A DNA stretch of 64,000 bases from Desulfuromonadales bacterium (lineage in GTDB: Bacteria > Desulfobacterota > Desulfuromonadia > Desulfuromonadales > BM103). The stretch is from the NCBI GenBank assembly GCA_030145195.1, contig JAQYVY010000005.1, positions 1-64,000 on the forward strand. The letters are read 5' to 3'. The notes under the pieces are model-generated. The model did not search any database. It had not been told where the DNA came from and saw nothing but the letters and a program-made list of their open reading frames with translations. Positions 1 to 64,000 of this stretch are shown one piece after another; positions within the stretch are counted from its first letter, which is position 1; every line of letters begins with the position of its first letter. The position numbers were made by a program, and so were the translations under genes.

Positions 1-1
1 C

Positions 2-376
2 ATGAATCGACAGGATAAAATCTTTCTGGCGGGGCTGGTACTTCTGAGCCTGATCACTTCTTTTTCGTTCACTTTTTATGGCCTGAGCATCACTCTTGCC
101 GAAGAGGTTCCCCCGTGGATGTCGCTCTTTGCTTATGTGGCCGCCGGTTACGGCGTGGGCAATCTTTATGTTTTGAGCTGGGCTTGGCGAAGTGGCATAA
201 AGTGGGCTGCTGATGTGAATATGATCATGGCGTTTTGTTTTCTTGGCGCCTTTACCATGGACACCGTGAAAGGTGGTGTTGAGAGCGCTCTGGAAATTGT
301 TGGTATACTTGTTCTGGCGCTTGTTCTCTGGATCAACTGGCTGGCAGTTAAGAAAGTTCTGACTCTCAAAGCCTGA
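2..376 (+). CDS. Small integral membrane protein, unknown function
   Basis: A 124-residue, strongly hydrophobic protein with about four predicted membrane segments (roughly residues 8-30, 40-60, 70-88 and 97-116) separated by short loops. No catalytic or binding motif is visible and I do not recognise the family. The ATG lies one base from the window edge, so its ribosome-binding site cannot be seen and a longer upstream start cannot be excluded. The following small gene starts 54 bases after its stop on the same strand, so the two may be co-transcribed. Confidence 0.6.
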   Translation: MNRQDKIFLAGLVLLSLITSFSFTFYGLSITLAEEVPPWMSLFAYVAAGYGVGNLYVLSWAWRSGIKWAADVNMIMAFCFLGAFTMDTVKGGVESALEIVGILVLALVLWINWLAVKKVLTLKA

Positions 377-430
377 TACCGGAATCTCCCCGATGCAAAC
401 TCTTGAGTTGAAGGTCAGCGAAAATAATTT

Positions 431-724
431 ATGAAGAAATATGAAGTAACGCTTCACGGTAAAAACTTTATGCTCAATATTAATGGCGAGCATAAAAAGT
501 TTGGTTTCCATGCCTCCCGCTTTGTTATTGCCAAGGATATGCCTGCCGCTGAAAAAATCGCAGCAATCATGATTCACAAGCATCCGATTATCAAGGATGC
601 GATTATTAACGAGGGGGTTGATAGTCCCAAAATCCGTGTTACAAGAACCGGGGAAGTTAATTCCCTGATTTATTTTTTCAAAAAAGGTGAAAATGGCTTT
701 GAGTTTTATTCTGAAGAGGATTAA
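431..724 (+). CDS. Small hypothetical cytosolic protein
   Basis: A 97-residue, basic, soluble-looking protein without signal peptide or membrane segment. The composition (alternating beta-prone stretches, an acidic C-terminal EED, few cysteines) suggests a small globular domain; I do not recognise a family. It is the last gene before a perfect 14-bp hairpin at 751-781, which fits the end of a transcript. Coding is supported by a clean ATG start and lack of a better competing frame. Confidence 0.6.
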   Translation: MKKYEVTLHGKNFMLNINGEHKKFGFHASRFVIAKDMPAAEKIAAIMIHKHPIIKDAIINEGVDSPKIRVTRTGEVNSLIYFFKKGENGFEFYSEED

Positions 725-750
725 GGCGTCGGGGCGTTATCGATAGGCAT

Positions 751-784
751 GGGGACCCAATAGCGCAGCTATTGGGTCCCCTTT
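751..784 (+). terminator. Perfect 14-bp GGGGAC hairpin, likely bidirectional terminator or REP-like palindrome
   Basis: The arms 751-764 and 768-781 are exact reverse complements around a GCA loop, followed by TTT on the plus strand. It sits between convergent genes (431-724 plus, 786-1172 minus). The GGGGAC/GTCCCC ends resemble the palindrome at 40295-40319 and the ends of the transposase unit at 8.1-9.2 kb, so it may be a dispersed palindrome serving as a terminator. Confidence 0.7.
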
Positions 785-785
785 G

Positions 786-1172
786 CTACCTTATTGGGCA
801 GCTTGTTTCATGTTTCCCTGGGAGCAAGTGCCTGAATCGAGCGAAGATTGCGTAACTTGCCCGGGCCGCGAGATTGATCCCCGGAAGACCAACAACACCG
901 GAGAGCAATGGGTAGAAGGGGGAGGGCAACGCTTGCCAGAGTTGGCGAAAAGCTTCGACGCCGACAAAGTATTGCCCTTTTGCATTACGCACATGTAGTT
1001 GCGCCTGAAAATCATCGAGAGTTTTGTCGAAATCTTCAGCGACAAAGTCCGCGGCGGCAATATCAACAAACTCCACCCGCTGGTCTGCCAGAGTCCGGTA
1101 GTAGCTCATCTCAGTAGAACAGAGCCCGCAGGCGCCATCGTAAAAAATAGTAAGGGGATAGGCTTCTTTCAT
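786..1172 (-). CDS. DCC-family thiol-disulfide oxidoreductase (DUF393)
   Basis: A 128-residue protein with the family signature FYDGACGLC near the N-terminus, where DxxCxxC supplies the predicted redox cysteine pair of a thioredoxin-like fold. The rest of the chain, including the hydrophobic segment before the C-terminus, matches the usual DCC length of 110-140 residues. Members are presumed thiol-disulfide exchange proteins; the physiological partner is unknown. The ATG at 1172 is preceded by GGGAG at 5-base spacing. It is transcribed divergently from the Crp/Fnr regulator. Confidence 0.85.
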   Translation of the reverse strand: MKEAYPLTIFYDGACGLCSTEMSYYRTLADQRVEFVDIAAADFVAEDFDKTLDDFQAQLHVRNAKGQYFVGVEAFRQLWQALPSPFYPLLSGVVGLPGINLAARASYAIFARFRHLLPGKHETSCPIR

Positions 1173-1408
1173 TGTGGCTCCCTTTCAACGCATTCTTTCC
1201 CACATTATAACCCATCTGCAAATTTAAGGTTTTGTCCCGGATTTGATCGCTAAATAGCTGATTTTTTTCATGAGAATGTCCTTGGTTCTTGGTACTCTTT
1301 GCGGTTATCATCAAAAGTTAAATGCAAGGGCAGGCTCATTATACTGTGAAGTACAACTGGTTTATGGGCGTGATCTCCAACTACGTTGTGAAAGAATGAA
1401 GGAATGCT

Positions 1409-2086
1409 ATGAATCACCGAGAACTCTTGAAACAGATCCCCCTTTTCGCCGGTCTTGATGCTGCTGATCTTGATCTTTTACAGCAAATCGGACGAGTGCG
1501 TACGCATCCTCGTGGGGAGCTGCTCTTTTCCGAGGGTGAAGATGCCGAAGGCTTCTTCGTGGTCGTGACTGGCAAGGTGAAGGTCTACAAACTCTCCGCT
1601 GAGGGCAAAGAGCGGATTCTGCACATCATTCATCATGGAGGCACCTTTGCCGAAGCGGCTATTTTTGGTGACGGGCTCTATCCCGCGTATGCCGAGCCCT
1701 TGCAGCAATCGGAGCTGTTCTTTCTGCCTAAAGACGGTTTCCTGAATTTGTTGCAGACCAACAGCCGCATCTCGATCAATATGATCGCCGGCCTGTCGAA
1801 GTTTTTGCGGCAGTTCGCCCAACAGGTCGAAGAACTAACTTTCAAGGATGTGCCTTCACGGCTGGCGCGTTATCTGCTTGAGCTCTCTCAAGGCCAGAAA
1901 TTGGTCGTCGATTTACCCATTTCCAAAAGTCAGCTCGCTTCTAACCTTGGGACGGTCAGTGAAACCCTGTCCCGAACCTTGCGCAAGCTCTCAGAAGATG
2001 ACCTGATTGTGGTTCAGGGCAAGAAGGTAGAGATTCTTGATTTCGCTCGACTAGAGAGCCTTGCAGAAAAATGTAAAGAAGGTTGA
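1409..2086 (+). CDS. Crp/Fnr-family transcriptional regulator, DNR/HcpR-like
   Basis: A 225-residue regulator with an N-terminal cyclic-nucleotide-binding-type beta barrel (about residues 15-125), a dimerisation helix and a C-terminal winged helix (about 150-220). The recognition helix carries E185, S188 and R189 in the spacing E-x-x-S-R, which in FNR contacts TTGAY half-sites. There is no N-terminal cysteine cluster, so it is not an FNR-type iron-sulfur oxygen sensor; the only cysteine is near the C-terminus. This fits the DNR/HcpR branch, which responds to nitric oxide. Two TTGAC-N4-GTCAA sites occur downstream at 3835 and 6816, near genes with nitrosative-stress character. The ligand and target assignment are inference. 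Confidence 0.85.
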   Translation: MNHRELLKQIPLFAGLDAADLDLLQQIGRVRTHPRGELLFSEGEDAEGFFVVVTGKVKVYKLSAEGKERILHIIHHGGTFAEAAIFGDGLYPAYAEPLQQSELFFLPKDGFLNLLQTNSRISINMIAGLSKFLRQFAQQVEELTFKDVPSRLARYLLELSQGQKLVVDLPISKSQLASNLGTVSETLSRTLRKLSEDDLIVVQGKKVEILDFARLESLAEKCKEG

Positions 2087-2165
2087 CGGGCGCTGACACG
2101 GTTTTGAGCTCACCCATCAAGCAAACCCGTCTCCTTTTAACCCAATTTCCTGGAGTCTCCCTGAA

Positions 2166-3275
2166 ATGCGCTACTTGATTTTGTGCCTGGTTGGTCTGCT
2201 GCTCCCGGCCTACGTTTATGCTGACTTTATTCTCGGCTTTGACCTGCCGGAACAAGAGGTTGCGTCAGCAGTCAGCGTTTCAATAAAACCAGCGCCTGCG
2301 GCGGGTAAGGATATAAAAGCGGTCAGGGCGAAGGGCTATCTTCAGGTCGGGGTCAACGGCGGTGTCTTCGGTTTTTCTATGCCCGATGCAAAAGGGGTCT
2401 GGAAGGGCCTGGATGTTGATACGGCGCGCGCTGTCGCCGCCGCCCTGTTCGGAAATGCCGACAGGATCAAGTATACTCCGCTGACCGCACAACACCGCTT
2501 CACTGCGCTGCAATCCGGAAAAATCGATGTTTTGATTCGCAACGTAGCTAAGACGGTAAGTCGTGAGGACTCCCTCAAAATCAAGTTCGTGACTCCCAAC
2601 TATTACGATGGCCAGGGATTTATGGTGGCAAAGAGGCTCGGCGTCAAAAGCGCCTATGAGTTGAGCGGCGCAACCGTCTGTGTCCTGGCCGGCACCTCGA
2701 CTGAAAAGCGTGCAGCCGATTTTTTTCGCACTAACAATATGCCTTGGAATCCGGTCGTCATCGAAAGCTACAGAGAGTATGCCAAAACCTTCTTTGCCGG
2801 ACGTTGTGATGTGTTGACCTCAGACGCCAGTCAGCTAGCAGGTACACGTGCTGTCGCCCCGAATCCGAGCAACTATACGATCTTGCCGGAAACCATCTCC
2901 CGGGAGATCCTGGCTCCGGCGGTCCGGCAGGGGGATGAGCTGTTCCATGATATTGTCGATGGCGCGGTGCGTGCCATGATCTATGCGGAAGAACTTGGGA
3001 TAACCTCGAATAATGTCGATGCCATGCTCAACAGCAGCGACCCGGCCATCCGGCGGTTTTTGGGCGAGGAGCCAGGCATTGGTGTGGCTCTCGACCTGGA
3101 TGATCGCTGGGCGTACAACATTGTCAAGCAGGTCGGCAACTATGGCGAGGTGTTTGAGCGCAACCTGGGACGGAACACCGTCCTGAGAATAGAGCGACGT
3201 TTGAATGCCCTCAGCTCAAACGGCGGCTTGATGCACTCGCCCCCCTTATTTGTTATCTCCGCTCCAGGGTGGTAA
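2166..3275 (+). CDS. Periplasmic amino-acid-binding protein, AapJ/BztA type
   Basis: A 369-residue extracellular solute-binding protein. Residues 1-19 form a signal peptide (hydrophobic core ending in YVYA). The mature part follows the general L-amino-acid binding protein pattern: LQVGVNGGVFGFS near residue 60, GLDVDTARAVAAALFG, then the conserved C-terminal acidic/aromatic region. Family members feed an ABC importer for polar amino acids. No permease or ATPase gene is adjacent, so it is an orphan receptor here; it may work with a transporter elsewhere or in signalling. The next gene, a receiver domain, begins 53 bases after its stop. Confidence 0.85.
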   Translation: MRYLILCLVGLLLPAYVYADFILGFDLPEQEVASAVSVSIKPAPAAGKDIKAVRAKGYLQVGVNGGVFGFSMPDAKGVWKGLDVDTARAVAAALFGNADRIKYTPLTAQHRFTALQSGKIDVLIRNVAKTVSREDSLKIKFVTPNYYDGQGFMVAKRLGVKSAYELSGATVCVLAGTSTEKRAADFFRTNNMPWNPVVIESYREYAKTFFAGRCDVLTSDASQLAGTRAVAPNPSNYTILPETISREILAPAVRQGDELFHDIVDGAVRAMIYAEELGITSNNVDAMLNSSDPAIRRFLGEEPGIGVALDLDDRWAYNIVKQVGNYGEVFERNLGRNTVLRIERRLNALSSNGGLMHSPPLFVISAPGW

Positions 3276-3328
3276 AATATCACATATGTGTCGTTCTAGT
3301 GATGTTCTGTCTTTTGTCGGGGGAGCAT

Positions 3329-3739
3329 ATGGAGACTAAGAGAAAACTTAAAGTAATTGTTTTTGAAGACGACCCAGCGATGTCTAAATTGTTTAGAAAG
3401 ATGTTGTTGAAATTCGGTCATGATGTACAGACTTTTCCTGATCCTACCGCCTGCGCTGTTTACAACTCTCCTGAATGTGATTGCCCCATGGATACTCCGT
3501 GTGCCGATGCGATTATCACGGACATTATGATGCCGAATATGGACGGCATCGAGTTTTTTAAGCTTCAAAGGAGCCGTGGTTGCAGGCTCAATGATGAAAA
3601 TAAGGCCTTGATGAGCGCCGTATCGACAGCCCAACAGCAGGCAGCAGTCAAGGAGCTTGGTTGTAATTTTTTCAGAAAGCCATTTAAGATCGTTGAAATA
3701 AAAAAATGGCTAGAAGAATGTGCTGAAAGAATCCATTGA
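3329..3739 (+). CDS. Stand-alone response regulator receiver domain
   Basis: A 136-residue protein made of one receiver domain. The acidic pair appears in VFEDDP near the N-terminus, the phospho-acceptor aspartate in ITDIMMPNMDG, and the conserved lysine in RKPF near the C-terminus. A Cys-rich insertion (SPECDCPMDTPCAD) precedes the phosphorylation strand and is unusual. I chose ATG 3329, with GGGGAG just upstream, over the in-frame ATG at 3269, which would overlap the preceding gene and add a hydrophobic extension. No output domain or adjacent kinase is present. Confidence 0.85.
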   Translation: METKRKLKVIVFEDDPAMSKLFRKMLLKFGHDVQTFPDPTACAVYNSPECDCPMDTPCADAIITDIMMPNMDGIEFFKLQRSRGCRLNDENKALMSAVSTAQQQAAVKELGCNFFRKPFKIVEIKKWLEECAERIH

Positions 3740-3834
3740 AGCCCTTATTGGACTTGGTTTGGGATGACGGAAAACGATCATCTGGATTTGACCCTTGAGG
3801 GCACTTCCTATGAGCCACAATGGTTTCTCTCAAC

Positions 3835-3848
3835 TTGACCTTTGTCAA
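3835..3848. promoter_or_regulatory. FNR/DNR-type operator TTGAC-N4-GTCAA
   Basis: TTGACCTTTGTCAA is a palindrome with 5-base arms and a 4-base spacer, lying 35 bases before the lipoprotein start at 3883. A site with the same arms occurs at 6816-6829. Spacing and half-sites match those bound by FNR/DNR-class regulators; the regulator at 1409 has the matching recognition residues. Binding is inferred. Confidence 0.6.
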
Positions 3849-3882
3849 AGACTCGCTCTGGCTTGTCTGCTATTATTCGCAC

Positions 3883-4962
3883 ATGAAATTACTTAATTCC
3901 TTTTTGATGATGACCGCGCTCGCTCTTTTGTCGGGTTGTGCAACCGGTCCGATCCCGCAATCTATCAACGAAAAGCCTCTAACCCGGATTGCAGCTATTG
4001 ACGCGACCGGTCTGTTCGCTGCTAATTGGGATGCTCGAACTCTGGCTTTGGTTCAGAGCGGCTTGTCTCTGGTTGATCTGAATTCTAAAGAGAAACAGAA
4101 ACTTTCATCTGACAGCCCGGTCGCCTTGGCCTTCAGCCCGGATAGTTCGGTGCTGGCGGCAGCGTTCCCGACCGCAAAGAATGAAACCCGCCTGACACAG
4201 TATTCCTCTCAAGGTCAATTGTTGCATGAAACCATCCTGCCGATTGCGCTCACTCAGCTGGTTTGGAGTGCTCGTGGCGACTTGTTGGTGACAGGTTATG
4301 TGCTCAAGAAGTATTCGTTTGGTGGTGATTTGCAGCAGTTGCTTTACCGGGTGAATGGGGCTGAGGTGACCGAAACGGTCCTTTCCGGGACGACTCTGAA
4401 GCTTGCTACGGTAAAGCTGACCGCAGCGATTATGGCAAAGGTTCAACCGGTGGCTTTTTCCCAAACTGGCGATGAACTGGTTTTTGTCCATCTGCACGAT
4501 CCGCCGCAGTTTCCGCCTTATCTGGAGCTGGTTTATTATAGCTGGCAAGTGGGTAAGAGCCGTTCGCTACAGAAGTTGCCACTGCAGAAGCTGGCGCTTG
4601 ACTGGGGCAAAACTCAGTCGGTGACGGTTCAATCTTCTGTTGGTGCCCTGACTTTTGCCCTGTGGCCCACGGCGGAAGAAACGGAATCTCTGCCTTCAAC
4701 CAAGGTCTACCGGTTTGACACGGGACGGCTCTACGCTGGCGAAGAACTTTTGGCAGATTGGGGGAAAGATGCTAAGTTGCAACGGCTTTCCGGCGGGCGG
4801 TTTCTGCTTTCATCCCGGAAAGCTCTCTATCTTGGTGATGGGCTACGCCCTGAATTGTCTGAACCCTATAGTGAGAAACAGTGGACTTTGCGTCGTTGGC
4901 GTTTTCAAGGTCTGATTACATCGGAAGAATATCAAAAGCTGTTGCGAGAGGAAAACCCATGA
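3883..4962 (+). CDS. Beta-propeller-like lipoprotein with SHOCT-like C-terminus
   Basis: A 359-residue predicted lipoprotein. The N-terminus has a signal peptide ending in the lipobox LLSGC. The middle contains repeated beta-rich segments such as VALAFSPDSSVLAAAFP, similar to WD40/TolB-type propeller blades. The last 30 residues (RWRFQGLITSEEYQKLL) resemble a SHOCT short C-terminal helix hairpin. ATG 3883 is preferred to 3820 because it gives the lipoprotein signal and avoids overlapping the operator at 3835. It overlaps the cytochrome gene by ATGA, so the two are translationally coupled. Its function is unknown; it may be an accessory to the cytochrome. Confidence 0.7.
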   Translation: MKLLNSFLMMTALALLSGCATGPIPQSINEKPLTRIAAIDATGLFAANWDARTLALVQSGLSLVDLNSKEKQKLSSDSPVALAFSPDSSVLAAAFPTAKNETRLTQYSSQGQLLHETILPIALTQLVWSARGDLLVTGYVLKKYSFGGDLQQLLYRVNGAEVTETVLSGTTLKLATVKLTAAIMAKVQPVAFSQTGDELVFVHLHDPPQFPPYLELVYYSWQVGKSRSLQKLPLQKLALDWGKTQSVTVQSSVGALTFALWPTAEETESLPSTKVYRFDTGRLYAGEELLADWGKDAKLQRLSGGRFLLSSRKALYLGDGLRPELSEPYSEKQWTLRRWRFQGLITSEEYQKLLREENP

Positions 4963-6257
4963 GTTGTCTGTTGCGCCTGCTCGGTTTGTGCTGTTTGACC
5001 CTGTTGTTCATGACAACTACGGCGACCGCCGAAGAGTGCCTCGAATGCCACAAAAAGGAGACTCCAGCTGCGGTTGCACAGTGGCAGGCGAGTTCCCATG
5101 CCGCTAAAGTTGCTTGCTCTGCTTGTCACGGCACCGATCACGAGGCCATCCTCAAAGGGGAGGCTCCTGCTGATGCTAAGGTCTGTGGCCGCTGCCACGA
5201 AAAAGCTTATCACGAACATGTTGCCAGTAAGCACGGCATGGGCCTGCATTCCGGTTGGGGGTGCACGCGCAATCTTGCCAGCCGTGACCCTCGCGAGTGT
5301 CGCTTCTGTCACGAAGAGGGCAGCACTGTGCCGAAAACCTCTGTGCAATGTGCACGCTTTCTGACCCAGACGTCAGAGATGGGCGCGCTCGGCTGCAACC
5401 GTTGTCACCAGGTAGAGAATTCCTGCGCCTCTTGTCATACCAACCATATAACCGATCTTGCCGCTGTCCGCGGTTCAGAAAGCTGCGCGACTTGTCATAT
5501 GGGGCCAGATCATCCGCAATGGGAGATGTGGCAGACTTCGCGTCACGGCGTGTTGTTTGAGGCGCTTGGTGAAACAGCCGGGCCGACCTGCCAGCGTTGT
5601 CATATGCCGCAAGGTTCCCACGATGTCTCTTTCGGCATCACTATGACGCCGGGGATGGTTCAGCCCGCTGAACTGTTTGCACAACGTCGCCAGGAAATGG
5701 TTGAACTCTGCACCCAATGTCATGCCAAAACTTTTGCCGAGCGTGAACTGCAAAGTGGTGATGCCATCCTCGAGCAGAGTCGGGCTATGATTCAGGAGGC
5801 GGCTGCGGTGATCCGGGACCTCGCTGATCGTGAGCTGCTGGTGCCGTCACTGCAAGAGCGCCCAGAGCACCCTTTGCGTGGCCGGGAACTGGTTCTCGAC
5901 GGGCAGATGCTGTATGAGGATATCTCTCACATTGAGCGGCTATTCTTTAAGATGAAAAAGTTTGACTTTGCCAAGACGGTCAAGGGGGCTTTTCACCAGA
6001 ATCCGGCCTACACTCACTGGTACGGCAATGCTGAACTGAAAATGACTCTGGCTGACATCAAAGCTGAAGCCGCACGATTGCTGAAGAGTGGTGCCCCTCT
6101 CAGTCAAGTGCCGACCAAAGCAGGTGAGGGCAGTGTTTTTCAGTCTTTAGAAAAAGAATTGCAGATTCTTAAACATAAGCGAGATCGTGGTGCGATCGAT
6201 GCCGATGAATATAGTAGAAGTAAACAGGATTTGCTTAAGTCCGTGCCTGTCGAATAA
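4959..6257 (+). CDS. Multihaem cytochrome c with nine CxxCH motifs, HAO/octahaem-like, SHOCT-like tail
   Basis: A 432-residue exported cytochrome. A signal peptide ends at TATA-EE, then nine CxxCH motifs occur within about 250 residues (CLECH, CSACH, CGRCH, CRFCH, CNRCH, CASCH, CATCH, CQRCH, CTQCH). The layout, with a haem motif followed by MPQGSHD and a helical C-terminal half, resembles the hydroxylamine oxidoreductase/octahaem cytochrome group, which handles nitrogen oxides, but I cannot assign a substrate. The final 35 residues (LQILKHKRDRGAIDADEY) again look like a SHOCT hairpin. It is coupled to the lipoprotein gene through ATGA and lies under the putative NO-type operator. Likely periplasmic. 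Confidence 0.8.
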   Translation: MSCLLRLLGLCCLTLLFMTTTATAEECLECHKKETPAAVAQWQASSHAAKVACSACHGTDHEAILKGEAPADAKVCGRCHEKAYHEHVASKHGMGLHSGWGCTRNLASRDPRECRFCHEEGSTVPKTSVQCARFLTQTSEMGALGCNRCHQVENSCASCHTNHITDLAAVRGSESCATCHMGPDHPQWEMWQTSRHGVLFEALGETAGPTCQRCHMPQGSHDVSFGITMTPGMVQPAELFAQRRQEMVELCTQCHAKTFAERELQSGDAILEQSRAMIQEAAAVIRDLADRELLVPSLQERPEHPLRGRELVLDGQMLYEDISHIERLFFKMKKFDFAKTVKGAFHQNPAYTHWYGNAELKMTLADIKAEAARLLKSGAPLSQVPTKAGEGSVFQSLEKELQILKHKRDRGAIDADEYSRSKQDLLKSVPVE

Positions 6258-6317
6258 AGAAACGCGATGTCGTTGTCACATAATCACAAGGCTTTTCTTT
6301 CCACTAATCTAAAAAAA

Positions 6318-6410
6318 AACGCAAAGGCGCAAAGTCCGCAAAGAGGATCAGACTCTATAAGGTTCGCTGCAATAGCCTGTTTTCCCTTCGCGTCTTTGCG
6401 CCTTTGCGTT
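6318..6410. repeat. Inverted repeat of the GCAAAGGCGCAAAG type
   Basis: Arms 6318-6334 (AACGCAAAGGCGCAAAG) and 6394-6410 are exact 17-bp reverse complements separated by 59 bases. Repeats with this sequence style are common between genes in Deltaproteobacteria. It fills the gap between the cytochrome and YgbA genes; no other feature is seen there. Confidence 0.7.
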
Positions 6411-6430
6411 GATAATGGTTTCTAAGTAAG

Positions 6431-6811
6431 TTGAAAATATCCTCTGACAATTCAATAAAACCCCTGACCCGCAAAGAACTCAAGGATCTCAAAATCTTGC
6501 TGCAATTTACCGCGGTTTTTTGTGGAGAAAAACATTCTGCTTTCAGGTCAGTAATCACAATCGATGAGTCCGAGTTGCAGAGTCTCCCCTTGAGCAAGTA
6601 TCCTGTCTGTAATGAGTGTCGTGAGTTTTTGCTTTATGCTTTTGAACGACGCCTGCGTTGCCCGCTCGCGGAGAAACCGGTTTGCAAACATTGCACCGTG
6701 CACTGTTACAAGCCGGGTCATCGTGATCAGGTGCGGGAGATTATGCGTTTTTCAGGTCAGTTTCTGATCAAGCGCGGCAGGGTTGATTTGCTCTGGCATT
6801 ATTTTTTCTAG
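6431..6811 (+). CDS. YgbA-family (nitrous oxide-stimulated promoter) protein
   Basis: A 126-residue protein matching the YgbA_NO family: an N-terminal helix leading into FCGEKH, a central NECREFLLYAFERRLRCP, then C-x2-C-x3-CYKPGHRDQVREIMRFSG. The cysteines (about residues 60, 63, 77, 85, 88 and 92) could bind a metal or cluster. In other bacteria ygbA is induced by nitric oxide and controlled by NsrR- or NnrR-like regulators; its function is not settled. The start is TTG 6431; no in-frame ATG gives the conserved N-terminus. It lies between the cytochrome operon and the ferredoxin gene, supporting a shared nitrosative-stress role. Confidence 0.8.
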   Translation: MKISSDNSIKPLTRKELKDLKILLQFTAVFCGEKHSAFRSVITIDESELQSLPLSKYPVCNECREFLLYAFERRLRCPLAEKPVCKHCTVHCYKPGHRDQVREIMRFSGQFLIKRGRVDLLWHYFF

Positions 6812-6815
6812 CCTC

Positions 6816-6829
6816 TTGACCCTGGTCAA
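6816..6829. promoter_or_regulatory. FNR/DNR-type operator TTGAC-N4-GTCAA
   Basis: TTGACCCTGGTCAA has the same arms and spacer as the site at 3835-3848. It lies just after the YgbA stop and 81 bases before the ferredoxin start, suitably placed for activation of the ferredoxin gene by a Crp/Fnr protein. Confidence 0.6.
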
Positions 6830-6909
6830 GGCGGGATTGAGTTTGAGCGGTTAAAGTTGACCTCACACTAACGAAATTTACAACGACGAACCTTGAAGGA
6901 GATAACCCG

Positions 6910-7686
6910 ATGATTCGTAAAATGGTCAAAATTGATGAAGATAAATGCAACGGCTGTGGTGAATGCGTGCCGTCGTGTGCTGAAGGTGCTATTCAAATTA
7001 TAAATGGGAAAGCCAAACTGGTTGCCGATAAACTCTGTGATGGTTTGGGCGCATGCCTCGGCGACTGCCCACTTGGGGCTATTACTGTAGAAGAACGTGA
7101 GGCCGACGAGTACGATGAGGTCGCAGTGGATGATCATCTTAAAGACATTGGTCGTGAGCCGTTGCCCCATCGTGATGATACACCCGCACCGGTTTCGGGT
7201 GGCTGTCCCTCCGCTGCCGTGCAAAACTTTAAGGCGCCAGCTGGCAGCGGTTGTCCTTCGTCCCGAGCGATGCATTTCGATAAGCCTGCCGCAGAAACTG
7301 CAGGTGACCTTACCTCCCGGCCCTCGCGTCTGGCTCAATGGCCAGTGCAACTGCATCTGGTGCCGCCGACAGCACCTTTTTTCCAGAATGCTGATGTGGT
7401 TTTGGCTGCGGACTGTGCACCTTTCGCCTATGCTGATTTTCAGGAAGACCTGCTCAAAGGCAAGGCGCTTGCGATTGCCTGCCCCAAGCTTGACGATACA
7501 GCCCCTTATGTCGAAAAACTGACCGCAATGATTACCCAGAGCAATATCAAAAGCTTGACCGTGGTCCACATGGAAGTCCCTTGCTGTAATGGGCTGGTCA
7601 TGATGGCCAAGCAGGCCCTCGCGAATAGCGGTCGTGATATCCCTTTTGAAACGGTTTGTATCGGTATCCGCGGCGACAAGAAATAG
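6910..7686 (+). CDS. Two-cluster 4Fe-4S ferredoxin protein with C-terminal domain
   Basis: A 258-residue iron-sulfur protein. Residues 10-60 hold two cysteine motifs, CNGCGECVPSC and CDGLGACLGDC, each followed by a proline or alanine context typical of bacterial 2[4Fe-4S] ferredoxins. A Gly/Pro-rich linker with two GGCPS/SGCPS motifs follows, then an alpha/beta domain with conserved-looking IACPK and EVPCCNG cysteines. Similar ferredoxins are found beside hybrid-cluster protein genes in HcpR regulons (FrdX-type), which would fit the operator at 6816, but no hcp gene is in the window. A good AAGGAG site precedes ATG 6910. It ends before a terminator at 7814. Confidence 0.8.
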   Translation: MIRKMVKIDEDKCNGCGECVPSCAEGAIQIINGKAKLVADKLCDGLGACLGDCPLGAITVEEREADEYDEVAVDDHLKDIGREPLPHRDDTPAPVSGGCPSAAVQNFKAPAGSGCPSSRAMHFDKPAAETAGDLTSRPSRLAQWPVQLHLVPPTAPFFQNADVVLAADCAPFAYADFQEDLLKGKALAIACPKLDDTAPYVEKLTAMITQSNIKSLTVVHMEVPCCNGLVMMAKQALANSGRDIPFETVCIGIRGDKK

Positions 7687-7813
7687 CCGGACTGTTTCTG
7701 AACAGGGGAGGCTAGCAGCCTTTCGGACTATCAATGAACTGGCTGCTAGAGGTGAGATGAAATCAGGTGTTTTATTATAGAGATATCTGAGCGCCACTTT
7801 AATCCACATGATC

Positions 7814-7846
7814 ATGGCCACCTGGAAACGGGTGGCCATTTTTGAT
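7814..7846 (+). terminator. Intrinsic terminator after the ferredoxin gene
   Basis: A perfect 9-bp stem ATGGCCACC/GGTGGCCAT (7814-7822 and 7831-7839) with an 8-base loop, followed by TTTTT. It lies 128 bases after the ferredoxin stop. Another imperfect pair, TAGCAGCC/GGCTGCTA, lies at about 7712-7747. Confidence 0.8.
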
Positions 7847-7917
7847 TTATCATGTAAACTGTTAAAGTATCAAGTGATGTTGTTTTATTAAAACATTTGA
7901 TTTAACGGAGAATTGTA

Positions 7918-8121
7918 ATGGCGATAAAGGTTAATGTTGAGCTGAAAGACGGCGCTGTCTGCATGATGGCCAAGAAATCTTTTAACATTTTTCTAGCGCT
8001 AGACAGAGTCTCTACTTTCAAGCGGGCCAATGGTTGGGTTGTTGTTGGGAAAGATCAACTGAGAGACTTAGAAAAAAACAATAATTATCCTCTCTTTGCC
8101 GATCGCAGGACTGTGTCATAA
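7918..8121 (+). CDS. Small protein resembling the GSU3473 family
   Basis: A 67-residue protein with the pattern KDG near the N-terminus, a central hydrophobic stretch, then TFKRANGWVVVGKDQLRD. This resembles small proteins of Geobacter relatives (GSU3473 family), whose function is unknown; the match is from memory and not strong. ATG 7918 has GGAG at 8-base spacing. It stands alone between the ferredoxin terminator and the transposase unit. Confidence 0.6.
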   Translation: MAIKVNVELKDGAVCMMAKKSFNIFLALDRVSTFKRANGWVVVGKDQLRDLEKNNNYPLFADRRTVS

Positions 8122-8135
8122 ACTAAACACCTAGT

Positions 8136-9181
8136 GGGGGACGTTGTTGAAATATTGACAAAAACCAGCCTCTCTCCTATTATCCACAAATGCCACGCCA
8201 TGCACGTATAGATATCCCCGGCCTTTTGCAGCACGTCATCGTCAGAGGAATCGAACGCAGTAACATCTTTCTGGATGATGATGACCGCGAAGATTTCGTT
8301 GCCCGTATGGGCCGTTTGTTAGATGAAACACGCACTGTCTGCTACGCCTGGGCATTGCTCGATAATCACTTTCACCTTCTCTTGATGCCGACCGAACAAT
8401 CTCTTGCGCGTTTTATGCGCAGACTGCTGACAGGTTATGCTGTCTACTTTAATCGGCGTCACCTTCGCTCCGGCCATCTTTTCCAAAACCGCTATAAATC
8501 AATTGTTTGTGACCGCGACGCCTATCTGCTGGAGTTGATTCGTTATATTCACCTCAATCCACTACGCGCTAATGTGGTCAGTTCTCTGAATCTGCTGGCG
8601 GATTTTCGTTGGAGCGGACATCGCCAGTTGCTTGGTCGTGGTACCGACCAGTTGATTGTTGCGGATGATGTTTGGTCGATGTTTTCCCGCCGTAAGAAAA
8701 TCGCCATAGAATCATATCTGCAATTTCTTGCTGATGGTCTCAATGGTAATCTCTCAAAAATTTCGAGTGGAGGACGCCGTGCCAGCCAAGCGTTTGATTC
8801 ATCACTCACCGATCAGGACCTTTATGATGACCGCATTCTTGGCGGTGGCGGCTTTGTTGAGCGAGTCTTGGCAGCTGCTGAGTTGATAGAGTCTCATGTC
8901 TCACTTGAGAGCATTATGGAAAGAGTTGCCAACTATTTTGGTGTTGATATTGAAGAGCTGCACTGTCCAAGCAAAGTCAGGTTGATTGCAAACGCAAAGG
9001 CTGTTATCTGTTACTTGTCGACACGGCGCTTCCGAATCCCTGGTGGTGAGGTTGCGGCTAGACTTGGCTATACGCGGTCAGCGGTGAGTCATGCTTCAGA
9101 TCGAGGGAAGATTCTTTTTGATGGGGATGATGTGTTGCGGGACTTACTGGGGTGAATGTCAAAATATCAACAACGTCCCCT
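8136..9181 (+). mobile_element. REP-associated Y1 transposase unit with terminal inverted repeats
   Basis: The unit has GGGGACGTTGTTGA at 8137-8150 and its exact reverse complement at 9167-9180. Similarity extends inward over a further ten or so bases (AATATTGACA versus TATTTTGACA). The repeats bracket a single Y1/RAYT-type transposase gene. Y1 transposases use hairpin ends instead of classical inverted termini, so these ends may be part of a REP-like structure. No target duplication was identified. Confidence 0.65.
8190..9155 (+). CDS. REP-associated tyrosine (Y1/HUH) transposase with C-terminal helix-turn-helix
   Basis: A 321-residue transposase of the TnpA_REP/RAYT type. It begins MPRHARIDIPG, has the HUH motif in DNHFHLLLMP (about residue 65), and the region RYIHLNPLRANVV typical of these enzymes around the catalytic part. 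These single-strand endonucleases act on REP-like hairpins. Residues 250-320 form an extra domain ending in GYTRSAVSHASDRGK, similar to the DnaA C-terminal DNA-binding helix-turn-helix seen in larger family members. The ribosome-binding site is poor. Its reading frame is intact. GGGGAC palindromes at 751 and 40295 may be substrates, which is inference. Confidence 0.85.
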   Translation: MPRHARIDIPGLLQHVIVRGIERSNIFLDDDDREDFVARMGRLLDETRTVCYAWALLDNHFHLLLMPTEQSLARFMRRLLTGYAVYFNRRHLRSGHLFQNRYKSIVCDRDAYLLELIRYIHLNPLRANVVSSLNLLADFRWSGHRQLLGRGTDQLIVADDVWSMFSRRKKIAIESYLQFLADGLNGNLSKISSGGRRASQAFDSSLTDQDLYDDRILGGGGFVERVLAAAELIESHVSLESIMERVANYFGVDIEELHCPSKVRLIANAKAVICYLSTRRFRIPGGEVAARLGYTRSAVSHASDRGKILFDGDDVLRDLLG

Positions 9182-9238
9182 TTCCTGGGACTATAATGTT
9201 TTCGTCCATTATCAATATTTTATTCAGAGTGCCTTCAA

Positions 9239-9481
9239 ATGGTTGAAGATCCAACTACTTTAATAGCTGGCGTGGTTATGATAATCACCCATGTCAGGAT
9301 GGCGATCATGGCAAGGGATGATTCCCGAGCAAAAGGCTTTGATGCACTTATGTTTTTGTGTTGTCCACCTTTCGCCGTCTTGTATTATATTCGGATACCC
9401 AGAAGAAAGAGAAAGAGGATTGATTACCTGCTCTGGATATTTTTAGTGTCTACGACTGTTGTTATCTACAGGGTCTCCTAG
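9239..9481 (+). CDS. Possible small membrane protein, unknown
   Basis: An 80-residue open frame with two hydrophobic stretches (about residues 6-24 and 60-78) separated by a basic RIPRRKRKR loop, consistent with a two-helix membrane protein. No family is recognised and no clear ribosome-binding site is present. It lies between the transposase unit and the nif genes. Coding status is uncertain. Confidence 0.4.
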   Translation: MVEDPTTLIAGVVMIITHVRMAIMARDDSRAKGFDALMFLCCPPFAVLYYIRIPRRKRKRIDYLLWIFLVSTTVVIYRVS

Positions 9482-9566
9482 AAGACACGCTCCTGACACA
9501 CAGTAAAACCACTGATTTACAGTTCTATCACCCGTTTCGAGACACCCAACCCCCTGCATGCGACAA

Positions 9567-10574
9567 CTAATCGTCTGCAAAACAGAGCGCATAATCACTG
9601 CACTTCCCACAATTCGGTGATTTGCACATCACCCCGCCATTGAGTTCACAAACCTGCTTGTAGAGATAACGCTTCCAGCGCATATTTTGATGGTTGGCTT
9701 CTGCCAGCGAGGGAAGATGGCGGCGGATGGCGGCGCTCAGTTCTGGCCGTTCAAACAGCCCCATGGCGACCCAGAGATGGCCGGGGTGGGCGGCGCGGGT
9801 GGCGAGGATATGCGCCAGTCGTACGGACTTGTGGTGGTTCTTGTTGCCTGATTCAACCGGGACATGTGAGAGCAGAATCGCCAGCACCTCGTGGCTGGGT
9901 TCGGGGGGAAGTTCTTCATTCGACTGCGCGTATTGAGTGAGAAATGCGCGATCGAGACCTGGGAAGTAGGCCATCATAAGGTAACTCAGATTGCCATCAT
10001 CCAGCCCGAGAGCGGCAGCCGTATCGTAGGGTTCTTTTGCGGCAACTGCAATCAGGCAGGCAAACAGATGGCGATCTTCCTCTGTGACGTGATCGGGTTT
10101 CACTGTGCCTATAAGCTCGGCATAGATAGAATCTTTTGCCGTCACGCGCGGTCCGTGTTCGGAGGCTTGCGGTAGACTCGCCTGAACCGGAGAGTTGCCG
10201 TTGCGGGCACTTTTGACGGCGGCCTGAAGCGCTTGCGCAGCCAGTTGCGCACAGTAGTCGCGTTCAGCAGGAAGTCCCTGCAAGGCAACATCGAGACGTT
10301 TCGCGTCAATGCTCTGCATATCATCAAGCGTACGACCAACCGTCAGTTCCGCGGCCACGGCGCAGGCAGCCATGGAATAACCACAGCCGAAGACCTGGTA
10401 GCGGACGTCGGACACCCGGCCACCTTCAACCTTGAGGGTGAAGCGTACCGCTAGACGACTGCCGAGCTCTTTTGAGTCCAGACCGACTTCTCCGGTGCCG
10501 TCGGCATCCGCTAAGCTGCCGGCACGGCGTGTGTCTGTCGCCCATTGGCGTATGGTGTCTGAGTAGCCGTTCAT
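9567..10574 (-). CDS. Fusion of NifU/IscU-like scaffold domain and NifQ
   Basis: A 335-residue protein in two parts. Residues about 28-130 resemble the NifU/IscU scaffold: VFGCGYSMAACAVAAELT, the LQGLPAERDYC segment and the AAQALQAAV helix. The second and third scaffold cysteines are kept, but the usual first one (DACGD region) is replaced by DSKELGSR. Residues about 165-333 are a NifQ domain ending in CKSPNCGKCSDYALC, the Cx4Cx2Cx5C motif that binds a Mo-Fe-S cluster. NifQ supplies molybdenum for FeMo-cofactor assembly on NifEN. The gene follows nifE and nifN on the same strand after an 85-base spacer containing a GC-rich repeat. The ribosome-binding site is weak. Confidence 0.85.
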   Translation of the reverse strand: MNGYSDTIRQWATDTRRAGSLADADGTGEVGLDSKELGSRLAVRFTLKVEGGRVSDVRYQVFGCGYSMAACAVAAELTVGRTLDDMQSIDAKRLDVALQGLPAERDYCAQLAAQALQAAVKSARNGNSPVQASLPQASEHGPRVTAKDSIYAELIGTVKPDHVTEEDRHLFACLIAVAAKEPYDTAAALGLDDGNLSYLMMAYFPGLDRAFLTQYAQSNEELPPEPSHEVLAILLSHVPVESGNKNHHKSVRLAHILATRAAHPGHLWVAMGLFERPELSAAIRRHLPSLAEANHQNMRWKRYLYKQVCELNGGVMCKSPNCGKCSDYALCFADD

Positions 10575-10620
10575 GGATTTATACTCGGTTTCCCTTGATG
10601 ATAACTTAAAAGATGGATTG

Positions 10621-10712
10621 GAACGCGGTACGCGGAACGAGGAACGAGGAACGCGAAAGTCAGAAACAATGGTTTTCTGGTGTCCGCGTCCCTCGTCCCG
10701 CGTCCCTCATTA
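10621..10712. repeat. GC-rich imperfect inverted repeat (GGAACGAGGAACGCG type)
   Basis: Arm 10621-10656 has tandem copies of GGAACGAG/GAACGCG; arm 10682-10712 has CCGCGTCCCTCGTCCCGCG in the opposite sense. Such GAACGAGGAACGCGG repeats are dispersed in related genomes. The second arm lies within the 3' end of nifN and encodes its last residues (DAGRGTRTP). Confidence 0.7.
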
Positions 10713-11979
10713 CAGTCGCTGCATTCGCACTTTCAAACAAAAAATACGCTCCCCCCTCATACAACAGATCATTCTTCAACGGATTCCCGACCTGCTCCCA
10801 GTTGGGAAAGCCGCGCAGCACCAGCCCTTTGTGCAGTCGATGCGCCAGCGCCTCGCAGTGACAGTTGCTGACGATCACGTCATAGTTATCTGCAAGCTGT
10901 TCTGCGTCTTCCAGATCGCCGACCAGTACCTGATCGGCTTTGATTTTCTCTAACTGTGGTGAATCAACGGTAGATATTGCGACCGTCACCTTGCCCCCGG
11001 CGTCATAGAGGGCCTGACAGAGACCGGCGAGCTGATCGGGCTCGGCAGCCACCAGAAAACGGCTTTGGCCGAGAGAGAAATGACTGTCAAGCATGGCGTC
11101 CTGCAAACGCTGGCGCCAACGAGCAACAGTCAGGGGCGGGCCACTGAAACCGGTTTCCGTCAGAAGTAGTTCGGCCAGAGCATCGGTCGCTTCAAGTCCC
11201 TGCAGGTGCGAAAAGTGCTGGTGGCGCATCTCGGGGTTTTTCTTTTGTAGTGCGGTGGCACAGCTTTGCATCGAATCGCCAACGCTGATGACTAGGCCTG
11301 CATCAGCAAAGGTCCGGATCTCTTCGACCGTAATGCCGCCGCTGGATAGCGCCGCCTGCTTTTCTCCGAGATGGCCGTCAAGGGAGGTCGAAAGATCAGG
11401 GAGTGCCAGCACGTTGAAACCGAAGCCTTCGATAAATTCCTTGATCTTTTCCACTTCGATCGGCGTCAAGCTGACATGCGGCAGCAACACCAGCTTGTTA
11501 TCGTCGATGCTCTCAGCTGGTTCTGTCAGCTGTTCGATCAAGGCCGTGCAGGTCAGCGCCCAACCGCTCTCGAAGCCGCCCTCGTAGTCGGGTGTGTTGA
11601 CGTAGACCAGAGGATATTCGATTTGTGCCGCGACCCCGCGGACGTCATCACCCTTGGTTTCCGGCAGGCCGGTGGTGTGCAGGCCGATCAAACTTGGGGC
11701 CACCTTTTTGGTGATGTTCTTGACCGACTCAACAATGCTGTAATCGCCACCGTCGAGCACGGCGATGGCATCGGTGACCGCGCTGGTCTGGATGGCGATT
11801 GGCTCACAGAAGTGGCGGGTGAAAAAGACCTTGGTGAAGCTGGTACAGCCCTGGCCGCCGTGCATCAGCGGCATACAGCCGTCGACTCCCAGAAAGGCCA
11901 GCGTGGCCCCCATCGGCTGACTGAGTTTGAAAGGGTTGACCTGTAGCGGCTTGCTTCTTTTGTGCATCACTTTTCCCAT
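10660..11979 (-). CDS. nifN: FeMo-cofactor biosynthesis protein NifN
   Basis: A 439-residue nitrogenase-like subunit. Early motifs LGVDGCMPLMHGGQGCTSF and HFCEP, followed by NTPDYEGGFESGWA, match NifN, which pairs with NifE as the scaffold on which FeMo-co is finished. The length fits the family. The start ATG 11979 overlaps the nifE end by 13 bases and has GGAGG at 5-base spacing, so nifE and nifN are coupled. The C-terminal residues (GRGTRTPENHCF) come from a dispersed GC-rich repeat and look like an extension replacing the original terminus. Confidence 0.9.
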   Translation of the reverse strand: MGKVMHKRSKPLQVNPFKLSQPMGATLAFLGVDGCMPLMHGGQGCTSFTKVFFTRHFCEPIAIQTSAVTDAIAVLDGGDYSIVESVKNITKKVAPSLIGLHTTGLPETKGDDVRGVAAQIEYPLVYVNTPDYEGGFESGWALTCTALIEQLTEPAESIDDNKLVLLPHVSLTPIEVEKIKEFIEGFGFNVLALPDLSTSLDGHLGEKQAALSSGGITVEEIRTFADAGLVISVGDSMQSCATALQKKNPEMRHQHFSHLQGLEATDALAELLLTETGFSGPPLTVARWRQRLQDAMLDSHFSLGQSRFLVAAEPDQLAGLCQALYDAGGKVTVAISTVDSPQLEKIKADQVLVGDLEDAEQLADNYDVIVSNCHCEALAHRLHKGLVLRGFPNWEQVGNPLKNDLLYEGGAYFLFESANAATVMRDAGRGTRTPENHCF

Positions 11980-13319
11980 GGAGCCCTCCGCGCGACGTTT
12001 TTAAACACCGGGTTCTGCAAGGCGTTTTTTAGATCTTCGGCCAGGTTGAGCAGTCCAGCGTAGCCGCCGTAACTCTTCTTCTTCTCCTGATTGACGTCGG
12101 CGAAGGCAATGCCCTTTTTGATCGCGGTGTAGAGGCTGCGACCGCCAGCCAGCAGCAGGTCAGCGCCAGTCTCGTCAATTATCTTCGCTTGCTCGACGCC
12201 AGGGTTCATCATCAGCACGCCCTTGTCGCCGAGCGTCTCTCTGGCTTTTGCCCGGTCATCTTCGGTAGCTTTTTTGACTGCGGTTCCGACCACCTCGATG
12301 CCGAGGTCCTGCAAGGCCGCGGCGATCGACCAGGTCTTGTTACCGCCAGTGTTGAGCACGGCTTTCTTGCTTTTGAAGAACGCCTGATACGGTTTCAGCT
12401 TTTCACTCAGCTTCGCCTCTTCTCTGGTAATCAGCGCTCTGGTGCGTTCGATCAACCCGGCATCACCCAAAGCCTCGGCGATGGCGAGCAGACCCTTGCT
12501 GGTATCGCGTTTGCCATAGAAAGAAAGGGCGATCGATGGGATGCCGTAGCGCTCTTCCAGCTTGCGGGTTAGTGAGACCAGCGACTTGGCACAGACCAGG
12601 ACGTTGAGTCTGGCCCGGTGGGCGGTACGGATTTGGGCGACTCGACCATCGCCGCTCAGTGTTGCGAGGACGCGAATACCGAGTTCTTCCAGTAGTGGAG
12701 TGTACTGCCACATATCGCCGGTGACGTTGTATTCACCGATCAGGTTGATATCGAAAGCGGTTGTTGTCTCGGGCTCTTTGGTGCCGATCAGGTGGGCTAG
12801 GGCGGCTTCTCCTCCCAGACGGCTGCCGAGGTTCTTGCTGCCGACAAATCCGGGGGCGTGCACCGGCACCATCGGCACACCATGGCGCTCGGCCGCCTGG
12901 TTGCAGAGCAGGTCAAGGTCGTCACCGATCATAGCGGTGACGCAGGTGGCGTAAACGAAGATTGCCTCAGGAGCGTAATGCGCCATGATGTAATCGATTG
13001 ATGCAGCGACTTTCTCTTCACCGCTGAAGACCACGTCGTTGATGTTGATGTCGGTGGTGAAACCCATTTGGGTGAGGTCGCGTCCCGCAAAACTGGTGCC
13101 GGTGGCGCGGGTCTCCCATGAGGAACCGAGGCAGGTCATCGGACCGTGCACCAGGTGGGCGGCATCGGCATAAGGGAAGAGGGATATCTGGGCGCCTTCG
13201 AAAGCGCAACCGCCCGTAGTCGCACCGGGGGTCGGTGCGTTGCAGGCAACTTTGCGGGTCTGATTATGGGCGCAGGAGCTTTCGTCGAGCAGTTCTTTGA
13301 TTTTTGGTTTATTGGCCAT
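11967..13319 (-). CDS. nifE: FeMo-cofactor biosynthesis protein NifE
   Basis: A 450-residue nitrogenase MoFe-like protein. The conserved cysteines are in ESSCAHN, TTGGCAFEGAQ, GPMTCLGSSWE and YATCVTAMIGDDLD; MVPVHAPGFVGSKN and FDINLIGEYNVTGD are typical NifE segments. With NifN it forms the heterotetramer that converts NifB-co to FeMo-co using molybdenum and homocitrate. The C-terminal region (YGGYAGLLNLAEDL) is complete. ATG 13319 is preceded by GGGAG. It is first in the minus-strand operon and has a sigma-54-type promoter at 13444-13459. No nifHDK is in the window. Confidence 0.95.
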   Translation of the reverse strand: MANKPKIKELLDESSCAHNQTRKVACNAPTPGATTGGCAFEGAQISLFPYADAAHLVHGPMTCLGSSWETRATGTSFAGRDLTQMGFTTDININDVVFSGEEKVAASIDYIMAHYAPEAIFVYATCVTAMIGDDLDLLCNQAAERHGVPMVPVHAPGFVGSKNLGSRLGGEAALAHLIGTKEPETTTAFDINLIGEYNVTGDMWQYTPLLEELGIRVLATLSGDGRVAQIRTAHRARLNVLVCAKSLVSLTRKLEERYGIPSIALSFYGKRDTSKGLLAIAEALGDAGLIERTRALITREEAKLSEKLKPYQAFFKSKKAVLNTGGNKTWSIAAALQDLGIEVVGTAVKKATEDDRAKARETLGDKGVLMMNPGVEQAKIIDETGADLLLAGGRSLYTAIKKGIAFADVNQEKKKSYGGYAGLLNLAEDLKNALQNPVFKNVARRAPWEK

Positions 13320-13443
13320 GTTGGGCTGACTCCCTGAAAGATTTACTTCAGTTAGAAATCAGTCCCGTCACATCTTTGAGAGGGAAACCGGCTTTTCCGG
13401 CGGCGTTGGCGGGAAAGGAGGGTGATCTGCTGCTCTTGGTAAA

Positions 13444-13459
13444 AGCAAGAGTCCTGCCA
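13444..13459 (-). promoter_or_regulatory. Sigma-54-type promoter for nifE-nifN
   Basis: Read on the minus strand, TGGCAGGACTCTTGC has GG and GC separated by 10 bases as in the TGGCAC-N5-TTGC consensus. Transcription would begin near 13433, about 115 bases before the nifE ATG. Nitrogen-fixation genes are commonly sigma-54 dependent. Confidence 0.7.
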
Positions 13460-13472
13460 TGATGGAGAATGA

Positions 13473-13494
13473 CCACAAAATGGGCATTTTGTGG
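13473..13494. promoter_or_regulatory. 22-bp palindrome upstream of the nifE promoter
   Basis: CCACAAAATG-GG-CATTTTGTGG has exact 10-bp arms. It lies about 14 bases upstream of the nifE -24 element and about 180 bases upstream of the nifV -24 element, so it could be a shared activator site or a structural element. No known binding protein is matched. Confidence 0.4.
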
Positions 13495-13671
13495 CAGTCA
13501 CGCCCTCTCTTATCTCAACATCAACGGGCAAAAACCGGGCAGTCTGCTCTTTTATTGTGCATATAGTCTCTATGAAGGAACTGGCTCCGCAGGTGTCTGT
13601 TACCGTTTTTCTAAGCGAGGAGCCCCTTAAATGCTGGGGCATCTGCTTAAAAGCTGGGACTGCCCCTTAGC

Positions 13672-13687
13672 GGGCACACCCTTTGCT
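13672..13687 (+). promoter_or_regulatory. Sigma-54-type promoter upstream of the nifV leader
   Basis: GGGCACACCCTTTGCT has GG at 13673-13674 and GC at 13685-13686 with 10 bases between, matching the -24/-12 rule. The predicted start is near 13698, about 12 bases before the first leader hairpin. A TATAAT at 13687-13692 overlaps it but has no acceptable -35 element. Confidence 0.6.
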
Positions 13688-13697
13688 ATAATACGAG

Positions 13698-13775
13698 ATA
13701 CAGCAATTTCCGGCAAAGTCGCCGGACTCCGGCAATGAAGCCCAAATCCATAAAAATGGTTTTGGGCTTTTTTTA
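13698..13775 (+). ncRNA. Candidate ANTAR-controlled antiterminator leader of nifV
   Basis: Hairpin P1 is CCGGC (13710-13714), loop AAAGTC, GCCGG (13721-13725). Hairpin P2 is GGC (13731-13733), loop AATGAA, GCC (13740-13742). Both loops are six bases with A at position 1 and G at position 4, the signature of RNAs bound by ANTAR-domain antiterminators. The 3' strand of P2 is part of the 5' arm of the terminator at 13738-13769, so the two structures exclude each other. In Geobacter, nif expression is known to use an RNA-binding antiterminator (GnfR). P2 has only three clear base pairs, which is a weakness. Confidence 0.65.
13738..13775 (+). terminator. Intrinsic terminator in the nifV leader
   Basis: A 14-bp stem with one mismatch (5' arm 13738-13751, 3' arm 13756-13769; outer part AAGCCCAAA/TTTGGGCTT), a 4-base AAAA loop, followed by a T-rich run. 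It lies about 215 bases upstream of the nifV ATG and immediately downstream of the hexaloop hairpins, so it can act as the regulated attenuator. Confidence 0.8.
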
Positions 13776-13825
13776 TTTAGGGGACTGTCCTGAAAAAAAC
13801 GGTTCTATAACCTTAAAAAGATCGA

Positions 13826-13942
13826 GTTAGCCACTAAGACACGAAAAGCTCATTTAACAGAGTAAAAGCGATCATTCTGAGTTCGCAATTTAGATGCTTA
13901 CGGAAACACACAAAGTGCTTACTCCGTGACTTAATGGCTAAC
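13826..13942. repeat. Inverted repeat of the GCCACTAAGACACG type
   Basis: Arm 13826-13843 (GTTAGCCACTAAGACACG) and arm 13925-13942 (CGTGACTTAATGGCTAAC) pair at 16 of 18 positions around an 81-base spacer and end in a T run. This resembles dispersed repeats found in Deltaproteobacteria. It occupies most of the gap between the leader terminator and nifV. Confidence 0.6.
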
Positions 13943-13989
13943 CTTTTTTTGCGATAGGTTCAAAAAACAAACTTGAAACGAGGTGCACA

Positions 13990-15129
13990 ATGTCTGAATT
14001 CAGCAACACAGAGATTATCATCGACGATACCACCTTGCGCGACGGTGAGCAGACGGCTGGTGTCGTCTTCAGTCTCGATGAGAAGAAACGGATCGCCAGG
14101 ATGCTCGACGAAGTCGGTGTTGGTGAACTGGAGTGCGGGATCCCGGCGATGGGCAAAGAGGAGAAGGCGTCGATCAAGGCGCTGGTTGATATGGATCTGG
14201 ATGCCCGATTGATCACCTGGAACCGGGCGGTGATAGCCGATATCCAGGCCTCCATCGACAGCGGTGTACGTGCGGTCGATATCTCCCTGTCAGTTTCTGA
14301 TATCCATATCGAGCACAAACTGCGCAAGAGCCGTGACTGGGTCAAGGAACAACTCAAGGTGGCGCTCGGTTTTGCCAAAGAGCATGACCTCTATGTCTCC
14401 GTCGGCGGCGAGGATGCCAGCCGCGCCGATCTCGATTTTCTGGTCGAGCTGATGGAGATCGCCAGAGGCTTTGGGGCTGATCGCTTCCGGTTCTGCGACA
14501 CCCTCGGTATTCTTGACCCCTTCACGACTTATGACAAGCTTCGCTATCTGGCCAGCCGGGTCGACCTCGACCTTGAGGTTCATACCCATAATGATCTCGG
14601 TATGGCGACGGCCAATGCGATTGCCGGAGTCCGGGCCGGAGCGAAGTTTGTCAATACGACAGTTAATGGCTTGGGCGAGCGGGCGGGCAATGCTGCACTC
14701 GAAGAAGTTGTCATGGCACTGAAACATGCCTGCGGAATTGCGCTGCCGATCGACACCAGCCGCTTTGTCGAACTGTCGAAACTGGTCGGTAAAGCCAGCT
14801 GTCGACCGGTCCCGGAATGGAAAGCTATCGTTGGCGAGAAAGTCTTCTCCCATGAGTCCGGCCTGCATGCCGACGGCGTCCTCAAGTATCCCGGCAACTA
14901 TGAAGGATACGATCCAGCCGAGGTCGGCCTGACCCGGCACCTGGTGATCGGTAAGCATTCTGGAAGTCATGGTCTGAACGCGCGTCTTGGTCAGATGGGT
15001 CTGAAGCTCGAACGGAGAGAACTCGACAGGTTTCTTGACCAGGTGAGGTGTGTCGCCCAAAACAACAAAAGACCTATCTCTGATCGGGATTTGGTTGAAC
15101 TTTATCATGCTCGGCAGAAGGTGGCGTAA
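13990..15129 (+). CDS. nifV: Homocitrate synthase NifV
   Basis: A 379-residue enzyme of the HMGL-like/isopropylmalate synthase family, condensing acetyl-CoA and 2-oxoglutarate to homocitrate, the organic ligand of FeMo-co. It has DDTTLRDGEQT near the N-terminus (metal and substrate site), HTHNDLGMATANA with the metal-binding histidines, and NGLGERAGNA. There is no regulatory domain of the leucine-biosynthesis enzymes, as expected for NifV. The C-terminal region carries HESGLHADG and GKHSGSHG. ATG 13990 has GAGG upstream. The adjacent nif operon and the leader upstream support the assignment. The GNAT gene starts two bases after the stop. Confidence 0.95.
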   Translation: MSEFSNTEIIIDDTTLRDGEQTAGVVFSLDEKKRIARMLDEVGVGELECGIPAMGKEEKASIKALVDMDLDARLITWNRAVIADIQASIDSGVRAVDISLSVSDIHIEHKLRKSRDWVKEQLKVALGFAKEHDLYVSVGGEDASRADLDFLVELMEIARGFGADRFRFCDTLGILDPFTTYDKLRYLASRVDLDLEVHTHNDLGMATANAIAGVRAGAKFVNTTVNGLGERAGNAALEEVVMALKHACGIALPIDTSRFVELSKLVGKASCRPVPEWKAIVGEKVFSHESGLHADGVLKYPGNYEGYDPAEVGLTRHLVIGKHSGSHGLNARLGQMGLKLERRELDRFLDQVRCVAQNNKRPISDRDLVELYHARQKVA

Positions 15130-15131
15130 CC

Positions 15132-15953
15132 GTGATCTCAATTAATTTGGCGCAAAAATCAGACTGGGATCAATTTTATTTGCTGGCGACGGCTGAAGGT
15201 TGGAGAGTACCGAAAATTGAACGCCTGCTTTTCGCTGGATCTTGGTCCGATTTTGCCTGGGCTCTCAATATTGACGGCAGGTTTGGTGGTTTTGTCACGG
15301 CGGTCCCGCATGAGCGGAGTGGTTGGATTGGAAACTTGCTCGTTCCTCAATCTCTGCGAGGGCAGGGCTATGGCGTCCAACTCTTTCGCGCGGCACTTGA
15401 TAGCCTGTCTGGTCAAGGGCTCTCGACGTGTTGGCTCACGGCCTCAGAGTCAGGACTGCCCATTTATCAAAAAGCCGGGTTTGTTTCTGTCGATCAGGTG
15501 GAACGCTGGGTTTCTCCAGAAAGGCAAGGCTCTGAGACGGGTGTAGAGACAAAAACTGATCCGACCGAAAAGTTATGGCTCTCCGATCAAGGTGCGTGGG
15601 AGGAGGAACGAAGCTCTTTGCTGGAGGCTCTTGCCAGTCATGGTCAGACTTTCGCTTGCGAGGACTCGGTGGCGTTTTTGCAAAGGGATATTGATGTGCA
15701 GATCATCGGCCCTTGGTATTCTCCGTCGTGCTTCCCAAGAGCCAACCGGCAGTTGTTGCAAAGGATCTTGTCGGCAGCTGATCCTGATGGCGAAATCGTT
15801 GTCGACATCCGTGCCTCATCCCCCATCCGTCAACTCATTGCTGCTGCCGGTTTTGACCGCGCTGGATCTACATCCTTGATGAGAAAGGGTGCTCCTGCAC
15901 CTGATGGTTTGAGCACAATGGTGTCGTTAGCCAGTCTGGGGAGTTTTGGCTAG
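15132..15953 (+). CDS. GNAT-family acetyltransferase, nifV-linked
   Basis: A 273-residue protein. The N-terminal half is a GNAT domain with the acetyl-CoA binding motif LVPQSLRGQGYGVQLF and IYQKAGF. The C-terminal half (about 150-270) appears to be a second, diverged GNAT-like unit ending in PIRQLIAAAGFDRAGS. The substrate is unknown. It begins with GTG at 15132, two bases after the nifV stop, and must be translated together with nifV, implying a role linked to nitrogen fixation or its regulation. It is convergent with the Slp-like gene. Confidence 0.8.
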   Translation: MISINLAQKSDWDQFYLLATAEGWRVPKIERLLFAGSWSDFAWALNIDGRFGGFVTAVPHERSGWIGNLLVPQSLRGQGYGVQLFRAALDSLSGQGLSTCWLTASESGLPIYQKAGFVSVDQVERWVSPERQGSETGVETKTDPTEKLWLSDQGAWEEERSSLLEALASHGQTFACEDSVAFLQRDIDVQIIGPWYSPSCFPRANRQLLQRILSAADPDGEIVVDIRASSPIRQLIAAAGFDRAGSTSLMRKGAPAPDGLSTMVSLASLGSFG

Positions 15954-15974
15954 TTTGTTTTGATTGCATCCGCC

Positions 15975-16544
15975 TTAACGATACCAGAATGGTGTGTACG
16001 GATAGGAATAGTACCCCGGGTCGTAAGGGTGACTCCGCCCATGGTCTTCCGGGCCGACATAACGCGGATACGATGGGTCATAATGCGGAGAAAGACCGTA
16101 TCGGAACGGGCTGTCCCAGAGGTAGATTTCAGTCAGGTTGAAAACAGGGTAGTTGTACTCTTGCTCGCCGAGAAGCCTTGGTTCTTTACCCAAAACCTTC
16201 CCCGCCAGGGTCACGAGTCGTCCTGGTGCGTAAATTTCCGGGTCGAGCGGATCAGGGGTTTTAACCAGGAAACGCCGTCCGGCTTCTTGCAGAGATAAAG
16301 GTTCGCCCCACCGGTTCAGACTCCACTCCATAACCTCCAAAACGGCGCCTTCTTCGGCATTGTTGATCGAAATAACCACTCCACCCAGTAAAATATGTTG
16401 ATCAAGGAACGCCGACGGGTTTTCGCTGACCATGGCAAACGTGGTGTCTGGAGAGACCTGTTTTCGTGTTTCACTGGAGATCGGGTGCATGCAGGCGGAG
16501 AGAAGAAGTGTTACGATGATTATTATTAACGGTTTGATGTGCAT
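15975..16544 (-). CDS. Slp-family outer-membrane lipoprotein
   Basis: A 189-residue lipoprotein with signal peptide and lipobox LLLSAC at about residue 18. The following region (NPSAFLDQHILLGGVVISINN, then LEVMEW and RFLVKTPDPLDPEIYAPGRLVTLAGKVLG) fits the Slp/YeaY family of outer-membrane lipoproteins, whose function is unknown though Slp is a starvation- and stationary-phase-induced protein. The C-terminal 45 residues are Tyr/Pro/His-rich, which is not typical of the core family. AGGGAGG is placed 5 bases before ATG 16544. Confidence 0.85.
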   Translation of the reverse strand: MHIKPLIIIIVTLLLSACMHPISSETRKQVSPDTTFAMVSENPSAFLDQHILLGGVVISINNAEEGAVLEVMEWSLNRWGEPLSLQEAGRRFLVKTPDPLDPEIYAPGRLVTLAGKVLGKEPRLLGEQEYNYPVFNLTEIYLWDSPFRYGLSPHYDPSYPRYVGPEDHGRSHPYDPGYYSYPYTPFWYR

Positions 16545-16736
16545 ATCAACCTCCCTGGAACCTTGTCGTGCTTGACTGATGGCAGTGCATCTGGGTTGTT
16601 ACTATGATCTTTGATTCTAACAGAAAATAACGTCTGGCGAAATCCTCACAATGCTCGCCATGGTTGACCTGGAAAATGTTGATTTGCTAGAGTGCCGCAT
16701 CGTAACCGCCGTTAATTTAGAAATCAGGAGACAGTT

Positions 16737-17156
16737 TTGATACGTGTTGAATTTGTTAAGTTGCCACGACCTGAGAAAGCCCGTATCCTCTGCGACCTTG
16801 CGGAAGAGTTTTATCAGCAGGGGAGGCGGGTGCTGGTGTTGGTTCAGGATGATAACCAGGGCGTGACCCTGGATAAATTCATGTGGGTCTGGAAAAAGGA
16901 CGCGTTTGTTCCCCATGGCCATGATAATGGCACATTGGAATGCCTGGACGAACCGGTAGTGATCGTTGCTGATGAGAGGAATCCTAACGGTGCGCAGGTT
17001 CTTTTGCTGGGTAAACCTTGTTCGCTTGAGTTTGCCAGGCATTTTGAACACGTTGTAGACTTTGCCGAAGTCCATGAAGAGCAAAGTCGTGACGCGTCGC
17101 GGCAACGATTTAAACAGTATCAGGAGAACGGTTTTGGTCCCTACCTGCGTCAATAA
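16737..17156 (+). CDS. holC: DNA polymerase III chi subunit
   Basis: A 139-residue HolC homologue: VEFVKLP, then CDLAEEFYQQGRRVLVLVQD, LDKFMWVWKKDAFVPHG and VVIVADERNPNGAQVLLL are typical of the family. HolC links the clamp-loader to SSB and helps the replisome at single-stranded gaps. The start is TTG 16737 with AGGAG six bases upstream. The next gene (rsmE) starts within the last 23 bases of this gene, so they form an operon. Confidence 0.9.
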   Translation: MIRVEFVKLPRPEKARILCDLAEEFYQQGRRVLVLVQDDNQGVTLDKFMWVWKKDAFVPHGHDNGTLECLDEPVVIVADERNPNGAQVLLLGKPCSLEFARHFEHVVDFAEVHEEQSRDASRQRFKQYQENGFGPYLRQ

Positions 17157-17886
17157 CGGCGGCTTGCCAAGTCTGGTGCGCCTTGATGTGGTGCCGCGAC
17201 TCAATGAAGAAGTGCAACTTTCGGCCGGGGCTGTTGCCGCCCTTGCTCTCTGGCAGCCCAAAGTTGATGAGCTTGTGACCTTGTTGGACCCAGAGGGATC
17301 GGCCTATCGTGCTAGGCTCACTACAGTGGCTGCCGCGTCTTGTACTTGTCTTCCGTTGCAACGTCTTCCGCACCCGGTTGAGAGTTTGGTGCGCCTTGAA
17401 CTCTACCAGGCTGTTCCAGATCAGGAGAGCTTTGAGTCGGCGCTGCAAACGCTGACAGAGTTGGGTGTAAATTGTATTTCGACCATGACGACTGCTCTCT
17501 CCGCAGCCGTTGTTGAATTTGAGGCCCAAAGCTCGTCGGAGCTCATCCTCAAGGCTGCCAAACAGTGTCACCGGGCCATGTTGCCAGAACTTTTCACGGG
17601 TTTAACTTTTGAGGCTGCTCTTGCCCAGGCGGCCTCTGCTGAATTAAAACTTTTGCTCTCCGGAAGCGAGGCCCCTTGGTCGTTGGTAGAAGGGCTTGGG
17701 AGTGTGATCCCGCAGAGTGTTGCCATACTGGTCGGCCCCGCAGACGGCTTTTCCGAGGAAGAGGTTGCTCTGACCCAGGCGTTGGGGTTTCTCCCGGTCA
17801 GCCTTGGACCGAGAATATTAAGTACTGCAACGGCGGCTATTGTGGCCGCGACGCTGGTGCAGGGCCATCTCGGCGACCTGCGTTGA
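17134..17886 (+). CDS. rsmE: 16S rRNA (uracil-1498-N3) methyltransferase
   Basis: A 250-residue SPOUT-class methyltransferase. An N-terminal PUA-like domain (residues about 1-65) is followed by the knotted methyltransferase domain containing LPHPVESLVRLELYQA and, near the C-terminus, ILVGPADGFSEEEV and LGPRILSTATAAI. The SAM-binding GPEGGFS motif is altered to GPADGFS, and the middle RS-x-R region is less conserved, so activity is likely but not certain. The start TTG 17134 has AGGAG 7 bases upstream and overlaps holC; an upstream ATG at 17062 gives a poor N-terminus. Confidence 0.8.
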   Translation: MVPTCVNNGGLPSLVRLDVVPRLNEEVQLSAGAVAALALWQPKVDELVTLLDPEGSAYRARLTTVAAASCTCLPLQRLPHPVESLVRLELYQAVPDQESFESALQTLTELGVNCISTMTTALSAAVVEFEAQSSSELILKAAKQCHRAMLPELFTGLTFEAALAQAASAELKLLLSGSEAPWSLVEGLGSVIPQSVAILVGPADGFSEEEVALTQALGFLPVSLGPRILSTATAAIVAATLVQGHLGDLR

Positions 17887-17983
17887 TCCCGGGACTGACT
17901 CCATAGGGGGTTGTCCTTTTAACTGACTGTAAACTAGAGGCCTTTTCGCCAACAGATCGCCTCTTTCAAGGCCGTGAAATTAT

Positions 17984-18745
17984 ATGAATCTCAATAATCT
18001 GTCTGTTGTACTGGTGGAACCTCGCGGAGAACGCAACATCGGTTCAGTCGCTCGGGCCATGGCAAATTTTGGTGTGAGTAATCTGCGATTGGTGGCACCG
18101 AAAACCGATCATCTGCAGGATGAAGCTCGCAAGATGGCGGTCAAAGCTGCCACCCTGCTTGAGCAGGCCGTGGTCTACCCGGACCTTGTGAGTGCTCTCA
18201 GCGATTGCCATTATTCTTACGCCACAACCCGCCGTTTTGGGAAGTATCGCGTCAACTTCCATCATCCCGATACGGCTGCGGAAGAGCTGTTGCCGCTGCT
18301 TGATCATGGCCGGGTCGCTATGGTTTTCGGCCGCGAAGACCGGGGACTGCATACCGAGGAGCTGGATCTGTGCCAAAGGTTGATAACGATCCCGACCTTT
18401 GAGAGCTTGCCGTCGATGAATCTGGCGCAGTCGGTTGGCATCTGTCTTTACGAAGTCGGAAAAAAACATGGTGAACTTAGCGGCAAGACCAACGATGGCA
18501 AGCGTCTGGCGACAGTTGAGCAACTGGAAGTACTTTTTACGCACATGCGTAAAACGTTCCTTGATATCAATTACCTGAACTCGCAGAATCCGGAACATAT
18601 CATGCGCTCATATCGTCAGCTGTTAGGTCGGGCTGGTCTTGATGAACGCGATGTGCGCATTGTGCGTGGTTTAATTAGTGAGATCGATCGGGTTGAAGCA
18701 GAGCGGCGTTTGCTGGCTGCCGGGAGTACTGAAGACATTGCTTAG
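17984..18745 (+). CDS. trmJ: tRNA methyltransferase TrmJ-type (SPOUT)
   Basis: A 253-residue TrmH-family group 1 enzyme: VLVEPRGERNIGSVARAMANFGVSNL at the start, VFGREDRGLHTEELDLC and LPSMNLAQSVGICLYE in the SPOUT knot. TrmJ 2'-O-methylates position 32 of tRNA. A C-terminal helical extension (about residues 175-250) is characteristic. It starts with ATG 17984. The gene is followed by an unknown coding sequence that overlaps its end. Confidence 0.9.
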   Translation: MNLNNLSVVLVEPRGERNIGSVARAMANFGVSNLRLVAPKTDHLQDEARKMAVKAATLLEQAVVYPDLVSALSDCHYSYATTRRFGKYRVNFHHPDTAAEELLPLLDHGRVAMVFGREDRGLHTEELDLCQRLITIPTFESLPSMNLAQSVGICLYEVGKKHGELSGKTNDGKRLATVEQLEVLFTHMRKTFLDINYLNSQNPEHIMRSYRQLLGRAGLDERDVRIVRGLISEIDRVEAERRLLAAGSTEDIA

Positions 18746-19112
18746 AGAAGAAATCCTCGCAAACGGTTTGCGCATCGTCTTTACCGATGAGAGTAATCGC
18801 TATTTCGGTGATTATCACCGCGTCTGCGTGGTTGCTACTATGACCTGTGACCTGCAGCGTCTGGTCGACAACACGCCGGTCGACGAATCGTTCTGGACTC
18901 AGGTTCGTTCAACTTTGGGAGAAAAGTTGCAGAGCACTCGTCGATTCGAACGCATGGGTGTTCCCTCCGCCAGAGTTGATGAAGTCAGATCGGCCTTGAT
19001 CGATGACTTTATGCGCCATACTACTCCTTATTTAGGTCGAATCGACTACTTGCACTCGCTTGCCGAGGCGGAGATGGGCAAGCGTCGCCCCCGTCGTACT
19101 TATGCGCCCTAA
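18738..19112 (+). CDS. Conserved hypothetical protein between trmJ and rlmD
   Basis: A protein of about 124 residues with NGLRIVFTDESNRYFGDYHRVCVV near the N-terminus (quoted in part) and DFMRHTTPYLGRIDYL near the C-terminus. I recognise no catalytic motif; a similar small gene occurs near methyltransferase genes in Geobacter relatives, but this is from memory. TTG 18738 is chosen because it gives little overlap with trmJ (8 bases) and lies after GGGAG; CTG 18729 is possible. Its last 11 bases overlap rlmD, indicating a three-gene operon. Confidence 0.65.
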   Translation: MLREEILANGLRIVFTDESNRYFGDYHRVCVVATMTCDLQRLVDNTPVDESFWTQVRSTLGEKLQSTRRFERMGVPSARVDEVRSALIDDFMRHTTPYLGRIDYLHSLAEAEMGKRRPRRTYAP

Positions 19113-20397
19113 CACCACTCTGGAGATCGATATCACGACCCTGGTCCACGGTGGCCGAGGGCTGGGCCGTCACGAGGGCAAAGCGGTCTTTGTCCCCCTG
19201 ACGCTTCCTGGCGACCGGGTGAGGTGCCGTATCGTCAAGGCCAAATCACGCTATGCCGAGGCGGAGTTGCTTGAAGTCCTCACGCCTTCAACAAACAGAC
19301 GCCAGCCGCCGTGCCCCTATTTCGGCCTCTGTGGCGGCTGTCAGTGGCAGCACCTCGCTTACGAGCAGCAGACTGGCTGGAAGCAACGGATCTTTGCCGA
19401 TTTAATGACGCGTGGTGGGATTACCACCGAAGACCGGCTTTTGCCGATCGTTGCGTCGCCTGATGAGTGGCTTTATCGTAACCGGGTGCAGTTCAAGTGC
19501 CACCTGTCTGACCATGGTGTTGTCATCGGTTTCTATCGCACCGGGAGTCATCAGATTGTCGATGTTGAGCACTGTCGTCTGGTGGTACCTCCGATCCAAC
19601 GAGCATTGACCCTGTTGCGTGATAAACTGCCCACCGCGCCTCATCCGGAGGCAATCCACCAGCTTGACGTGGCCTGTGGCGATGATGACAAAGTCAGGGT
19701 TGTGTTGCATGCTCGGCCCGTTGCTGTTGCGGCACTGCGTTCATGGCTAAGAGACTTGGCCCGGGAGTTTTCATTCGATGCTTGCTTGCAGACTGGGAAT
19801 AAAGAGTCTCTTGAGATTGTCTCAGGCGATGGCTATCTGACGGTTCATGTCGATTCGCCGCAACTTGAACTCTGCTATGGGCCCGGTGGTTTTGCTCAGG
19901 TGAATTCATCGCAGAACCGTAACCTGGTCAGCACCATGTTGGAGCGCCTCAACCTGCAAGGACACGAGCGGGCCCTTGATCTCTTCTGCGGCATGGGCAA
20001 TTTCAGTCTGCCCCTGGCTCGGCGGGCGGCACAGGTTGTCGGCGTGGAGGACTATGCCCCGGCGATTGCCGATGCATTGGGTAACGCAGAACGCAACAAC
20101 CTCGCTAACCTTGATTTTTTTGCCGAAGATGCTGCCGGGGCCATGGCCCGCGCCGAGGTCTCCGGTTTCGATCTGGTCGTTCTCGACCCGCCACGAACCG
20201 GGAACTACTCGGTCGCGAAAGAGCTGCTTGATATCGGACCGAATCGGATTCTGTACGTTTCTTGTGATCCTGCTACGCTGGTTCGTGACCTTAACCCCTT
20301 GGTGAATAACGGTTATGAGGTGGCTTCTGCCCAGACTTTTGATCTTTTTCCACAGACATGGCATATTGAAAGCATGACTCTGTTGCTTCGAAGTTAG
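19102..20397 (+). CDS. rlmD: 23S rRNA (uracil-5) methyltransferase, RlmD/RumA family
   Basis: A 431-residue enzyme with an N-terminal TRAM domain (LEIDITTLVHGGRGLGR), a 4Fe-4S cluster site in CPYFGLCGGCQWQHL, a Rossmann methyltransferase domain (LDLFCGMGNFSLPLA), and the catalytic region VLDPPRTG and VSCDPATLVRDL. The cysteine in VSCDP is the nucleophile that attacks uracil C6. The TRAM plus cluster layout points to RumA/RlmD, though RlmC or TrmA-type specificity cannot be excluded. ATG 19102 gives a short overlap with the preceding gene. Confidence 0.85.
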   Translation: MRPNTTLEIDITTLVHGGRGLGRHEGKAVFVPLTLPGDRVRCRIVKAKSRYAEAELLEVLTPSTNRRQPPCPYFGLCGGCQWQHLAYEQQTGWKQRIFADLMTRGGITTEDRLLPIVASPDEWLYRNRVQFKCHLSDHGVVIGFYRTGSHQIVDVEHCRLVVPPIQRALTLLRDKLPTAPHPEAIHQLDVACGDDDKVRVVLHARPVAVAALRSWLRDLAREFSFDACLQTGNKESLEIVSGDGYLTVHVDSPQLELCYGPGGFAQVNSSQNRNLVSTMLERLNLQGHERALDLFCGMGNFSLPLARRAAQVVGVEDYAPAIADALGNAERNNLANLDFFAEDAAGAMARAEVSGFDLVVLDPPRTGNYSVAKELLDIGPNRILYVSCDPATLVRDLNPLVNNGYEVASAQTFDLFPQTWHIESMTLLLRS

Positions 20398-20501
20398 GAG
20401 AAACCCCACCTTTCTTCCGCTCTTATGGCACAGAAGACAACTTTCCCCTTGCAATGAAGGTAAAGTTTTGATAGAAAACATTATTAACTTTTCAACTGAA
20501 A

Positions 20502-20531
20502 AGTGAGCTTTGCGGCTCGCTTTTTTTATTT
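20502..20531 (+). terminator. Intrinsic terminator before rimP
   Basis: AGTGAGC (20502-20508), loop TTTGCG, GCTCGCT (20515-20521), then a T-rich run. It ends rlmD transcription and lies just before the rimP ATG at 20545. A competing upstream stem, ACTTTTC/GAAAAGT, overlaps its 5' side, so attenuation of rimP is possible. Confidence 0.7.
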
Positions 20532-20544
20532 TACAGAGCTTTTG

Positions 20545-21030
20545 ATGCAAACTGACCAATTAACAATAATAAATAGGCTCGTGACTCCGATTCTTGATGA
20601 CCTTGGTTTTGAGCTTGTTGATTTAGAGCTGAAGCGAGAAAACAAGGGCTCAGCATTACGGCTTTTTATCGATAAACCAGGTGGCATTACCCTGGATGAT
20701 TGTGTCTCAGTCAGTCGTGAAGTCGGGGCAGTTCTCGAAATAGAAGATCCGATCAAGGCGGCTTATCGCCTGGAAGTCTCGTCGCCTGGTCTCGATCGTC
20801 CGCTTAAGAAAGCGACCGATTTCGAGCGCTTTTCTGGACAAAAGGCGAAGATCAAAACCTTTGAGCTGCTCGACCCTGACCAGCGAGGACACACCCGCAA
20901 GACCTTTGTTGGTGTCCTGCTTGGTATGGAGGGCGATTTAGTCCGTCTTGAACTCAATGACAAGCAAGGTGGTATTGCTGCTATACCCCTGGTTGAGATA
21001 GCTAAAGCGAATTTGGAAGATGATTTTTAA
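20545..21030 (+). CDS. rimP: Ribosome maturation factor RimP
   Basis: A 161-residue RimP: FELVDLELKRENKGSALRLFIDKPGGITLDDC, then SPGLDRPLKKATDFERFSGQ-type motif (quoted in short parts). The N-terminal alpha/beta domain and C-terminal SH3-like domain are complete. It acts in late 30S assembly. The start is ATG 20545, giving MQTDQ; a longer frame from 20503 would run through the terminator. It heads the rimP-nusA-ylxR-infB-rbfA-truB cluster. Confidence 0.9.
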   Translation: MQTDQLTIINRLVTPILDDLGFELVDLELKRENKGSALRLFIDKPGGITLDDCVSVSREVGAVLEIEDPIKAAYRLEVSSPGLDRPLKKATDFERFSGQKAKIKTFELLDPDQRGHTRKTFVGVLLGMEGDLVRLELNDKQGGIAAIPLVEIAKANLEDDF

Positions 21031-21096
21031 AATAATTAAGAAAGACTTCAACGGTAGCTGCCATCCGCAGAAGATGCAGCCAACCAGGGGGAAGGC

Positions 21097-22374
21097 ATGA
21101 ATATAAACCTCAATCACATTATTGACCAGGTCGTCAAAGACAAGGGAATTGCTCGCGATGTACTGGTCGAAGCCCTTGAGGCAGCTGTTCTGTCGGCGGC
21201 AAACAAAAAATATCGGAACACCCGGGACCTTGAAGCCCATTTCAACAATGATATCGGAGAAGTCGAAGTCTTTGAGTTTGTCACTGTTGTCGAAGAGGTA
21301 GAGAACTCTTACCAGGAAATCGATCAGAATGAGGCTCGTGAGATTGATCCTGATGTTGAAATTGGCGATTCGCTTGGTATGAAGATGGACGCCAGCAATT
21401 TTAGCCGGATAGCCGCACAGACCGCCAAACAAGTCATCATTCAGAAGGTGCGTGAGGCCGAGCGTGAGGGTGTTTTCAACGAATTTAAAGATCGCGTCGG
21501 TGAATTGGTTAACGGTATTGTGCGTCGTTACGAGCGTGGCGACTTGGTCGTTGACTTGGGCCGCACTGAAGCGTTGTTGCCTCATCGTGAGCAGGTTCCC
21601 CGTGAAAACTACCGCCAGGGTGACCGGGTTCGAGCGTATATTTCTGATGTGCGTATGGCCACGAAAGGGCCGCAGATCATTCTCTCGCGGACACATCCTG
21701 GCCTGCTGATTGAACTGTTCAGTATGGAAGTCCCCGAAGTCGCCGAGGGCATTGTCGAAATCAAGGCTGTTGCCCGTGAGCCTGGTAGCCGGGCCAAGAT
21801 TGCTGTGGCTTCCAACGATCCTGATGTCGATCCGATCGGCGCTTGCGTCGGCATGCGTGGTGCTCGGGTGCAAAATGTCGTTTCTGAGTTGCGCGGTGAA
21901 AAAATTGATATAATCAACTGGACACCTGATATTGCGCGTTTTGCCTGCTCCGCGCTTTCTCCGGCTGAAGTGACGAGAGTCTATGTCGACAGTGAAATGG
22001 AAGCTCTTGAGGTCATCGTTCCGGACGACCAGCTTTCACTGGCGATTGGCAAAAAAGGCCAGAATGTGCGCCTTGCGGCGAAGCTGACTGGCTGGAAGAT
22101 CGATATCATGAGTGAAACGCGTGCGGCCGAAGCCGAGCTTGAAGAGTTGACCGGTGGTAACCGCACGGAAGATAAGGCCGAAGAGGGTGCAGAGGTTGAT
22201 GAAGCGGTCACACGTTGTGCCGATATGACAGCGAAGGATGCCATTGCCCTGATCAAGTCGACCGAATCGGTCGACGACATCGAAAAGTTGGCCGAAGGTG
22301 ATTCTCGGGTGACGGTGCAACGTGCATACGAAGTTAAGCTGGCAGAGTTGACAGGTTCCGAGAGCTCAGAATAA
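21097..22374 (+). CDS. nusA: Transcription termination/antitermination factor NusA
   Basis: A 425-residue NusA with N-terminal RNA polymerase-binding domain, an S1 domain (around [23 protein letters not shown]), and two KH domains ([46 protein letters not shown]). A single acidic/helical C-terminal region (residues about 345-425) follows. NusA binds RNA polymerase and controls pausing and termination. It would be a partner in rho-dependent and antitermination events. Start ATG 21097 has GGGGGAAG upstream. Confidence 0.95.
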
Positions 22375-22376
22375 TC

Positions 22377-22970
22377 GTGGCCCAGGTTCGCAGGCAACCT
22401 CAGCGTACCTGCCTCGGCTGTCGCCAGGTAAAAGACCAGGGGCAGCTGATAAGGTTTGTTCGTTCACCAGACGGGCAAATCCTGGCTGATCTTCGGAGTA
22501 AACTTCCCGGCCGCGGAGCTTACCTCTGCTGGAGTCGTGACTGTATCGAAGTTGCTGCACAGAAAAAGCAGTTTGACCGTACCTTTAAAAGTCACTGTCT
22601 GCCGATTACGGCGGAGCAGATGACTGCTGATATAAGTAACGAATTGCTGGTACATCTTGGCGGTTTGCTGGGCATGGCTCGTAAATCGGCGCAATCTGTT
22701 GCTGGCACAAATGCAGTTCTTGCTACGCTTGGTAAGAGTCCGTTGAAGATTATTGTTATCTCAACAGATATTTCTGCAAAGATTGGTGCCAAGATCAAAT
22801 CGAAAGCAGACAGAGTCGGTGTCGAAACCGTCTCATTGTTTGAAAAAAATGAACTAGGTCGCATTCTCGGGCGTGCGGTTCGAAGTGTTGTTGGCTTGCC
22901 CGTTGGACAACTGGCAGAGGCGTTTATTGCGGATCTGACCAGGTATCGGGATATATCAGGGGAAAATTGA
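22377..22970 (+). CDS. Fused YlxR (DUF448) and L7Ae-like RNA-binding protein
   Basis: A 197-residue fusion. Residues 1-75 are a YlxR domain ([32 protein letters not shown]); residues about 95-190 are an L7Ae/YlxQ-type ribosomal fold ([29 protein letters not shown]). In Bacillus these are two adjacent genes between nusA and infB; here they are one frame. YlxR is implicated in RNase P RNA binding and transcription control, L7Ae members in kink-turn RNA. GTG 22377 lies two bases after the nusA stop. Confidence 0.9.
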
Positions 22971-25693
22971 TGGCTAAAGTGCGTGTCTACGAACTGGCTG
23001 AGAAGTTGGGCTTGAGCAACAAAGAAATGGTTGCCCAGCTTAACAAGGTCGGCATTGAAGCAAAAAATCACATGAGTTCGATCGAAGAAGAGGTCTCACT
23101 CAAGTTTGAAACGGATCGGGCCAAAGAGCCTGCTGCCGCAGAGCCTTCAGAGGCGAATGTCAAGGAGGAGCGCATCAGTTCCGGATTGATTCGTCGACGC
23201 AAAGCTGTTGTTGAGCCTGAGCCTGTGCCTGTGCCTGTGCCTGTGCCTGAGGTTGTTTCGGAGCCTGAAGCGGAACCAGAACTTGTGACAGCGTCTGAGG
23301 ATGTGAAGTCAGATGCGGCCGTGGCCGCTGAGCCCGTAGCCGCTGAGCCCGTGGCCTCTGAGCCCGTGGCCTCTGAGCCCGTGGCCTCTGAGCCCGTGGC
23401 CGCTGAGCCCGTGGCCGCTGTTGAAGAAATAGTCACCGCGTCTGAAGAAACTCCTGCTGAGAGCTCGGAGCCTGTCGTTGCAGAAGCTTCAGCTGCTGAA
23501 GCTAAAGCTGCCCCGCCGAAAAAGAAAGAGAAAAAAGAGACGATGACGCGTGCCAAGATTCTTGGACGTGTTGAGCTGCCAACACCACCTCCCGCGAGAC
23601 CTCGCCGTCCGGCTGCAGGTGCAAGGCCCGCCAGAGCAGCGACCCCAGACGGTAGAGCCCGTCCTGATCGTCCAGCCCGCCCAGATCGTTCGGGGCGCCC
23701 AACGCCAAGTGTGCCGGTGGTTCCAGTTCAAGTTCCTTCTGAGAAGGAGGGTCGTTCTGTCAAGAAAAAGAAGAAGGGTCGTGATAACGTTGCTCCGAGT
23801 CAGACTGACGGACCACGGCGCAAGACTCGTAGAGAAGTTTACGAGCCGGATCGCAATGAGCGTTACCGTAAAGGCCGGAAGTCGTCTCGGCCTGCGAAGA
23901 AAACGGAAATTACCCAATCCAAGGCGATCAAACGGAAGATCAGAATTACTGATGTTATAACCATCGCCGAATTAGCCAAGCGAATGGGTGTTAAGTCCAA
24001 CGACCTGATTAAGGAGTTGATGAGTCAGGGCCAGATGGTGACGATCAACCATCCTCTTGATTTTGAATCAGCAGCGATCCTGGCCTCTGAATTCGGTTAT
24101 GAAGTCGAGAACGTGGCTTTCGACGAGGATACGTTCCTCGAACATTCAAATCTCGATATTGAATCCGAAGATGATGAGAATCAGGTACCACGTCCACCGG
24201 TTATTACCATCATGGGTCACGTCGACCACGGTAAAACCAGTCTGCTTGATGCGATTCGCCAAGCGAACGTGACCGATGGTGAAGCTGGCGGAATTACCCA
24301 GCATATCGGTGCCTATGATGTCAAACTTGATGGCCGCAATATGACTTTTCTCGACACTCCAGGCCATGAGGCTTTCACGGCGATGCGTGCCCGTGGTGCC
24401 GAAGTGACCGACATTGTGGTTCTGGTCGTTGCTGCTGATGATGGTGCCATGCCGCAAACCAGGGAGGCGATCAATCACTCCAAGGCCGCCGGGGTGCCGA
24501 TTATTGTCGCCGTTAATAAAATTGATAAGCCTGGTGCCAACCCGGACAAGGTCATGCAGGAACTTTCGGAGTTGGAGCTTTTGCCAGAAAGTTGGGGTGG
24601 TGAAACTATCTACGTCAACGTCTCTGCTAAGGAAAAGACCAACATTGATAAGTTGTTGGAGATGATCCTGCTTCAGGCAGAGGTCTTGGAGTTGAAAGCC
24701 GACCCAAGCAAGCGGGCTCGGGGCGCAGTTGTTGAGGCCCGCCTCGATAAAGGCCGTGGACCTGTCACTACCGTACTGGTTCAGAAGGGAACTCTGAAAA
24801 TAGGTGACCCGATTGTTGCCGGTCTTCATTATGGCCGCGTCAGGTCAATGGCCAATGATAGAGGTCAGGCCGTTCAAGAGGCTGGCCCGTCGTTCCCGGT
24901 TGAGGTCACTGGTCTGACAGGTGTTCCCGAAGCGGGTGATTCATTCCATGCTGTAGAGGATGAGAAGGTGGCCAAGGATGTTGCCCAGCATCGTCACCAT
25001 AAGGTGCGGGAAGCTGAACTGGCCAAAAGCAGCAAGATCTCTCTCGAAGAGCTTTATGCGCGGCTCCAGGAAGGAGACGTCAAGGAACTCAAGGTCATTG
25101 TCAAGGCTGACGTCCAGGGCTCTGCCGAGGCTGTTTCCAGTACTCTGGCGAAGCTCTCAACCGATGCTTGTCGTCTGATCGTGATTCATTCCGGCGTTGG
25201 CGGCATCACCGAGACTGATATTAGCCTGGCTTCTGCCTCCAACGCTATTGTGCTCGGCTTCAATGTCCGCCCGGCACCGAAGGCTTCGACCCTTGCTGAA
25301 CTCGAAGGGGTCGATATCCGCAACTACAATGTTATCTATGACGCGGTTAATGATATCAAAGACGCCATGGAAGGTTTGCTTGAGCCGACGCTTAAGGAAG
25401 AGGACCTCGGCCGCGCCGAAGTACGCGAGGCGTTCAATGTGACCAAAGTCGGGACCATCGCCGGTTGCTATGTCGTCTCTGGTAAAATCTTGCGTAATGC
25501 TCATGCCCGTCTGCTGCGTGATGATGTCGTCATCTGGACCGGTAAGCTGACCTCACTGCGGCGTTTTAAGGACGATGTCAAAGAGGTCAGTAATAATTAC
25601 GAGTGCGGTATCGGTCTTGAAAATTACAACGATGTTAAGCCTGGTGATATTATTGAGGCGTACGAGATCAAGTCATTCAAGACCAGTCTTTAA
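22970..25693 (+). CDS. infB: Translation initiation factor IF-2
   Basis: A 907-residue IF-2. An N-terminal IF2_N helix domain ([14 protein letters not shown]) is followed by a long low-complexity linker (residues about 60-310) with PVPV and EPVASEPVA repeats and a basic Arg/Pro segment, then a second IF2_N domain ([20 protein letters not shown]), and the GTPase domain with [12 protein letters not shown] (G1, about residue 415), [15 protein letters not shown] (G3) and [11 protein letters not shown] (G4). Domains II-IV follow to the end. IF-2 places initiator tRNA on the 30S subunit. ATG 22970 overlaps the previous stop (ATGA), preceded by AGGGGAA. Confidence 0.95.
23327..23416 (+). repeat. Six tandem 15-bp repeats in the infB linker
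   Basis: Units of GCTGAGCCCGTGGCC and the variant TCTGAGCCCGTGGCC occur six times in frame, encoding (A/S)EPVA. A shorter GTGCCT hexamer array encoding PV pairs lies at about 23222-23250. Both lie in the flexible linker, where copy number changes should be tolerated. Confidence 0.9.
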
Positions 25694-25739
25694 CTCAAGA
25701 CCACCTGGTAACTTCGGGTGGATAAGATGACGCTTCCAG

Positions 25740-26027
25740 ATGGTAATCGGTGTGCTGCAATTGGATCTGCGCCTGCATGGGCCGCAAAACCTCAAGCAGA
25801 AACGCGGGGTGATTCAGAAACTACTGGCTCGCTGCCGCAATCGCTTCCCTGCCAGTTGTTCTGAGGTGGGTCATCAGGATCTATGGCAAAGATCGTTGCT
25901 TGGCTTTGCGGTTGTTAGCTCCTCGGAGCAGGTGATTGCCCCTATCCTGTCCCGAATCGAAGATGAAATAATGGCGTCTGGTGAGCTTGACCTGATTAAC
26001 GCCAATACTGAATTTATTCACTACTAA
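25740..26027 (+). CDS. DUF503 family protein (YlxP-like)
   Basis: A 95-residue protein: MVIGVLQLDLRLHGPQNLKQKRGVIQ at the start (conserved DUF503 signature) and FAVVSSSEQVI. DUF503 proteins are regularly encoded between infB and rbfA; a role in ribosome biogenesis is suspected but not established. The spacing to infB is 46 bases and to rbfA 18 bases, consistent with one operon. No odd features. Confidence 0.9.
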   Translation: MVIGVLQLDLRLHGPQNLKQKRGVIQKLLARCRNRFPASCSEVGHQDLWQRSLLGFAVVSSSEQVIAPILSRIEDEIMASGELDLINANTEFIHY

Positions 26028-26045
26028 TACAGAGAACTCTGAAAC

Positions 26046-26405
26046 GTGTCTTCACAACGTGCACAAAGGGTGGCTGAGACCATCCATAAAGAAATATCCG
26101 GTCTCCTGATCAAGGGTCTCAAGGATCCGCGCATTGGTTTTGTCACGATTACCTCGGTTGACGTGACTTCCGACTTCCGTTATGCACGTATCTATTACAC
26201 CTTAATGGGCAGTCAGGACGGTCGGAAAGAGACTCAGGCCGGGCTTGACAGTTCCACATCTTTCATTCGTCAGCATCTTGGCCGTCAGTTGCGCTTGCGT
26301 CACACCCCCGAAATCCGCTTTGAGTATGATGCCTCCTTTGATTATGGTCAGAAAATAGAGAGACTCCTCAGTGAAGTCAAAGCCGACGAACAACAAGATG
26401 ACTGA
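26046..26405 (+). CDS. rbfA: Ribosome-binding factor A
   Basis: A 119-residue RbfA: RAQRVAETIHKEISGLL, DPRIGFVTITSVDVTSDFRYARIYYTLMG and the C-terminal LGRQLRLRHTPEIRFEYD are clear family motifs in a KH-like fold. RbfA helps 30S maturation and cold adaptation. The start is GTG 26046. It overlaps the nrnA gene by 8 bases. Confidence 0.95.
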   Translation: MSSQRAQRVAETIHKEISGLLIKGLKDPRIGFVTITSVDVTSDFRYARIYYTLMGSQDGRKETQAGLDSSTSFIRQHLGRQLRLRHTPEIRFEYDASFDYGQKIERLLSEVKADEQQDD

Positions 26406-27357
26406 GCAGTTACTGCAACTCATCAATCAAAACCAGTCTTTTTTGGTCGCCTCACACGAAAACCCTGATGGTGATGCGCTTGGTTCGACGTTGGCCCTGG
26501 CGAATGCCTTGCGGGAAATGGGCAAGGATGTTGTTGCCTATAATCAAGACTGCGCCCCGCAGGAATACTCATTTCTGCCGGGTTATGACACGCTCGTTAC
26601 TGAGCTGGACGAAGCACAAACCTTTGACGTTGGTTTTGTTCTTGATGCTGGTGCCTTAAGTCGCGCTGGAAGCTGGATCCGAGAACGCTGTAAATCCTTG
26701 GTTAATATCGATCATCATCCTTATTCCGAAGATTTTGGCGATATTTATTACCTTGATACCGAAGCCTGCTCAACTGGCGTCATGATTTACCGCCTGTTGC
26801 ACGCGTCTGGACATGAAGTTTCAAGTGACGTTGCTACTTGTATCTATACCGCCATTCTTTCTGATACCGGTTCTTTTCGTTATTCAAATGCCAATCCAGA
26901 AGCCTTTCTGGTCTCTGGTGTGATGGTTGCTGCCGGGGTTGATCCCTGGTCAATTGCCTCCGCTCTTTATGAAAGCCAGGATGAGGTTCGCCTTCGCCTG
27001 CTGTCTTTAGCGCTACCGACTTTGCGGGTTTCTGATTGTGGTTTGTACGCGTCCATTGCTGTGACCCTCGATATGTATGCTGCTACCGGCGCAATAGAAG
27101 AGTACACCGACCGTTTTATTAATTATCCGCGCTCAATCCGTGGCGTTGAAGTGGCCATCTTTTTTCGCCAACTCACAGAAAACAACTTTAAGGTCGGGTT
27201 TCGCTCCAAAGGCAATATCGATGTTGGAGCTCTCGCCAGGGCTATGAACGGTGGTGGTCACCACAATGCGGCAGGCGCAACGGTTGAAGGTTCTCTGGAT
27301 AAAGTCCAAGCATGGGTCTACACTCGCGTTTCAGAGTTGCTTGTTGATTATCGATGA
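26398..27357 (+). CDS. nrnA: DHH-family bifunctional oligoribonuclease/PAP phosphatase NrnA
   Basis: A 319-residue DHH/DHHA1 protein. Metal-binding motifs are SHENPDGDALGS, the DAG motif in VLDAGAL, and NIDHHPYSEDFGD; the C-terminal DHHA1 substrate domain has MNGGGHHNAAGA. It degrades nanoRNA and, in many bacteria, hydrolyses 3'-phosphoadenosine 5'-phosphate. Start ATG 26398 overlaps the rbfA end, a longer frame from 26371 is less likely. It overlaps truB by ATGA. The arrangement rbfA-nrnA-truB is conserved. Confidence 0.9.
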   Translation: MTEQLLQLINQNQSFLVASHENPDGDALGSTLALANALREMGKDVVAYNQDCAPQEYSFLPGYDTLVTELDEAQTFDVGFVLDAGALSRAGSWIRERCKSLVNIDHHPYSEDFGDIYYLDTEACSTGVMIYRLLHASGHEVSSDVATCIYTAILSDTGSFRYSNANPEAFLVSGVMVAAGVDPWSIASALYESQDEVRLRLLSLALPTLRVSDCGLYASIAVTLDMYAATGAIEEYTDRFINYPRSIRGVEVAIFFRQLTENNFKVGFRSKGNIDVGALARAMNGGGHHNAAGATVEGSLDKVQAWVYTRVSELLVDYR

Positions 27358-28274
27358 ACGGGATTCTGGTTATTGATAAATCTCAAGGGATGACTTCTTT
27401 TGGGGTTGTTCGTCAGGTTCGCCGCTGGTGTAATGTTCGCCGGGTCGGGCATGCTGGAACGCTTGATCCTTTGGCGACTGGAGTTTTGCCGGTTGCTGTC
27501 GGTTGGGCAACTCGTTTGGTTGAGTACATGATGGCTGGTGACAAGACCTATCAGGCGACCATGAAACTGGGTGCGTCCACAGACACTCAGGATTCAGAAG
27601 GACAAATTCTTGAGGAGAAAGACTGGCGTCATGTTGATCGGGCCGCTTTGGACGAAGTCATCGCTGATTTTGTCGGCACGATCGAGCAGCTGCCACCGAT
27701 GTATTCGGCGCTCAAGAAAGACGGTAAACCACTCTATAAACTGGCGCGACAGGGTATCGAGGTCGAACGCCAGACACGTTCGATGCACATTGAAAGTCTG
27801 GTCATCGACGAGGCTGCTCTCCCTTTTGTGACCTTTACCGTGCGTTGCACCAAGGGTACCTACGTACGAACCCTTTGCCATGATATCGGGCAGAGACTGA
27901 ATTGTGGTGCGCACATGACCGCTTTGCGCCGTTTGTCCTGTGGCCAATTCGATGTCACCGCAAGTCACACAATTGAAGAACTTCAGGAGTTGATTGATCA
28001 AGGTCGGCCTCTGCCACTGTTGTCGCCTGCTGAAGCCCTGGCTGACTGGCCGGCACTGACCATTGCAGGAGAGGTTCTTTGTCGTTTGCAGGATGGCGTT
28101 GCACCGGGGATGGCAGATCTTGATGTCTCCGGACTTGTCGCAGGTGACCTGATTCGTTTCTTGGCTGACGAAACGCTGGTCTCTGTCGCTCGCTTCGCTC
28201 CTGGAGGTCATGGTAAAAGGCCCGGAGACTTCGAAATTATAAAGGTTTTTCCGCTAAGCGGAGATGGTCGTTAA
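27354..28274 (+). CDS. truB: tRNA pseudouridine-55 synthase TruB
   Basis: A 306-residue TruB with the active-site region GTLDPLATGVLPVAVG (catalytic Asp), KTYQATMKLG and YVRTLCHDIGQRL. A C-terminal PUA-like extension (about 240-306) is present. TruB makes the T-loop pseudouridine 55 in tRNA and is also a tRNA chaperone. ATG 27354 overlaps nrnA (ATGA), giving translational coupling. The next gene, rpsO, has its own probable promoter. Confidence 0.95.
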   Translation: MNGILVIDKSQGMTSFGVVRQVRRWCNVRRVGHAGTLDPLATGVLPVAVGWATRLVEYMMAGDKTYQATMKLGASTDTQDSEGQILEEKDWRHVDRAALDEVIADFVGTIEQLPPMYSALKKDGKPLYKLARQGIEVERQTRSMHIESLVIDEAALPFVTFTVRCTKGTYVRTLCHDIGQRLNCGAHMTALRRLSCGQFDVTASHTIEELQELIDQGRPLPLLSPAEALADWPALTIAGEVLCRLQDGVAPGMADLDVSGLVAGDLIRFLADETLVSVARFAPGGHGKRPGDFEIIKVFPLSGDGR

Positions 28275-28289
28275 ATGCTTTACTCTGTC

Positions 28290-28317
28290 TTGCTTTTATG
28301 GTAGATAATGCTATTCT
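28290..28317 (+). promoter_or_regulatory. Candidate sigma-70 promoter for rpsO
   Basis: TTGCTT (28290-28295), a 16-base spacer and TATTCT (28312-28317). A short hairpin GGCAG/CTGCC follows at 28321-28334, in the rpsO 5' leader. Assignment rests on consensus similarity only. Confidence 0.4.
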
Positions 28318-28378
28318 TTAGGCAGCTAACTGCCGATTATGACAATAACTCACAGACATAGATCAAGGAGGCGGCGCC

Positions 28379-28645
28379 TTGCTGGCCACAGAACGTAAAC
28401 AAGAAATCATTGAAAAATTTAAGACCCATGAGGGTGACACAGGTTCGCCAGAAGTTCAGATAGCGCTGCTCTCGGAGCGAATCGTTTATCTGACGGACCA
28501 TTTTCGTACTCACAAAAAGGATCACCATTCCCGGCGTGGTTTGCTCAAGATTGTTGGGCAGCGTCGTCGGCTGCTTGATTATCTCAAAAGCAAGAGCGTC
28601 GAGCGTTACAGTACGGTGATCAAAGCGTTAGGTATTCGTCGTTAA
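28379..28645 (+). CDS. rpsO: 30S ribosomal protein S15
   Basis: An 88-residue S15 with all usual motifs: [48 protein letters not shown]. It binds the 16S rRNA central domain early in assembly. The start is TTG 28379, preceded by a very strong AAGGAGG site at 7-base spacing. A strong hairpin follows its stop, separating it from pnp, as in other bacteria. Confidence 0.95.
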
Positions 28646-28650
28646 AATCA

Positions 28651-28695
28651 GGCAGCAAGACCCTTTCTGTTGAGGGCCTGCTGCCTTTTGTTTTA
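28651..28695 (+). terminator. Terminator/hairpin between rpsO and pnp
   Basis: GGCAGCA(AGA)CCC pairs with GGG(CC)TGCTGCC across a loop, at 28651-28685, then TTTTG TTTTAAG. It likely stops or processes the rpsO message before pnp. Confidence 0.75.
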
Positions 28696-28801
28696 AGTGT
28701 CATGGCCGGGAGGTTGTCCGGAGAGAGTTTCTGAGCAGACTTGCCTCAGAACTTGTCTCAGGCCATCCTCCTCTGCCATTTTAGGAAGTCGAAATAATAG
28801 G

Positions 28802-28819
28802 TGACCGGATGTCCGGTCA
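28802..28819 (+). other. Perfect hairpin immediately before the pnp ribosome-binding site
   Basis: TGACCGGA-TG-TCCGGTCA: exact 8-bp arms with a 2-base centre, 5 bases upstream of the GAGGAGA site of pnp. In other bacteria the pnp leader forms a hairpin cut by RNase III for autoregulation, but this element is small and its function is inferred. Confidence 0.5.
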
Positions 28820-28833
28820 GAAAGAGGAGAAAA

Positions 28834-30933
28834 ATGGCTTATCAAAAAGTCGAGATCGAGTTCAACGGTCAGCCGTTGACCATGGAAACAGGCAAGATGG
28901 CGCGTCAAGCTCACGGCGCTGTTGTCATTACTTATGGCGAGACCAAGGTGCTTTGTACCGTTGTCTCTGCGAAAAAAATGCGTGCAGGGCAGGACTTCTT
29001 CCCCCTGACCGTTAACTACCAGGAAAAATTCTATGCTGGTGGTAAAATCCCCGGATCTTTCTTCCGTCGTGAGCGTGGCACCACTGAGCGTGAGACGCTG
29101 ATCTGCCGGTTGATTGACCGCCCGATGCGTCCACTCTTCCCCAAAGGTTACATGTTTGAGACCCAGATCATGCCGACCGTTATTTCTGCCGACATGGTCA
29201 ACGATCCAGACACCATCGCTATGGTCGCTGCTTCAGCCGCAGTTGCTATTTCTGATATCCCTTTCGAAGGTCCGATCGCCGCAGTTCGTGTTGGCCGGGT
29301 CGATGGCAAGCTGATTGCCAACCCGACGCTTGAGCAGCAGGAAGAAAGTGACGTTGAGATCGTTGTCTCCGGTTCGAAAGATGCAGTGATGATGGTTGAA
29401 GGTGAGTCAGACTTCTTTACCGAAGCTGAGATGCTGGATGCGATTTTCTTTGGTCACGAGGCGCTTCAGCCTCTCATCGATGCTCAGACCGAGCTGGCAA
29501 AACTGGTTGGTCTTGAGAAACGTGAGTTTATCGTTGCTGAGACTGATGCTGCACTGGCAGCCAAGGTTGCCGAGTTGGCTGAAGCCAATATCAAGGTCGC
29601 TGCCCAGATCCGCACCAAGCAGGAACGCTATGCTGCTATGGGCGACAATCGCACCGCAGTCAAGGAAGCCCTGGCTGAAGAGTTCGAAGGTCGCGAAGAA
29701 GAGATTAACGCCATCCTCGGTTCAATCGAGAAACGCGTTGTACGTCAGATGGTTGCCAAAGACCGCATTCGTATCGATGGCCGCGACATGAGCACCATCC
29801 GCCCCATTACCTGTGAGACCGGTGTTCTGCCTCGTGCCCACGGCAGCGCCCTTTTCACTCGTGGTGAGACCCAGGCTCTGGTTGCTGCGACTCTTGGCAC
29901 CAAGACTGATGAGCAACGCATGGACAATGTCCAGGGCATGGAATTCAAGAAGTTTATGCTGCATTACAACTTCCCTCCATTCTGTGTTGGTGAGACCAGC
30001 ATGCGCCTCTTCCCTGGCCGTCGTGAAGTGGGTCATGGCATGCTCGCTGAGCGCAGCGCAGCGCAGATCATGCCTAAGCATGAAGATTTCCCTTACACGG
30101 TCCGGATCGTCTCTGACGTTCTCGAATCAAACGGTTCATCTTCAATGGCTTCGGTTTGCGGTGCTTCACTGTCGCTGATGGATGCTGGTGTTCCTGTTAA
30201 GGAACCGATTGCTGGTATCGCTATGGGCCTGATCAAGGAAGGCGACGATGTTGCCATCCTCTCTGACATTCTTGGTGACGAAGATCATCTCGGCGACATG
30301 GACTTCAAGGTCACTGGTTCCGCTAATGGCATCACTGCTTTGCAGATGGATATCAAGATCTCCGGTGTTACCAAAGAGATCATGACCCAGGCGCTGGAAC
30401 AAGCCAAAGCAGGGCGTATTCATATTCTCGGCGAGATGGCTAAAGCAATTGATAAGCCTCGTGCTGAGCTGTCTAAGTATGCACCACGTATCACCAGCAT
30501 CAAGGTTAAGTCTGACCAGGTGCGTACCGTTATCGGTTCCGGTGGTAAGAACGTCCGTGGCGTTATTGAGGCAACTGGCTGTGCTATCGACATTCAGGAC
30601 GATGGTACGATTAATATCGCTTCCACTGATGGTGAAGCTGCCAAGCTGGCGATCAAGATGATCCGCGATCTGATCCAGGAAGCTGAAGTCGGCAAACTGT
30701 ACGAAGGTACGGTTCGCAAGATCATGGAGTTCGGCGCCTTCGTCGAAATCTTCCCTGGGACTGACGGTCTGGTTCATATCTCTGAGCTGGACAAAGAGCG
30801 CGTGCGCACTGTCACCGATGTCCTCAACGAAGGGGATAAAGTTCTGGTCAAGTGCATTGGCGTTGATCGTCAGGGCAAGATCAAGTTGTCCCGTAAAGAA
30901 GCCCTGGGGCAGAAACTGCCTGAGGGTGAGTGA
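28834..30933 (+). CDS. pnp: Polyribonucleotide nucleotidyltransferase (PNPase)
   Basis: A 699-residue PNPase with two RNase PH cores (the first with [22 protein letters not shown]; the second with [14 protein letters not shown]), the linker helical domain, a KH domain ([20 protein letters not shown]) and a C-terminal S1 domain ([27 protein letters not shown], quoted in part). It is a phosphorolytic 3'-5' exoribonuclease in RNA decay. ATG 28834 with GAGGAGA is the start; an upstream ATG at 28801 would lie in the hairpin. The M16 peptidase gene begins 12 bases after its stop. Confidence 0.95.
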
Positions 30934-30945
30934 TCCCTACCTTTC

Positions 30946-32208
30946 ATGATTCAACGTACGACGCTAGATAATGGCATTCGGGTGCTTTCTGAAAAAGTGC
31001 CCGGATGCCATTCTGTTTCACTCGGTATTTGGGTGAACAATGGCTCACGTCATGAACCCGCCGAATTCAACGGCATTTCTCACTTCATCGAGCATATGCT
31101 CTTCAAGGGCACCGACCGGCGTACCGCGCAGCGTATTGCTCGTGAAATCGATTCGGTCGGTGGTGTTCTTAACGGCTTTACCAGTCGTGAATTCAGTTGT
31201 TATTTTGTAAAAGTCCTTTTTGAAAAACTCCCCCTGGCGATGGATCTTCTTGGTGATTTAATCTGTCATTCGCGTTTTGATTTCGATGAAATTGAAAAAG
31301 AGCGGCGGGTCATTCTTCAGGAAATAGCTATGATCGAAGACTCCCCCGAGGAATTAATCCACGATCAATTCTTCGATGGCTTCTGGGCGGGGCATCCGCT
31401 TGGCAGGCCGGTTGTCGGTACGCAAACATCAGTCGGAAGCTTTACTCGTCAACAGATGCTCGATTTTATGTCGAGTCGTTACGTCGGCAAGAATCTGGCT
31501 GTCGTTGCGGCTGGTTGTGTCGAGCACCCGGAACTGGTAAAACTTGTGCAAGAGACGTTGGACTCCATCCCGGCCTCTGGCCCAGAAGAAGTCCATGAGC
31601 CGCCGGTTGTCCAGCGTCGGATTGAGGTTGTCTATCGTGAATTGGAGCAGACTCACATCTGCCTCGGTATCGAAGGACTGGCACAGAACCATCCTGAACG
31701 CTATGGCGTCTATCTGCTGAATACCATTCTTGGCGGCAATATGAGTTCCCGGTTGTTCCAACGTGTGCGTGAGGATCTGGGGCTGGCCTATTCGATTTAC
31801 AGCTATCACCATGACCACTCAGATTGTGGTTCTTTTGTTGTCTCCGCAGGGACCTCGGCCGAGAATGCGCCGCTCCTGATCAGAACGGTTTTCCAGGAAC
31901 TGACCCGATTGCGGCATGAGGCCGTCAGTGAGCAAGAGCTGCAGAGCGCCAAGGACTGTCTCAAAGGGAGTATGATCCTGGCTCTGGAAAGTACAGACAA
32001 CCGGATGACTCGACTCGCAAAAAACGAGCTGTTCCTGCGGGATATTGGCATCAGCCTGGAAGAAAGCGCCAGGCTGATTGATGCTGTAACGACTGAGCTG
32101 ATCCAGTCTCTGGCGGAGCGGTTGTTTGTTAATGAGACTCTGAATGTTTTGATCGTCGGACGGGTCAAACGAGCGGATTTTCCAGATGTTGATTTGCAGA
32201 TAGGGTAG
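30946..32208 (+). CDS. M16-family zinc metallopeptidase (YmxG-like)
   Basis: A 420-residue peptidase with the inverted zinc motif HFIEH in [14 protein letters not shown], the downstream glutamate region, and the second-half domain ([36 protein letters not shown]). M16 enzymes degrade peptides; the gene is commonly found beside pnp and dut in Gram-positive and Deltaproteobacterial genomes, suggesting processing or quality control. A single domain pair of about 420 residues implies a homodimer. No signal peptide is present. Confidence 0.9.
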
Positions 32209-32224
32209 GGGCTGTGAGTGTTTC

Positions 32225-32668
32225 ATGATTGAAATTAAAGTTAAAAAACTTCATGCTGATGCCGTGCTGCCGCGATATATGACCGAGCACGCCGCGGGTA
32301 TGGATCTCTATACGGTCATTGAAACTCCGTTGACGCTTAGCCCTGGTGCCCGCATGCTGCTACCGACTGGCCTGGCGCTGGAGATTCCTCCTGGCTATGA
32401 AGGCCAGATTCGGCCGCGGTCTGGACTAGCGCTGAAACAGGGTGTTGCGCTGGTGAATTCTCCCGGCACGATTGATGCTGATTACCGTGGTGAAATTGGG
32501 GTTATTGTCATCAACCACGGCTCCGAACCGGTGGAATTCGTTTCTGGTGACCGGATTGCCCAATTGATCATTGCGCCTGTAACACATGCCGCTTTTTGCG
32601 AAGTCGACGAACTTGAAGATTCCGTGCGCAGTTCGGGGGGCTTCGGTCATACCGGGGTTAAAATATGA
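32225..32668 (+). CDS. dut: dUTP diphosphatase
   Basis: A 147-residue trimeric-type dUTPase with the five motifs: [40 protein letters not shown] and [10 protein letters not shown]. It hydrolyses dUTP to dUMP and prevents uracil incorporation. The motif V phenylalanine is present. It overlaps the DUF493 gene by 4 bases (ATGA). Confidence 0.95.
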
Positions 32669-32940
32669 GTTCCTCAAGACAGACTCCTGAACTCATTGAG
32701 TTCCCCTGTCATTTTGAGTACAAGGTCTTCGGCCCTGGCAATGATGCTAGCTTCATTGATTCGGTTCAGAGCGCTGTTTCGTCGGTTGTCCTGGTCTCGA
32801 GAGACGCGATGAGGCAACGCAACAGCTCTGGAGGTAAGTACCAATGTGTTTCAGTATTGGTGTCGTTACAGAACCGTAGGCAACTTGATAAGATTTATGC
32901 GCGCTTGCGTTTGGTCGATGGTTTGAAATATATCTTATGA
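32665..32940 (+). CDS. DUF493 (YbeD-like) protein
   Basis: A 91-residue small ferredoxin-like-fold protein: [16 protein letters not shown] near the start and the C-terminal [12 protein letters not shown] are DUF493 signatures. Family members are thought to be ligand- or protein-binding; YbeD lies beside lipB in Enterobacteria. Here it is coupled to dut through an ATGA overlap. Confidence 0.85.
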
Positions 32941-33008
32941 ACAAGGTTGTATGGCTCTAACACTTTAAGTCCATATACTCAGAATTTGATACGGAACGGG
33001 AGAGGATC

Positions 33009-33623
33009 ATGCTACTGAATATCAACCAGGACAACCCCCAGGGCCGGCTTATTTCTCAGGTGGTCCAAACACTGACCCAGGGCGGCGTGATCGCCTATCC
33101 GACTGACTCGACCTACGGGATCGGTTGCGATATTTTCAACCGGCGCGGCATCAAGAATATCTACCAGATCAAACAACGTGACCCGCGTAAGCCTTTCTCT
33201 TTTATCTGCGCTGATCTTTCTGATGCGGCCAACTACGCTCAGGTCAGCAACTTTGCTTTTAAGATCATGAAGCGCCACCTGCCAGGGCCGTACACCTTCG
33301 TTCTCGACGCTACACGGATCGTTCCCGACAGCCTGACCACCCGGCAGAAAACTGTCGGAATTCGTATCCCTGATGATGCTATTGCCATGGCGATTGTTCG
33401 AGAACTTGGTCACCCGCTGGTGACAACGAGTGCAAACCTATCAGGAGAATCCCCTCTGCACGATCCAGCCGAGATCGATCTGGCGATGGGACGCATGCTG
33501 AATATTGTCATTGATGGTGGTATTCGCTATGGCGACCCGTCGACAGTGATCAGTTTGATCGATGACAAAATTGAAGTCCTGCGTCAGGGGTGTGGCGACA
33601 CCTCCTGGATCGATCAATTATGA
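33009..33623 (+). CDS. YciO/Sua5-family threonylcarbamoyl-AMP synthase-like protein
   Basis: A 204-residue YrdC-fold protein. Motifs include GGVIAYPTDSTYGIGCD, IKQRDPRKPFSFI, HPLVTTSANLSGE, and the C-terminal VIDGG. The KQR and SANxSG motifs match TsaC/Sua5, the enzyme that activates threonine for t6A in tRNA. The sequence is closer to the YciO subgroup, whose activity is less certain. Start ATG 33009 is preceded by GGGAGAG. It overlaps the PDZ gene by 4 bases. Confidence 0.85.
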   Translation: MLLNINQDNPQGRLISQVVQTLTQGGVIAYPTDSTYGIGCDIFNRRGIKNIYQIKQRDPRKPFSFICADLSDAANYAQVSNFAFKIMKRHLPGPYTFVLDATRIVPDSLTTRQKTVGIRIPDDAIAMAIVRELGHPLVTTSANLSGESPLHDPAEIDLAMGRMLNIVIDGGIRYGDPSTVISLIDDKIEVLRQGCGDTSWIDQL

Positions 33624-34033
33624 GCCATCGCGGCCTCATCCTTTGGTTGTCTGTCGTCTTGATTCTGCTGGTCTCAAGCGGACTTCCGGCGGCAGCGGAG
33701 GAGAGACCTTTTGGTGGGGTCGGCCTGAATGTCGTGCCAACCGTTACCGGTGAGCTGGTTGTGCTGCAGGTGGTCAAATCCTCACCGGCTGCGGAACAGG
33801 GTCTGTTGCCAGGCGATCTGATCTATCAGGTGGGCGATTTCCCGTTAAAGGACAGTGACTTTGGCAAGGTTATTTCAGAACACCTCTGGGGACCGATTGG
33901 AAGTGCGGTCAAACTTTCCTATTTACGCCCAGGAGTCGCGGGGACGCACAAGGTTGTGCTGCAACGCTCTGCTCTTGATCCCCATTTAACGGTGACACCC
34001 TCTGCACAAGCGGCTCCGGCTGCGGTCAAGTAA
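33620..34033 (+). CDS. Small secreted PDZ-domain protein
   Basis: A 137-residue protein. A signal peptide covers residues 1-25 or so (core LWLSVVLILLVSSGLPAAA). The remaining chain is one PDZ domain: VVKSSPAAEQGLLPGDLIYQVGD is the typical carboxylate-binding loop and strand region. There is no protease domain. It could recognise C-termini of periplasmic proteins; the partner is unknown. It begins in an ATGA overlap with the preceding gene. Confidence 0.8.
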   Translation: MSHRGLILWLSVVLILLVSSGLPAAAEERPFGGVGLNVVPTVTGELVVLQVVKSSPAAEQGLLPGDLIYQVGDFPLKDSDFGKVISEHLWGPIGSAVKLSYLRPGVAGTHKVVLQRSALDPHLTVTPSAQAAPAAVK

Positions 34034-34044
34034 GGATAGTTGTT

Positions 34045-34434
34045 GTGGCAAAAGAGATTACCGTTGCACTCTACGGTTATAAATTGGTTGGCACTGAATG
34101 GTCGACTAAGATTGACCTTAAGTGTTTGAAAGTTTTTGTTGCCGGTCTTCATCAAGCGCTTGTGCCTCTCGGTATTACAGTGACTTACCTTGAAGAGCTT
34201 GACAAAGTTCTTGAGGTGCGTGGCTACGGTGACTTGTTAAACACGGTTCGCATTCGTTCACCGCGTGATCATATCGGTAACCTTTGTCTTGGTCATATCA
34301 TCGGCCAGAGCGCCAACTGCGATCTGCATGAGGATATTCGTCGTGGGGTCAGCCGGGTGGCGTTTGCACCAGAGATGGTTGAGCCGGAAGGCAGCAACAA
34401 AGTGGTCTGCCATAATTGTGGCTGTGGGTGTTAA
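34045..34434 (+). CDS. Small protein with C-terminal CxxCxCxC motif
   Basis: A 129-residue soluble protein with a hydrophobic core and a tail ending VCHNCGCGC, which has four cysteines in six residues and may bind iron or zinc. Additional cysteines lie at LKCLK, NLCLGH and ANCDLH. The family is not recognised; a distant resemblance to DUF2703 is possible. GTG 34045 is the start. It precedes the ferredoxin/winged-helix gene by 41 bases; the two may act together in redox or metal handling. Confidence 0.6.
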   Translation: MAKEITVALYGYKLVGTEWSTKIDLKCLKVFVAGLHQALVPLGITVTYLEELDKVLEVRGYGDLLNTVRIRSPRDHIGNLCLGHIIGQSANCDLHEDIRRGVSRVAFAPEMVEPEGSNKVVCHNCGCGC

Positions 34435-34475
34435 GGTCATTACTGGGTGCTGAGCGTCTTACTCGTGGAGTTGTT

Positions 34476-35600
34476 ATGTCACAACAAATTTACCAACAAC
34501 TGGCCCAGCACCTTGATAACCTTCCCGGCGGTTTTCCGGCCACTGAATCGGGGGTTGAGCTCCGGATCTTAAAGAAGCTATTCACTCCAGAGGATGCGCA
34601 TGTCGCGATACAGCTGACGCTCTTGGCGGAGTCTCCCGCTGTGATTGCTTACCGCGCTGGTCTGCCAGCGGATGAAGCCGCTAATCAGTTGCTGGACATG
34701 TCTAAACGTGGTCTGATTATTCGTCTCGAAAAGTCCGGCGATTATAAGTATCAGGCCGCGCAGTTTGTGGTCGGAATCTGGGAGTATCAGGTTAACCGGC
34801 TTGATGAAGAGTTGATCGCTCTGTTCAATGAATATATCCCCGCTCTCATGGTTCCTGAGAACTGGAAAACTGCACCGCAGATTCGGACCATTCCGGTCGG
34901 TGAAAGCCTCACGCCGCAACATGAGGTTATGGATTATGATCGGGCCGAGCAGATTATTGCCGGGAAAAGAAAGTATCTGGTGGCGCCGTGCATCTGCCGT
35001 CGTGAACATCAGATGGTCGGCAAAGGCTGCAACAAGCTGGCGGATGCCTGCCTGATTTTCGATGGCGCCGCTGATTTTTATGAGGGCAATGGCATTGGTC
35101 GAGTGATTACCCGTGAGGAGACGCTGGAGATTTTACATCAAGCCGAAGCCCAGGGGCTGGTGGTGCAACCCACCAATGGTAAGAATCCAATCTCCATTTG
35201 TCTCTGCTGCAGTTGCTGCTGCCAGGTCCTCAAGGTGATTAAAAACGTCCCGGTGCCAGCGGAACATACCGCCAGTTCTTATGCCGCATCACTCGACCTG
35301 CATGCTTGCGTTGGGTGCCAGCTCTGTGTTGAGGTTTGCCCGATGGAGGCGCTTGCGCCAACAGCGGAAAAATTGTCACTTGATGCCAGTCGTTGTATCG
35401 GCTGTGGCCTTTGCGTGCGGAAATGTACCCAGAAGGCCTTAGCTCTCAAACTCAAGCCGGAAGCCCCAATTATCTCAAAAAGCTACACCGAAACACTGGT
35501 GAGGCTTGGCAAGTCTCGCGGCAAGTTAACCAATAAAGGTCTGGCGAAAATGGTGATAAAATCAAAGCTGGATCGGCGGCGGGTTTCTTCTACAGAGTAA
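34476..35600 (+). CDS. Winged-helix/4Fe-4S dicluster ferredoxin protein
   Basis: A 374-residue iron-sulfur protein. The N-terminal third (residues about 15-110) resembles a winged-helix DNA-binding or partner-binding domain (IQLTLLAESPAVIAYRAG, LLDMSKRGLIIR). The middle has CICRREHQ, KGCNKLADAC and CLCCSCCCQ. The C-terminus has two ferredoxin motifs, CVGCQLCVEVCP and CIGCGLCVRKC. This combination is found in anaerobes as an uncharacterised ferredoxin. ATG 34476 has GTGGAG at 5-base spacing; a longer frame from 34416 is unlikely because it overlaps the preceding gene. Confidence 0.8.
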   Translation: MSQQIYQQLAQHLDNLPGGFPATESGVELRILKKLFTPEDAHVAIQLTLLAESPAVIAYRAGLPADEAANQLLDMSKRGLIIRLEKSGDYKYQAAQFVVGIWEYQVNRLDEELIALFNEYIPALMVPENWKTAPQIRTIPVGESLTPQHEVMDYDRAEQIIAGKRKYLVAPCICRREHQMVGKGCNKLADACLIFDGAADFYEGNGIGRVITREETLEILHQAEAQGLVVQPTNGKNPISICLCCSCCCQVLKVIKNVPVPAEHTASSYAASLDLHACVGCQLCVEVCPMEALAPTAEKLSLDASRCIGCGLCVRKCTQKALALKLKPEAPIISKSYTETLVRLGKSRGKLTNKGLAKMVIKSKLDRRRVSSTE

Positions 35601-35761
35601 TAGTCGAATTTGTTATTAGTAATTAAAAGACAAGGTTTCAAATCAATACAACGGCCAACACAAAAAGCCATTGCGCTGATGCCAATTAAGCCAATCAAGA
35701 CACAATTGCTGAAATTCCTCTCTTTATAGCTGTTTTATTCTGCTAACACTCTCTTGCTTTT

Positions 35762-35788
35762 TTTAACTTTGTGTTAAACTCATATAAT
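35762..35788 (+). promoter_or_regulatory. Promoter/operator candidate for the MucR gene
   Basis: TTTAAC-TTTGT-GTTAAA (35762-35778) is a perfect palindrome with 6-bp arms just upstream of TATAAT (35783-35788). The ATG is 76 bases further. The region 35601-35863 is AT-rich and otherwise empty. The palindrome could be an autoregulatory site. Confidence 0.45.
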
Positions 35789-35863
35789 CTTTGGTTGTTT
35801 TATGATTAATTAATTCAAAAACAGCAACTGGATATTTTTATTTTAAAAAGGGAGAAAAATACT

Positions 35864-36304
35864 ATGGCCACAATTACAGAACTCGCATCAGAAATCGTCC
35901 TTTCACATGCATCGAATACCCCCATGACCAAAGACGAGCTTATTGCTGAGCTAAGAGAGGTTCATGCTGCGTTAACGGCTCTGGATAAGGGTGAGGCTGT
36001 TGCGGTCGAGGGAGAGGAAGCTCAAGAGGCTGCGCCAGCCATCACCAAGCGTAAAGCCTTTGGTAAGAAACAAATCTTTTGCATGATCTGTGGTAAAGGC
36101 TTTACGACACTTAAACGGCACCTGTCTGCGGCCCACGACATGAAGCCTAAAGAGTATCGTAAGCAATTCGGCATCCCGGCCGGGACGACACTCGCTTCCA
36201 AGGATTATTCTGAAAGCAGACGTCAGATGGCAATTGACCGTGATCTGGCGGGTGGCCTAGCGAAGGCTCGGGCCAAGAAGGATAAGAAGGCTAAGAAGTC
36301 GTAG
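35864..36304 (+). CDS. MucR/Ros-family zinc-finger transcriptional regulator
   Basis: A 146-residue protein with the prokaryotic C2H2 zinc finger CMICGKGFTTLKRHLSAAH (residues about 69-87) followed by MKPKEYRKQFG, the conserved MucR DNA-binding region. The N-terminal helix (IVLSHASNTPMTKDELIAELREV) mediates oligomerisation in the family. A Lys-rich tail (KKDKKAKKS) is present. MucR proteins are nucleoid-associated or global repressors binding AT-rich DNA. It has its own promoter and a strong terminator, so it is monocistronic. Confidence 0.9.
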   Translation: MATITELASEIVLSHASNTPMTKDELIAELREVHAALTALDKGEAVAVEGEEAQEAAPAITKRKAFGKKQIFCMICGKGFTTLKRHLSAAHDMKPKEYRKQFGIPAGTTLASKDYSESRRQMAIDRDLAGGLAKARAKKDKKAKKS

Positions 36305-36333
36305 CGCGCTTAAACTAACTTTTGATGAAATCC

Positions 36334-36376
36334 AAAGCCCGGTCACAACATAGAATTGTGTCCGGGCTTTCTTGTT
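36334..36376 (+). terminator. Intrinsic terminator after the MucR gene
   Basis: AAAGCCCGG (36334-36342) pairs with CCGGGCTTT (36362-36370), with an inner CACAA/TTGTG stem. The T run is short (TTTCTTGTT). Confidence 0.85.
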
Positions 36377-36546
36377 ATTTGTGAGACAGGGTAGGCGGGG
36401 TATGCGCTCACACGACCCGTTATTGAAGTTCTTAATGCTTGATTTTTTTATCCGGCCACCAAGCATCCCTCCATCAATCCGCTATAATTTATTCCGAGCC
36501 TATGAGCAAACAACGCAAATAGCGTGAGCCATTGAAGGGGAATAAC

Positions 36547-37617
36547 ATGAGAGACGATATAATCTTTTCGCCATTTCAGATCAAAAACTTCACCCTGCGC
36601 AACCGTTTAGGGGTTGCTCCCATGACTCGCATGTCTTCTGTTGCGGACGGTATCCCAAGGCAGGATGTGCTCGATTTTCTGGAACGTCGCGCGGAAAATC
36701 GGGCGGCGCTTATCTACACTGAGGCAATTGTTACCGATTATGCCAGCAGTCAGGGCTATCCCGGTCAGGCCAGGTTGACCACGCAGCGGCAAATTGATGC
36801 GTGGCGTCATTTGGTTGATAAGATCCATGCTCACGGTGGCCTTGCCATGATGCAGATGTTTCATTGCGGTCGCATGGCCTGGCCTGAAGTCAATCCGGCC
36901 GGTCGTGCGATTGCGCCGAGTCGGCTTGCGCCAGCACAACTTAACCCAATTACTGGTCTGCCCTATCCGTTGCCGGATGAGATGAGCCTGTTTGATATTG
37001 ATCATGTGATCAATGGTTTCGTCGAGACGGCGAAAGGGGCAGTGGTTGCCGGATTTGATGGTATCGAAATTCATGGTGCCCATGGTTATCTGATCAATCA
37101 GTTTCTCTCTCGTTATTCCAATCAACGCGACGATGATTATGGTGGCTCGATGGAAAACCGCTTCCGCTTTGCCCGCGAGGTGATTGACTCTGTTGCCCTG
37201 GTGGTGCCGGAAGATCGTTTACTGATTGTTCGGATTTCGAATTGGGGCATAGCTGACATGGAGGTGTCTCTCTTTGAAAATGCTGAAGAGTGGCAGGAGA
37301 TGGTTGGTTTGCTGGTGCAAACACCGATCGATGCGATTTCCCTGTCGACCTACAACTTCCGAGATAAGGCCTTCGGTACTGATCAAACTATGGCGCAACT
37401 CACGCGCGAGGTGACGCCTCTGCCGCTGATGATTTGTGGCCAGATTTATGATCGCAAGAGTGTCGAGGAGGCCTTGGCATCCGCCGATATCGCCTTGAGC
37501 GGTAAGTCTATTCTTCTTAACCCGAACTGGGTGGAGGATGTGCGCGCAGGCAAGGAGCTACCTCTTTACAAAGCTGAAGATGCCAACATCGCTTATTCGG
37601 CTGAGCCCTTGCTTTAG
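36547..37617 (+). CDS. Old Yellow Enzyme-family NADH:flavin oxidoreductase
   Basis: A 356-residue TIM-barrel FMN oxidoreductase. N-terminal FSPFQIKNFTLRNRLGVAPMTRMSS; the substrate-binding HGAHGYLINQFLSRYSNQRDDDYGGSMENR (quoted in part) contains the conserved His pair; the FMN site lies in the C-terminal half (LMICGQIY and ALSGKSIL). OYE enzymes reduce activated alkenes such as enones. There is no fused domain, as seen for NADPH-dependent 2,4-dienoyl-CoA reductases. The start ATG 36547 has GAAGGGG before it. Transcribed alone. The physiological substrate is unknown. Confidence 0.85.
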   Translation: MRDDIIFSPFQIKNFTLRNRLGVAPMTRMSSVADGIPRQDVLDFLERRAENRAALIYTEAIVTDYASSQGYPGQARLTTQRQIDAWRHLVDKIHAHGGLAMMQMFHCGRMAWPEVNPAGRAIAPSRLAPAQLNPITGLPYPLPDEMSLFDIDHVINGFVETAKGAVVAGFDGIEIHGAHGYLINQFLSRYSNQRDDDYGGSMENRFRFAREVIDSVALVVPEDRLLIVRISNWGIADMEVSLFENAEEWQEMVGLLVQTPIDAISLSTYNFRDKAFGTDQTMAQLTREVTPLPLMICGQIYDRKSVEEALASADIALSGKSILLNPNWVEDVRAGKELPLYKAEDANIAYSAEPLL

Positions 37618-37718
37618 ACTGTGTCGGGATGGCTTTAAGATTTGAGAGACAAATGCCTCCTAAGAATGTATTATGTGCCTGAAATTATGGAGCTATCCAC
37701 CCTGGTGTCAGGATTGTT

Positions 37719-38396
37719 ATGCAGACTTCTGAGCAGAAATTTGTTTTTATCGACGTTGAAACGACCGGTGTAAATCTGGAGCGTAATGGCCTGACCCAGA
37801 TCTCTGGTTGTGTGCAGATTGGTGACGAGGTCAAGGAGTCTTTTGACTACTTCGTACGGCCTTATCCGCAGGATGAGATTGAGACAGCCGCCCTTGAGGT
37901 GACCGGTATGGATCGTCGGCAGTTCTTATTGCCTGACGACCCAAATTTCCTGGCTGTCCCAGGACAGAATTTCGAAGACCCTAAAGTGATATATGACCGT
38001 CTGGTGGCACTTTTTAGCCAATATGTCAGCAAGTACGACAAGACGGATAAGTTCCAGTTTGTCGGCTACAACTCGCACAGTTTTGATATGCCGTTTATGC
38101 GCCGGTTCTGGGAGAAGAATGGTGACCGGTTTTTCGGTAGCTGGTTCTGGTTTCCGTGCCTCGATGTTATGTTGGTCTGGGCTCAAATCCTGCAGCCCAT
38201 TCGGGCTGAGTTGCCCAACTTCAAATTGGCCACAATAGCGAAACATTGTGGTATCAAGGTTGACGACAGTCGCTTGCACGACTCCCAGTATGATATCGAG
38301 TTAACCCGTGAACTCTGGTTGTCCGCTTGTAAAATTGTTGATCGTGGCTCAGATAAGAAGCCTTTGTGGCAGCAGGGTAAATTGTTTGATTTCTGA
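37719..38396 (+). CDS. DEDDh 3'-5' exonuclease
   Basis: A 225-residue DnaQ/RNase T-like exonuclease. ExoI is FIDVETTGV, ExoII is YNSHSFDMPFMRR, and ExoIII is LHDSQYDIELTRELW, so the catalytic acidic residues and histidine are present. A 35-residue insertion (residues about 65-100) precedes ExoII. The polymerase association or RNA substrate cannot be predicted. It stands alone between an OYE gene and an antiparallel small gene. Confidence 0.85.
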   Translation: MQTSEQKFVFIDVETTGVNLERNGLTQISGCVQIGDEVKESFDYFVRPYPQDEIETAALEVTGMDRRQFLLPDDPNFLAVPGQNFEDPKVIYDRLVALFSQYVSKYDKTDKFQFVGYNSHSFDMPFMRRFWEKNGDRFFGSWFWFPCLDVMLVWAQILQPIRAELPNFKLATIAKHCGIKVDDSRLHDSQYDIELTRELWLSACKIVDRGSDKKPLWQQGKLFDF

Positions 38397-38482
38397 GAAT
38401 TAAGCGGGGAGGGGCACTTGAAGTGTCGTATGTTGTGATTTGATCTGATAGACCTTGTCTGGTTCGCTACCGAAAACCTGAG

Positions 38483-38710
38483 CTAGAAAATCGGATCGGC
38501 GTAGGCTTTTGGCCGGTAACTGAGGTGGATCTCCTGTTGACTGACTTTCCTTGAAGCCATCGGATACATCGAATCGTTAAGGATCATGGCGAGGAACTCG
38601 GTCAGCTCTTCAGTTGCGCTACAGTCGATGTGGCTTTTGTTCATCCCTTCCTCAAAGTACTTTACGAGTGAAGGATCAATGACAATCTTTATTTCGATAC
38701 TTTCTGACAT
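38483..38710 (-). CDS. Small hypothetical protein
   Basis: A 75-residue soluble protein starting MSESIEIKIVIDPSLVKYFEEG, with AAAAGG before ATG 38710. I recognise no family. Its acidic composition and lack of a signal suggest a cytosolic protein. The lone placement between convergent and divergent neighbours gives no clue to function. Confidence 0.55.
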   Translation of the reverse strand: MSESIEIKIVIDPSLVKYFEEGMNKSHIDCSATEELTEFLAMILNDSMYPMASRKVSQQEIHLSYRPKAYADPIF

Positions 38711-38874
38711 AGCAGACCTTTTGGCAGATTAAAGAGCGTCCGATTGATAGCGTTCAATAATACGCCCGTTTTCGTCTCGGTAGTGATGGCTTACGAGAGA
38801 AATTAAGTTTGCGGTTCGATTCCAATACGTCACCCCTCTTACCGTGCTTGTCTGGCTAAGCCTGAGCAAAAGCC

Positions 38875-40266
38875 TCAACCCACTTCGTTGTAAATCCTTT
38901 CCCGAAATTCCACCTGCAACTCTTTGGCAACTTTACGACAGGCTTCGATATCAACACCAGGAAGGGTGACTGCGGTGGCTGTGACCTCTGGGATATACTG
39001 CCCGGCCATTTGTAGGAAATCTTTCAGAGCCTGGTAGCCCTGTTCTCCGAATTCAGAACGGCAGATCTTCTGGTAGCTTGCTGCATCGGGAGCGTTGAGT
39101 GAGACGCTGATGGAGTCAACCAGCCCGGTCAGCTCGGGCAAGATGTTGCGTTGATGGACAAGGTTGGCTTGTCCGTCGGTGTTGATCCGTACCTTGATGT
39201 TGTTCTGCTTCAGGTAGGTGGCAACCTCTTTGACCAGTTCAAGGCGCAGCAGCGGTTCGCCATAGCCACAGAAGACCACCTCATCATAGGTGGAGGGATC
39301 GCCAATCGCCTTGATGACATCGTCTGTGCTGGGTTCCCGTTCGAGGCAGAGTTGATGGCCTTTGACCGTAAAATCTTTAAACTTTGCACAGAAGCTGCAC
39401 TGGTTGGTGCAGCGGTTGGTAATGTTGAGATACAGGCTGTTGCGAATGCTGTATGCGATGCGAGTGCTCTGGTCGATGTCGCCGATGCCAAACAGCCGCC
39501 AGGCATTGAGACTTGTGATCCTGGCGACGTCTTCAAGGGTCAGGCCCTTGATCTCTGCCAGCTTTTCTGCCGTCGCATGAACATACGCCGGTTCGTTGCG
39601 CTTGCCACGCCACTGTTGCGGCGAGAGGTAAGGGCAGTCGGTCTCAACCAGCATGACATCGATTGGTAAGGCTCTGGCGATATCACGCAGTGGTTCGTTT
39701 TTCGGATAAGTCAGTGGCCCGGCGAAAGAGATATAAAAGCCCATTTCGATGCAAGCGCGGGCCATGGTCAAATCACCCGAGAAACAGTGCAAGACCCCGC
39801 CAACGGCGGCAGCATTTTCCTCCTGCATAATCTGGATGACTTCATCATGCGCGTCACGATCATGAATGATCAACGGTTTGCCGGTCGCTTTGGCGAGCTG
39901 AATGTGCTGGCGAAAAGATTCGCGTTGCTTGTCACGCGGGGAATGATCGCGATAGAAGTCGAGGCCGGTTTCACCGATGGCAACAACCTTATCTACTGTT
40001 TCGATCATGCGCGTCAGTTCTTCGATGACATCTTTGTTAATTGTGTCGGCGTCATGCGGATGAATTCCGACACTGGCGTAGACATTTGGATAACGCAACG
40101 CCAGCTCGACACTGCTGCGCGAGCTTTCCAGATCGCAGCCGACAGTGAGGATGTGAGTGACACCCTTTTCGGCGGCTCGTTTGATGACTTGATCAAGCTC
40201 GTTGTTGAAAGTCTTTGAATCGATGTGGGCATGGGAATCGACGAGGGTCGCTGGTAATTTTTTCAT
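38875..40266 (-). CDS. TatD-type hydrolase fused to a radical SAM domain
   Basis: A 463-residue fusion. Residues 1-260 are TatD: DSHAHIDS, GIHPHDAD, AIGETGLDFYRD, IIHDRD and ETDCPYLSPQQWRGKRNEP (metal ligands and active site). Residues about 275-463 are a radical SAM enzyme: NRCTNQCSFCAKF gives the CxxxCxxC cluster motif, then CGYGEPLLRLE. This is a known fusion type in anaerobes. TatD is a metal-dependent nuclease; the linked radical reaction is unknown. It follows metG on the same strand. The ribosome-binding site is weak. Confidence 0.9.
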   Translation of the reverse strand: MKKLPATLVDSHAHIDSKTFNNELDQVIKRAAEKGVTHILTVGCDLESSRSSVELALRYPNVYASVGIHPHDADTINKDVIEELTRMIETVDKVVAIGETGLDFYRDHSPRDKQRESFRQHIQLAKATGKPLIIHDRDAHDEVIQIMQEENAAAVGGVLHCFSGDLTMARACIEMGFYISFAGPLTYPKNEPLRDIARALPIDVMLVETDCPYLSPQQWRGKRNEPAYVHATAEKLAEIKGLTLEDVARITSLNAWRLFGIGDIDQSTRIAYSIRNSLYLNITNRCTNQCSFCAKFKDFTVKGHQLCLEREPSTDDVIKAIGDPSTYDEVVFCGYGEPLLRLELVKEVATYLKQNNIKVRINTDGQANLVHQRNILPELTGLVDSISVSLNAPDAASYQKICRSEFGEQGYQALKDFLQMAGQYIPEVTATAVTLPGVDIEACRKVAKELQVEFRERIYNEVG

Positions 40267-40294
40267 GGGGAAAACACCGTTGATTTTACAAGGC

Positions 40295-40324
40295 GGGGAC
40301 AGAAATAACTTCTGTCCCCTTTGG
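40295..40324. repeat. GGGGACAGAA palindrome
   Basis: GGGGACAGAA (40295-40304) and TTCTGTCCCC (40310-40319) are exact arms around a 5-base loop, within the 87-base spacer between metG and the tatD-like gene. It is rho-independent-like only on the plus strand, opposite to the genes, so it is more likely a dispersed palindrome than a terminator. Confidence 0.7.
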
Positions 40325-40353
40325 CTGTAACCAGAATCAGGTGAAGAGCGGGG

Positions 40354-41889
40354 TTAGTTCTCGATCCTTGGGAAAAGTGGCTTGGTCTTGGCGACGACGG
40401 TGCCGGGCACCAACAGCCCCCATTGGTCATGCTCGTCCAGTTGCTGATTGTTCGGATCTGTGCCGAGAATGGTGCAGATGTTGGCACCGGTTTCAGGCAT
40501 GAACGGCGTCACCAGCAGCCCAATCAAACGCACGGCTTCAAGCAGGTTGTACATGACAGACCCGAGACGCTCTTTTTGAGCTTCGTCTTTGGCCAGCGCC
40601 CAGGGAGCCGAATCGTCAATATATTTATTGGCCGCACTCACCAATTCCCAGATCGATTGTAAAGCTTTACTGAAAGCAAGCGCGCCCATTTGAGTATCGA
40701 TAACTTCGAGCTGGCCCATGAATTTATCTTGCAGGGCCTGGTCGATTGCTTCTGTCTCGCCTGGAGGCGTCAGGATGCCGTCGAAATATTTGTTAAGCAT
40801 GGCGGTGGAACGACTGATCAGGTTGCCGAGGTCGTTGGCCAAATCGGAGTTGATGCGATGTACCAGAGCGCTGTGCGAGAAGTCGCCGTCGAGGCCGAAA
40901 GGAACTTCACGCAGCAGGAAATAACGTATGGCATCGACGCCGTACTTGTCGATCAGCATGTTCGGCTCAACAACGTTGGCCAAGCTCTTACTCATTTTTT
41001 GGCCTTCAACTGTCCACCAGCCGTGAGCAAAGATCGTCTTTGGTAGGGGGAGCCCGGCGGCCATCAGGAAGGTTGGCCAGTAAACGGTGTGAAAACGCAG
41101 GATGTCTTTGCCGATCACGTGGACATCGCAAGGCCAGTAATTGGCGCAGTTGCCATTTTCGTCGTTGGGGAAACCGAGGGCGCTGATATAGTTGGTCAGA
41201 GCATCAAACCAGACGTAGATAACGTGCTTTTCGTTGCCTGGAACCGGGATGCCCCAGGAAAAGCTGGTCCGCGAAATTGAAAGGTCTCGCAAGCCTTCGC
41301 GGACAAAACTCAAGATTTCATTACGCCGGCTTTTCGGCTGGATGAAGTCGGGGTTGGACTCAATATGTTCAAGGATCCGGTCTTGATATTTGCTCATGCG
41401 AAAGAAATAAGATTCTTCCTTCAGCTTATCGGTCGGGCGACCACAATCAGGACAGTTGCCGTCGAGTAGTTGTTTTTCCGTCCAGAAGGTTTCGCAAGGG
41501 GTACAGTACCAGTCTTCATATTCTCCGAGATAAATGTCGCCGTCGGCTTCAATGCGACGGAACAGCTCATGCACGGCAAGCTTGTGGCGTTCCTGAGTGG
41601 TGCGAATAAAATCCGTGTTGGAAATATTGAGTTTTTCCCACAGGGATTGAAAGCGTTTAACAACGCGGTCGGCCAGTTCCAGGGGAGTCTCGCCCTTAGC
41701 CTGGGCGGCTTTCTCAACTTTCTGGCCATGTTCGTCGGTGCCGGTCAAAAAATAAACATCGTAGCCGCGCGCACGTTTGTAGCGTGCCAGAACATCGCAG
41801 GCCAGAGTTGTATAGGCATGCCCGATATGGGGAACGTCATTGACGTAATAGATCGGTGTCGAGAGGTAGAAACGTTTATCATTCGTCAT
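40354..41889 (-). CDS. metG: Methionyl-tRNA synthetase
   Basis: A 511-residue class I synthetase: YYVNDVPHIGHAYTT (HIGH), zinc-finger region CTPCETFW...CPDCG (CxxC pairs), and GQKMSKSLANVVEPN (KMSKS). The anticodon-binding helical domain is complete but the C-terminal tRNA-binding dimerisation (Trbd) domain of longer MetG forms is missing, so this is the short form. It charges initiator and elongator tRNA-Met. It is the third gene of the holB-PSP1-metG-tatD operon; its SD (GGGAG) lies just after the PSP1 stop. Confidence 0.95.
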   Translation of the reverse strand: MTNDKRFYLSTPIYYVNDVPHIGHAYTTLACDVLARYKRARGYDVYFLTGTDEHGQKVEKAAQAKGETPLELADRVVKRFQSLWEKLNISNTDFIRTTQERHKLAVHELFRRIEADGDIYLGEYEDWYCTPCETFWTEKQLLDGNCPDCGRPTDKLKEESYFFRMSKYQDRILEHIESNPDFIQPKSRRNEILSFVREGLRDLSISRTSFSWGIPVPGNEKHVIYVWFDALTNYISALGFPNDENGNCANYWPCDVHVIGKDILRFHTVYWPTFLMAAGLPLPKTIFAHGWWTVEGQKMSKSLANVVEPNMLIDKYGVDAIRYFLLREVPFGLDGDFSHSALVHRINSDLANDLGNLISRSTAMLNKYFDGILTPPGETEAIDQALQDKFMGQLEVIDTQMGALAFSKALQSIWELVSAANKYIDDSAPWALAKDEAQKERLGSVMYNLLEAVRLIGLLVTPFMPETGANICTILGTDPNNQQLDEHDQWGLLVPGTVVAKTKPLFPRIEN

Positions 41890-41892
41890 GAC

Positions 41893-43206
41893 TTATTCTC
41901 CCTGATTGTTCTGCTCTGGCTTGGGCCCACTGCGTGGACGCCGTCTGCCGCGCCGCCGCCGTTTGTTCTTAGCGGCGCCTTCTGTTGGTTCGCCCTGAAC
42001 TTTGTTCGGCTGGTTCGGCTGGTTCGGCTGGTTCGGCTGGTTCGGTTTTTGCTGCTCTGCCGCAGGCTTGTTTTGCTGCCCTGGCCGACCACTCTGTTGG
42101 TCGGGCCGACCGCCTTGCCCTGGTTTGTTTCTTTGACCTGGACGACTGCTTTGGCCTGGACGACTGCTTTGGCCTGGACGACTGCTTTGACCTGGGCGAC
42201 TGCTTTGACCTGGGCGACTGCTTTGACCTGGGCGACTGCTTTGACCTGGCTTGTTTTGCTGACCTGACTTTCCACTCTGGTCCGATTTTTCCTGGCCTTG
42301 CCCCTTGCCGGGAGGACGGCGGTTTGGCTTGCCCTGAGGTTGGCTCTTGTTCAGCCGTTTGGTGTGTGTTTCGCCCTCCTTGGGCTCTCCCTGTGGCGTT
42401 TCTGCAAATTTCCCTGACTTGAGCTCATCCATGTTCACGGAACTATAGGTGCCATCCGGGGCTCGCAGAGTCACTTCTTGGCGGAGGATGTTCTGAGAGG
42501 TCACTTCGCATTCTTGGTTTTGCCAAGCGACTTTTTTACCACACTTAGGCATCCCTTTTTTCATTTCACAATAAGTCTCATACTCATAACCGAGGCAACA
42601 GAGCAGGCGACCACACTGACCAGATATTTTAGAGGGGTTGAGCGCCAGTCCCTGTTCTTTGGCCATTTTGACCGAGACCGGGCTGAATTCGGTGAGGAAA
42701 CTGCTACAGCAGAGTTCACGACCGCAGATGCCAAGGCCGCCAACCAGCTTGGCTTCATCGCGCACACCAATCTGACGCATTTCTATCCGGGTATGAAAAT
42801 GGTGGGCCAAATCCTTGACCAGTTCACGGAAGTCGATGCGGCCGTCTGCTGTGAAGTAGAAGATGACCTTGGAGCCGTCAAATGCATATTCGGCACGCAC
42901 CAGTTTCATTTCCATCTTGCGTGAGTGGATGCATTCAATGCCGTAACGATAGGCGGTTTTTTCTCTCGCTGAATTGGTTGCGGCGAGGGCAAGATCCTCC
43001 TCCGTGGCCAGACGTTGAATGCCTTTAAGACCATTGGGGGCTTCATCGTCTGAAACTTCACGTGGTGGAACGACAACTGTTGCCATGGCCCGACCACGAT
43101 CAGTTTCGACAATAACCTTGTCGCCTTTCTTAAGTTCAAAGGAGAGGGCGTTGAAGTCGTAATGGCGACCAGCGTGCTGAAATTTCAAGGGGACTATGCG
43201 TATCAT
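41893..43206 (-). CDS. PSP1-domain protein (RicT/YaaT-like) with repetitive tail
   Basis: A 437-residue protein. The first 260 or so residues are the PSP1 domain: RIVPLKFQHAGRHYDF, ELKKGDKVIVETDRGRAMATVV, GLGICGRELCCSSFL and GQCGRLLCCLGYEYETY contain the conserved cysteines. RicT (YaaT) in Bacillus works with RicA and RicF in RNA processing; here only this member is seen. The C-terminal 160 residues are Gly/Pro/Arg/Gln-rich and contain six SSRPGQ repeats. ATG 43206 follows holB by 48 bases. The operon order holB-yaaT-metG-tatD is conserved. Confidence 0.85.
   Translation of the reverse strand: MIRIVPLKFQHAGRHYDFNALSFELKKGDKVIVETDRGRAMATVVVPPREVSDDEAPNGLKGIQRLATEEDLALAATNSAREKTAYRYGIECIHSRKMEMKLVRAEYAFDGSKVIFYFTADGRIDFRELVKDLAHHFHTRIEMRQIGVRDEAKLVGGLGICGRELCCSSFLTEFSPVSVKMAKEQGLALNPSKISGQCGRLLCCLGYEYETYCEMKKGMPKCGKKVAWQNQECEVTSQNILRQEVTLRAPDGTYSSVNMDELKSGKFAETPQGEPKEGETHTKRLNKSQPQGKPNRRPPGKGQGQEKSDQSGKSGQQNKPGQSSRPGQSSRPGQSSRPGQSSRPGQSSRPGQSSRPGQRNKPGQGGRPDQQSGRPGQQNKPAAEQQKPNQPNQPNQPNQPNKVQGEPTEGAAKNKRRRRGRRRPRSGPKPEQNNQGE
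42143..42250. repeat. Six 18-bp tandem repeats encoding SSRPGQ
   Basis: Units CGACTGCTTTGACCTGGG or CGACTGCTTTGGCCTGGA repeat six times in register (108 bp) within the PSP1-protein gene. Two groups of unit variants suggest local duplication. The tail is flexible and basic, so copy number could vary. Confidence 0.9.
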
Positions 43207-43254
43207 AAGCTCTCTAACGTTAAGGGTTCGTTGAGATATTTAAGAGATGTCATC

Positions 43255-44223
43255 TCAGGCAGTCAGATCAAGAAGCATGACTTCCATGGCCAGTTGACGG
43301 TTGACGTTACGATCAAGCTGTCGCTGTGCTGTCATCAAAGCTTCCAGCTTGGTGAGAATTCCAGGGATGCTTTCCTTGCTTGCAACCCGGAAAATTTTTT
43401 CCTTCAGATCGAGGTTGACGAGTTCGTCAGTATCCCGACCGTGCAGGGTGGTCAGAACGTCTCGATAGAAGGCCTGAAAGATCTCCAGTATGTCTGGAAG
43501 GATGGCTTTATCCGCTGAAATTTGTTCGGCAAATTCCAGCATTTGCAAGATACTTCCTGTGGATAAGCCCGTCAAGGTTTTTAGCAGAGTTTTCCGCTGC
43601 TCCAGGTAGAGTTCTCGGTCTTTGCCAAAGGCTTTCTTGAAACTGCCGTCAGAAAGAGCTGCTAATACGTGTGCTTCGGTTGGATTGAGCTCTAGCCGTT
43701 TTTCCAGCTCAGCTTGAATCCTGCTGTTGGGATGACGCGTGAAAGGTAGTATCTGGCAACGCGAACGGATGGTGTCGAGTAATCGATTTGGCTGGTCTGT
43801 GAGCAAGATCAAAAGCGTGTCGCCACGTGGTTCTTCAAGGGTTTTCAGGAGGGCATTGGACGCCCCTGTGGTCATCATCTCAGCGTGATCGATCAGACAG
43901 ATTTTGCGTGGTGCCTCAAGAGGCTTGAGGTTTAGTTCCCGTTGGAAAGCACGCACTTTCTCAATCTTTATGCTGGTGCCGTCAGGTTCGAGTGTATGCA
44001 GGTCCGGGTGGTTTTGGTTGTCAATTTTGCGGCAGGCCGGGCAGTTGCCACAACCGCGCTGCTCGTGACAGACAATCGCGCGGGCCAGTTCTATGGCCAG
44101 CATGCGCTTGCCTATGCCGTCAGGGCCAGCAAACAGGTAGGCGTGGGCCAGGCGGCCGTTGGCGAGAGCCCGGCGTAATATGTCTTTTTGTCGGTCATGG
44201 CCGAGGATCTTGTCAAAAGTCAT
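43255..44223 (-). CDS. holB: DNA polymerase III delta-prime subunit
   Basis: A 322-residue clamp-loader AAA+ protein: Walker A is FAGPDGIGKRML (a degenerate GxxGxGK), zinc module CGNCPACRKI (CxxCxxC), sensor-type ALLKTLEEPRGDTLLILLTDQPNRLLDTIRSRC with the SRC motif, and a C-terminal collar domain. It loads the sliding clamp with gamma/tau and delta. GGAG precedes ATG 44223. In many genomes tmk precedes holB; here it does not. Confidence 0.9.
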   Translation of the reverse strand: MTFDKILGHDRQKDILRRALANGRLAHAYLFAGPDGIGKRMLAIELARAIVCHEQRGCGNCPACRKIDNQNHPDLHTLEPDGTSIKIEKVRAFQRELNLKPLEAPRKICLIDHAEMMTTGASNALLKTLEEPRGDTLLILLTDQPNRLLDTIRSRCQILPFTRHPNSRIQAELEKRLELNPTEAHVLAALSDGSFKKAFGKDRELYLEQRKTLLKTLTGLSTGSILQMLEFAEQISADKAILPDILEIFQAFYRDVLTTLHGRDTDELVNLDLKEKIFRVASKESIPGILTKLEALMTAQRQLDRNVNRQLAMEVMLLDLTA

Positions 44224-44562
44224 GATTTTCTCCAGCTTGAAGTCGACTCATTCTGCTGTTTTCTGAAAAATAAGGTGCTTATCTCGTAAGCCGTCTGAGT
44301 TATAATGCGTAAATTGCTGCCTCGATAAACGTTAAAATGCGCATGTTATCGGCATTTTAGCCTTTGCCCTTGTAGTTTGACCGTGGGCGTTCCTGAAGCT
44401 ATCACTAAACAATGATGATATAATGACTTAATCCATCGGTGCAATTGATATATGGAGGAAGGTGGTGTAGGATGTCCGACTATTTGATTTCTGAAGGTAT
44501 TCGGGTGCTCTCTGCTTGCGGAGGGCCGGTGGATATAATATTGGGTAGAGAATGTGGAGAGT
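44224..44562. other. Intergenic region before rnc
   Basis: Between divergent holB and rnc. It has TATAAT-like boxes at 44301 and 44416, a TAAAATGC/GCATTTTA inverted repeat (44333-44340 and 44352-44359), and a 35-codon open frame from ATG 44472 (starting MSDYLISEGI, stop 44577-44579) overlapping the rnc start with GGAGGAAGG 12 bases upstream. No other feature is seen. Confidence 0.5.
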
Positions 44563-45288
44563 ATGACTTCAGCAATTGATGACAGAATGAGTGAATGGAC
44601 TTTGCTTGAAGAGAACTTGAATTATCGGTTCCAAGATCGTCACCTGCTGTGCGAGGCTTTGACGCATCGTTCGTTTGCCAACGAGCAATCTTCTGACAGC
44701 TTGCTGCCTGATAACGAGCGTCTGGAGTTTCTTGGTGACGCCGTGCTTGATCTGGTGGTCGGTAATATTTTGCATGAAGATTTTCCCTCCTGTGATGAGG
44801 GCGAAATGACTCGAATTCGTTCAGAAGTGGTTGCGGAACCATGTCTGGCGACTCTTGCCCGTGACCTCGATATCGGCAACGCTTTGTTGCTTGGTCGTGG
44901 TGAGGAACTCAGCGGCGGTCGGAGCAAGTCGAGTTTGCTTGCAGACGCTTTTGAGGCCTTGTTGGGCGCTGTCTTTAAGGATGGTGGCTTAGATGCTGCA
45001 ATCACTGTAATCCAACCCCTTTTTATCCCATTATTACGTCAGGCAGAGAAACAGTCCGGTCTCGATTACAAAAGTCGACTGCAGGAGTTGGTGCAGGGTC
45101 GATACCGGATCTTGCCGAGGTATCAACTGGTTGCTGCGAGTGGTCCTGATCATGAGAAAGTTTATCTGGTTGACGTTTATGTTGATGCTCAAGCGTGCGG
45201 CCGTGGTGAGGGTCGGACCAAGAAAAGTGCCGAACAGTCGGCAGCTTTGGCGGCGTTGATGGAGTTAGATCCGGAGTTGTCCTCATGA
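44563..45288 (+). CDS. rnc: Ribonuclease III
   Basis: A 241-residue RNase III. The catalytic domain has LLPDNERLEFLGDAVLDLVV (the signature NERLEFLGDA with its metal-binding acids) and LLADAFEALLGAVFKDGG. The double-stranded RNA-binding domain has DYKSRLQELVQ, GPDHEKVYLVDVYVD and KKSAEQSAALAAL. It processes rRNA and leader RNAs. Start choice is uncertain: GTG 44554, ATG 44563 and ATG 44587 are possible; ATG 44563 follows GGAGA closely. It overlaps the radical SAM gene by ATGA. Confidence 0.95.
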   Translation: MTSAIDDRMSEWTLLEENLNYRFQDRHLLCEALTHRSFANEQSSDSLLPDNERLEFLGDAVLDLVVGNILHEDFPSCDEGEMTRIRSEVVAEPCLATLARDLDIGNALLLGRGEELSGGRSKSSLLADAFEALLGAVFKDGGLDAAITVIQPLFIPLLRQAEKQSGLDYKSRLQELVQGRYRILPRYQLVAASGPDHEKVYLVDVYVDAQACGRGEGRTKKSAEQSAALAALMELDPELSS

Positions 45289-46292
45289 GAATATACCCGG
45301 TCTTTATTCCTCATTCTGGATGCCCGCATCGTTGTCTGTTCTGTTCTCAAGACCGAACCACGGGACAATCGGCCGCACCCCAACCTGAAGATGTGGCCCT
45401 CTGGTTAAACGAGGTTTTGCCAGCGGCTGGTGACGGCGAGGTCGCTTTTTACGGCGGGACTTTTACTCTTTTGCCGAACCCTTTGCAAGAGCGTTATCTG
45501 TCGATCGCGCAAAGCTATGTTGCCGCCGGGCGCATAGCTGGTATTCGTATTTCGACCCGGCCGGACGCTCTTGATAACACTTGCACAAGCAGGTTGCGTC
45601 AGTTTGGGGTGACCACAGTTGAGATCGGTGCTCAGAGTTTCGATGATCAAGTCCTGTCGGCCTCTAATCGTGGTCATTCGGCTGCTGATATTGTCCAGGC
45701 TCTACACTGTTGTCGGTCTGCCAAACTGGATGTCGGATTACAATTGTTGCCCGGTTTGCCGGAGGCTGGCGCTGGCGAAGCGTTATTGTCGTTACGTTGT
45801 GCTTTAGAACTTGAACCTGACTTTTTACGGATTTATCCGGCGGTGGTCATTGCCGGTACCGGTTTAGCCGAGCTTTGGGCGTCGGGTCGATACTTGCCCT
45901 GGAGCCTTGATGAAGCCGTGAATATCTGTGCCGATATGCTGCAGTTGTGCCGAGCTTCCAATGTTCCGGTGATTCGTCTTGGCTTGCAGCAGGAACCGGA
46001 GTTGGAGCGGCATCTCCTGGCTGGACCTTATCATGCAGCCTTTGGCCAATTGGTGCGTTCCCGTTTGTGGCGTCGTGCCCTTTCCCGTGTTTCTGTGGGT
46101 GGAGAAATGTCTGTCAATCCGAATGATTTGAGTGATGCCGTTGGTCATCGCGGCGAAAACCGTCAATGGCTCGTACAGCAGCAACGACAGCTCTCACTCC
46201 GTACTGATACTCAGGTCGCCCGTGGTTGGTTGCGGGTCGCTGATAACTTTGTGCCGTTAGTTGAGGCTTGTGTCCCTGGAGGACCGTTATGA
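45285..46292 (+). CDS. Elp3/YhcC-like radical SAM protein
   Basis: A 335-residue radical SAM enzyme. The N-terminus contains PHSGCPHRCLFCSQDRT, in which CxxxCxxC binds a 4Fe-4S cluster, then FYGGTFTLLP and EIGAQSFDDQVLSASNRGH, which are typical of Elp3-like oxygen-independent radical SAM proteins. No acetyltransferase domain is present, so full Elp3 activity is not expected; tRNA wobble modification is possible. Coupling to rnc (ATGA) and era suggests an RNA-linked role. Confidence 0.85.
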   Translation: MRIYPVFIPHSGCPHRCLFCSQDRTTGQSAAPQPEDVALWLNEVLPAAGDGEVAFYGGTFTLLPNPLQERYLSIAQSYVAAGRIAGIRISTRPDALDNTCTSRLRQFGVTTVEIGAQSFDDQVLSASNRGHSAADIVQALHCCRSAKLDVGLQLLPGLPEAGAGEALLSLRCALELEPDFLRIYPAVVIAGTGLAELWASGRYLPWSLDEAVNICADMLQLCRASNVPVIRLGLQQEPELERHLLAGPYHAAFGQLVRSRLWRRALSRVSVGGEMSVNPNDLSDAVGHRGENRQWLVQQQRQLSLRTDTQVARGWLRVADNFVPLVEACVPGGPL

Positions 46293-47185
46293 ATCAGAAA
46301 CAGGAATTTCGCTCTGGGTTCGTGGCGATTGTCGGACGGCCGAACGTTGGCAAATCGACTCTGCTGAATCGAATTGTCGGGCAGAAGATTGCCATCACCT
46401 CACCGAAACCGCAGACAACGCGTAATCGTATCCTCGGCATTATTACCACTGATGACACGCAAATGCTTTTTGTCGATACTCCTGGTATTCATGCGGCCCG
46501 GTCGCCTATGAACCGCTATATGGTCGATCAGGCCAGTTCTGCCTGCCTGGATGTTGATGTGGTGCTTTGGCTGGTGGAAGCTGATCGTTCTGTTGACAAG
46601 GATCCGATGATTCCACGCTTGCTGGAGAAGGGCAAGCGACCGGTTATTCTGGTGATCAATAAGATCGACAGGATTCCCCGGGAACAGTTATTGCCTTTGA
46701 TTGAAGCTTACGGCAAAATTCGTGAATTCACGTCAGTTGTGCCGATCTCTGCACTGAAAGGGGACGGGGTTGAGCGATTAGTTAATGAAGTGCCGCAGCT
46801 TTTGCCAAAGGGGCCTCGCTATTATCCCGAGGATCAACTGACCGATGTGCCGGAACGTTTTATTGTTGCCGAGATGATTCGCGAGCAGATTCTCTTGCGA
46901 ACCAAAGACGAAGTTCCTTATGGCGTTGCCGTTCAGGTTGAGCGCTTTCAGGAAAATACTGTGCGCAATATGATTGGCATCGATGCGGTGATTATTGTCG
47001 AACGCGATACCCATAAGGGAATTATGCTCGGCAAACGCGGTGTCATGATTCGCCAAATTGGTCAGGCCGCGCGTAAAGATATTGAGCGTATGCTCGGGAT
47101 CAAGGTGCACCTGGGGCTTTTTGTTAAAGTACAGAAGAATTGGACCGAATCCGGTCGTATGATGAAAGAGTTTGGTTACGAATAA
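46289..47185 (+). CDS. era: GTPase Era
   Basis: A 298-residue Era: G1 is GRPNVGKSTLLNR, G2/G3 are around SPKPQTTRNRI and DTPGIH, G4 is NKIDR, and the KH domain is at the C-terminus (KGIMLGKRGVMIRQIGQAAR). Era is required for 16S rRNA maturation and 30S assembly. ATG 46289 overlaps the preceding stop (ATGA) with CTGGAGGA upstream. Followed by der. Confidence 0.95.
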   Translation: MNQKQEFRSGFVAIVGRPNVGKSTLLNRIVGQKIAITSPKPQTTRNRILGIITTDDTQMLFVDTPGIHAARSPMNRYMVDQASSACLDVDVVLWLVEADRSVDKDPMIPRLLEKGKRPVILVINKIDRIPREQLLPLIEAYGKIREFTSVVPISALKGDGVERLVNEVPQLLPKGPRYYPEDQLTDVPERFIVAEMIREQILLRTKDEVPYGVAVQVERFQENTVRNMIGIDAVIIVERDTHKGIMLGKRGVMIRQIGQAARKDIERMLGIKVHLGLFVKVQKNWTESGRMMKEFGYE

Positions 47186-47233
47186 ACAGATCTTTTGATT
47201 TTTAGACAGCAAACATGTTGTCAGGGATAAATA

Positions 47234-48547
47234 ATGGGTAAGGTTGTTGCTATAGTCGGTCGTCCCAATGTCGGAAAGTCGACCCTGTTTAATCGAATTC
47301 TCGGTAGACGCATGGCGATTGTCGAAGATTCTCCCGGGGTGACGCGTGATCGGAATTATGCCGACGTGAGTCGCTTTGACAAGCCGTTTACCTTGATCGA
47401 TACCGGCGGTTTCGAACCAGCCAGTAACGAGAGATTGCTGGCGCAGATGCGCGAACAGTCGCAACTGGCGATTGAGGAAGCCGATATCATTTTCTTTGTC
47501 ATGGACGGCCGTGAAGGCCTGAATCCAGCCGATGAGGAAGTAACGCATATGCTGCGCCAGGTTTCTAAACCGGTTTTCTATATCGTCAACAAAGTTGATG
47601 GTCCTGGTCAGGAAGCCTCTCTCGGTGAGTTTTATGCCTTGGGAATTGATGAGATTTACCCGGTTTCCGCGGAGCATGCTCTCGGAATTCGCGGTCTAAT
47701 TGATGAGCTCCAAGACCTTTTGCCTGAACCGGAGGTAATCGATGAGACTCTTCAAGAGACGCGCCTGTCGATCATTGGTCGACCTAACGTCGGTAAGTCC
47801 TCTCTGGTAAACCGTTTGCTTGGTTTCGAGCGAGTGGTGGCTAACCCGACTGCTGGGACCACGCGCGACAGCGTCGACACGCCTTTTATGTATAACCAGA
47901 AAAAATATGTGTTGATCGATACTGCTGGAATTCGGCGTAAGGGTCGAGTGTCGCAGAAACTCGAAAAGTATTCGATTATTCAGGCTTTGAAAGCTCTGGA
48001 TCGAACTCATGTCGCGATGGTGATCATCGACGCGGAAGAGGGGATTACCGATCAGGATTTGACGATTGCCGGTTATGCCCATGAACGCGGTCGGGCCGTT
48101 ATCCTGATTGTTAATAAATGGGATCTGGTAAAGAAGGATAATGCGACCATGGGCGATTATATCAAAGAAGTTCGTGGTTCCTTCAAGTTTCTACCGGACA
48201 GCCCGATTCATTTTGTTTCGGCTCTCACGGGACAACGCATTAGCAAGATCATGGCTGATGTCGAAATGGTTAGTGATGAGTTTAACAAGAAGGTGACAAC
48301 CGCTGCTCTTAACAAGGTGTTGAAGGATGCGGAAATTAATCATCCTCCACCGATGTTTCATGGTAAGCGTGTGAAGTTCTTCTATGCCACACAGACTGCT
48401 GTGAGACCGCCGACCTTCTTGATCTTTGCGAATAAATCAGAGGGAATCCATTTTTCCTATCAACGATATCTTACCAATTGTCTGCGGCAAACTTTCGGGT
48501 TTGCTGGTTGTCCGATTCGATTGCGATTTACTGATCGAGAGCATTAG
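47234..48547 (+). CDS. der: GTPase Der (EngA)
   Basis: A 437-residue double-GTPase: the first domain has GRPNVGKSTLFNR and the second GRPNVGKSSLVNR, each with DTGG/DTAG and NKVD/NKWD motifs, and a C-terminal KH-like domain ending in RYLTNCLRQTFGFAGCPIRL. Der acts in 50S assembly. The tandem G domain architecture is diagnostic. It starts 48 bases after era. It is the last gene before the chemosensory promoter. Confidence 0.97.
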   Translation: MGKVVAIVGRPNVGKSTLFNRILGRRMAIVEDSPGVTRDRNYADVSRFDKPFTLIDTGGFEPASNERLLAQMREQSQLAIEEADIIFFVMDGREGLNPADEEVTHMLRQVSKPVFYIVNKVDGPGQEASLGEFYALGIDEIYPVSAEHALGIRGLIDELQDLLPEPEVIDETLQETRLSIIGRPNVGKSSLVNRLLGFERVVANPTAGTTRDSVDTPFMYNQKKYVLIDTAGIRRKGRVSQKLEKYSIIQALKALDRTHVAMVIIDAEEGITDQDLTIAGYAHERGRAVILIVNKWDLVKKDNATMGDYIKEVRGSFKFLPDSPIHFVSALTGQRISKIMADVEMVSDEFNKKVTTAALNKVLKDAEINHPPPMFHGKRVKFFYATQTAVRPPTFLIFANKSEGIHFSYQRYLTNCLRQTFGFAGCPIRLRFTDREH

Positions 48548-48566
48548 CTGATCGGCAAATCATGCT

Positions 48567-48595
48567 TTGACTTGAAGTACCTCATGAGATATGTT
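48567..48595 (+). promoter_or_regulatory. Sigma-70-type promoter for the chemosensory operon
   Basis: TTGACT (48567-48572), 17-base spacer, TATGTT (48590-48595). It lies between der and the first gene of the cluster, giving a leader of about 65 bases. Consensus match only. Confidence 0.6.
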
Positions 48596-48666
48596 TATTC
48601 TCGTTTAATCTCGAATTGTTACGCTGTCTTAACTGCTATCATGACCCTAAATATTGTAATTACGCT

Positions 48667-50376
48667 ATGAGCCTAGTTGGTAATTTAGAAGATCTCGGTC
48701 TGGGAGAAATTCTCCAGATAGTTAGCCTGAGCCGTAAATCCGGTGTCCTGCAATTGAGCAGCAGGGACCGAGAGGGTCGTGTTATTTTCCACGATGGCCA
48801 GGTTATCCGTGCGACTTCAACGACTTTCCCGGAAAATATCGGCGATCTTGTTGTGCGCACAGGGTTGGCGGATCTTGAAACGTTGAAGAAGGCGCTTGTT
48901 TTACAACAGGACGGTTCTGGAGAACGTCGAATCGGAGATGTTCTGGTCAGCGATTTCAAGGTTGACCGCGAGGCCATCGAAACGACCGTTCGTGAGCAGG
49001 TTGAAAAGATTGTTTATAGTTTTTTCAGCTGGGACGAGGGGTCTTTTTCTTTTGAGTTAGGAAATCTCCACGAACTTGCCGCGACTAACTTCAACCCGCT
49101 TCAATTTATGCTGGATCAAGGGCTAAATCCCCAATGGCTAGCAATGGAAGGGAGTCGTCTTCTTGATGAAAAACGTCATCGCGGCGAGGATGTCGATGAA
49201 CAGGGTGAGTCTCTGATCGATTTTGATCAGTTGCTGGCCGAAGTGAAGGGCGAAAGCTCCCTCAGCCCTATGCAAAAAACCGGGGATGAATCAGTTGATG
49301 CTGACTCTCAACGAAAGATTCGGACGGCATCGTCCCGTTTTATTGTCGTTGATGATGACCCGGGTACTGCTGAGCAAATTGCTGCCTTGTTGCAGGAACG
49401 CCAGACTCAGGTTCATGTTTTTACCAATGCTTTATCATTCATGGAAGCAGTACGTGAGGCCGACCCGAAGACTACCACGCTGGTGATTGACCTGATTATG
49501 CCACGCCGGGATGGCAGTGGTGTCCTCGGTGGCCTGGAACTTTTGGAAGATATCCGCAACGACTTCCCTGGTTTTAAGATCCTGGTTATGTCTGACCATC
49601 CGAACCAGGAAGCGGAACAAAGTGTTCGTGGCTTCGGTGTGTCCATGCTTATTCAGAAGCCGACCAAAACCGATGTTAGAGAACAGCGCGGTCGTGATAA
49701 ATTAGTTGCTCTGGCCGATGCTATTCTCTCCCTGGGTCTTGCGACCAGCGAAGAGCCTGTGGCTGAAAGTGGTGGTTATAATGTTTGTGCGGAGCTTCTC
49801 CGGGAAATGGGTGAGCCGACCACGGGTGTTTCGTTGGATGTGCCACAACAGTCACCTGGCCTGCATCTGTTACGTGGTATGCTGCAAGAACTGAACAATC
49901 CTTCTCTTGGCGGCGGGATTATTCTGCTGATCCTGCGTTTTGCCAGCGAGTTGATGAATCGGGCAGTTATTCTATTGGTTAAAGACAAGGAAATCGTTGG
50001 GTTGGGCCAGTTCGGCATCGAACTGAAAGGTAAGTCAGCGGATGATAGGGTGCGGAATACGAAACTGCCGATCGGCGAAGAGAATCTTTTTGCCGAAGCC
50101 TTGCAGTCTTTGGCTCCATACAAAAGAAAGCCTAAAACGGGTCCGTGGAATCAATATCTTTTTGAGCAACTCGGCGGCCAACGGCCCACAGAAGTTTTTG
50201 TCGGTCCACTGATCAGCGAGGGGCGGGTCGTTGCTGTTCTTTACGGTGACAATCTGCCGGACAATAAAGGAATCGGCGATACGGAATCGCTGGAAATATT
50301 TCTCTCTCAGGCCGGACTTGCCATGGAAAAGGCACTTCTGGAACGTCGTATGATGGGCAATCAAAGTGCAGTCTAA
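48667..50376 (+). CDS. DUF4388-receiver-GAF-like signalling protein
   Basis: A 569-residue protein. Residues about 1-150 are a DUF4388/PATAN domain: SLVGNLEDLGLGEILQIVSLSRKSGVLQL (quoted in part), VIFHDGQVIRA. Residues about 225-345 are a receiver domain: FIVVDDDPG, LVIDLIMPRRDGS, the acceptor Asp, and a lysine in IQKPTK. A C-terminal third (about 395-565) resembles a GAF-type sensor (AVILLVKDKEIVGLGQFGIEL). It is the first gene of the chemosensory cluster. The weak ribosome-binding site makes ATG 48667 the best available start. Its role may be analogous to adapters between receptors and CheA, but that is inference. Confidence 0.8.
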   Translation: MSLVGNLEDLGLGEILQIVSLSRKSGVLQLSSRDREGRVIFHDGQVIRATSTTFPENIGDLVVRTGLADLETLKKALVLQQDGSGERRIGDVLVSDFKVDREAIETTVREQVEKIVYSFFSWDEGSFSFELGNLHELAATNFNPLQFMLDQGLNPQWLAMEGSRLLDEKRHRGEDVDEQGESLIDFDQLLAEVKGESSLSPMQKTGDESVDADSQRKIRTASSRFIVVDDDPGTAEQIAALLQERQTQVHVFTNALSFMEAVREADPKTTTLVIDLIMPRRDGSGVLGGLELLEDIRNDFPGFKILVMSDHPNQEAEQSVRGFGVSMLIQKPTKTDVREQRGRDKLVALADAILSLGLATSEEPVAESGGYNVCAELLREMGEPTTGVSLDVPQQSPGLHLLRGMLQELNNPSLGGGIILLILRFASELMNRAVILLVKDKEIVGLGQFGIELKGKSADDRVRNTKLPIGEENLFAEALQSLAPYKRKPKTGPWNQYLFEQLGGQRPTEVFVGPLISEGRVVAVLYGDNLPDNKGIGDTESLEIFLSQAGLAMEKALLERRMMGNQSAV

Positions 50377-50403
50377 ACAGGGTCAGTGCCGAGGGCGGGT
50401 GAC

Positions 50404-50772
50404 GTGAGTAAAAAAATCATGATTGCAGAAGATTCTCCGACCATGCGCTCGCTGATCGTTTCAACGATTGCAGCCATGGGCGGTTATGAAACCGTTGAAG
50501 CTGCCAATGGCTTTGAAGCTTTGAGAATTCTGCCGCGTGAGAAGGTCGATCTTATTATCACAGACATTAATATGCCGGACATCAATGGTCTTGAGCTTGT
50601 GAGCTTTATCCGTAACAACGAAAATTACAAGACCACGCCTCTCTTCATAATAAGTACCGAGGGAAGCGAGCGTGATCGTGAAAAAGGCCTGGCCCTTGGT
50701 GCCAACGCATATTTGGTCAAACCTTTTGCCCCGGATCAACTACAAGAGTTGATCCGTGAGTACCTTAGCTGA
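50404..50772 (+). CDS. CheY-type response regulator
   Basis: A 122-residue receiver domain: IMIAEDSPTMRSLIV (acidic pair), LIITDINMPDINGLELV (acceptor Asp), FIISTEGSERDREKGLALGANAYLVKPFAPDQL (Lys). CheY-type proteins are phosphorylated by CheA. GTG 50404 is chosen over GTG 50386. It overlaps cheA by 17 bases. A paralogue lies at 61425. Confidence 0.9.
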   Translation: MSKKIMIAEDSPTMRSLIVSTIAAMGGYETVEAANGFEALRILPREKVDLIITDINMPDINGLELVSFIRNNENYKTTPLFIISTEGSERDREKGLALGANAYLVKPFAPDQLQELIREYLS

Positions 50773-52852
50773 CCTGGAGGCGGATTTGTCCGACAAAGGT
50801 TCTTCCCAAGCCCTCAAAGATTTCATCAGTGAAACTGAAGAAATCGTCGGATCTTTGAACCTCGATTTGGTCAAATTGGCCGATTCGGTTGACAGTGGCG
50901 ACTGCGATCCTGATGTCCTCAATGGGATCTTTCGCGGAGCCCATTCGATCAAAGGTCTGGCCGGAATGTTTGGCTTTGAAGACCTCTCTCAGTTGGCTCA
51001 TTCAATGGAAGGACTTCTTGATGGCCTGCGTCTCGGCAAAGTTGCTTTTACCCAACACTTGATTGACACTCTTTTTGCGTCTCTGGACATTCTCATCAAG
51101 TTGATTGACGGCAAGAGCGCCGATGAAGCTTTTACCCTTGATCTTCAACCGACTCTCCAACAAATAAGCCAGGCCGCTAATGGTTCTGCCCAGGTTTTGG
51201 ATGATCCTTTTGCGGGCCTTGATATTGAAGCCTCTATCCTGAACGTTCTGACTGAGTATGAGGAACATCGCCTGCTGGAAAATGTCCGTAAAGGGCGTAC
51301 CATTCAGTTGATCAAGCTGACTTTCGAATTGTCGAGTTTTGATCAGGATCTAGCCGAAATTACGCAGCTATTGAAACTGCAGGGAGAGGTCATCAGCACC
51401 TTGCCCTCGGCGGGAGATATCGGCGAGAGGATTGCTTTTCAGATTCTCTACGGCAGTGAGTTGACCAAGCCCGACATAGAGAGATTACTTAACCTTGAAA
51501 ACCTTGATATTCGCACTTGTGGTGAGACTGCGAATGAACCGGAAGACGAGGGCTTTCTCCTTGAAGAACCTGTAGCCGCAGAACAAGTCCTACCGGCAAC
51601 GAATCCTCTTGTTTCGCCGGAAGCGGTTGACGGTGCCAGTTCTCTGCGCTCGATCAGTCGCACTGTTAGGGTTGATATCGACAAGCTTGACCTGCTGATG
51701 AATATCGTTGGCGAACTGGTTCTTTCCAAAAGTGCTATTACGAATCTCAGTGATCGTCTGAAATTGACCAGCGAAAAAGAACTGGCGACTGATCTTGGCA
51801 AGACGACGCGTATCCTGGAACGCCGTTTGCACGAACTGCAAAAAGGTGTAATGGATGTCAGGATGGTTCCAGTCGGACAACTCTTTGAGAAAATGATGCG
51901 AATTGTTCGTCGGGTCTCCAATGAACAAGGTAAAAAGGTTTCTCTTGATATTCGTGGAGCAGATACCGAATTGGACAAATTGATCATTGAGGATGTCTCA
52001 GATCCACTAATGCATATTGTCCGTAACGCGATTGACCACGGTCTTGAGACCCCCCAGGAGCGTCTTGCTGCGGGTAAGCCGGAGAAGGGCCAGGTTCAAC
52101 TGTGGGCGTCACAAAAGGGCAATCATGTTGTCATTGAGGTTCATGACGATGGTCGCGGCATTGACTCGGATAAAGTCCGCAGAAAAGCAGTCCAGAAAGG
52201 TCTGGTCAGTGAAAACCATGTGATGACCGACGAAGAGGTTTACGATCTTCTTTTTGAACCGGGCTTCTCGACTCGTGACGAGGTGAGTGATCTTTCTGGC
52301 CGCGGCGTCGGTATGGACGTGGTGAAAAACAACATCTCCGCCTTGTCTGGAATGATTGAGGTGAGAAGCGAATTTGGTCAGGGTAGCAGCATGATTATCA
52401 CCTTGCCCATTACTCTAGCGATCATTAAGGCCTTGATTGTTCAGGTCGCTGATAAGACCTATGCTATCCCGATCAATTCGGTGCTTGAGACTTTAATGGT
52501 CGAACGTGATGTGATTCAGACCATCGAACGTCGTGAAGTTATTGAGCTGCGGGAGACAACGGTTCCATTAATGAGACTTGGCCGGGCTTTTGGTTTCGAA
52601 GATAACGACAAAGAGGAAGATCGAAAGTTGTTTGTTGCCATTGTTGGCCTGGCTGAAAAACGAATGGGTTTTATTGTAGATGAACTTCTCGGTCAGCAGG
52701 ATGTGGTCATCAAGTCGCTTGGTAAAGCTCTCGCTTTTGTCAAAGGTATTGCTGGCGCTGCTGAATTGGGGAATCAGAAGACGATTCTGGTCCTGGATGT
52801 TGCTGGTTTGATGAATGAAACTTTGCGCGGTGATACGGCTCTCAATGTATGA
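50756..52852 (+). CDS. cheA: Chemotaxis histidine kinase CheA
   Basis: A 698-residue CheA. P1/HPt: GAHSIKGLAGMFGFEDLSQLAHSME (quoted in part) with the phosphorylated histidine at about residue 63. A long P2-like middle (about 130-300), dimerisation domain (VDIDKLDLLMNIVGELV), HATPase (HIVRNAIDHGLE as N box, DDGRGID as G1, GRGVGMDVV as G2), and a C-terminal CheW-like domain. GTG 50756 overlaps the cheY gene. It is the kinase core of the cluster. Confidence 0.95.
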   Translation: MSTLADLEADLSDKGSSQALKDFISETEEIVGSLNLDLVKLADSVDSGDCDPDVLNGIFRGAHSIKGLAGMFGFEDLSQLAHSMEGLLDGLRLGKVAFTQHLIDTLFASLDILIKLIDGKSADEAFTLDLQPTLQQISQAANGSAQVLDDPFAGLDIEASILNVLTEYEEHRLLENVRKGRTIQLIKLTFELSSFDQDLAEITQLLKLQGEVISTLPSAGDIGERIAFQILYGSELTKPDIERLLNLENLDIRTCGETANEPEDEGFLLEEPVAAEQVLPATNPLVSPEAVDGASSLRSISRTVRVDIDKLDLLMNIVGELVLSKSAITNLSDRLKLTSEKELATDLGKTTRILERRLHELQKGVMDVRMVPVGQLFEKMMRIVRRVSNEQGKKVSLDIRGADTELDKLIIEDVSDPLMHIVRNAIDHGLETPQERLAAGKPEKGQVQLWASQKGNHVVIEVHDDGRGIDSDKVRRKAVQKGLVSENHVMTDEEVYDLLFEPGFSTRDEVSDLSGRGVGMDVVKNNISALSGMIEVRSEFGQGSSMIITLPITLAIIKALIVQVADKTYAIPINSVLETLMVERDVIQTIERREVIELRETTVPLMRLGRAFGFEDNDKEEDRKLFVAIVGLAEKRMGFIVDELLGQQDVVIKSLGKALAFVKGIAGAAELGNQKTILVLDVAGLMNETLRGDTALNV

Positions 52853-53657
52853 AGATTTTTTTGGGCTGAAAGAGCGCCCCTTCAGTAAAACGCCGGACCC
52901 CAGGTTTCTTTATTTGAGTCGTGGTCACCGGGAAGCTCTGGCTCGGATGCAGTATGCCGTAGAGGAACGGGATCTGGTCCTGCTGATTGGTGAAATCGGT
53001 TGCGGCAAGACGACTCTGTCTCGGGCATTGATGGATGCCCTTGATGACAGTTTTAAGGTTGTCTGTCTGATCAATCCGCGCTTGACGCCTTTAGAATTTT
53101 TGAACAGTCTGGCTCGGCGCCTCGGGGTTGAGGAGCCTGCTCGTTATAAAGTTGATCTTTTAGAGCAGATAGGCAAGACGCTGTTCGAATATTATGAACA
53201 GGGGATTACTCCGGTGGTGGTTATCGATGAAGCACAACTGGTGCCTCATCGGGAGACTTTTGACGAAATTCGGCTACTGACAAATTTTCAACTTGATGAT
53301 CAGAATCTGATCAGCTTGGTGTTGATGGGACAGCCAGAACTGAAGCGTCGACTCAAGCATCGGGCCTATGAGCCGTTGCGACAGCGCATCGGGATGCAGT
53401 ATGATTTGCAACCGCTTGGTCCAGACGAAACAACTGATTATCTTGATTTTAGAGTAACAATAGCAGGTGGGAGCCCTGGGCTGTTCTCGCCGGTTGCGGT
53501 CGAGGCCATTTTTGCTTATTCGAATGGGACGCCGCGTATGATCAATCACGCGGCCTCTCTGGCTTTGCTCGAGGCTTATGGTTGTGGAGTGAGAAAGGTT
53601 GATGGCCCGGTTATTGATGCTGTGATACTCGAGCTTGAGAATAGCCCCCTGAATTAA
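52845..53657 (+). CDS. ExeA/GspA-like AAA ATPase
   Basis: A 270-residue ATPase: MYEDFFGLKERPFSKTPDPRFLYLSRGHREAL (quoted in part) is the ExeA-type N-terminus. Walker A is GEIGCGKTTLSRAL, Walker B is VVVIDEAQLVP, and the arginine-finger region contains LRQRIGMQYDL. ExeA homologues help assemble type II secretion, type IV pili or MSHA systems at the envelope. Here it sits between cheA and cheW, overlapping cheA by 8 bases, suggesting a chemosensory link to surface structures. Confidence 0.85.
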   Translation: MYEDFFGLKERPFSKTPDPRFLYLSRGHREALARMQYAVEERDLVLLIGEIGCGKTTLSRALMDALDDSFKVVCLINPRLTPLEFLNSLARRLGVEEPARYKVDLLEQIGKTLFEYYEQGITPVVVIDEAQLVPHRETFDEIRLLTNFQLDDQNLISLVLMGQPELKRRLKHRAYEPLRQRIGMQYDLQPLGPDETTDYLDFRVTIAGGSPGLFSPVAVEAIFAYSNGTPRMINHAASLALLEAYGCGVRKVDGPVIDAVILELENSPLN

Positions 53658-53673
53658 TTATTCGGACTTGATT

Positions 53674-54411
53674 ATGGATATAGCTGAGATTCGAAAAAAA
53701 GCGAAAGCACAGGGCAATAACATTAAAAAGGATGTTATTGCAGAGCAGGATTCTGCGCCCAAAACGTCAATGGCTTGCGCTGATGAAAGCTCTTTGGCCG
53801 ACTCGCCTGTCGAAGCTCTGCCTGTTGAAGAGTTGGTTCCTGTTGATAAGTCTGCTGAGTCAATGTTGGTTGATTCCGGGGACGTTATTGATCGCATCTT
53901 TGCGGTGTCTAATGAATTAAGTCTGGCGACAGAGGAGTCTTATCATGATTTTCTGGAGTCGCAATCAGGTGAAAATGATCGGGTGATACGTCAGTATCTT
54001 GCTTTTTGTCTTGGCAGCGAGGAATATGCTCTGGACATCACTCGAATTAGCGAGATAATCAAAGTCAGGGAGTTTACTGATATCCCCAGAGCTCCTGAAT
54101 ATCTGCTTGGCATTATCTCACTGCGTGGGGTTGTGGTGCCTGTTTTTGATTTGCGTAGTCGATTTAATCTTGGTACCTCAGAGATACTGGCGACGTCGCG
54201 AATAGTTGTTTGTCGATACGAGGATGTTACTGTTGGGCTGTTAGTTGACAGTATTAATCAGGTTGTCAAGCTGGCGGATGATAGTATAGAACCTCCCCCA
54301 GCGGTTCTCTCCGGGCTTGATCGCGATCTGGTTTCTGGGGTCGGACGATATCAGGGGCGAATGCTGATTCTTCTAAACGTGCAAAGTGTATTGGCTGTTA
54401 CGTTGGATTAA
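53674..54411 (+). CDS. CheW-type coupling protein with N-terminal extension
   Basis: A 245-residue protein. The first 100 residues are an acidic, low-complexity extension (residues such as DSPVEALPVEELVPVD); the remainder is a CheW domain (RQYLAFCLGSEEYALDITRISEII, ISLRGVVVPVFDLRSRF). CheW bridges receptors and CheA. The longer-than-usual N-terminus is unusual. The start ATG 53674 has no good ribosome-binding site; TTG 53668 is an alternative. Confidence 0.85.
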   Translation: MDIAEIRKKAKAQGNNIKKDVIAEQDSAPKTSMACADESSLADSPVEALPVEELVPVDKSAESMLVDSGDVIDRIFAVSNELSLATEESYHDFLESQSGENDRVIRQYLAFCLGSEEYALDITRISEIIKVREFTDIPRAPEYLLGIISLRGVVVPVFDLRSRFNLGTSEILATSRIVVCRYEDVTVGLLVDSINQVVKLADDSIEPPPAVLSGLDRDLVSGVGRYQGRMLILLNVQSVLAVTLD

Positions 54412-54500
54412 ATCTTGAGACATATGTATCATGAACCTGATATGATCCGTTCCGTTCTGGATTCACTTGTTCCAGGCTGACTGTTGAAAAGGAGATCGTT

Positions 54501-54869
54501 GTGATTAAGAAGAAAATTCTGATTGTCGAGGACGAAGAGAGTTTGCTCAAACTTGAAAGTATTCTTCTGACATCCAAAGGCTATGATGTTCAGGGGGTTG
54601 CCGATGGCAAGGCGGCACTTGAAGCGGTTGCAATGATGAAACCTGATCTAGTGCTGTTGGATATTATGTTGCCGGAGATAGACGGTTTTGAGGTCTGTCG
54701 CAGAATCAAGGAGGATGATGCAACCCAGCATATCCCGGTGATTATGCTTACAGCAAAAAAAAGTCGTGAAGATATGGCGCGTGGCGAGCAAGTTGGTGCG
54801 GACTGGTATATTACCAAGCCCTTCAAGTCAGCCATGGTGATTGAAACCATTCAAAGGTTTATTGCTTAA
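54501..54869 (+). CDS. Stand-alone response regulator receiver protein
   Basis: A 122-residue receiver domain: ILIVEDEESLLKLESILL (acidic pair), VLLDIMLPEIDGFEVC (acceptor Asp), VIMLTAKKSREDM and ITKPFK (Lys). Unlike the CheY proteins of the cluster it has a PleD/PhoB-type pattern (LLDIMLPEIDG). GTG 54501 is preceded by AAAAGGAG. It is between two cheW genes. Confidence 0.9.
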   Translation: MIKKKILIVEDEESLLKLESILLTSKGYDVQGVADGKAALEAVAMMKPDLVLLDIMLPEIDGFEVCRRIKEDDATQHIPVIMLTAKKSREDMARGEQVGADWYITKPFKSAMVIETIQRFIA

Positions 54870-54874
54870 CTCTT

Positions 54875-55405
54875 ATGCCTGTAAAATCTGATATGCAATC
54901 AATGGATGCTTCCGGCGGAGAGACCCGTCAGGAAATTCAACTCGCCTGTTTCAAGATCGGACCGGAGCTTTATGCTCTGGACATTATGAAGATCAAGGAG
55001 ATCATCCGCCCACAGAAACTGACCCCCATTCCCAAGGCTCCATCCTTTATCGAAGGTGTTATCAATCTGCGCGGTGCTGTTATTCCGGTTGCGGATATGC
55101 GCAAGCGATTTGGTCAACCGGTCACGAAAGAGACCCGGAAGAATCGAATTGTGGTTTGTTCTCTTGTTGGGAAAATTATTGGACTTCTGGTTGATGAAGT
55201 GACAGAAGTTAGACGTTACAGTCGCAAGGAAATCTCTCCAGCGCCCCAGTACATCAAGGGGGCACAGGCAGATTATTTCCTTGGCGTTGCACATCGTGAT
55301 GATGACCTTGTCATGTTGGTAGATCTGGAAAAAGTCCTGTCGACTGATGAACGGATCGAGCTTCAGACTTTAGATAATAAAAATATTGTAACCCGCCAAG
55401 TATAA
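54875..55405 (+). CDS. cheW: CheW-type coupling protein
   Basis: A 176-residue CheW: IQLACFKIGPELYALDIMKIKEIIRP, VINLRGAVIPVADMRKRFG, VDEVTEVRRYSRKEISPAP (short parts quoted). It is the second CheW in the cluster, with a usual length and no extension. It starts 5 bases after the preceding receiver gene. The two CheW proteins may serve different receptor groups. Confidence 0.92.
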   Translation: MPVKSDMQSMDASGGETRQEIQLACFKIGPELYALDIMKIKEIIRPQKLTPIPKAPSFIEGVINLRGAVIPVADMRKRFGQPVTKETRKNRIVVCSLVGKIIGLLVDEVTEVRRYSRKEISPAPQYIKGAQADYFLGVAHRDDDLVMLVDLEKVLSTDERIELQTLDNKNIVTRQV

Positions 55406-55448
55406 GCGCTTTTAAAAATTTCTTTGCTGGTTGTATAAAGGTTTGTGA

Positions 55449-56369
55449 ATGATAGTAAAATGCCCTTCTTGTGCTGCTCGTTTCCGCTTAGATCGTGAAA
55501 AATTAGGTGGAAAACGGGTTACCTTGCGCTGTGCCCGTTGTCGCGTTCCGTTTAAAGTGGAACTGCCCAGAACCGATAGCCGACTTGCTGTGAAAAGAAC
55601 ACGAGTAATGGTTGCCCACAGTGATCATGACCTCTGTAGCACCATTCAATCTATTATTGAAGAGGCTGGAATGTACTGTGTGCTTGGACACAACGGCGGC
55701 GATGTTCTGACTCAGATGGATGCTAACCCACCCCAAGTCGCGGTGGTGGATGTTGCTCTCCAGGGGTTGTATGCCTTTGAAGTCGTCGAAAAGGTGCGAC
55801 GACGGCCTGGGTTGGCAAATGTTAAAATCATTCTATTGTCATCAGTTTATAACAAGGTAGCATATAAGCGTTCTCCGAGTTCTCTCTATGGTGCCGACGA
55901 TTATATTGAGAAGCATCATATTCCAGATGATCTGGTGATGAAAATTAATCGTTTGCTTGTCGGTGCAACGCCTACGGTGGAACCGGCCGAACGGGGTGAA
56001 GTAGAGGCCCCTGGGAAACAGCTTTCACAACAAGATAAAGCCGGACAGAACCTTAATCTTATTCTTTCAGTCAACGAAAAAATTCAATCGGCCGAAAACC
56101 ATGAGGTCTCAGGTAAAGACATTCCTGAGCGAGAAAGGGCAGCCCGCTTGGCCCGAATTATCGTGTCTGACGTTTCACTCTATTATCAGGACAAAATTGA
56201 CGAGGGCATACTCAACGGTAACTGGTCAGAACTTCTGGCCAATGAGATCAAGGAAGCACGCGAACTGTTTAGGGAACGGTTCCCGAGTCAGGACATCCAG
56301 CAAAGTAAAATTCTTGAGGCTGCTTTTCTTGATCTGTTGGAAAAGAGACGCCATGAACTGGACGAATAA
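55449..56369 (+). CDS. Zinc-ribbon (MJ0042-type) receiver-domain protein
   Basis: A 306-residue protein. The first 37 residues form a zinc ribbon, VKCPSCAARFRLD...LRCARCRVPFKVE, with two CxxC pairs. Residues about 55-175 are a receiver domain (VMVAHSDHDLCSTIQSIIEEAGMY; AVVDVALQGLYAFEVVEKV, IILLSSVYNKV). The C-terminal 120 residues are helical (LARIIVSDVSLYYQDKIDEGI), of unknown function. It stands between cheW and the HEAT-repeat gene. The zinc ribbon with a receiver is an uncommon combination. Confidence 0.8.
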   Translation: MIVKCPSCAARFRLDREKLGGKRVTLRCARCRVPFKVELPRTDSRLAVKRTRVMVAHSDHDLCSTIQSIIEEAGMYCVLGHNGGDVLTQMDANPPQVAVVDVALQGLYAFEVVEKVRRRPGLANVKIILLSSVYNKVAYKRSPSSLYGADDYIEKHHIPDDLVMKINRLLVGATPTVEPAERGEVEAPGKQLSQQDKAGQNLNLILSVNEKIQSAENHEVSGKDIPERERAARLARIIVSDVSLYYQDKIDEGILNGNWSELLANEIKEARELFRERFPSQDIQQSKILEAAFLDLLEKRRHELDE

Positions 56370-56475
56370 ACGGCACCCGAATACGTGAGTGCAGACGGGA
56401 AGGGGGGCGTCAGATGTTTGCACTTTTCCTGATTCCCAAACGCACAGTCATTATGGTGCCAGACAGGATGTAGCT

Positions 56476-58485
56476 TTGGATAATAAAGAGCGGATTGTAA
56501 CGGCTTTAAACTCGCCGGACGAGGAGATAAGACTGCAAGGACTGCGTTCCCTTGCCGAGCTGGATTCAACCCAGCGTCTGGACCTTGTGTTTCAGGCCTT
56601 GGGCGATTCCAGTTGGCGGTTGCGCAAAGAAGCTATTGATATCTTTATGTCTTTGCCGGTTTGTAAAGATTTGATCGGTGAGGTTATTAAACTGCTCCAT
56701 GCCGAGGATAATGCAGGCTTACGTAATGCCGCAGTCGAAATCCTTAGTCGTATGGGGCGGGATGCGGTACCTATGTTACTTGATCAGGCGAATTGTCCAG
56801 ATCATGATGTCCGAAAATTTATCCTCGATATTCTTGGTGATATTGCTACCCCTGCTGCGATCCCGGTCATGATTTGTGGCTTGGAGGATACTGATAGTAA
56901 TGTACGGGCCGCGGCCGCCGAAAACCTTGGCAAGCTGAAGGCTGAGGCTGCTGTCCCTGCTTTGCTCGCGGCCATGAGACATCCCGATCTCCTGCTCCAG
57001 TTTACCATTCTTGATACCTTGAGCCGGATCTCTGCTCCAGTGACTTTTAACAAGTTGTTGCCCTACAAAGATGAAAAGTTGCTGCGTAAGGCTTTGATCG
57101 ATTGCCTGGGTAAAGCTGGCGATGCCTCTGCCGTCGCCGAACTGGTTGCAAGTCTGGTCGATGATATGCGAAATGTGCGTGAGGCTGCGCTGCTGGCTCT
57201 GGTTGAAATCTCTCGGCGCTATCCCGAAGAAGTCAAACTGCAATTATCATTATGTGATATCGGACCCTCTTCTGCTGTCGTCTCTGGTTACCTTAATGAA
57301 GAATACAATGACACTTTGAAACTTGCGGCCATTCGTGTTCTTGGTTGGCTTGGTGCCGAAGATTCTGTCATGGCGTTGCTCCAAATGCTTGACTATGAAT
57401 CGCTACAGAAGGAAGCGATGTTGGCTCTGGTCGATATTGGTGTTGCAAATCCTGATGCGCTGTTGAATGCCTGGGGCTTGGTTGATGGTAATCGCCGTGC
57501 CTATCTCGCTTACATTCTCGGTGAAGCCGGATGTGTCGGCGGCTTGACATGCCTGCAGCAGGGCCTCGTTGATTCTGATCAACAGTTGCAGCGGATGTCA
57601 GCCTATGCTTTAGGGCAATTGGGGGAGGCCAGCATACTCCTTGATCTGGTTCGTTGTCTGCAGAGCAGTTCGAGTGATGTTCAGGAAGCGACGACCCAGG
57701 CTTTAATCACTCTAGGTAGAAAATTTCCAGACGAAACTTTTTCTGCATTGCAGCCATTGCTTGCCCATAGTGAGTCTAAGCAACGGATGTTTGCGGTTAT
57801 GGTCCTCCGCGAAATCGACAACTCAAAGGTGTTGGATGTGCTGAGTAGATCGATCAAGGACCCCGCTGCGGAAGTTCGGCGTGCTGCGATAAGAGTTTAT
57901 GAAGGTTGTGACCTCACCGATCATATTGGAACGCTTCTTTTGTCTTTGACCGACGAAGATGCTGAAGTCAGGCGTGCAGCGGTTGATATACTTGGCAACT
58001 GCAAAGATGAACAGGCCCTGGATGGTTTGCAGCTGGCTTTGCAGGATGAAGATATTTGGGTGAGGTCGGCTGCGGTGCGTGGTATCGGATGCATCGGTGG
58101 CAATCGAAGTAAATCGCTTATCGAGCAGGCTCTTGCCGATCCTGTAGGGCTGGTCAGTATTGCCGCTCTGGAAACTCTTGGTGACCTGTTCGGCGATGAG
58201 GCCTGCGAGGCGATGGTCGCCGCGCTGAATCACCCAGATGAAGAGGTGGTGACGGCCGCCATGAACCTGTTGTCACGTTATGGCTCCAGCGATTGGTTGA
58301 AAGCTAATGTCAAAGCTCTGATGATCCACCCTTTCTGGGTCGTACGCGCGCATATTGCCCGACTCGCCGCTGAGATTCTCGGTGTGTCGGCTCGTCCACT
58401 TCTGGTGGAGCGCCTTGGGATAGAAGAGACAGAGCTGGTACGTCAACAATTAACTGCGTTGCTCGATGAACTGCCAGAAAACTGA
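56476..58485 (+). CDS. HEAT-repeat protein of the chemosensory cluster
   Basis: A 669-residue protein made almost entirely of HEAT/PBS-lyase-type repeats of about 30 residues with DxxxxVRxxAAxxLG patterns (e.g. DTDSNVRAAAAENLGKL, DEDAEVRRAAVDILGNC, DEDIWVRSAAVRGIG). Such superhelices bind proteins. Adjacent to cheR and cheB, it may act as a scaffold for the methylation enzymes, similar to HEAT proteins near che genes in other Deltaproteobacteria. TTG 56476 with AGGA upstream is the best start; a GTG at 56389 would add a poor N-terminus. Confidence 0.8.
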   Translation: MDNKERIVTALNSPDEEIRLQGLRSLAELDSTQRLDLVFQALGDSSWRLRKEAIDIFMSLPVCKDLIGEVIKLLHAEDNAGLRNAAVEILSRMGRDAVPMLLDQANCPDHDVRKFILDILGDIATPAAIPVMICGLEDTDSNVRAAAAENLGKLKAEAAVPALLAAMRHPDLLLQFTILDTLSRISAPVTFNKLLPYKDEKLLRKALIDCLGKAGDASAVAELVASLVDDMRNVREAALLALVEISRRYPEEVKLQLSLCDIGPSSAVVSGYLNEEYNDTLKLAAIRVLGWLGAEDSVMALLQMLDYESLQKEAMLALVDIGVANPDALLNAWGLVDGNRRAYLAYILGEAGCVGGLTCLQQGLVDSDQQLQRMSAYALGQLGEASILLDLVRCLQSSSSDVQEATTQALITLGRKFPDETFSALQPLLAHSESKQRMFAVMVLREIDNSKVLDVLSRSIKDPAAEVRRAAIRVYEGCDLTDHIGTLLLSLTDEDAEVRRAAVDILGNCKDEQALDGLQLALQDEDIWVRSAAVRGIGCIGGNRSKSLIEQALADPVGLVSIAALETLGDLFGDEACEAMVAALNHPDEEVVTAAMNLLSRYGSSDWLKANVKALMIHPFWVVRAHIARLAAEILGVSARPLLVERLGIEETELVRQQLTALLDELPEN

Positions 58486-58496
58486 TAATTGCAGAT

Positions 58497-59378
58497 ATGC
58501 TCTTTCTCTCTCCTGAAATAAAGATGGACTCTGATGAATTTCGCCTGCTGCGGGATTTCGTTTATCAACACTGCGGCCTGAATTTCACGATGGATTCGAA
58601 ATATCTGTTGGAAAAACGCCTCGGTAAACGTCTTCAGCAACACAACCTCAAGACCTTTAAAGATTATTACTATTTTCTTCGTTACAATCCGAACAAGGAG
58701 CAAGAACTGTCCGATGTTGTCGATCAACTGACGACAAATGAAACGTATTTTTTCCGTGAAGATTTTCAGCTTCGAACCTTTGTTGATGATATTCTGCCGG
58801 AAATTCGTAAACGCAAGGAAAAAGAAGGCAAGAAGACCCTGCGTATATGGAGTGCTGGTTGTTCGTCCGGTGAAGAACCCTACACTCTCGCCATGTTGCT
58901 TCTTGATCAGCCCTGGTTGAGGTCGTGGCAAGTCGAAATAATTGGTACCGATATTAGTCAAAGAGTATTACATCTGGCCAGAGAGGGGGTTTATGGTGAC
59001 GCGGCGTTCCGTAGCACTGACCCAGCGCAAAAGCGGCGTTTTTTTACTGATCTAGATGGGAAATGTCGTGTTAATGATGAAGTCCGAAACCTCGTCACAA
59101 TTAGTCATTTGAACTTGTTTGACAGCTCCCGAATTGGATTGCTGGGGCGTATGGATGCCATCTTCTGTCGAAATGTAATTATATATTTTGATCATGCAGG
59201 CAAGAAGAACGTTATTGATAGTTTCTTCCAGCGGTTGGTGCCCGAAGGCTTTTTGCTTTTGGGACATTCTGAATCTTTGATTAACCTGAGCACCTCCTTT
59301 CAATTGCGTCATTTTACTCATGATATGGTTTACCAGAAAGCTGGTGTTGCAACGCTGACCGGTGGAGAGAAACGATGA
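58497..59378 (+). CDS. cheR: Chemotaxis protein methyltransferase CheR
   Basis: A 293-residue CheR: an N-terminal helical domain (DEFRLLRDFVYQHCGLNF), LTTNETYFFRED, the SAM site IWSAGCSSGEEPYTLAM, and FCRNVIIYFD. It methylates glutamates in receptors. ATG 58497 follows the HEAT gene by 11 bases. The stop overlaps the cheB start (ATGA). No receptor gene is present nearby, so its targets are encoded elsewhere. Confidence 0.95.
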   Translation: MLFLSPEIKMDSDEFRLLRDFVYQHCGLNFTMDSKYLLEKRLGKRLQQHNLKTFKDYYYFLRYNPNKEQELSDVVDQLTTNETYFFREDFQLRTFVDDILPEIRKRKEKEGKKTLRIWSAGCSSGEEPYTLAMLLLDQPWLRSWQVEIIGTDISQRVLHLAREGVYGDAAFRSTDPAQKRRFFTDLDGKCRVNDEVRNLVTISHLNLFDSSRIGLLGRMDAIFCRNVIIYFDHAGKKNVIDSFFQRLVPEGFLLLGHSESLINLSTSFQLRHFTHDMVYQKAGVATLTGGEKR

Positions 59379-60442
59379 CTCCTGTTCGCGTTCTGGTTAT
59401 TGATGATTCAGCGTTTAATCGTCGAACTATCGTAAAAATGCTTGAGTCATTGCCTAATGTAGACGTTGTCGGCTATGCCTGTGACGGTGAGGAGGGCTTG
59501 CGCAAAGTTATTGACTTGCGACCGGATCTGATTACTCTCGATCTTGAAATGCCGCGTATGGACGGCTTTACTTTTCTGCGGATAGTTATGCAGAAGCAGC
59601 CGACTCCGATCATTGTCGTTTCCTCCCGTTCTGATGATGAGGATGTGTTTAAGGCCTTGGAACTCGGTGCTGTTGAATTTGTACCGAAACCATCATCCAG
59701 AGTCTCTCCCTCATTGATGGATATTCGGGACGTTCTGCTACAAAAAGTTCGTGAGGTAACCAGTGCAAATCTTCGGAATGTGATGGCCCGTACCGCAACA
59801 CCCATTGTTGAGGCACCAAAACGGGAGACTCTTGGTGCAATACCCCCCAGGATTGTCACGCCTGATTTTCGCATGGTCGTCATCGGCTCATCGACCGGTG
59901 GTCCTCCCGCACTACAACAAGTTTTTTCGGCTATTCAGGAGCCCTTGCCGATTTCTTTCGCCGTTGCCCAGCATATGCCGCCCGCCTTTACCAAAGCCTT
60001 TGCTGAGCGACTTAACCGGTTCTCTGCACTCAGGATTCGTGAGGCGGAAAGTGGCGATATCGTTAAGCCCGGTGAGGTGCTGGTCGCTCCGGGTGGTTCC
60101 AATCTCGAGTTTTTTCCGAAAGGCAACGATGTTATTGCTAAGGTGTCTGAGCCGAAAGATCATCAACGATATCTTCCCTCGGTGGACGCTATGTTCTCTA
60201 CGGCTGCGGTTGTGTTTGGCCCCAGACTTTTGGGCGTTGTCTTGACTGGTATGGGGAATGACGGTACCAGAGGGGTTAAGTCGGTTAAGAGTCATGGTGG
60301 TTTTGTCATTGCCGAAGCGGAGGAAAGCTGCGTTGTGTTCGGTATGCCAAAAGAGGCGATTGCAACCGGAGATGTCGATCGTATCGTGCCGTTGCCGAGG
60401 GTCTGTCATGAAATCCTGCGCCATTGCCGATTAACCGGTTGA
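59375..60442 (+). CDS. cheB: Chemotaxis response regulator/methylesterase CheB
   Basis: A 355-residue CheB. Residues 1-125 are the receiver domain (VLVIDDSAFNRR, ITLDLEMPRMDGFTFLR, VPKPSSR). Residues about 165-350 are the methylesterase: catalytic Ser in GSSTGGPPALQQV, His in AQHMPPAFT, Asp in TGMGNDGTRG. It removes methyl groups from receptors. It is coupled to cheR. The downstream gap (60443-60583) has no clear terminator. Confidence 0.95.
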   Translation: MTPVRVLVIDDSAFNRRTIVKMLESLPNVDVVGYACDGEEGLRKVIDLRPDLITLDLEMPRMDGFTFLRIVMQKQPTPIIVVSSRSDDEDVFKALELGAVEFVPKPSSRVSPSLMDIRDVLLQKVREVTSANLRNVMARTATPIVEAPKRETLGAIPPRIVTPDFRMVVIGSSTGGPPALQQVFSAIQEPLPISFAVAQHMPPAFTKAFAERLNRFSALRIREAESGDIVKPGEVLVAPGGSNLEFFPKGNDVIAKVSEPKDHQRYLPSVDAMFSTAAVVFGPRLLGVVLTGMGNDGTRGVKSVKSHGGFVIAEAEESCVVFGMPKEAIATGDVDRIVPLPRVCHEILRHCRLTG

Positions 60443-60583
60443 TCGGGAACGTTATTAACGCTGGATATTTTTTGCCAAGGTTGTTATTATTTCAAGGTTT
60501 ATTGACGGGAAAAGCTAGATGTTGCTCGTCTGGAATTCTTGTTGATGTGGATGTTCTCAGGTGGAAGGTTGTAGGAGTAGTCG

Positions 60584-61411
60584 ATGAATCATAGTGATGA
60601 TGATAACAATGTCAGCCGCGCAGACGAATTTCTTCAGGTCTTTAAAAAAGGCGCGGAATTCACCCAGGACCTTCTGAAGGAGAACGAGCGACTTCGTTTT
60701 CGTACGGTCAAGCTTGAAGAAGCTTTGAAGGAGCATGATCTCGGGTGTACTGATGATGGTGGTGCCTCTCGCGTATTAAGGCTGAAAATTGAAGAATTAG
60801 AGCAAGAGAAAGAAGAAATCCTCAGCCGGATTAAACTGGTTGAGGAAGAAAATCAGGGTTTTGCCAACCGTTACGTTGAGATTGAAGAAGAGAACAATAT
60901 GCTTGCCAATCTCTATATCGCGTCTTATCAGCTACACTCCACGCTTGATTTTAAAGAAGTGCTGCAGATTATTCTTGAGATTGTCATCAACTTGATTGGT
61001 TCTGAGGAGTTTGGCGTCCTTTTGCTTGATGAAAAAACTAATCAGCTTGAGCCGGTGGCAAGTGAAGGGGTCGAAACCTCCGAGTTGCCTTCAGTGGCTG
61101 TTGGCAAAGGGATCATTGGAGAATCAGTAAAGACAGGAGAGAATTACTTTATTGATTCCATGGAAGGATATGTCCGTGATTTTGAAAAACCGATTGTGTG
61201 TATTCCACTCAAAATCAAGGAGCATGTGATCGGGGTTATCTCAATTTATAAGTTGTTGACTCAAAAAAATGAGTTTACAAGTGTAGACTATGAACTTTTT
61301 ACCCTGCTGGCAGGTCATGCGGCGACGGCTGTTTTTTCGTCGCGGATGTATTCCGATTCCGAGCGGAAACTTTCGACCATTCAGGGTTTCATCGATTTGC
61401 TGACTAAGTAG
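60584..61411 (+). CDS. Coiled-coil GAF-domain protein
   Basis: A 275-residue protein. Residues about 20-115 are a long coiled coil (LKENERLRFRTVKLEEALKEH; LKIEELEQEKEEILSRI, quoted in part). Residues about 118-270 are a GAF domain (DFKEVLQIILEIVINLIGSEEFGVLLLDEK; GKGIIGESVKTGENYFI). GAF domains bind small molecules or cyclic nucleotides. It may be a cytosolic sensor of the system, but no output domain is present. It starts 141 bases after cheB and is followed by a cheY. Confidence 0.8.
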   Translation: MNHSDDDNNVSRADEFLQVFKKGAEFTQDLLKENERLRFRTVKLEEALKEHDLGCTDDGGASRVLRLKIEELEQEKEEILSRIKLVEEENQGFANRYVEIEEENNMLANLYIASYQLHSTLDFKEVLQIILEIVINLIGSEEFGVLLLDEKTNQLEPVASEGVETSELPSVAVGKGIIGESVKTGENYFIDSMEGYVRDFEKPIVCIPLKIKEHVIGVISIYKLLTQKNEFTSVDYELFTLLAGHAATAVFSSRMYSDSERKLSTIQGFIDLLTK

Positions 61412-61424
61412 GGAGAGTGCTTAA

Positions 61425-61799
61425 ATGACCGATTATAAAGTTCTTGTTGTTGAAGACTCACCCACGATGCGGCAACTCATAGTTTTTGCCCTGAAACGTA
61501 TCCGTGGCTTCCAGATCGTCGAAGCCAATGATGGGGTTGATGGCCTGAAAAAACTCAGTAGTGAGAAGTTTGATTTGATCTTGACGGATATTAATATGCC
61601 AATTATGGATGGCTTGAAATTGGTAAGCATGGTTCGTAACGATCCGCACTACAAGGAAACGCCGATTGTTGTTATTACCACGGAAGGTGCAACTGAGGAT
61701 CGTGAACGGGCTCTGGCGCTGGGCGCAAACGAATACATCACAAAACCTATTCAAACTATGAAGATTCTTGAAACAGTTAAAAAATTAATGAACATCTAG
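61425..61799 (+). CDS. CheY-type response regulator
   Basis: A 124-residue receiver: VLVVEDSPTMRQLIVFALKR (acidic pair), ILTDINMPIMDGLKLV (acceptor Asp), VVITTEGATEDRERALALGANEYITKPIQ (Lys; short parts quoted). It is closely similar to the CheY at 50404, especially the ITDINMP and TEG-DRE-ALGAN segments, so the two are paralogues. Its stop codon lies in the ribosome-binding site of infA. Confidence 0.9.
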   Translation: MTDYKVLVVEDSPTMRQLIVFALKRIRGFQIVEANDGVDGLKKLSSEKFDLILTDINMPIMDGLKLVSMVRNDPHYKETPIVVITTEGATEDRERALALGANEYITKPIQTMKILETVKKLMNI

Positions 61800-61808
61800 G
61801 AGGCGCGC

Positions 61809-62027
61809 TTGTCAAAAGAAGAAGCAATAGAAGTCGAAGGAAGTGTGATTGAACCTTTGCCGAATGCAATGTTTAAGGTCGAGCTTGACAATGGTCATGT
61901 TGTTCTTGCCCACATTTCAGGAAAAATGCGCAAGTATTATATCCGTATCCTCCCTGGAGATCGCGTAACGGTTGAGCTCTCGCCTTATGACCTTACCCGC
62001 GGTCGTATTACCTATCGTGCCAAATAA
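61809..62027 (+). CDS. infA: Translation initiation factor IF-1
   Basis: A 72-residue IF-1, an S1-like OB fold: [56 protein letters not shown] (parts quoted). IF-1 blocks the A-site during initiation. The TTG start 61809 has AGGAGG at 5-base spacing, overlapping the upstream cheY stop, giving close coupling. Placement after a chemosensory gene is unusual. A terminator follows. Confidence 0.95.
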
Positions 62028-62088
62028 CTGATGTTTTGAGGAGCACGGTCGCTGAGAATGATCAGCCTTTGATGCTGTGCTTATAAAC

Positions 62089-62110
62089 AACCGGCTTCGG
62101 CCGGTTTTCA
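62089..62110 (+). terminator. Terminator after infA
   Basis: AACCGGC (62089-62095), UUCG loop, GCCGGTT (62100-62106), followed by TTCATATTT. The TTCG tetraloop makes it very stable. It separates infA from leuS. Confidence 0.75.
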
Positions 62111-62144
62111 TATTTCAGGCATTTGATTGATTTGTGGAGGTTGC

Positions 62145-64000
62145 ATGCAGGAACGCTACATCCCCCTTGATATAGAGAAGCGCTGGCAGGAGTACTGGTC
62201 TGCGCAAAAGACTTTCAAGGCGACAGAAGACCCGACTAAACCGAAGTATTACCTGCTGGAAATGTTCCCATATCCTTCGGGTCGCATCCATATGGGCCAT
62301 GTTCGCAATTATTCAATCGGTGATGTCGTTGCTCGTTTCAAGCGTTTGCAGGGTTATAATGTTTTGCATCCCATGGGGTGGGATGCTTTCGGCATGCCAG
62401 CTGAAAACGCTGCGATACAGCACGGAACTCATCCAGCGCTCTGGACCACGGAGAATATCGCAAATATGCGATCGCAGCTCAAGCGGATGGGGTTTTCTTA
62501 CGATTGGGATCGTGAGCTGGCGACTTGCGATGTAGATTACTATCGGTGGGAGCAGTTGATCTTCCTGCGAATGCTCGAAAAAGGTCTGGCTTATAAAAAA
62601 AGTGCTGCTGTTAACTGGTGTCCCGATTGTGAAACTGTTCTGGCAAATGAGCAGGTTGAAGATGACTGCTGCTGGCGCTGTGATAGCAAGGTCGTGCAGA
62701 AGGAGCTGGATCAATGGTTCTTTCGCACAACGAAATATGCCGAAGAGTTACTTGCTTGGACGGATAAGCTTTCTGGTTGGCCCGAATCTGTATTGACCAT
62801 GCAGCGTAATTGGATCGGCAAAAGTGTCGGTTGCGAAATTGATTTTGCAGTTGATGATATGGATGAGAAGGTCCGTGTCTTTACGACTCGTCCTGATACG
62901 CTTTTCGGTGCAACTTTTATGAGTTTGGCACCAGAGCATCCGTTGGCAATCAAACTCGCCACCGTCGACCAGCGAGACGCGGTCGATGCGTTTATCCTCA
63001 AAGTGAAATCGGTCGATCGTATTCAACGCCTTAGCGATGACTATGAAAAGGAAGGGGTTTTTACCGGACGCTACTGTGTCAACCCGGTGACTGGTAAGAA
63101 GATGCCGGTTTTTCTTGCCAATTTTGTTTTGATGGATTATGGCACTGGTGCCGTCATGGCTGTACCGACTCATGATCAGAGGGATTTTGAATTCGCCCGC
63201 AAATATGAGCTTCCGATGCAGGTTGTTATTCAGCCAGAAGGATCGACTCTTGACCCGGTGACCATGACGGAAGCCTGGGTAGAGCCGGGCGTTATGGTCA
63301 ATTCCGACCAGTTTAACGGCCTTGATAACGAGTCTGGTAAACTGCAAATAGCTGATTATCTGGAGTCGCAGCAGCTCGGTGAAAAAACGGTCAATTACAG
63401 ACTTCGGGACTGGTTGGTGTCACGCCAGCGCTATTGGGGAACCCCCATTCCGGTCGTTTATTGCGACGAATGTGGCGTCGTTGCGGTTCCCGATAATGAA
63501 CTCCCGGTCAAATTGCCGACAGATATCGTTTTTACCGGCGAGGGTGGTAGCCCGTTGGCGAAGCTTGATTCTTTTGTCAACACAACATGTCCGAAATGTA
63601 GTGCGCCAGCACGCCGGGAAACAGATACATTCGATACGTTTGTTGAAAGTTCCTGGTATTTTTTGCGTTATACCTGTGCACATTTCGATCAGGCCCCTGT
63701 TGATCGTGAGGCTGTGGAACACTGGCTGCCAGTCGACCAGTATATCGGTGGTGTTGAGCATGCAGTAATGCATTTGCTCTATTCCCGATTCTGGACCAAG
63801 GTGATGCGTGACCTCGATATGATCACCCTGGATGAGCCGTTTGAAAACTTGCTGACTCAAGGCATGGTCTGTATGGAGACACGGTCTTGCCCTGAGCATG
63901 GTTGGTTGTATCCTGAAGAGATCGAAGATGATGGTTGCGTCAAATGTCATAGCCTGGTGAAGACCGGGCGTAACGAAAAGATGAGTAAGTCGAAGAAGAA
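62145..64000 (+). CDS. leuS: Leucyl-tRNA synthetase, partial at the window end
   Basis: The frame opens with ATG 62145 and remains open to the window edge (about 618 residues). [18 protein letters not shown] is followed by [21 protein letters not shown] (HIGH motif; part), the zinc-type region [15 protein letters not shown], the editing domain ([30 protein letters not shown]) and the start of the KMSKS region (EKMSKSKK). It is class I, charging tRNA-Leu, with the CP1 editing domain that removes misacylated isoleucine. The ribosome-binding site is GTGGAGG. The last third is outside the window. Confidence 0.95.

Follow-up and report, generated by a model that had tools for sequence, protein, structure and literature searches.

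A probable ANTAR-responsive antitermination leader behind a predicted σ54 promoter upstream of nifV in a Desulfuromonadales bacterium

Organization of the nifV locus

The window considered here is a stretch of 64,000 nt from the genome of a Desulfuromonadales bacterium. It contains nifV, the gene for homocitrate synthase, which is preceded by a leader with a promoter, two hairpins and a terminator and is followed by a gene for a GNAT-type acetyltransferase. The features of the locus are listed below; R1 denotes a covariance model built from nifV leaders.

13672..13687, plus strand: predicted σ54-type -24/-12 promoter, GGGCAC-ACCCT-TTGCT (sequence; spacing kept in relatives; rpoN in the genome)
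13709..13726, plus strand: P1 hairpin, TCCGGC[AAAGTC]GCCGGA, 6 bp, loop with A1 and G4 (fold; R1 match)
13731..13742, plus strand: P2 hairpin, GGC[AATGAA]GCC, 3 bp, loop with A1 and G4 (fold; conserved stem)
13737..13774, plus strand: intrinsic terminator, whose 5' arm shares the loop and 3' strand of P2 (fold)
13820..13965, no strand assigned: dispersed repeat copy separating terminator and nifV (68-100% identity, five genomic places)
13990..15129, plus strand: nifV, homocitrate synthase (TIGR02660, 536 bits, above cut-off)
15132..15953, plus strand: GNAT-type acetyltransferase gene (weak GNAT matches; start 2 nt past the nifV stop)

The GNAT gene is probably co-transcribed with nifV. A GNAT homolog is found behind nifV in 22 of 29 loci from relatives, and the GNAT-family gene is a conserved nifV partner. 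The sole gene upstream of the leader, nifE, is divergent, so that a terminator on the plus strand is plausible solely as an attenuator. On the minus strand, a σ54-like element (TGGCAGGACTCTTGCT, 13444-13459) lies 5' of nifE and is followed by neither an ANTAR module nor a terminator. Behind nifEN, also on the minus strand, the frame at 9567-10574 joins a domain like the N-terminal part of NifU to a further C-terminal region; its product scores below the curated NifU cut-offs.

The first-pass annotation of this DNA extended the regulatory element from 13672 to 13989. The part from 13672 to 13774 is the switch; the remainder to 13989 lies outside it and includes the repeat copy at 13820-13965, which is MITE-like, with inverted ends (TTAGCCACTAAG...CTTAATGGCTAA). 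Insertion of this repeat 3' of the terminator accounts for an unusually long distance from the element to nifV (246 nt, versus mostly 45-105 nt in relatives) and leaves the switch untouched.

Structure and folding of the leader

The -24/-12 element claimed for this leader, GGGCAC-N5-TTGC, is present at 13672-13687 with the fixed spacing of σ54 promoters, and the genome encodes RpoN (449 bits); transcription from this predicted promoter would begin near 13698. ANTAR targets are defined as a pair of stems, each 3 bp or longer and closing a six-base loop with A at the first position and G at the fourth (Ramesh et al. 2012, PMC3369931). P1 and P2 have this form: the hexaloops AAAGTC and AATGAA lie where they were first described, each with A1 and G4, and are carried on stems separated by a linker of 4 nt. 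The G4 bases are G13718 in P1 and G13737 in P2, the second of which also forms part of the base of the terminator stem. The terminator stem comprises 14 bp in two blocks with a single U-U mismatch between them and is followed by a T run of 7; that the 3' strand of P2 forms part of its 5' arm is confirmed in the sequence and in the folds.

The whole leader is predicted to fold into P1 plus the terminator (-31.7 kcal/mol; z = -5.5 versus shuffles), while a leader ended before the 3' arm of the terminator folds into exactly P1 and P2 (-15.0 kcal/mol). In folds of the growing transcript, P1 and P2 persist up to 13765, and P2 is displaced by the terminator at 13770. Forcing P2 to form on the complete leader carries a penalty of 9.4 kcal/mol relative to the terminator conformer, as predicted for RNA without protein. 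P2 and the overlapping terminator are thus mutually exclusive in the predicted folds.

The arrangement is rare. A search for its shape, defined as P1 of at least 5 bp, P2 of at least 3 bp, A1 and G4 in both loops, and an overlapping terminator, gives one match in the window and matches in 2 of 200 dinucleotide shuffles, both strands being searched. At the gathering thresholds no Rfam family matches anywhere in the 64,000 nt.

Conservation among relatives

nifV is present in 65 of 98 related genomes, and the order of P1, P2 and terminator recurs 5' of orthologous nifV with differing loops and P1 stems. Loop pairs of relatives include AAAGTT/AACGAA, ATTGCT/AACGTC, AAGGTC/AATGTT, and AGCGCC/AACGAA; their P1 stems include tccggc/gccgga, accgc/gcggt, atcagc/gctgat, and aggacac/gtgtctt. 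When leaders are scanned without prescribed loop letters, nearly all well-placed candidates have A1/G4 loops. Among the leaders of 30 relatives, loop position 4 is G without exception, loop position 1 is A with a single exception, and a few further leaders have G at position 1; loop positions 2, 3, 5, and 6, the linker and the P1 stem vary among orthologous leaders. Loss of the hexaloops in related genomes, which had been named as evidence that would speak against the element, is therefore not seen; the loops are kept while other positions vary.

An alignment of 24 leaders has 94% paired cells and shows two-sided changes in 5 of 6 P1 pairs, figures that are inflated for P1 because the seed leaders of R1 were picked by shape. 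The P2 stem is near-invariant in the same alignment (GGC/GCC) and therefore provides little information on P2 pairing. The three base pairs of P2 had been regarded as a weak point of the leader: the count holds, but the worry is unfounded, as GGC/GCC is the form conserved in relatives.

A covariance search of the kind that the first-pass annotation had proposed for nifV leaders, run here with R1, yields matches. R1 matches the studied leader at 13709-13744 (45.6 bits), and in a search of 95 related genomes it has matches at E <= 0.01 in 45; in 17 genomes that did not contribute to the seed, the match is on the same strand as nifV and 47-257 nt upstream of it. The motif is thus kept in orthologous leaders, both in the alignment and in genomes outside the seed. 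All 45 R1-positive genomes carry nifV and an ANTAR protein. Across the 95 genomes, an ANTAR protein is encoded in 63 of 63 that have nifV, and nifV in 0 of 14 that lack an ANTAR protein, counts that are not independent since relatives share ancestry and many assemblies are incomplete.

Of 30 leaders, 27 have a σ54 promoter 18-35 nt 5' of P1, compared with 1% of shuffled stretches. The spacing between promoter and P1 is kept, and promoter, P1, P2, and terminator therefore form one conserved unit. The -12 element shares bases with a perfect extended -10 (TGCTATAAT, 13684-13692), so that a nearby σ70 start is possible; the leader would then act as described, with the -24/-12 match incidental. This is unlikely: the upstream sequence offers no good -35, the other leaders inspected show no TATAAT, and it is the -24/-12 element that the 27 relatives have kept.

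The predicted stability of the protein-free terminator conformer, 9.4 kcal/mol better than P1 with P2, is what would be expected if the leader were a constitutive attenuator, in which the terminator imposes a fixed reduction of nifV expression and the hairpins have no protein partner. A plain terminator has no need of G4, a near-fixed A1 or the P2 stem, all of which are kept across the order, and the leaders co-occur with ANTAR proteins, so that a constitutive attenuator is very improbable. In the ANTAR reading the signal and the protein are assigned by inference, which leaves some room for another factor (a riboswitch, a different RNA-binding protein or a small RNA) acting on the leader, with the hexaloops coincidental. 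Such a factor is extremely improbable given the lack of an Rfam match at gathering thresholds, loop and stem rules that are those of ANTAR targets (PMC3369931), and an ANTAR protein in every genome that bears the element.

The candidate regulator

The absence of an ANTAR protein, which would have counted against an ANTAR-responsive leader, is not the case here: the genome encodes a single one, the REC-ANTAR response regulator P0001 (G000 C67:7993-8592; PF03861, 70.9 bits), whose closest solved relatives are the antiterminator Rv1626 and EutV. P0001 retains the EutV residues R142, K143, K149, E160, Y164, M172, and R175 and differs at four EutV contact positions (K147R, R168Q, N173D, and R177S); the roles of the RNA-contact residues of EutV are described in PMC8934654. 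Its identity to the nif-linked ANTAR regulators compared is 60-71% for most and only 49% for one. The ANTAR gene maps to within 15 kb of nifH or nifV in 31 relatives; in the studied genome it does not adjoin nif genes. This separation and the four substituted contact positions count against the ANTAR reading.

Other leaders in the genome

NifX-type genes and nifB flank a second R1 match (28.6 bits), and a further module precedes nifH on the same contig:

L245 (G000:C71:26500-36500), 1311-1580 and 7259-7335: ANTAR-like modules of nifH and nifB

The nifB module consists of GCGATAC[AAGGTC]GTATCGC and GGC[AATGAA]GCC followed by a terminator. The nifH leader has a σ54 promoter, a terminator and the loops GCCGCT and GATGAA; because both loops begin with G, R1 missed this leader, which was recognized on direct reading of the sequence. 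3' of this first module, a second P2-like loop, GGGC[ATTGAC]GCCC, runs into another strong hairpin, giving two terminator-like hairpins in tandem. Similar modules are found 5' of nifH in relatives. A genome-wide pattern of P2 plus a T run is too loose and returns in part GCAAAGACGC repeats; a stricter version gives about 30 matches, mostly due to chance, which include nifV and nifB.

The nifE leader (minus strand, 13413-13390) was considered as an ANTAR module and rejected, with a score of 12 bits, which is chance level, and no evident terminator. With modules at nifH, nifB, and nifV and none at nifE, the predicted gate spans the first three genes and apparently leaves out nifEN.

Leaders without a terminator

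The nifV leaders of L049, L051, L040, and L059, from a Pelobacter-like clade (family f4, genus g11), have a σ54 promoter and P1/P2-like hexaloops without a terminator; L123, near 2400-2510, is listed with this group. Several of these leaders read GAGGCGCCATG at the start region, a sequence able to pair with the strand of P1. For L049 and L051, folding predicts that the nifV start region pairs with this strand via GGCGCC; the predicted folds of L040 and L059 differ from these. A tentative and rather doubtful explanation is that the ANTAR target has been rewired within the order from termination to translation, such that binding would free the start site and activate translation. Translational repression has been described for actinobacterial ANTAR RNAs (PMC8164766), whereas the Pelobacter-like leaders would be activated.

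Comparison with known ANTAR systems

The nif antiterminator that has been studied is GnfR of Geobacter. GnfK and GnfR reportedly control nif genes in Geobacter sulfurreducens (Ueki and Lovley 2010, Nucleic Acids Research 38:7485). The likeness to the system proposed here is one of type: in both, an RNA-binding response regulator acts on nif expression after initiation, in addition to σ54 control. Geobacter-type nifV leaders have a P2-like loop and a terminator without a clear P1, whereas P1 is present here; in L124, L127, L130, and L143, a single clear P2-like hexaloop overlaps a terminator behind a σ54-like promoter. G. sulfurreducens itself is not among the 80 loci of one contig scan. PMC10746287 cites the GnfR study of Ueki and Lovley, and gnfR is annotated as the nitrogen-fixation response regulator GSU2822 (PMC7962754).

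In Pelobacter carbinolicus, which belongs to the same broad bacterial group, Ramesh et al. 2012 (PMC3369931, Fig. 9B) name three nitrogenase-related units as ANTAR targets and propose an ANTAR nif regulon. The dual A1/G4 hexaloop motif in nif units is common to both cases; the earlier work is a prediction in another species, whereas promoter, terminator and order-wide conservation are documented here for nifV. The nifV leader is a further case of the ANTAR control of nif genes already described in related bacteria.

The eut system of Enterococcus faecalis is not known to have a σ54 promoter. The EutV-controlled eut leaders share with the nifV leader the dual A1/G4 hexaloops and the terminator overlapping P2, and EutV has the same REC-ANTAR fold (PMC3369931, PMC8934654). 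They differ in serving the ethanolamine pathway rather than nitrogen fixation and in their linker, which is 5-12 nt compared with 4 nt here; a linker just below the range of the eut leaders counts against the ANTAR reading of the nifV leader.

Proposed mechanism and implications

It is highly probable that the region is an ANTAR-responsive transcription-antitermination leader governing nifV and the GNAT gene, with RNA binding predicted by analogy to known targets. The first-pass annotation had proposed control of these two genes by antitermination requiring both σ54 and an ANTAR protein, which the folds, the conservation, the promoter spacing and the co-occurrence with ANTAR proteins now support. 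As proposed, σ54 RNA polymerase would initiate near 13698, and the nascent RNA would fold first into P1 and P2. Without active ANTAR regulator, the terminator at 13737-13774 would invade P2 and transcription would stop about 215 nt before nifV. An active, presumably phosphorylated, REC-ANTAR protein would contact both hexaloops as a dimer via the G4 bases, and dimer-bound P2 would be held, allowing read-through into nifV and the GNAT gene. The binding of the loops by a dimer, the phosphorylation trigger and the read-through outcome are modeled on the ANTAR literature (PMC3369931, PMC8934654), and control would presumably be in the direction of activation. Nitrogen limitation would be the presumed signal, judging from the genes that are controlled.

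These findings confirm and extend a known picture rather than overturn it. They indicate that in this order homocitrate supply (nifV), nitrogenase (nifH), and cofactor synthesis (nifB) are doubly gated, by σ54 at initiation and by ANTAR control during elongation. Given a tight covariance model and a clean two-state leader, the regulon can readily be mapped and tested; the more interesting aspect is the variation around the leader, from Geobacter-type leaders lacking a clear P1 to the Pelobacter-like leaders lacking a terminator.
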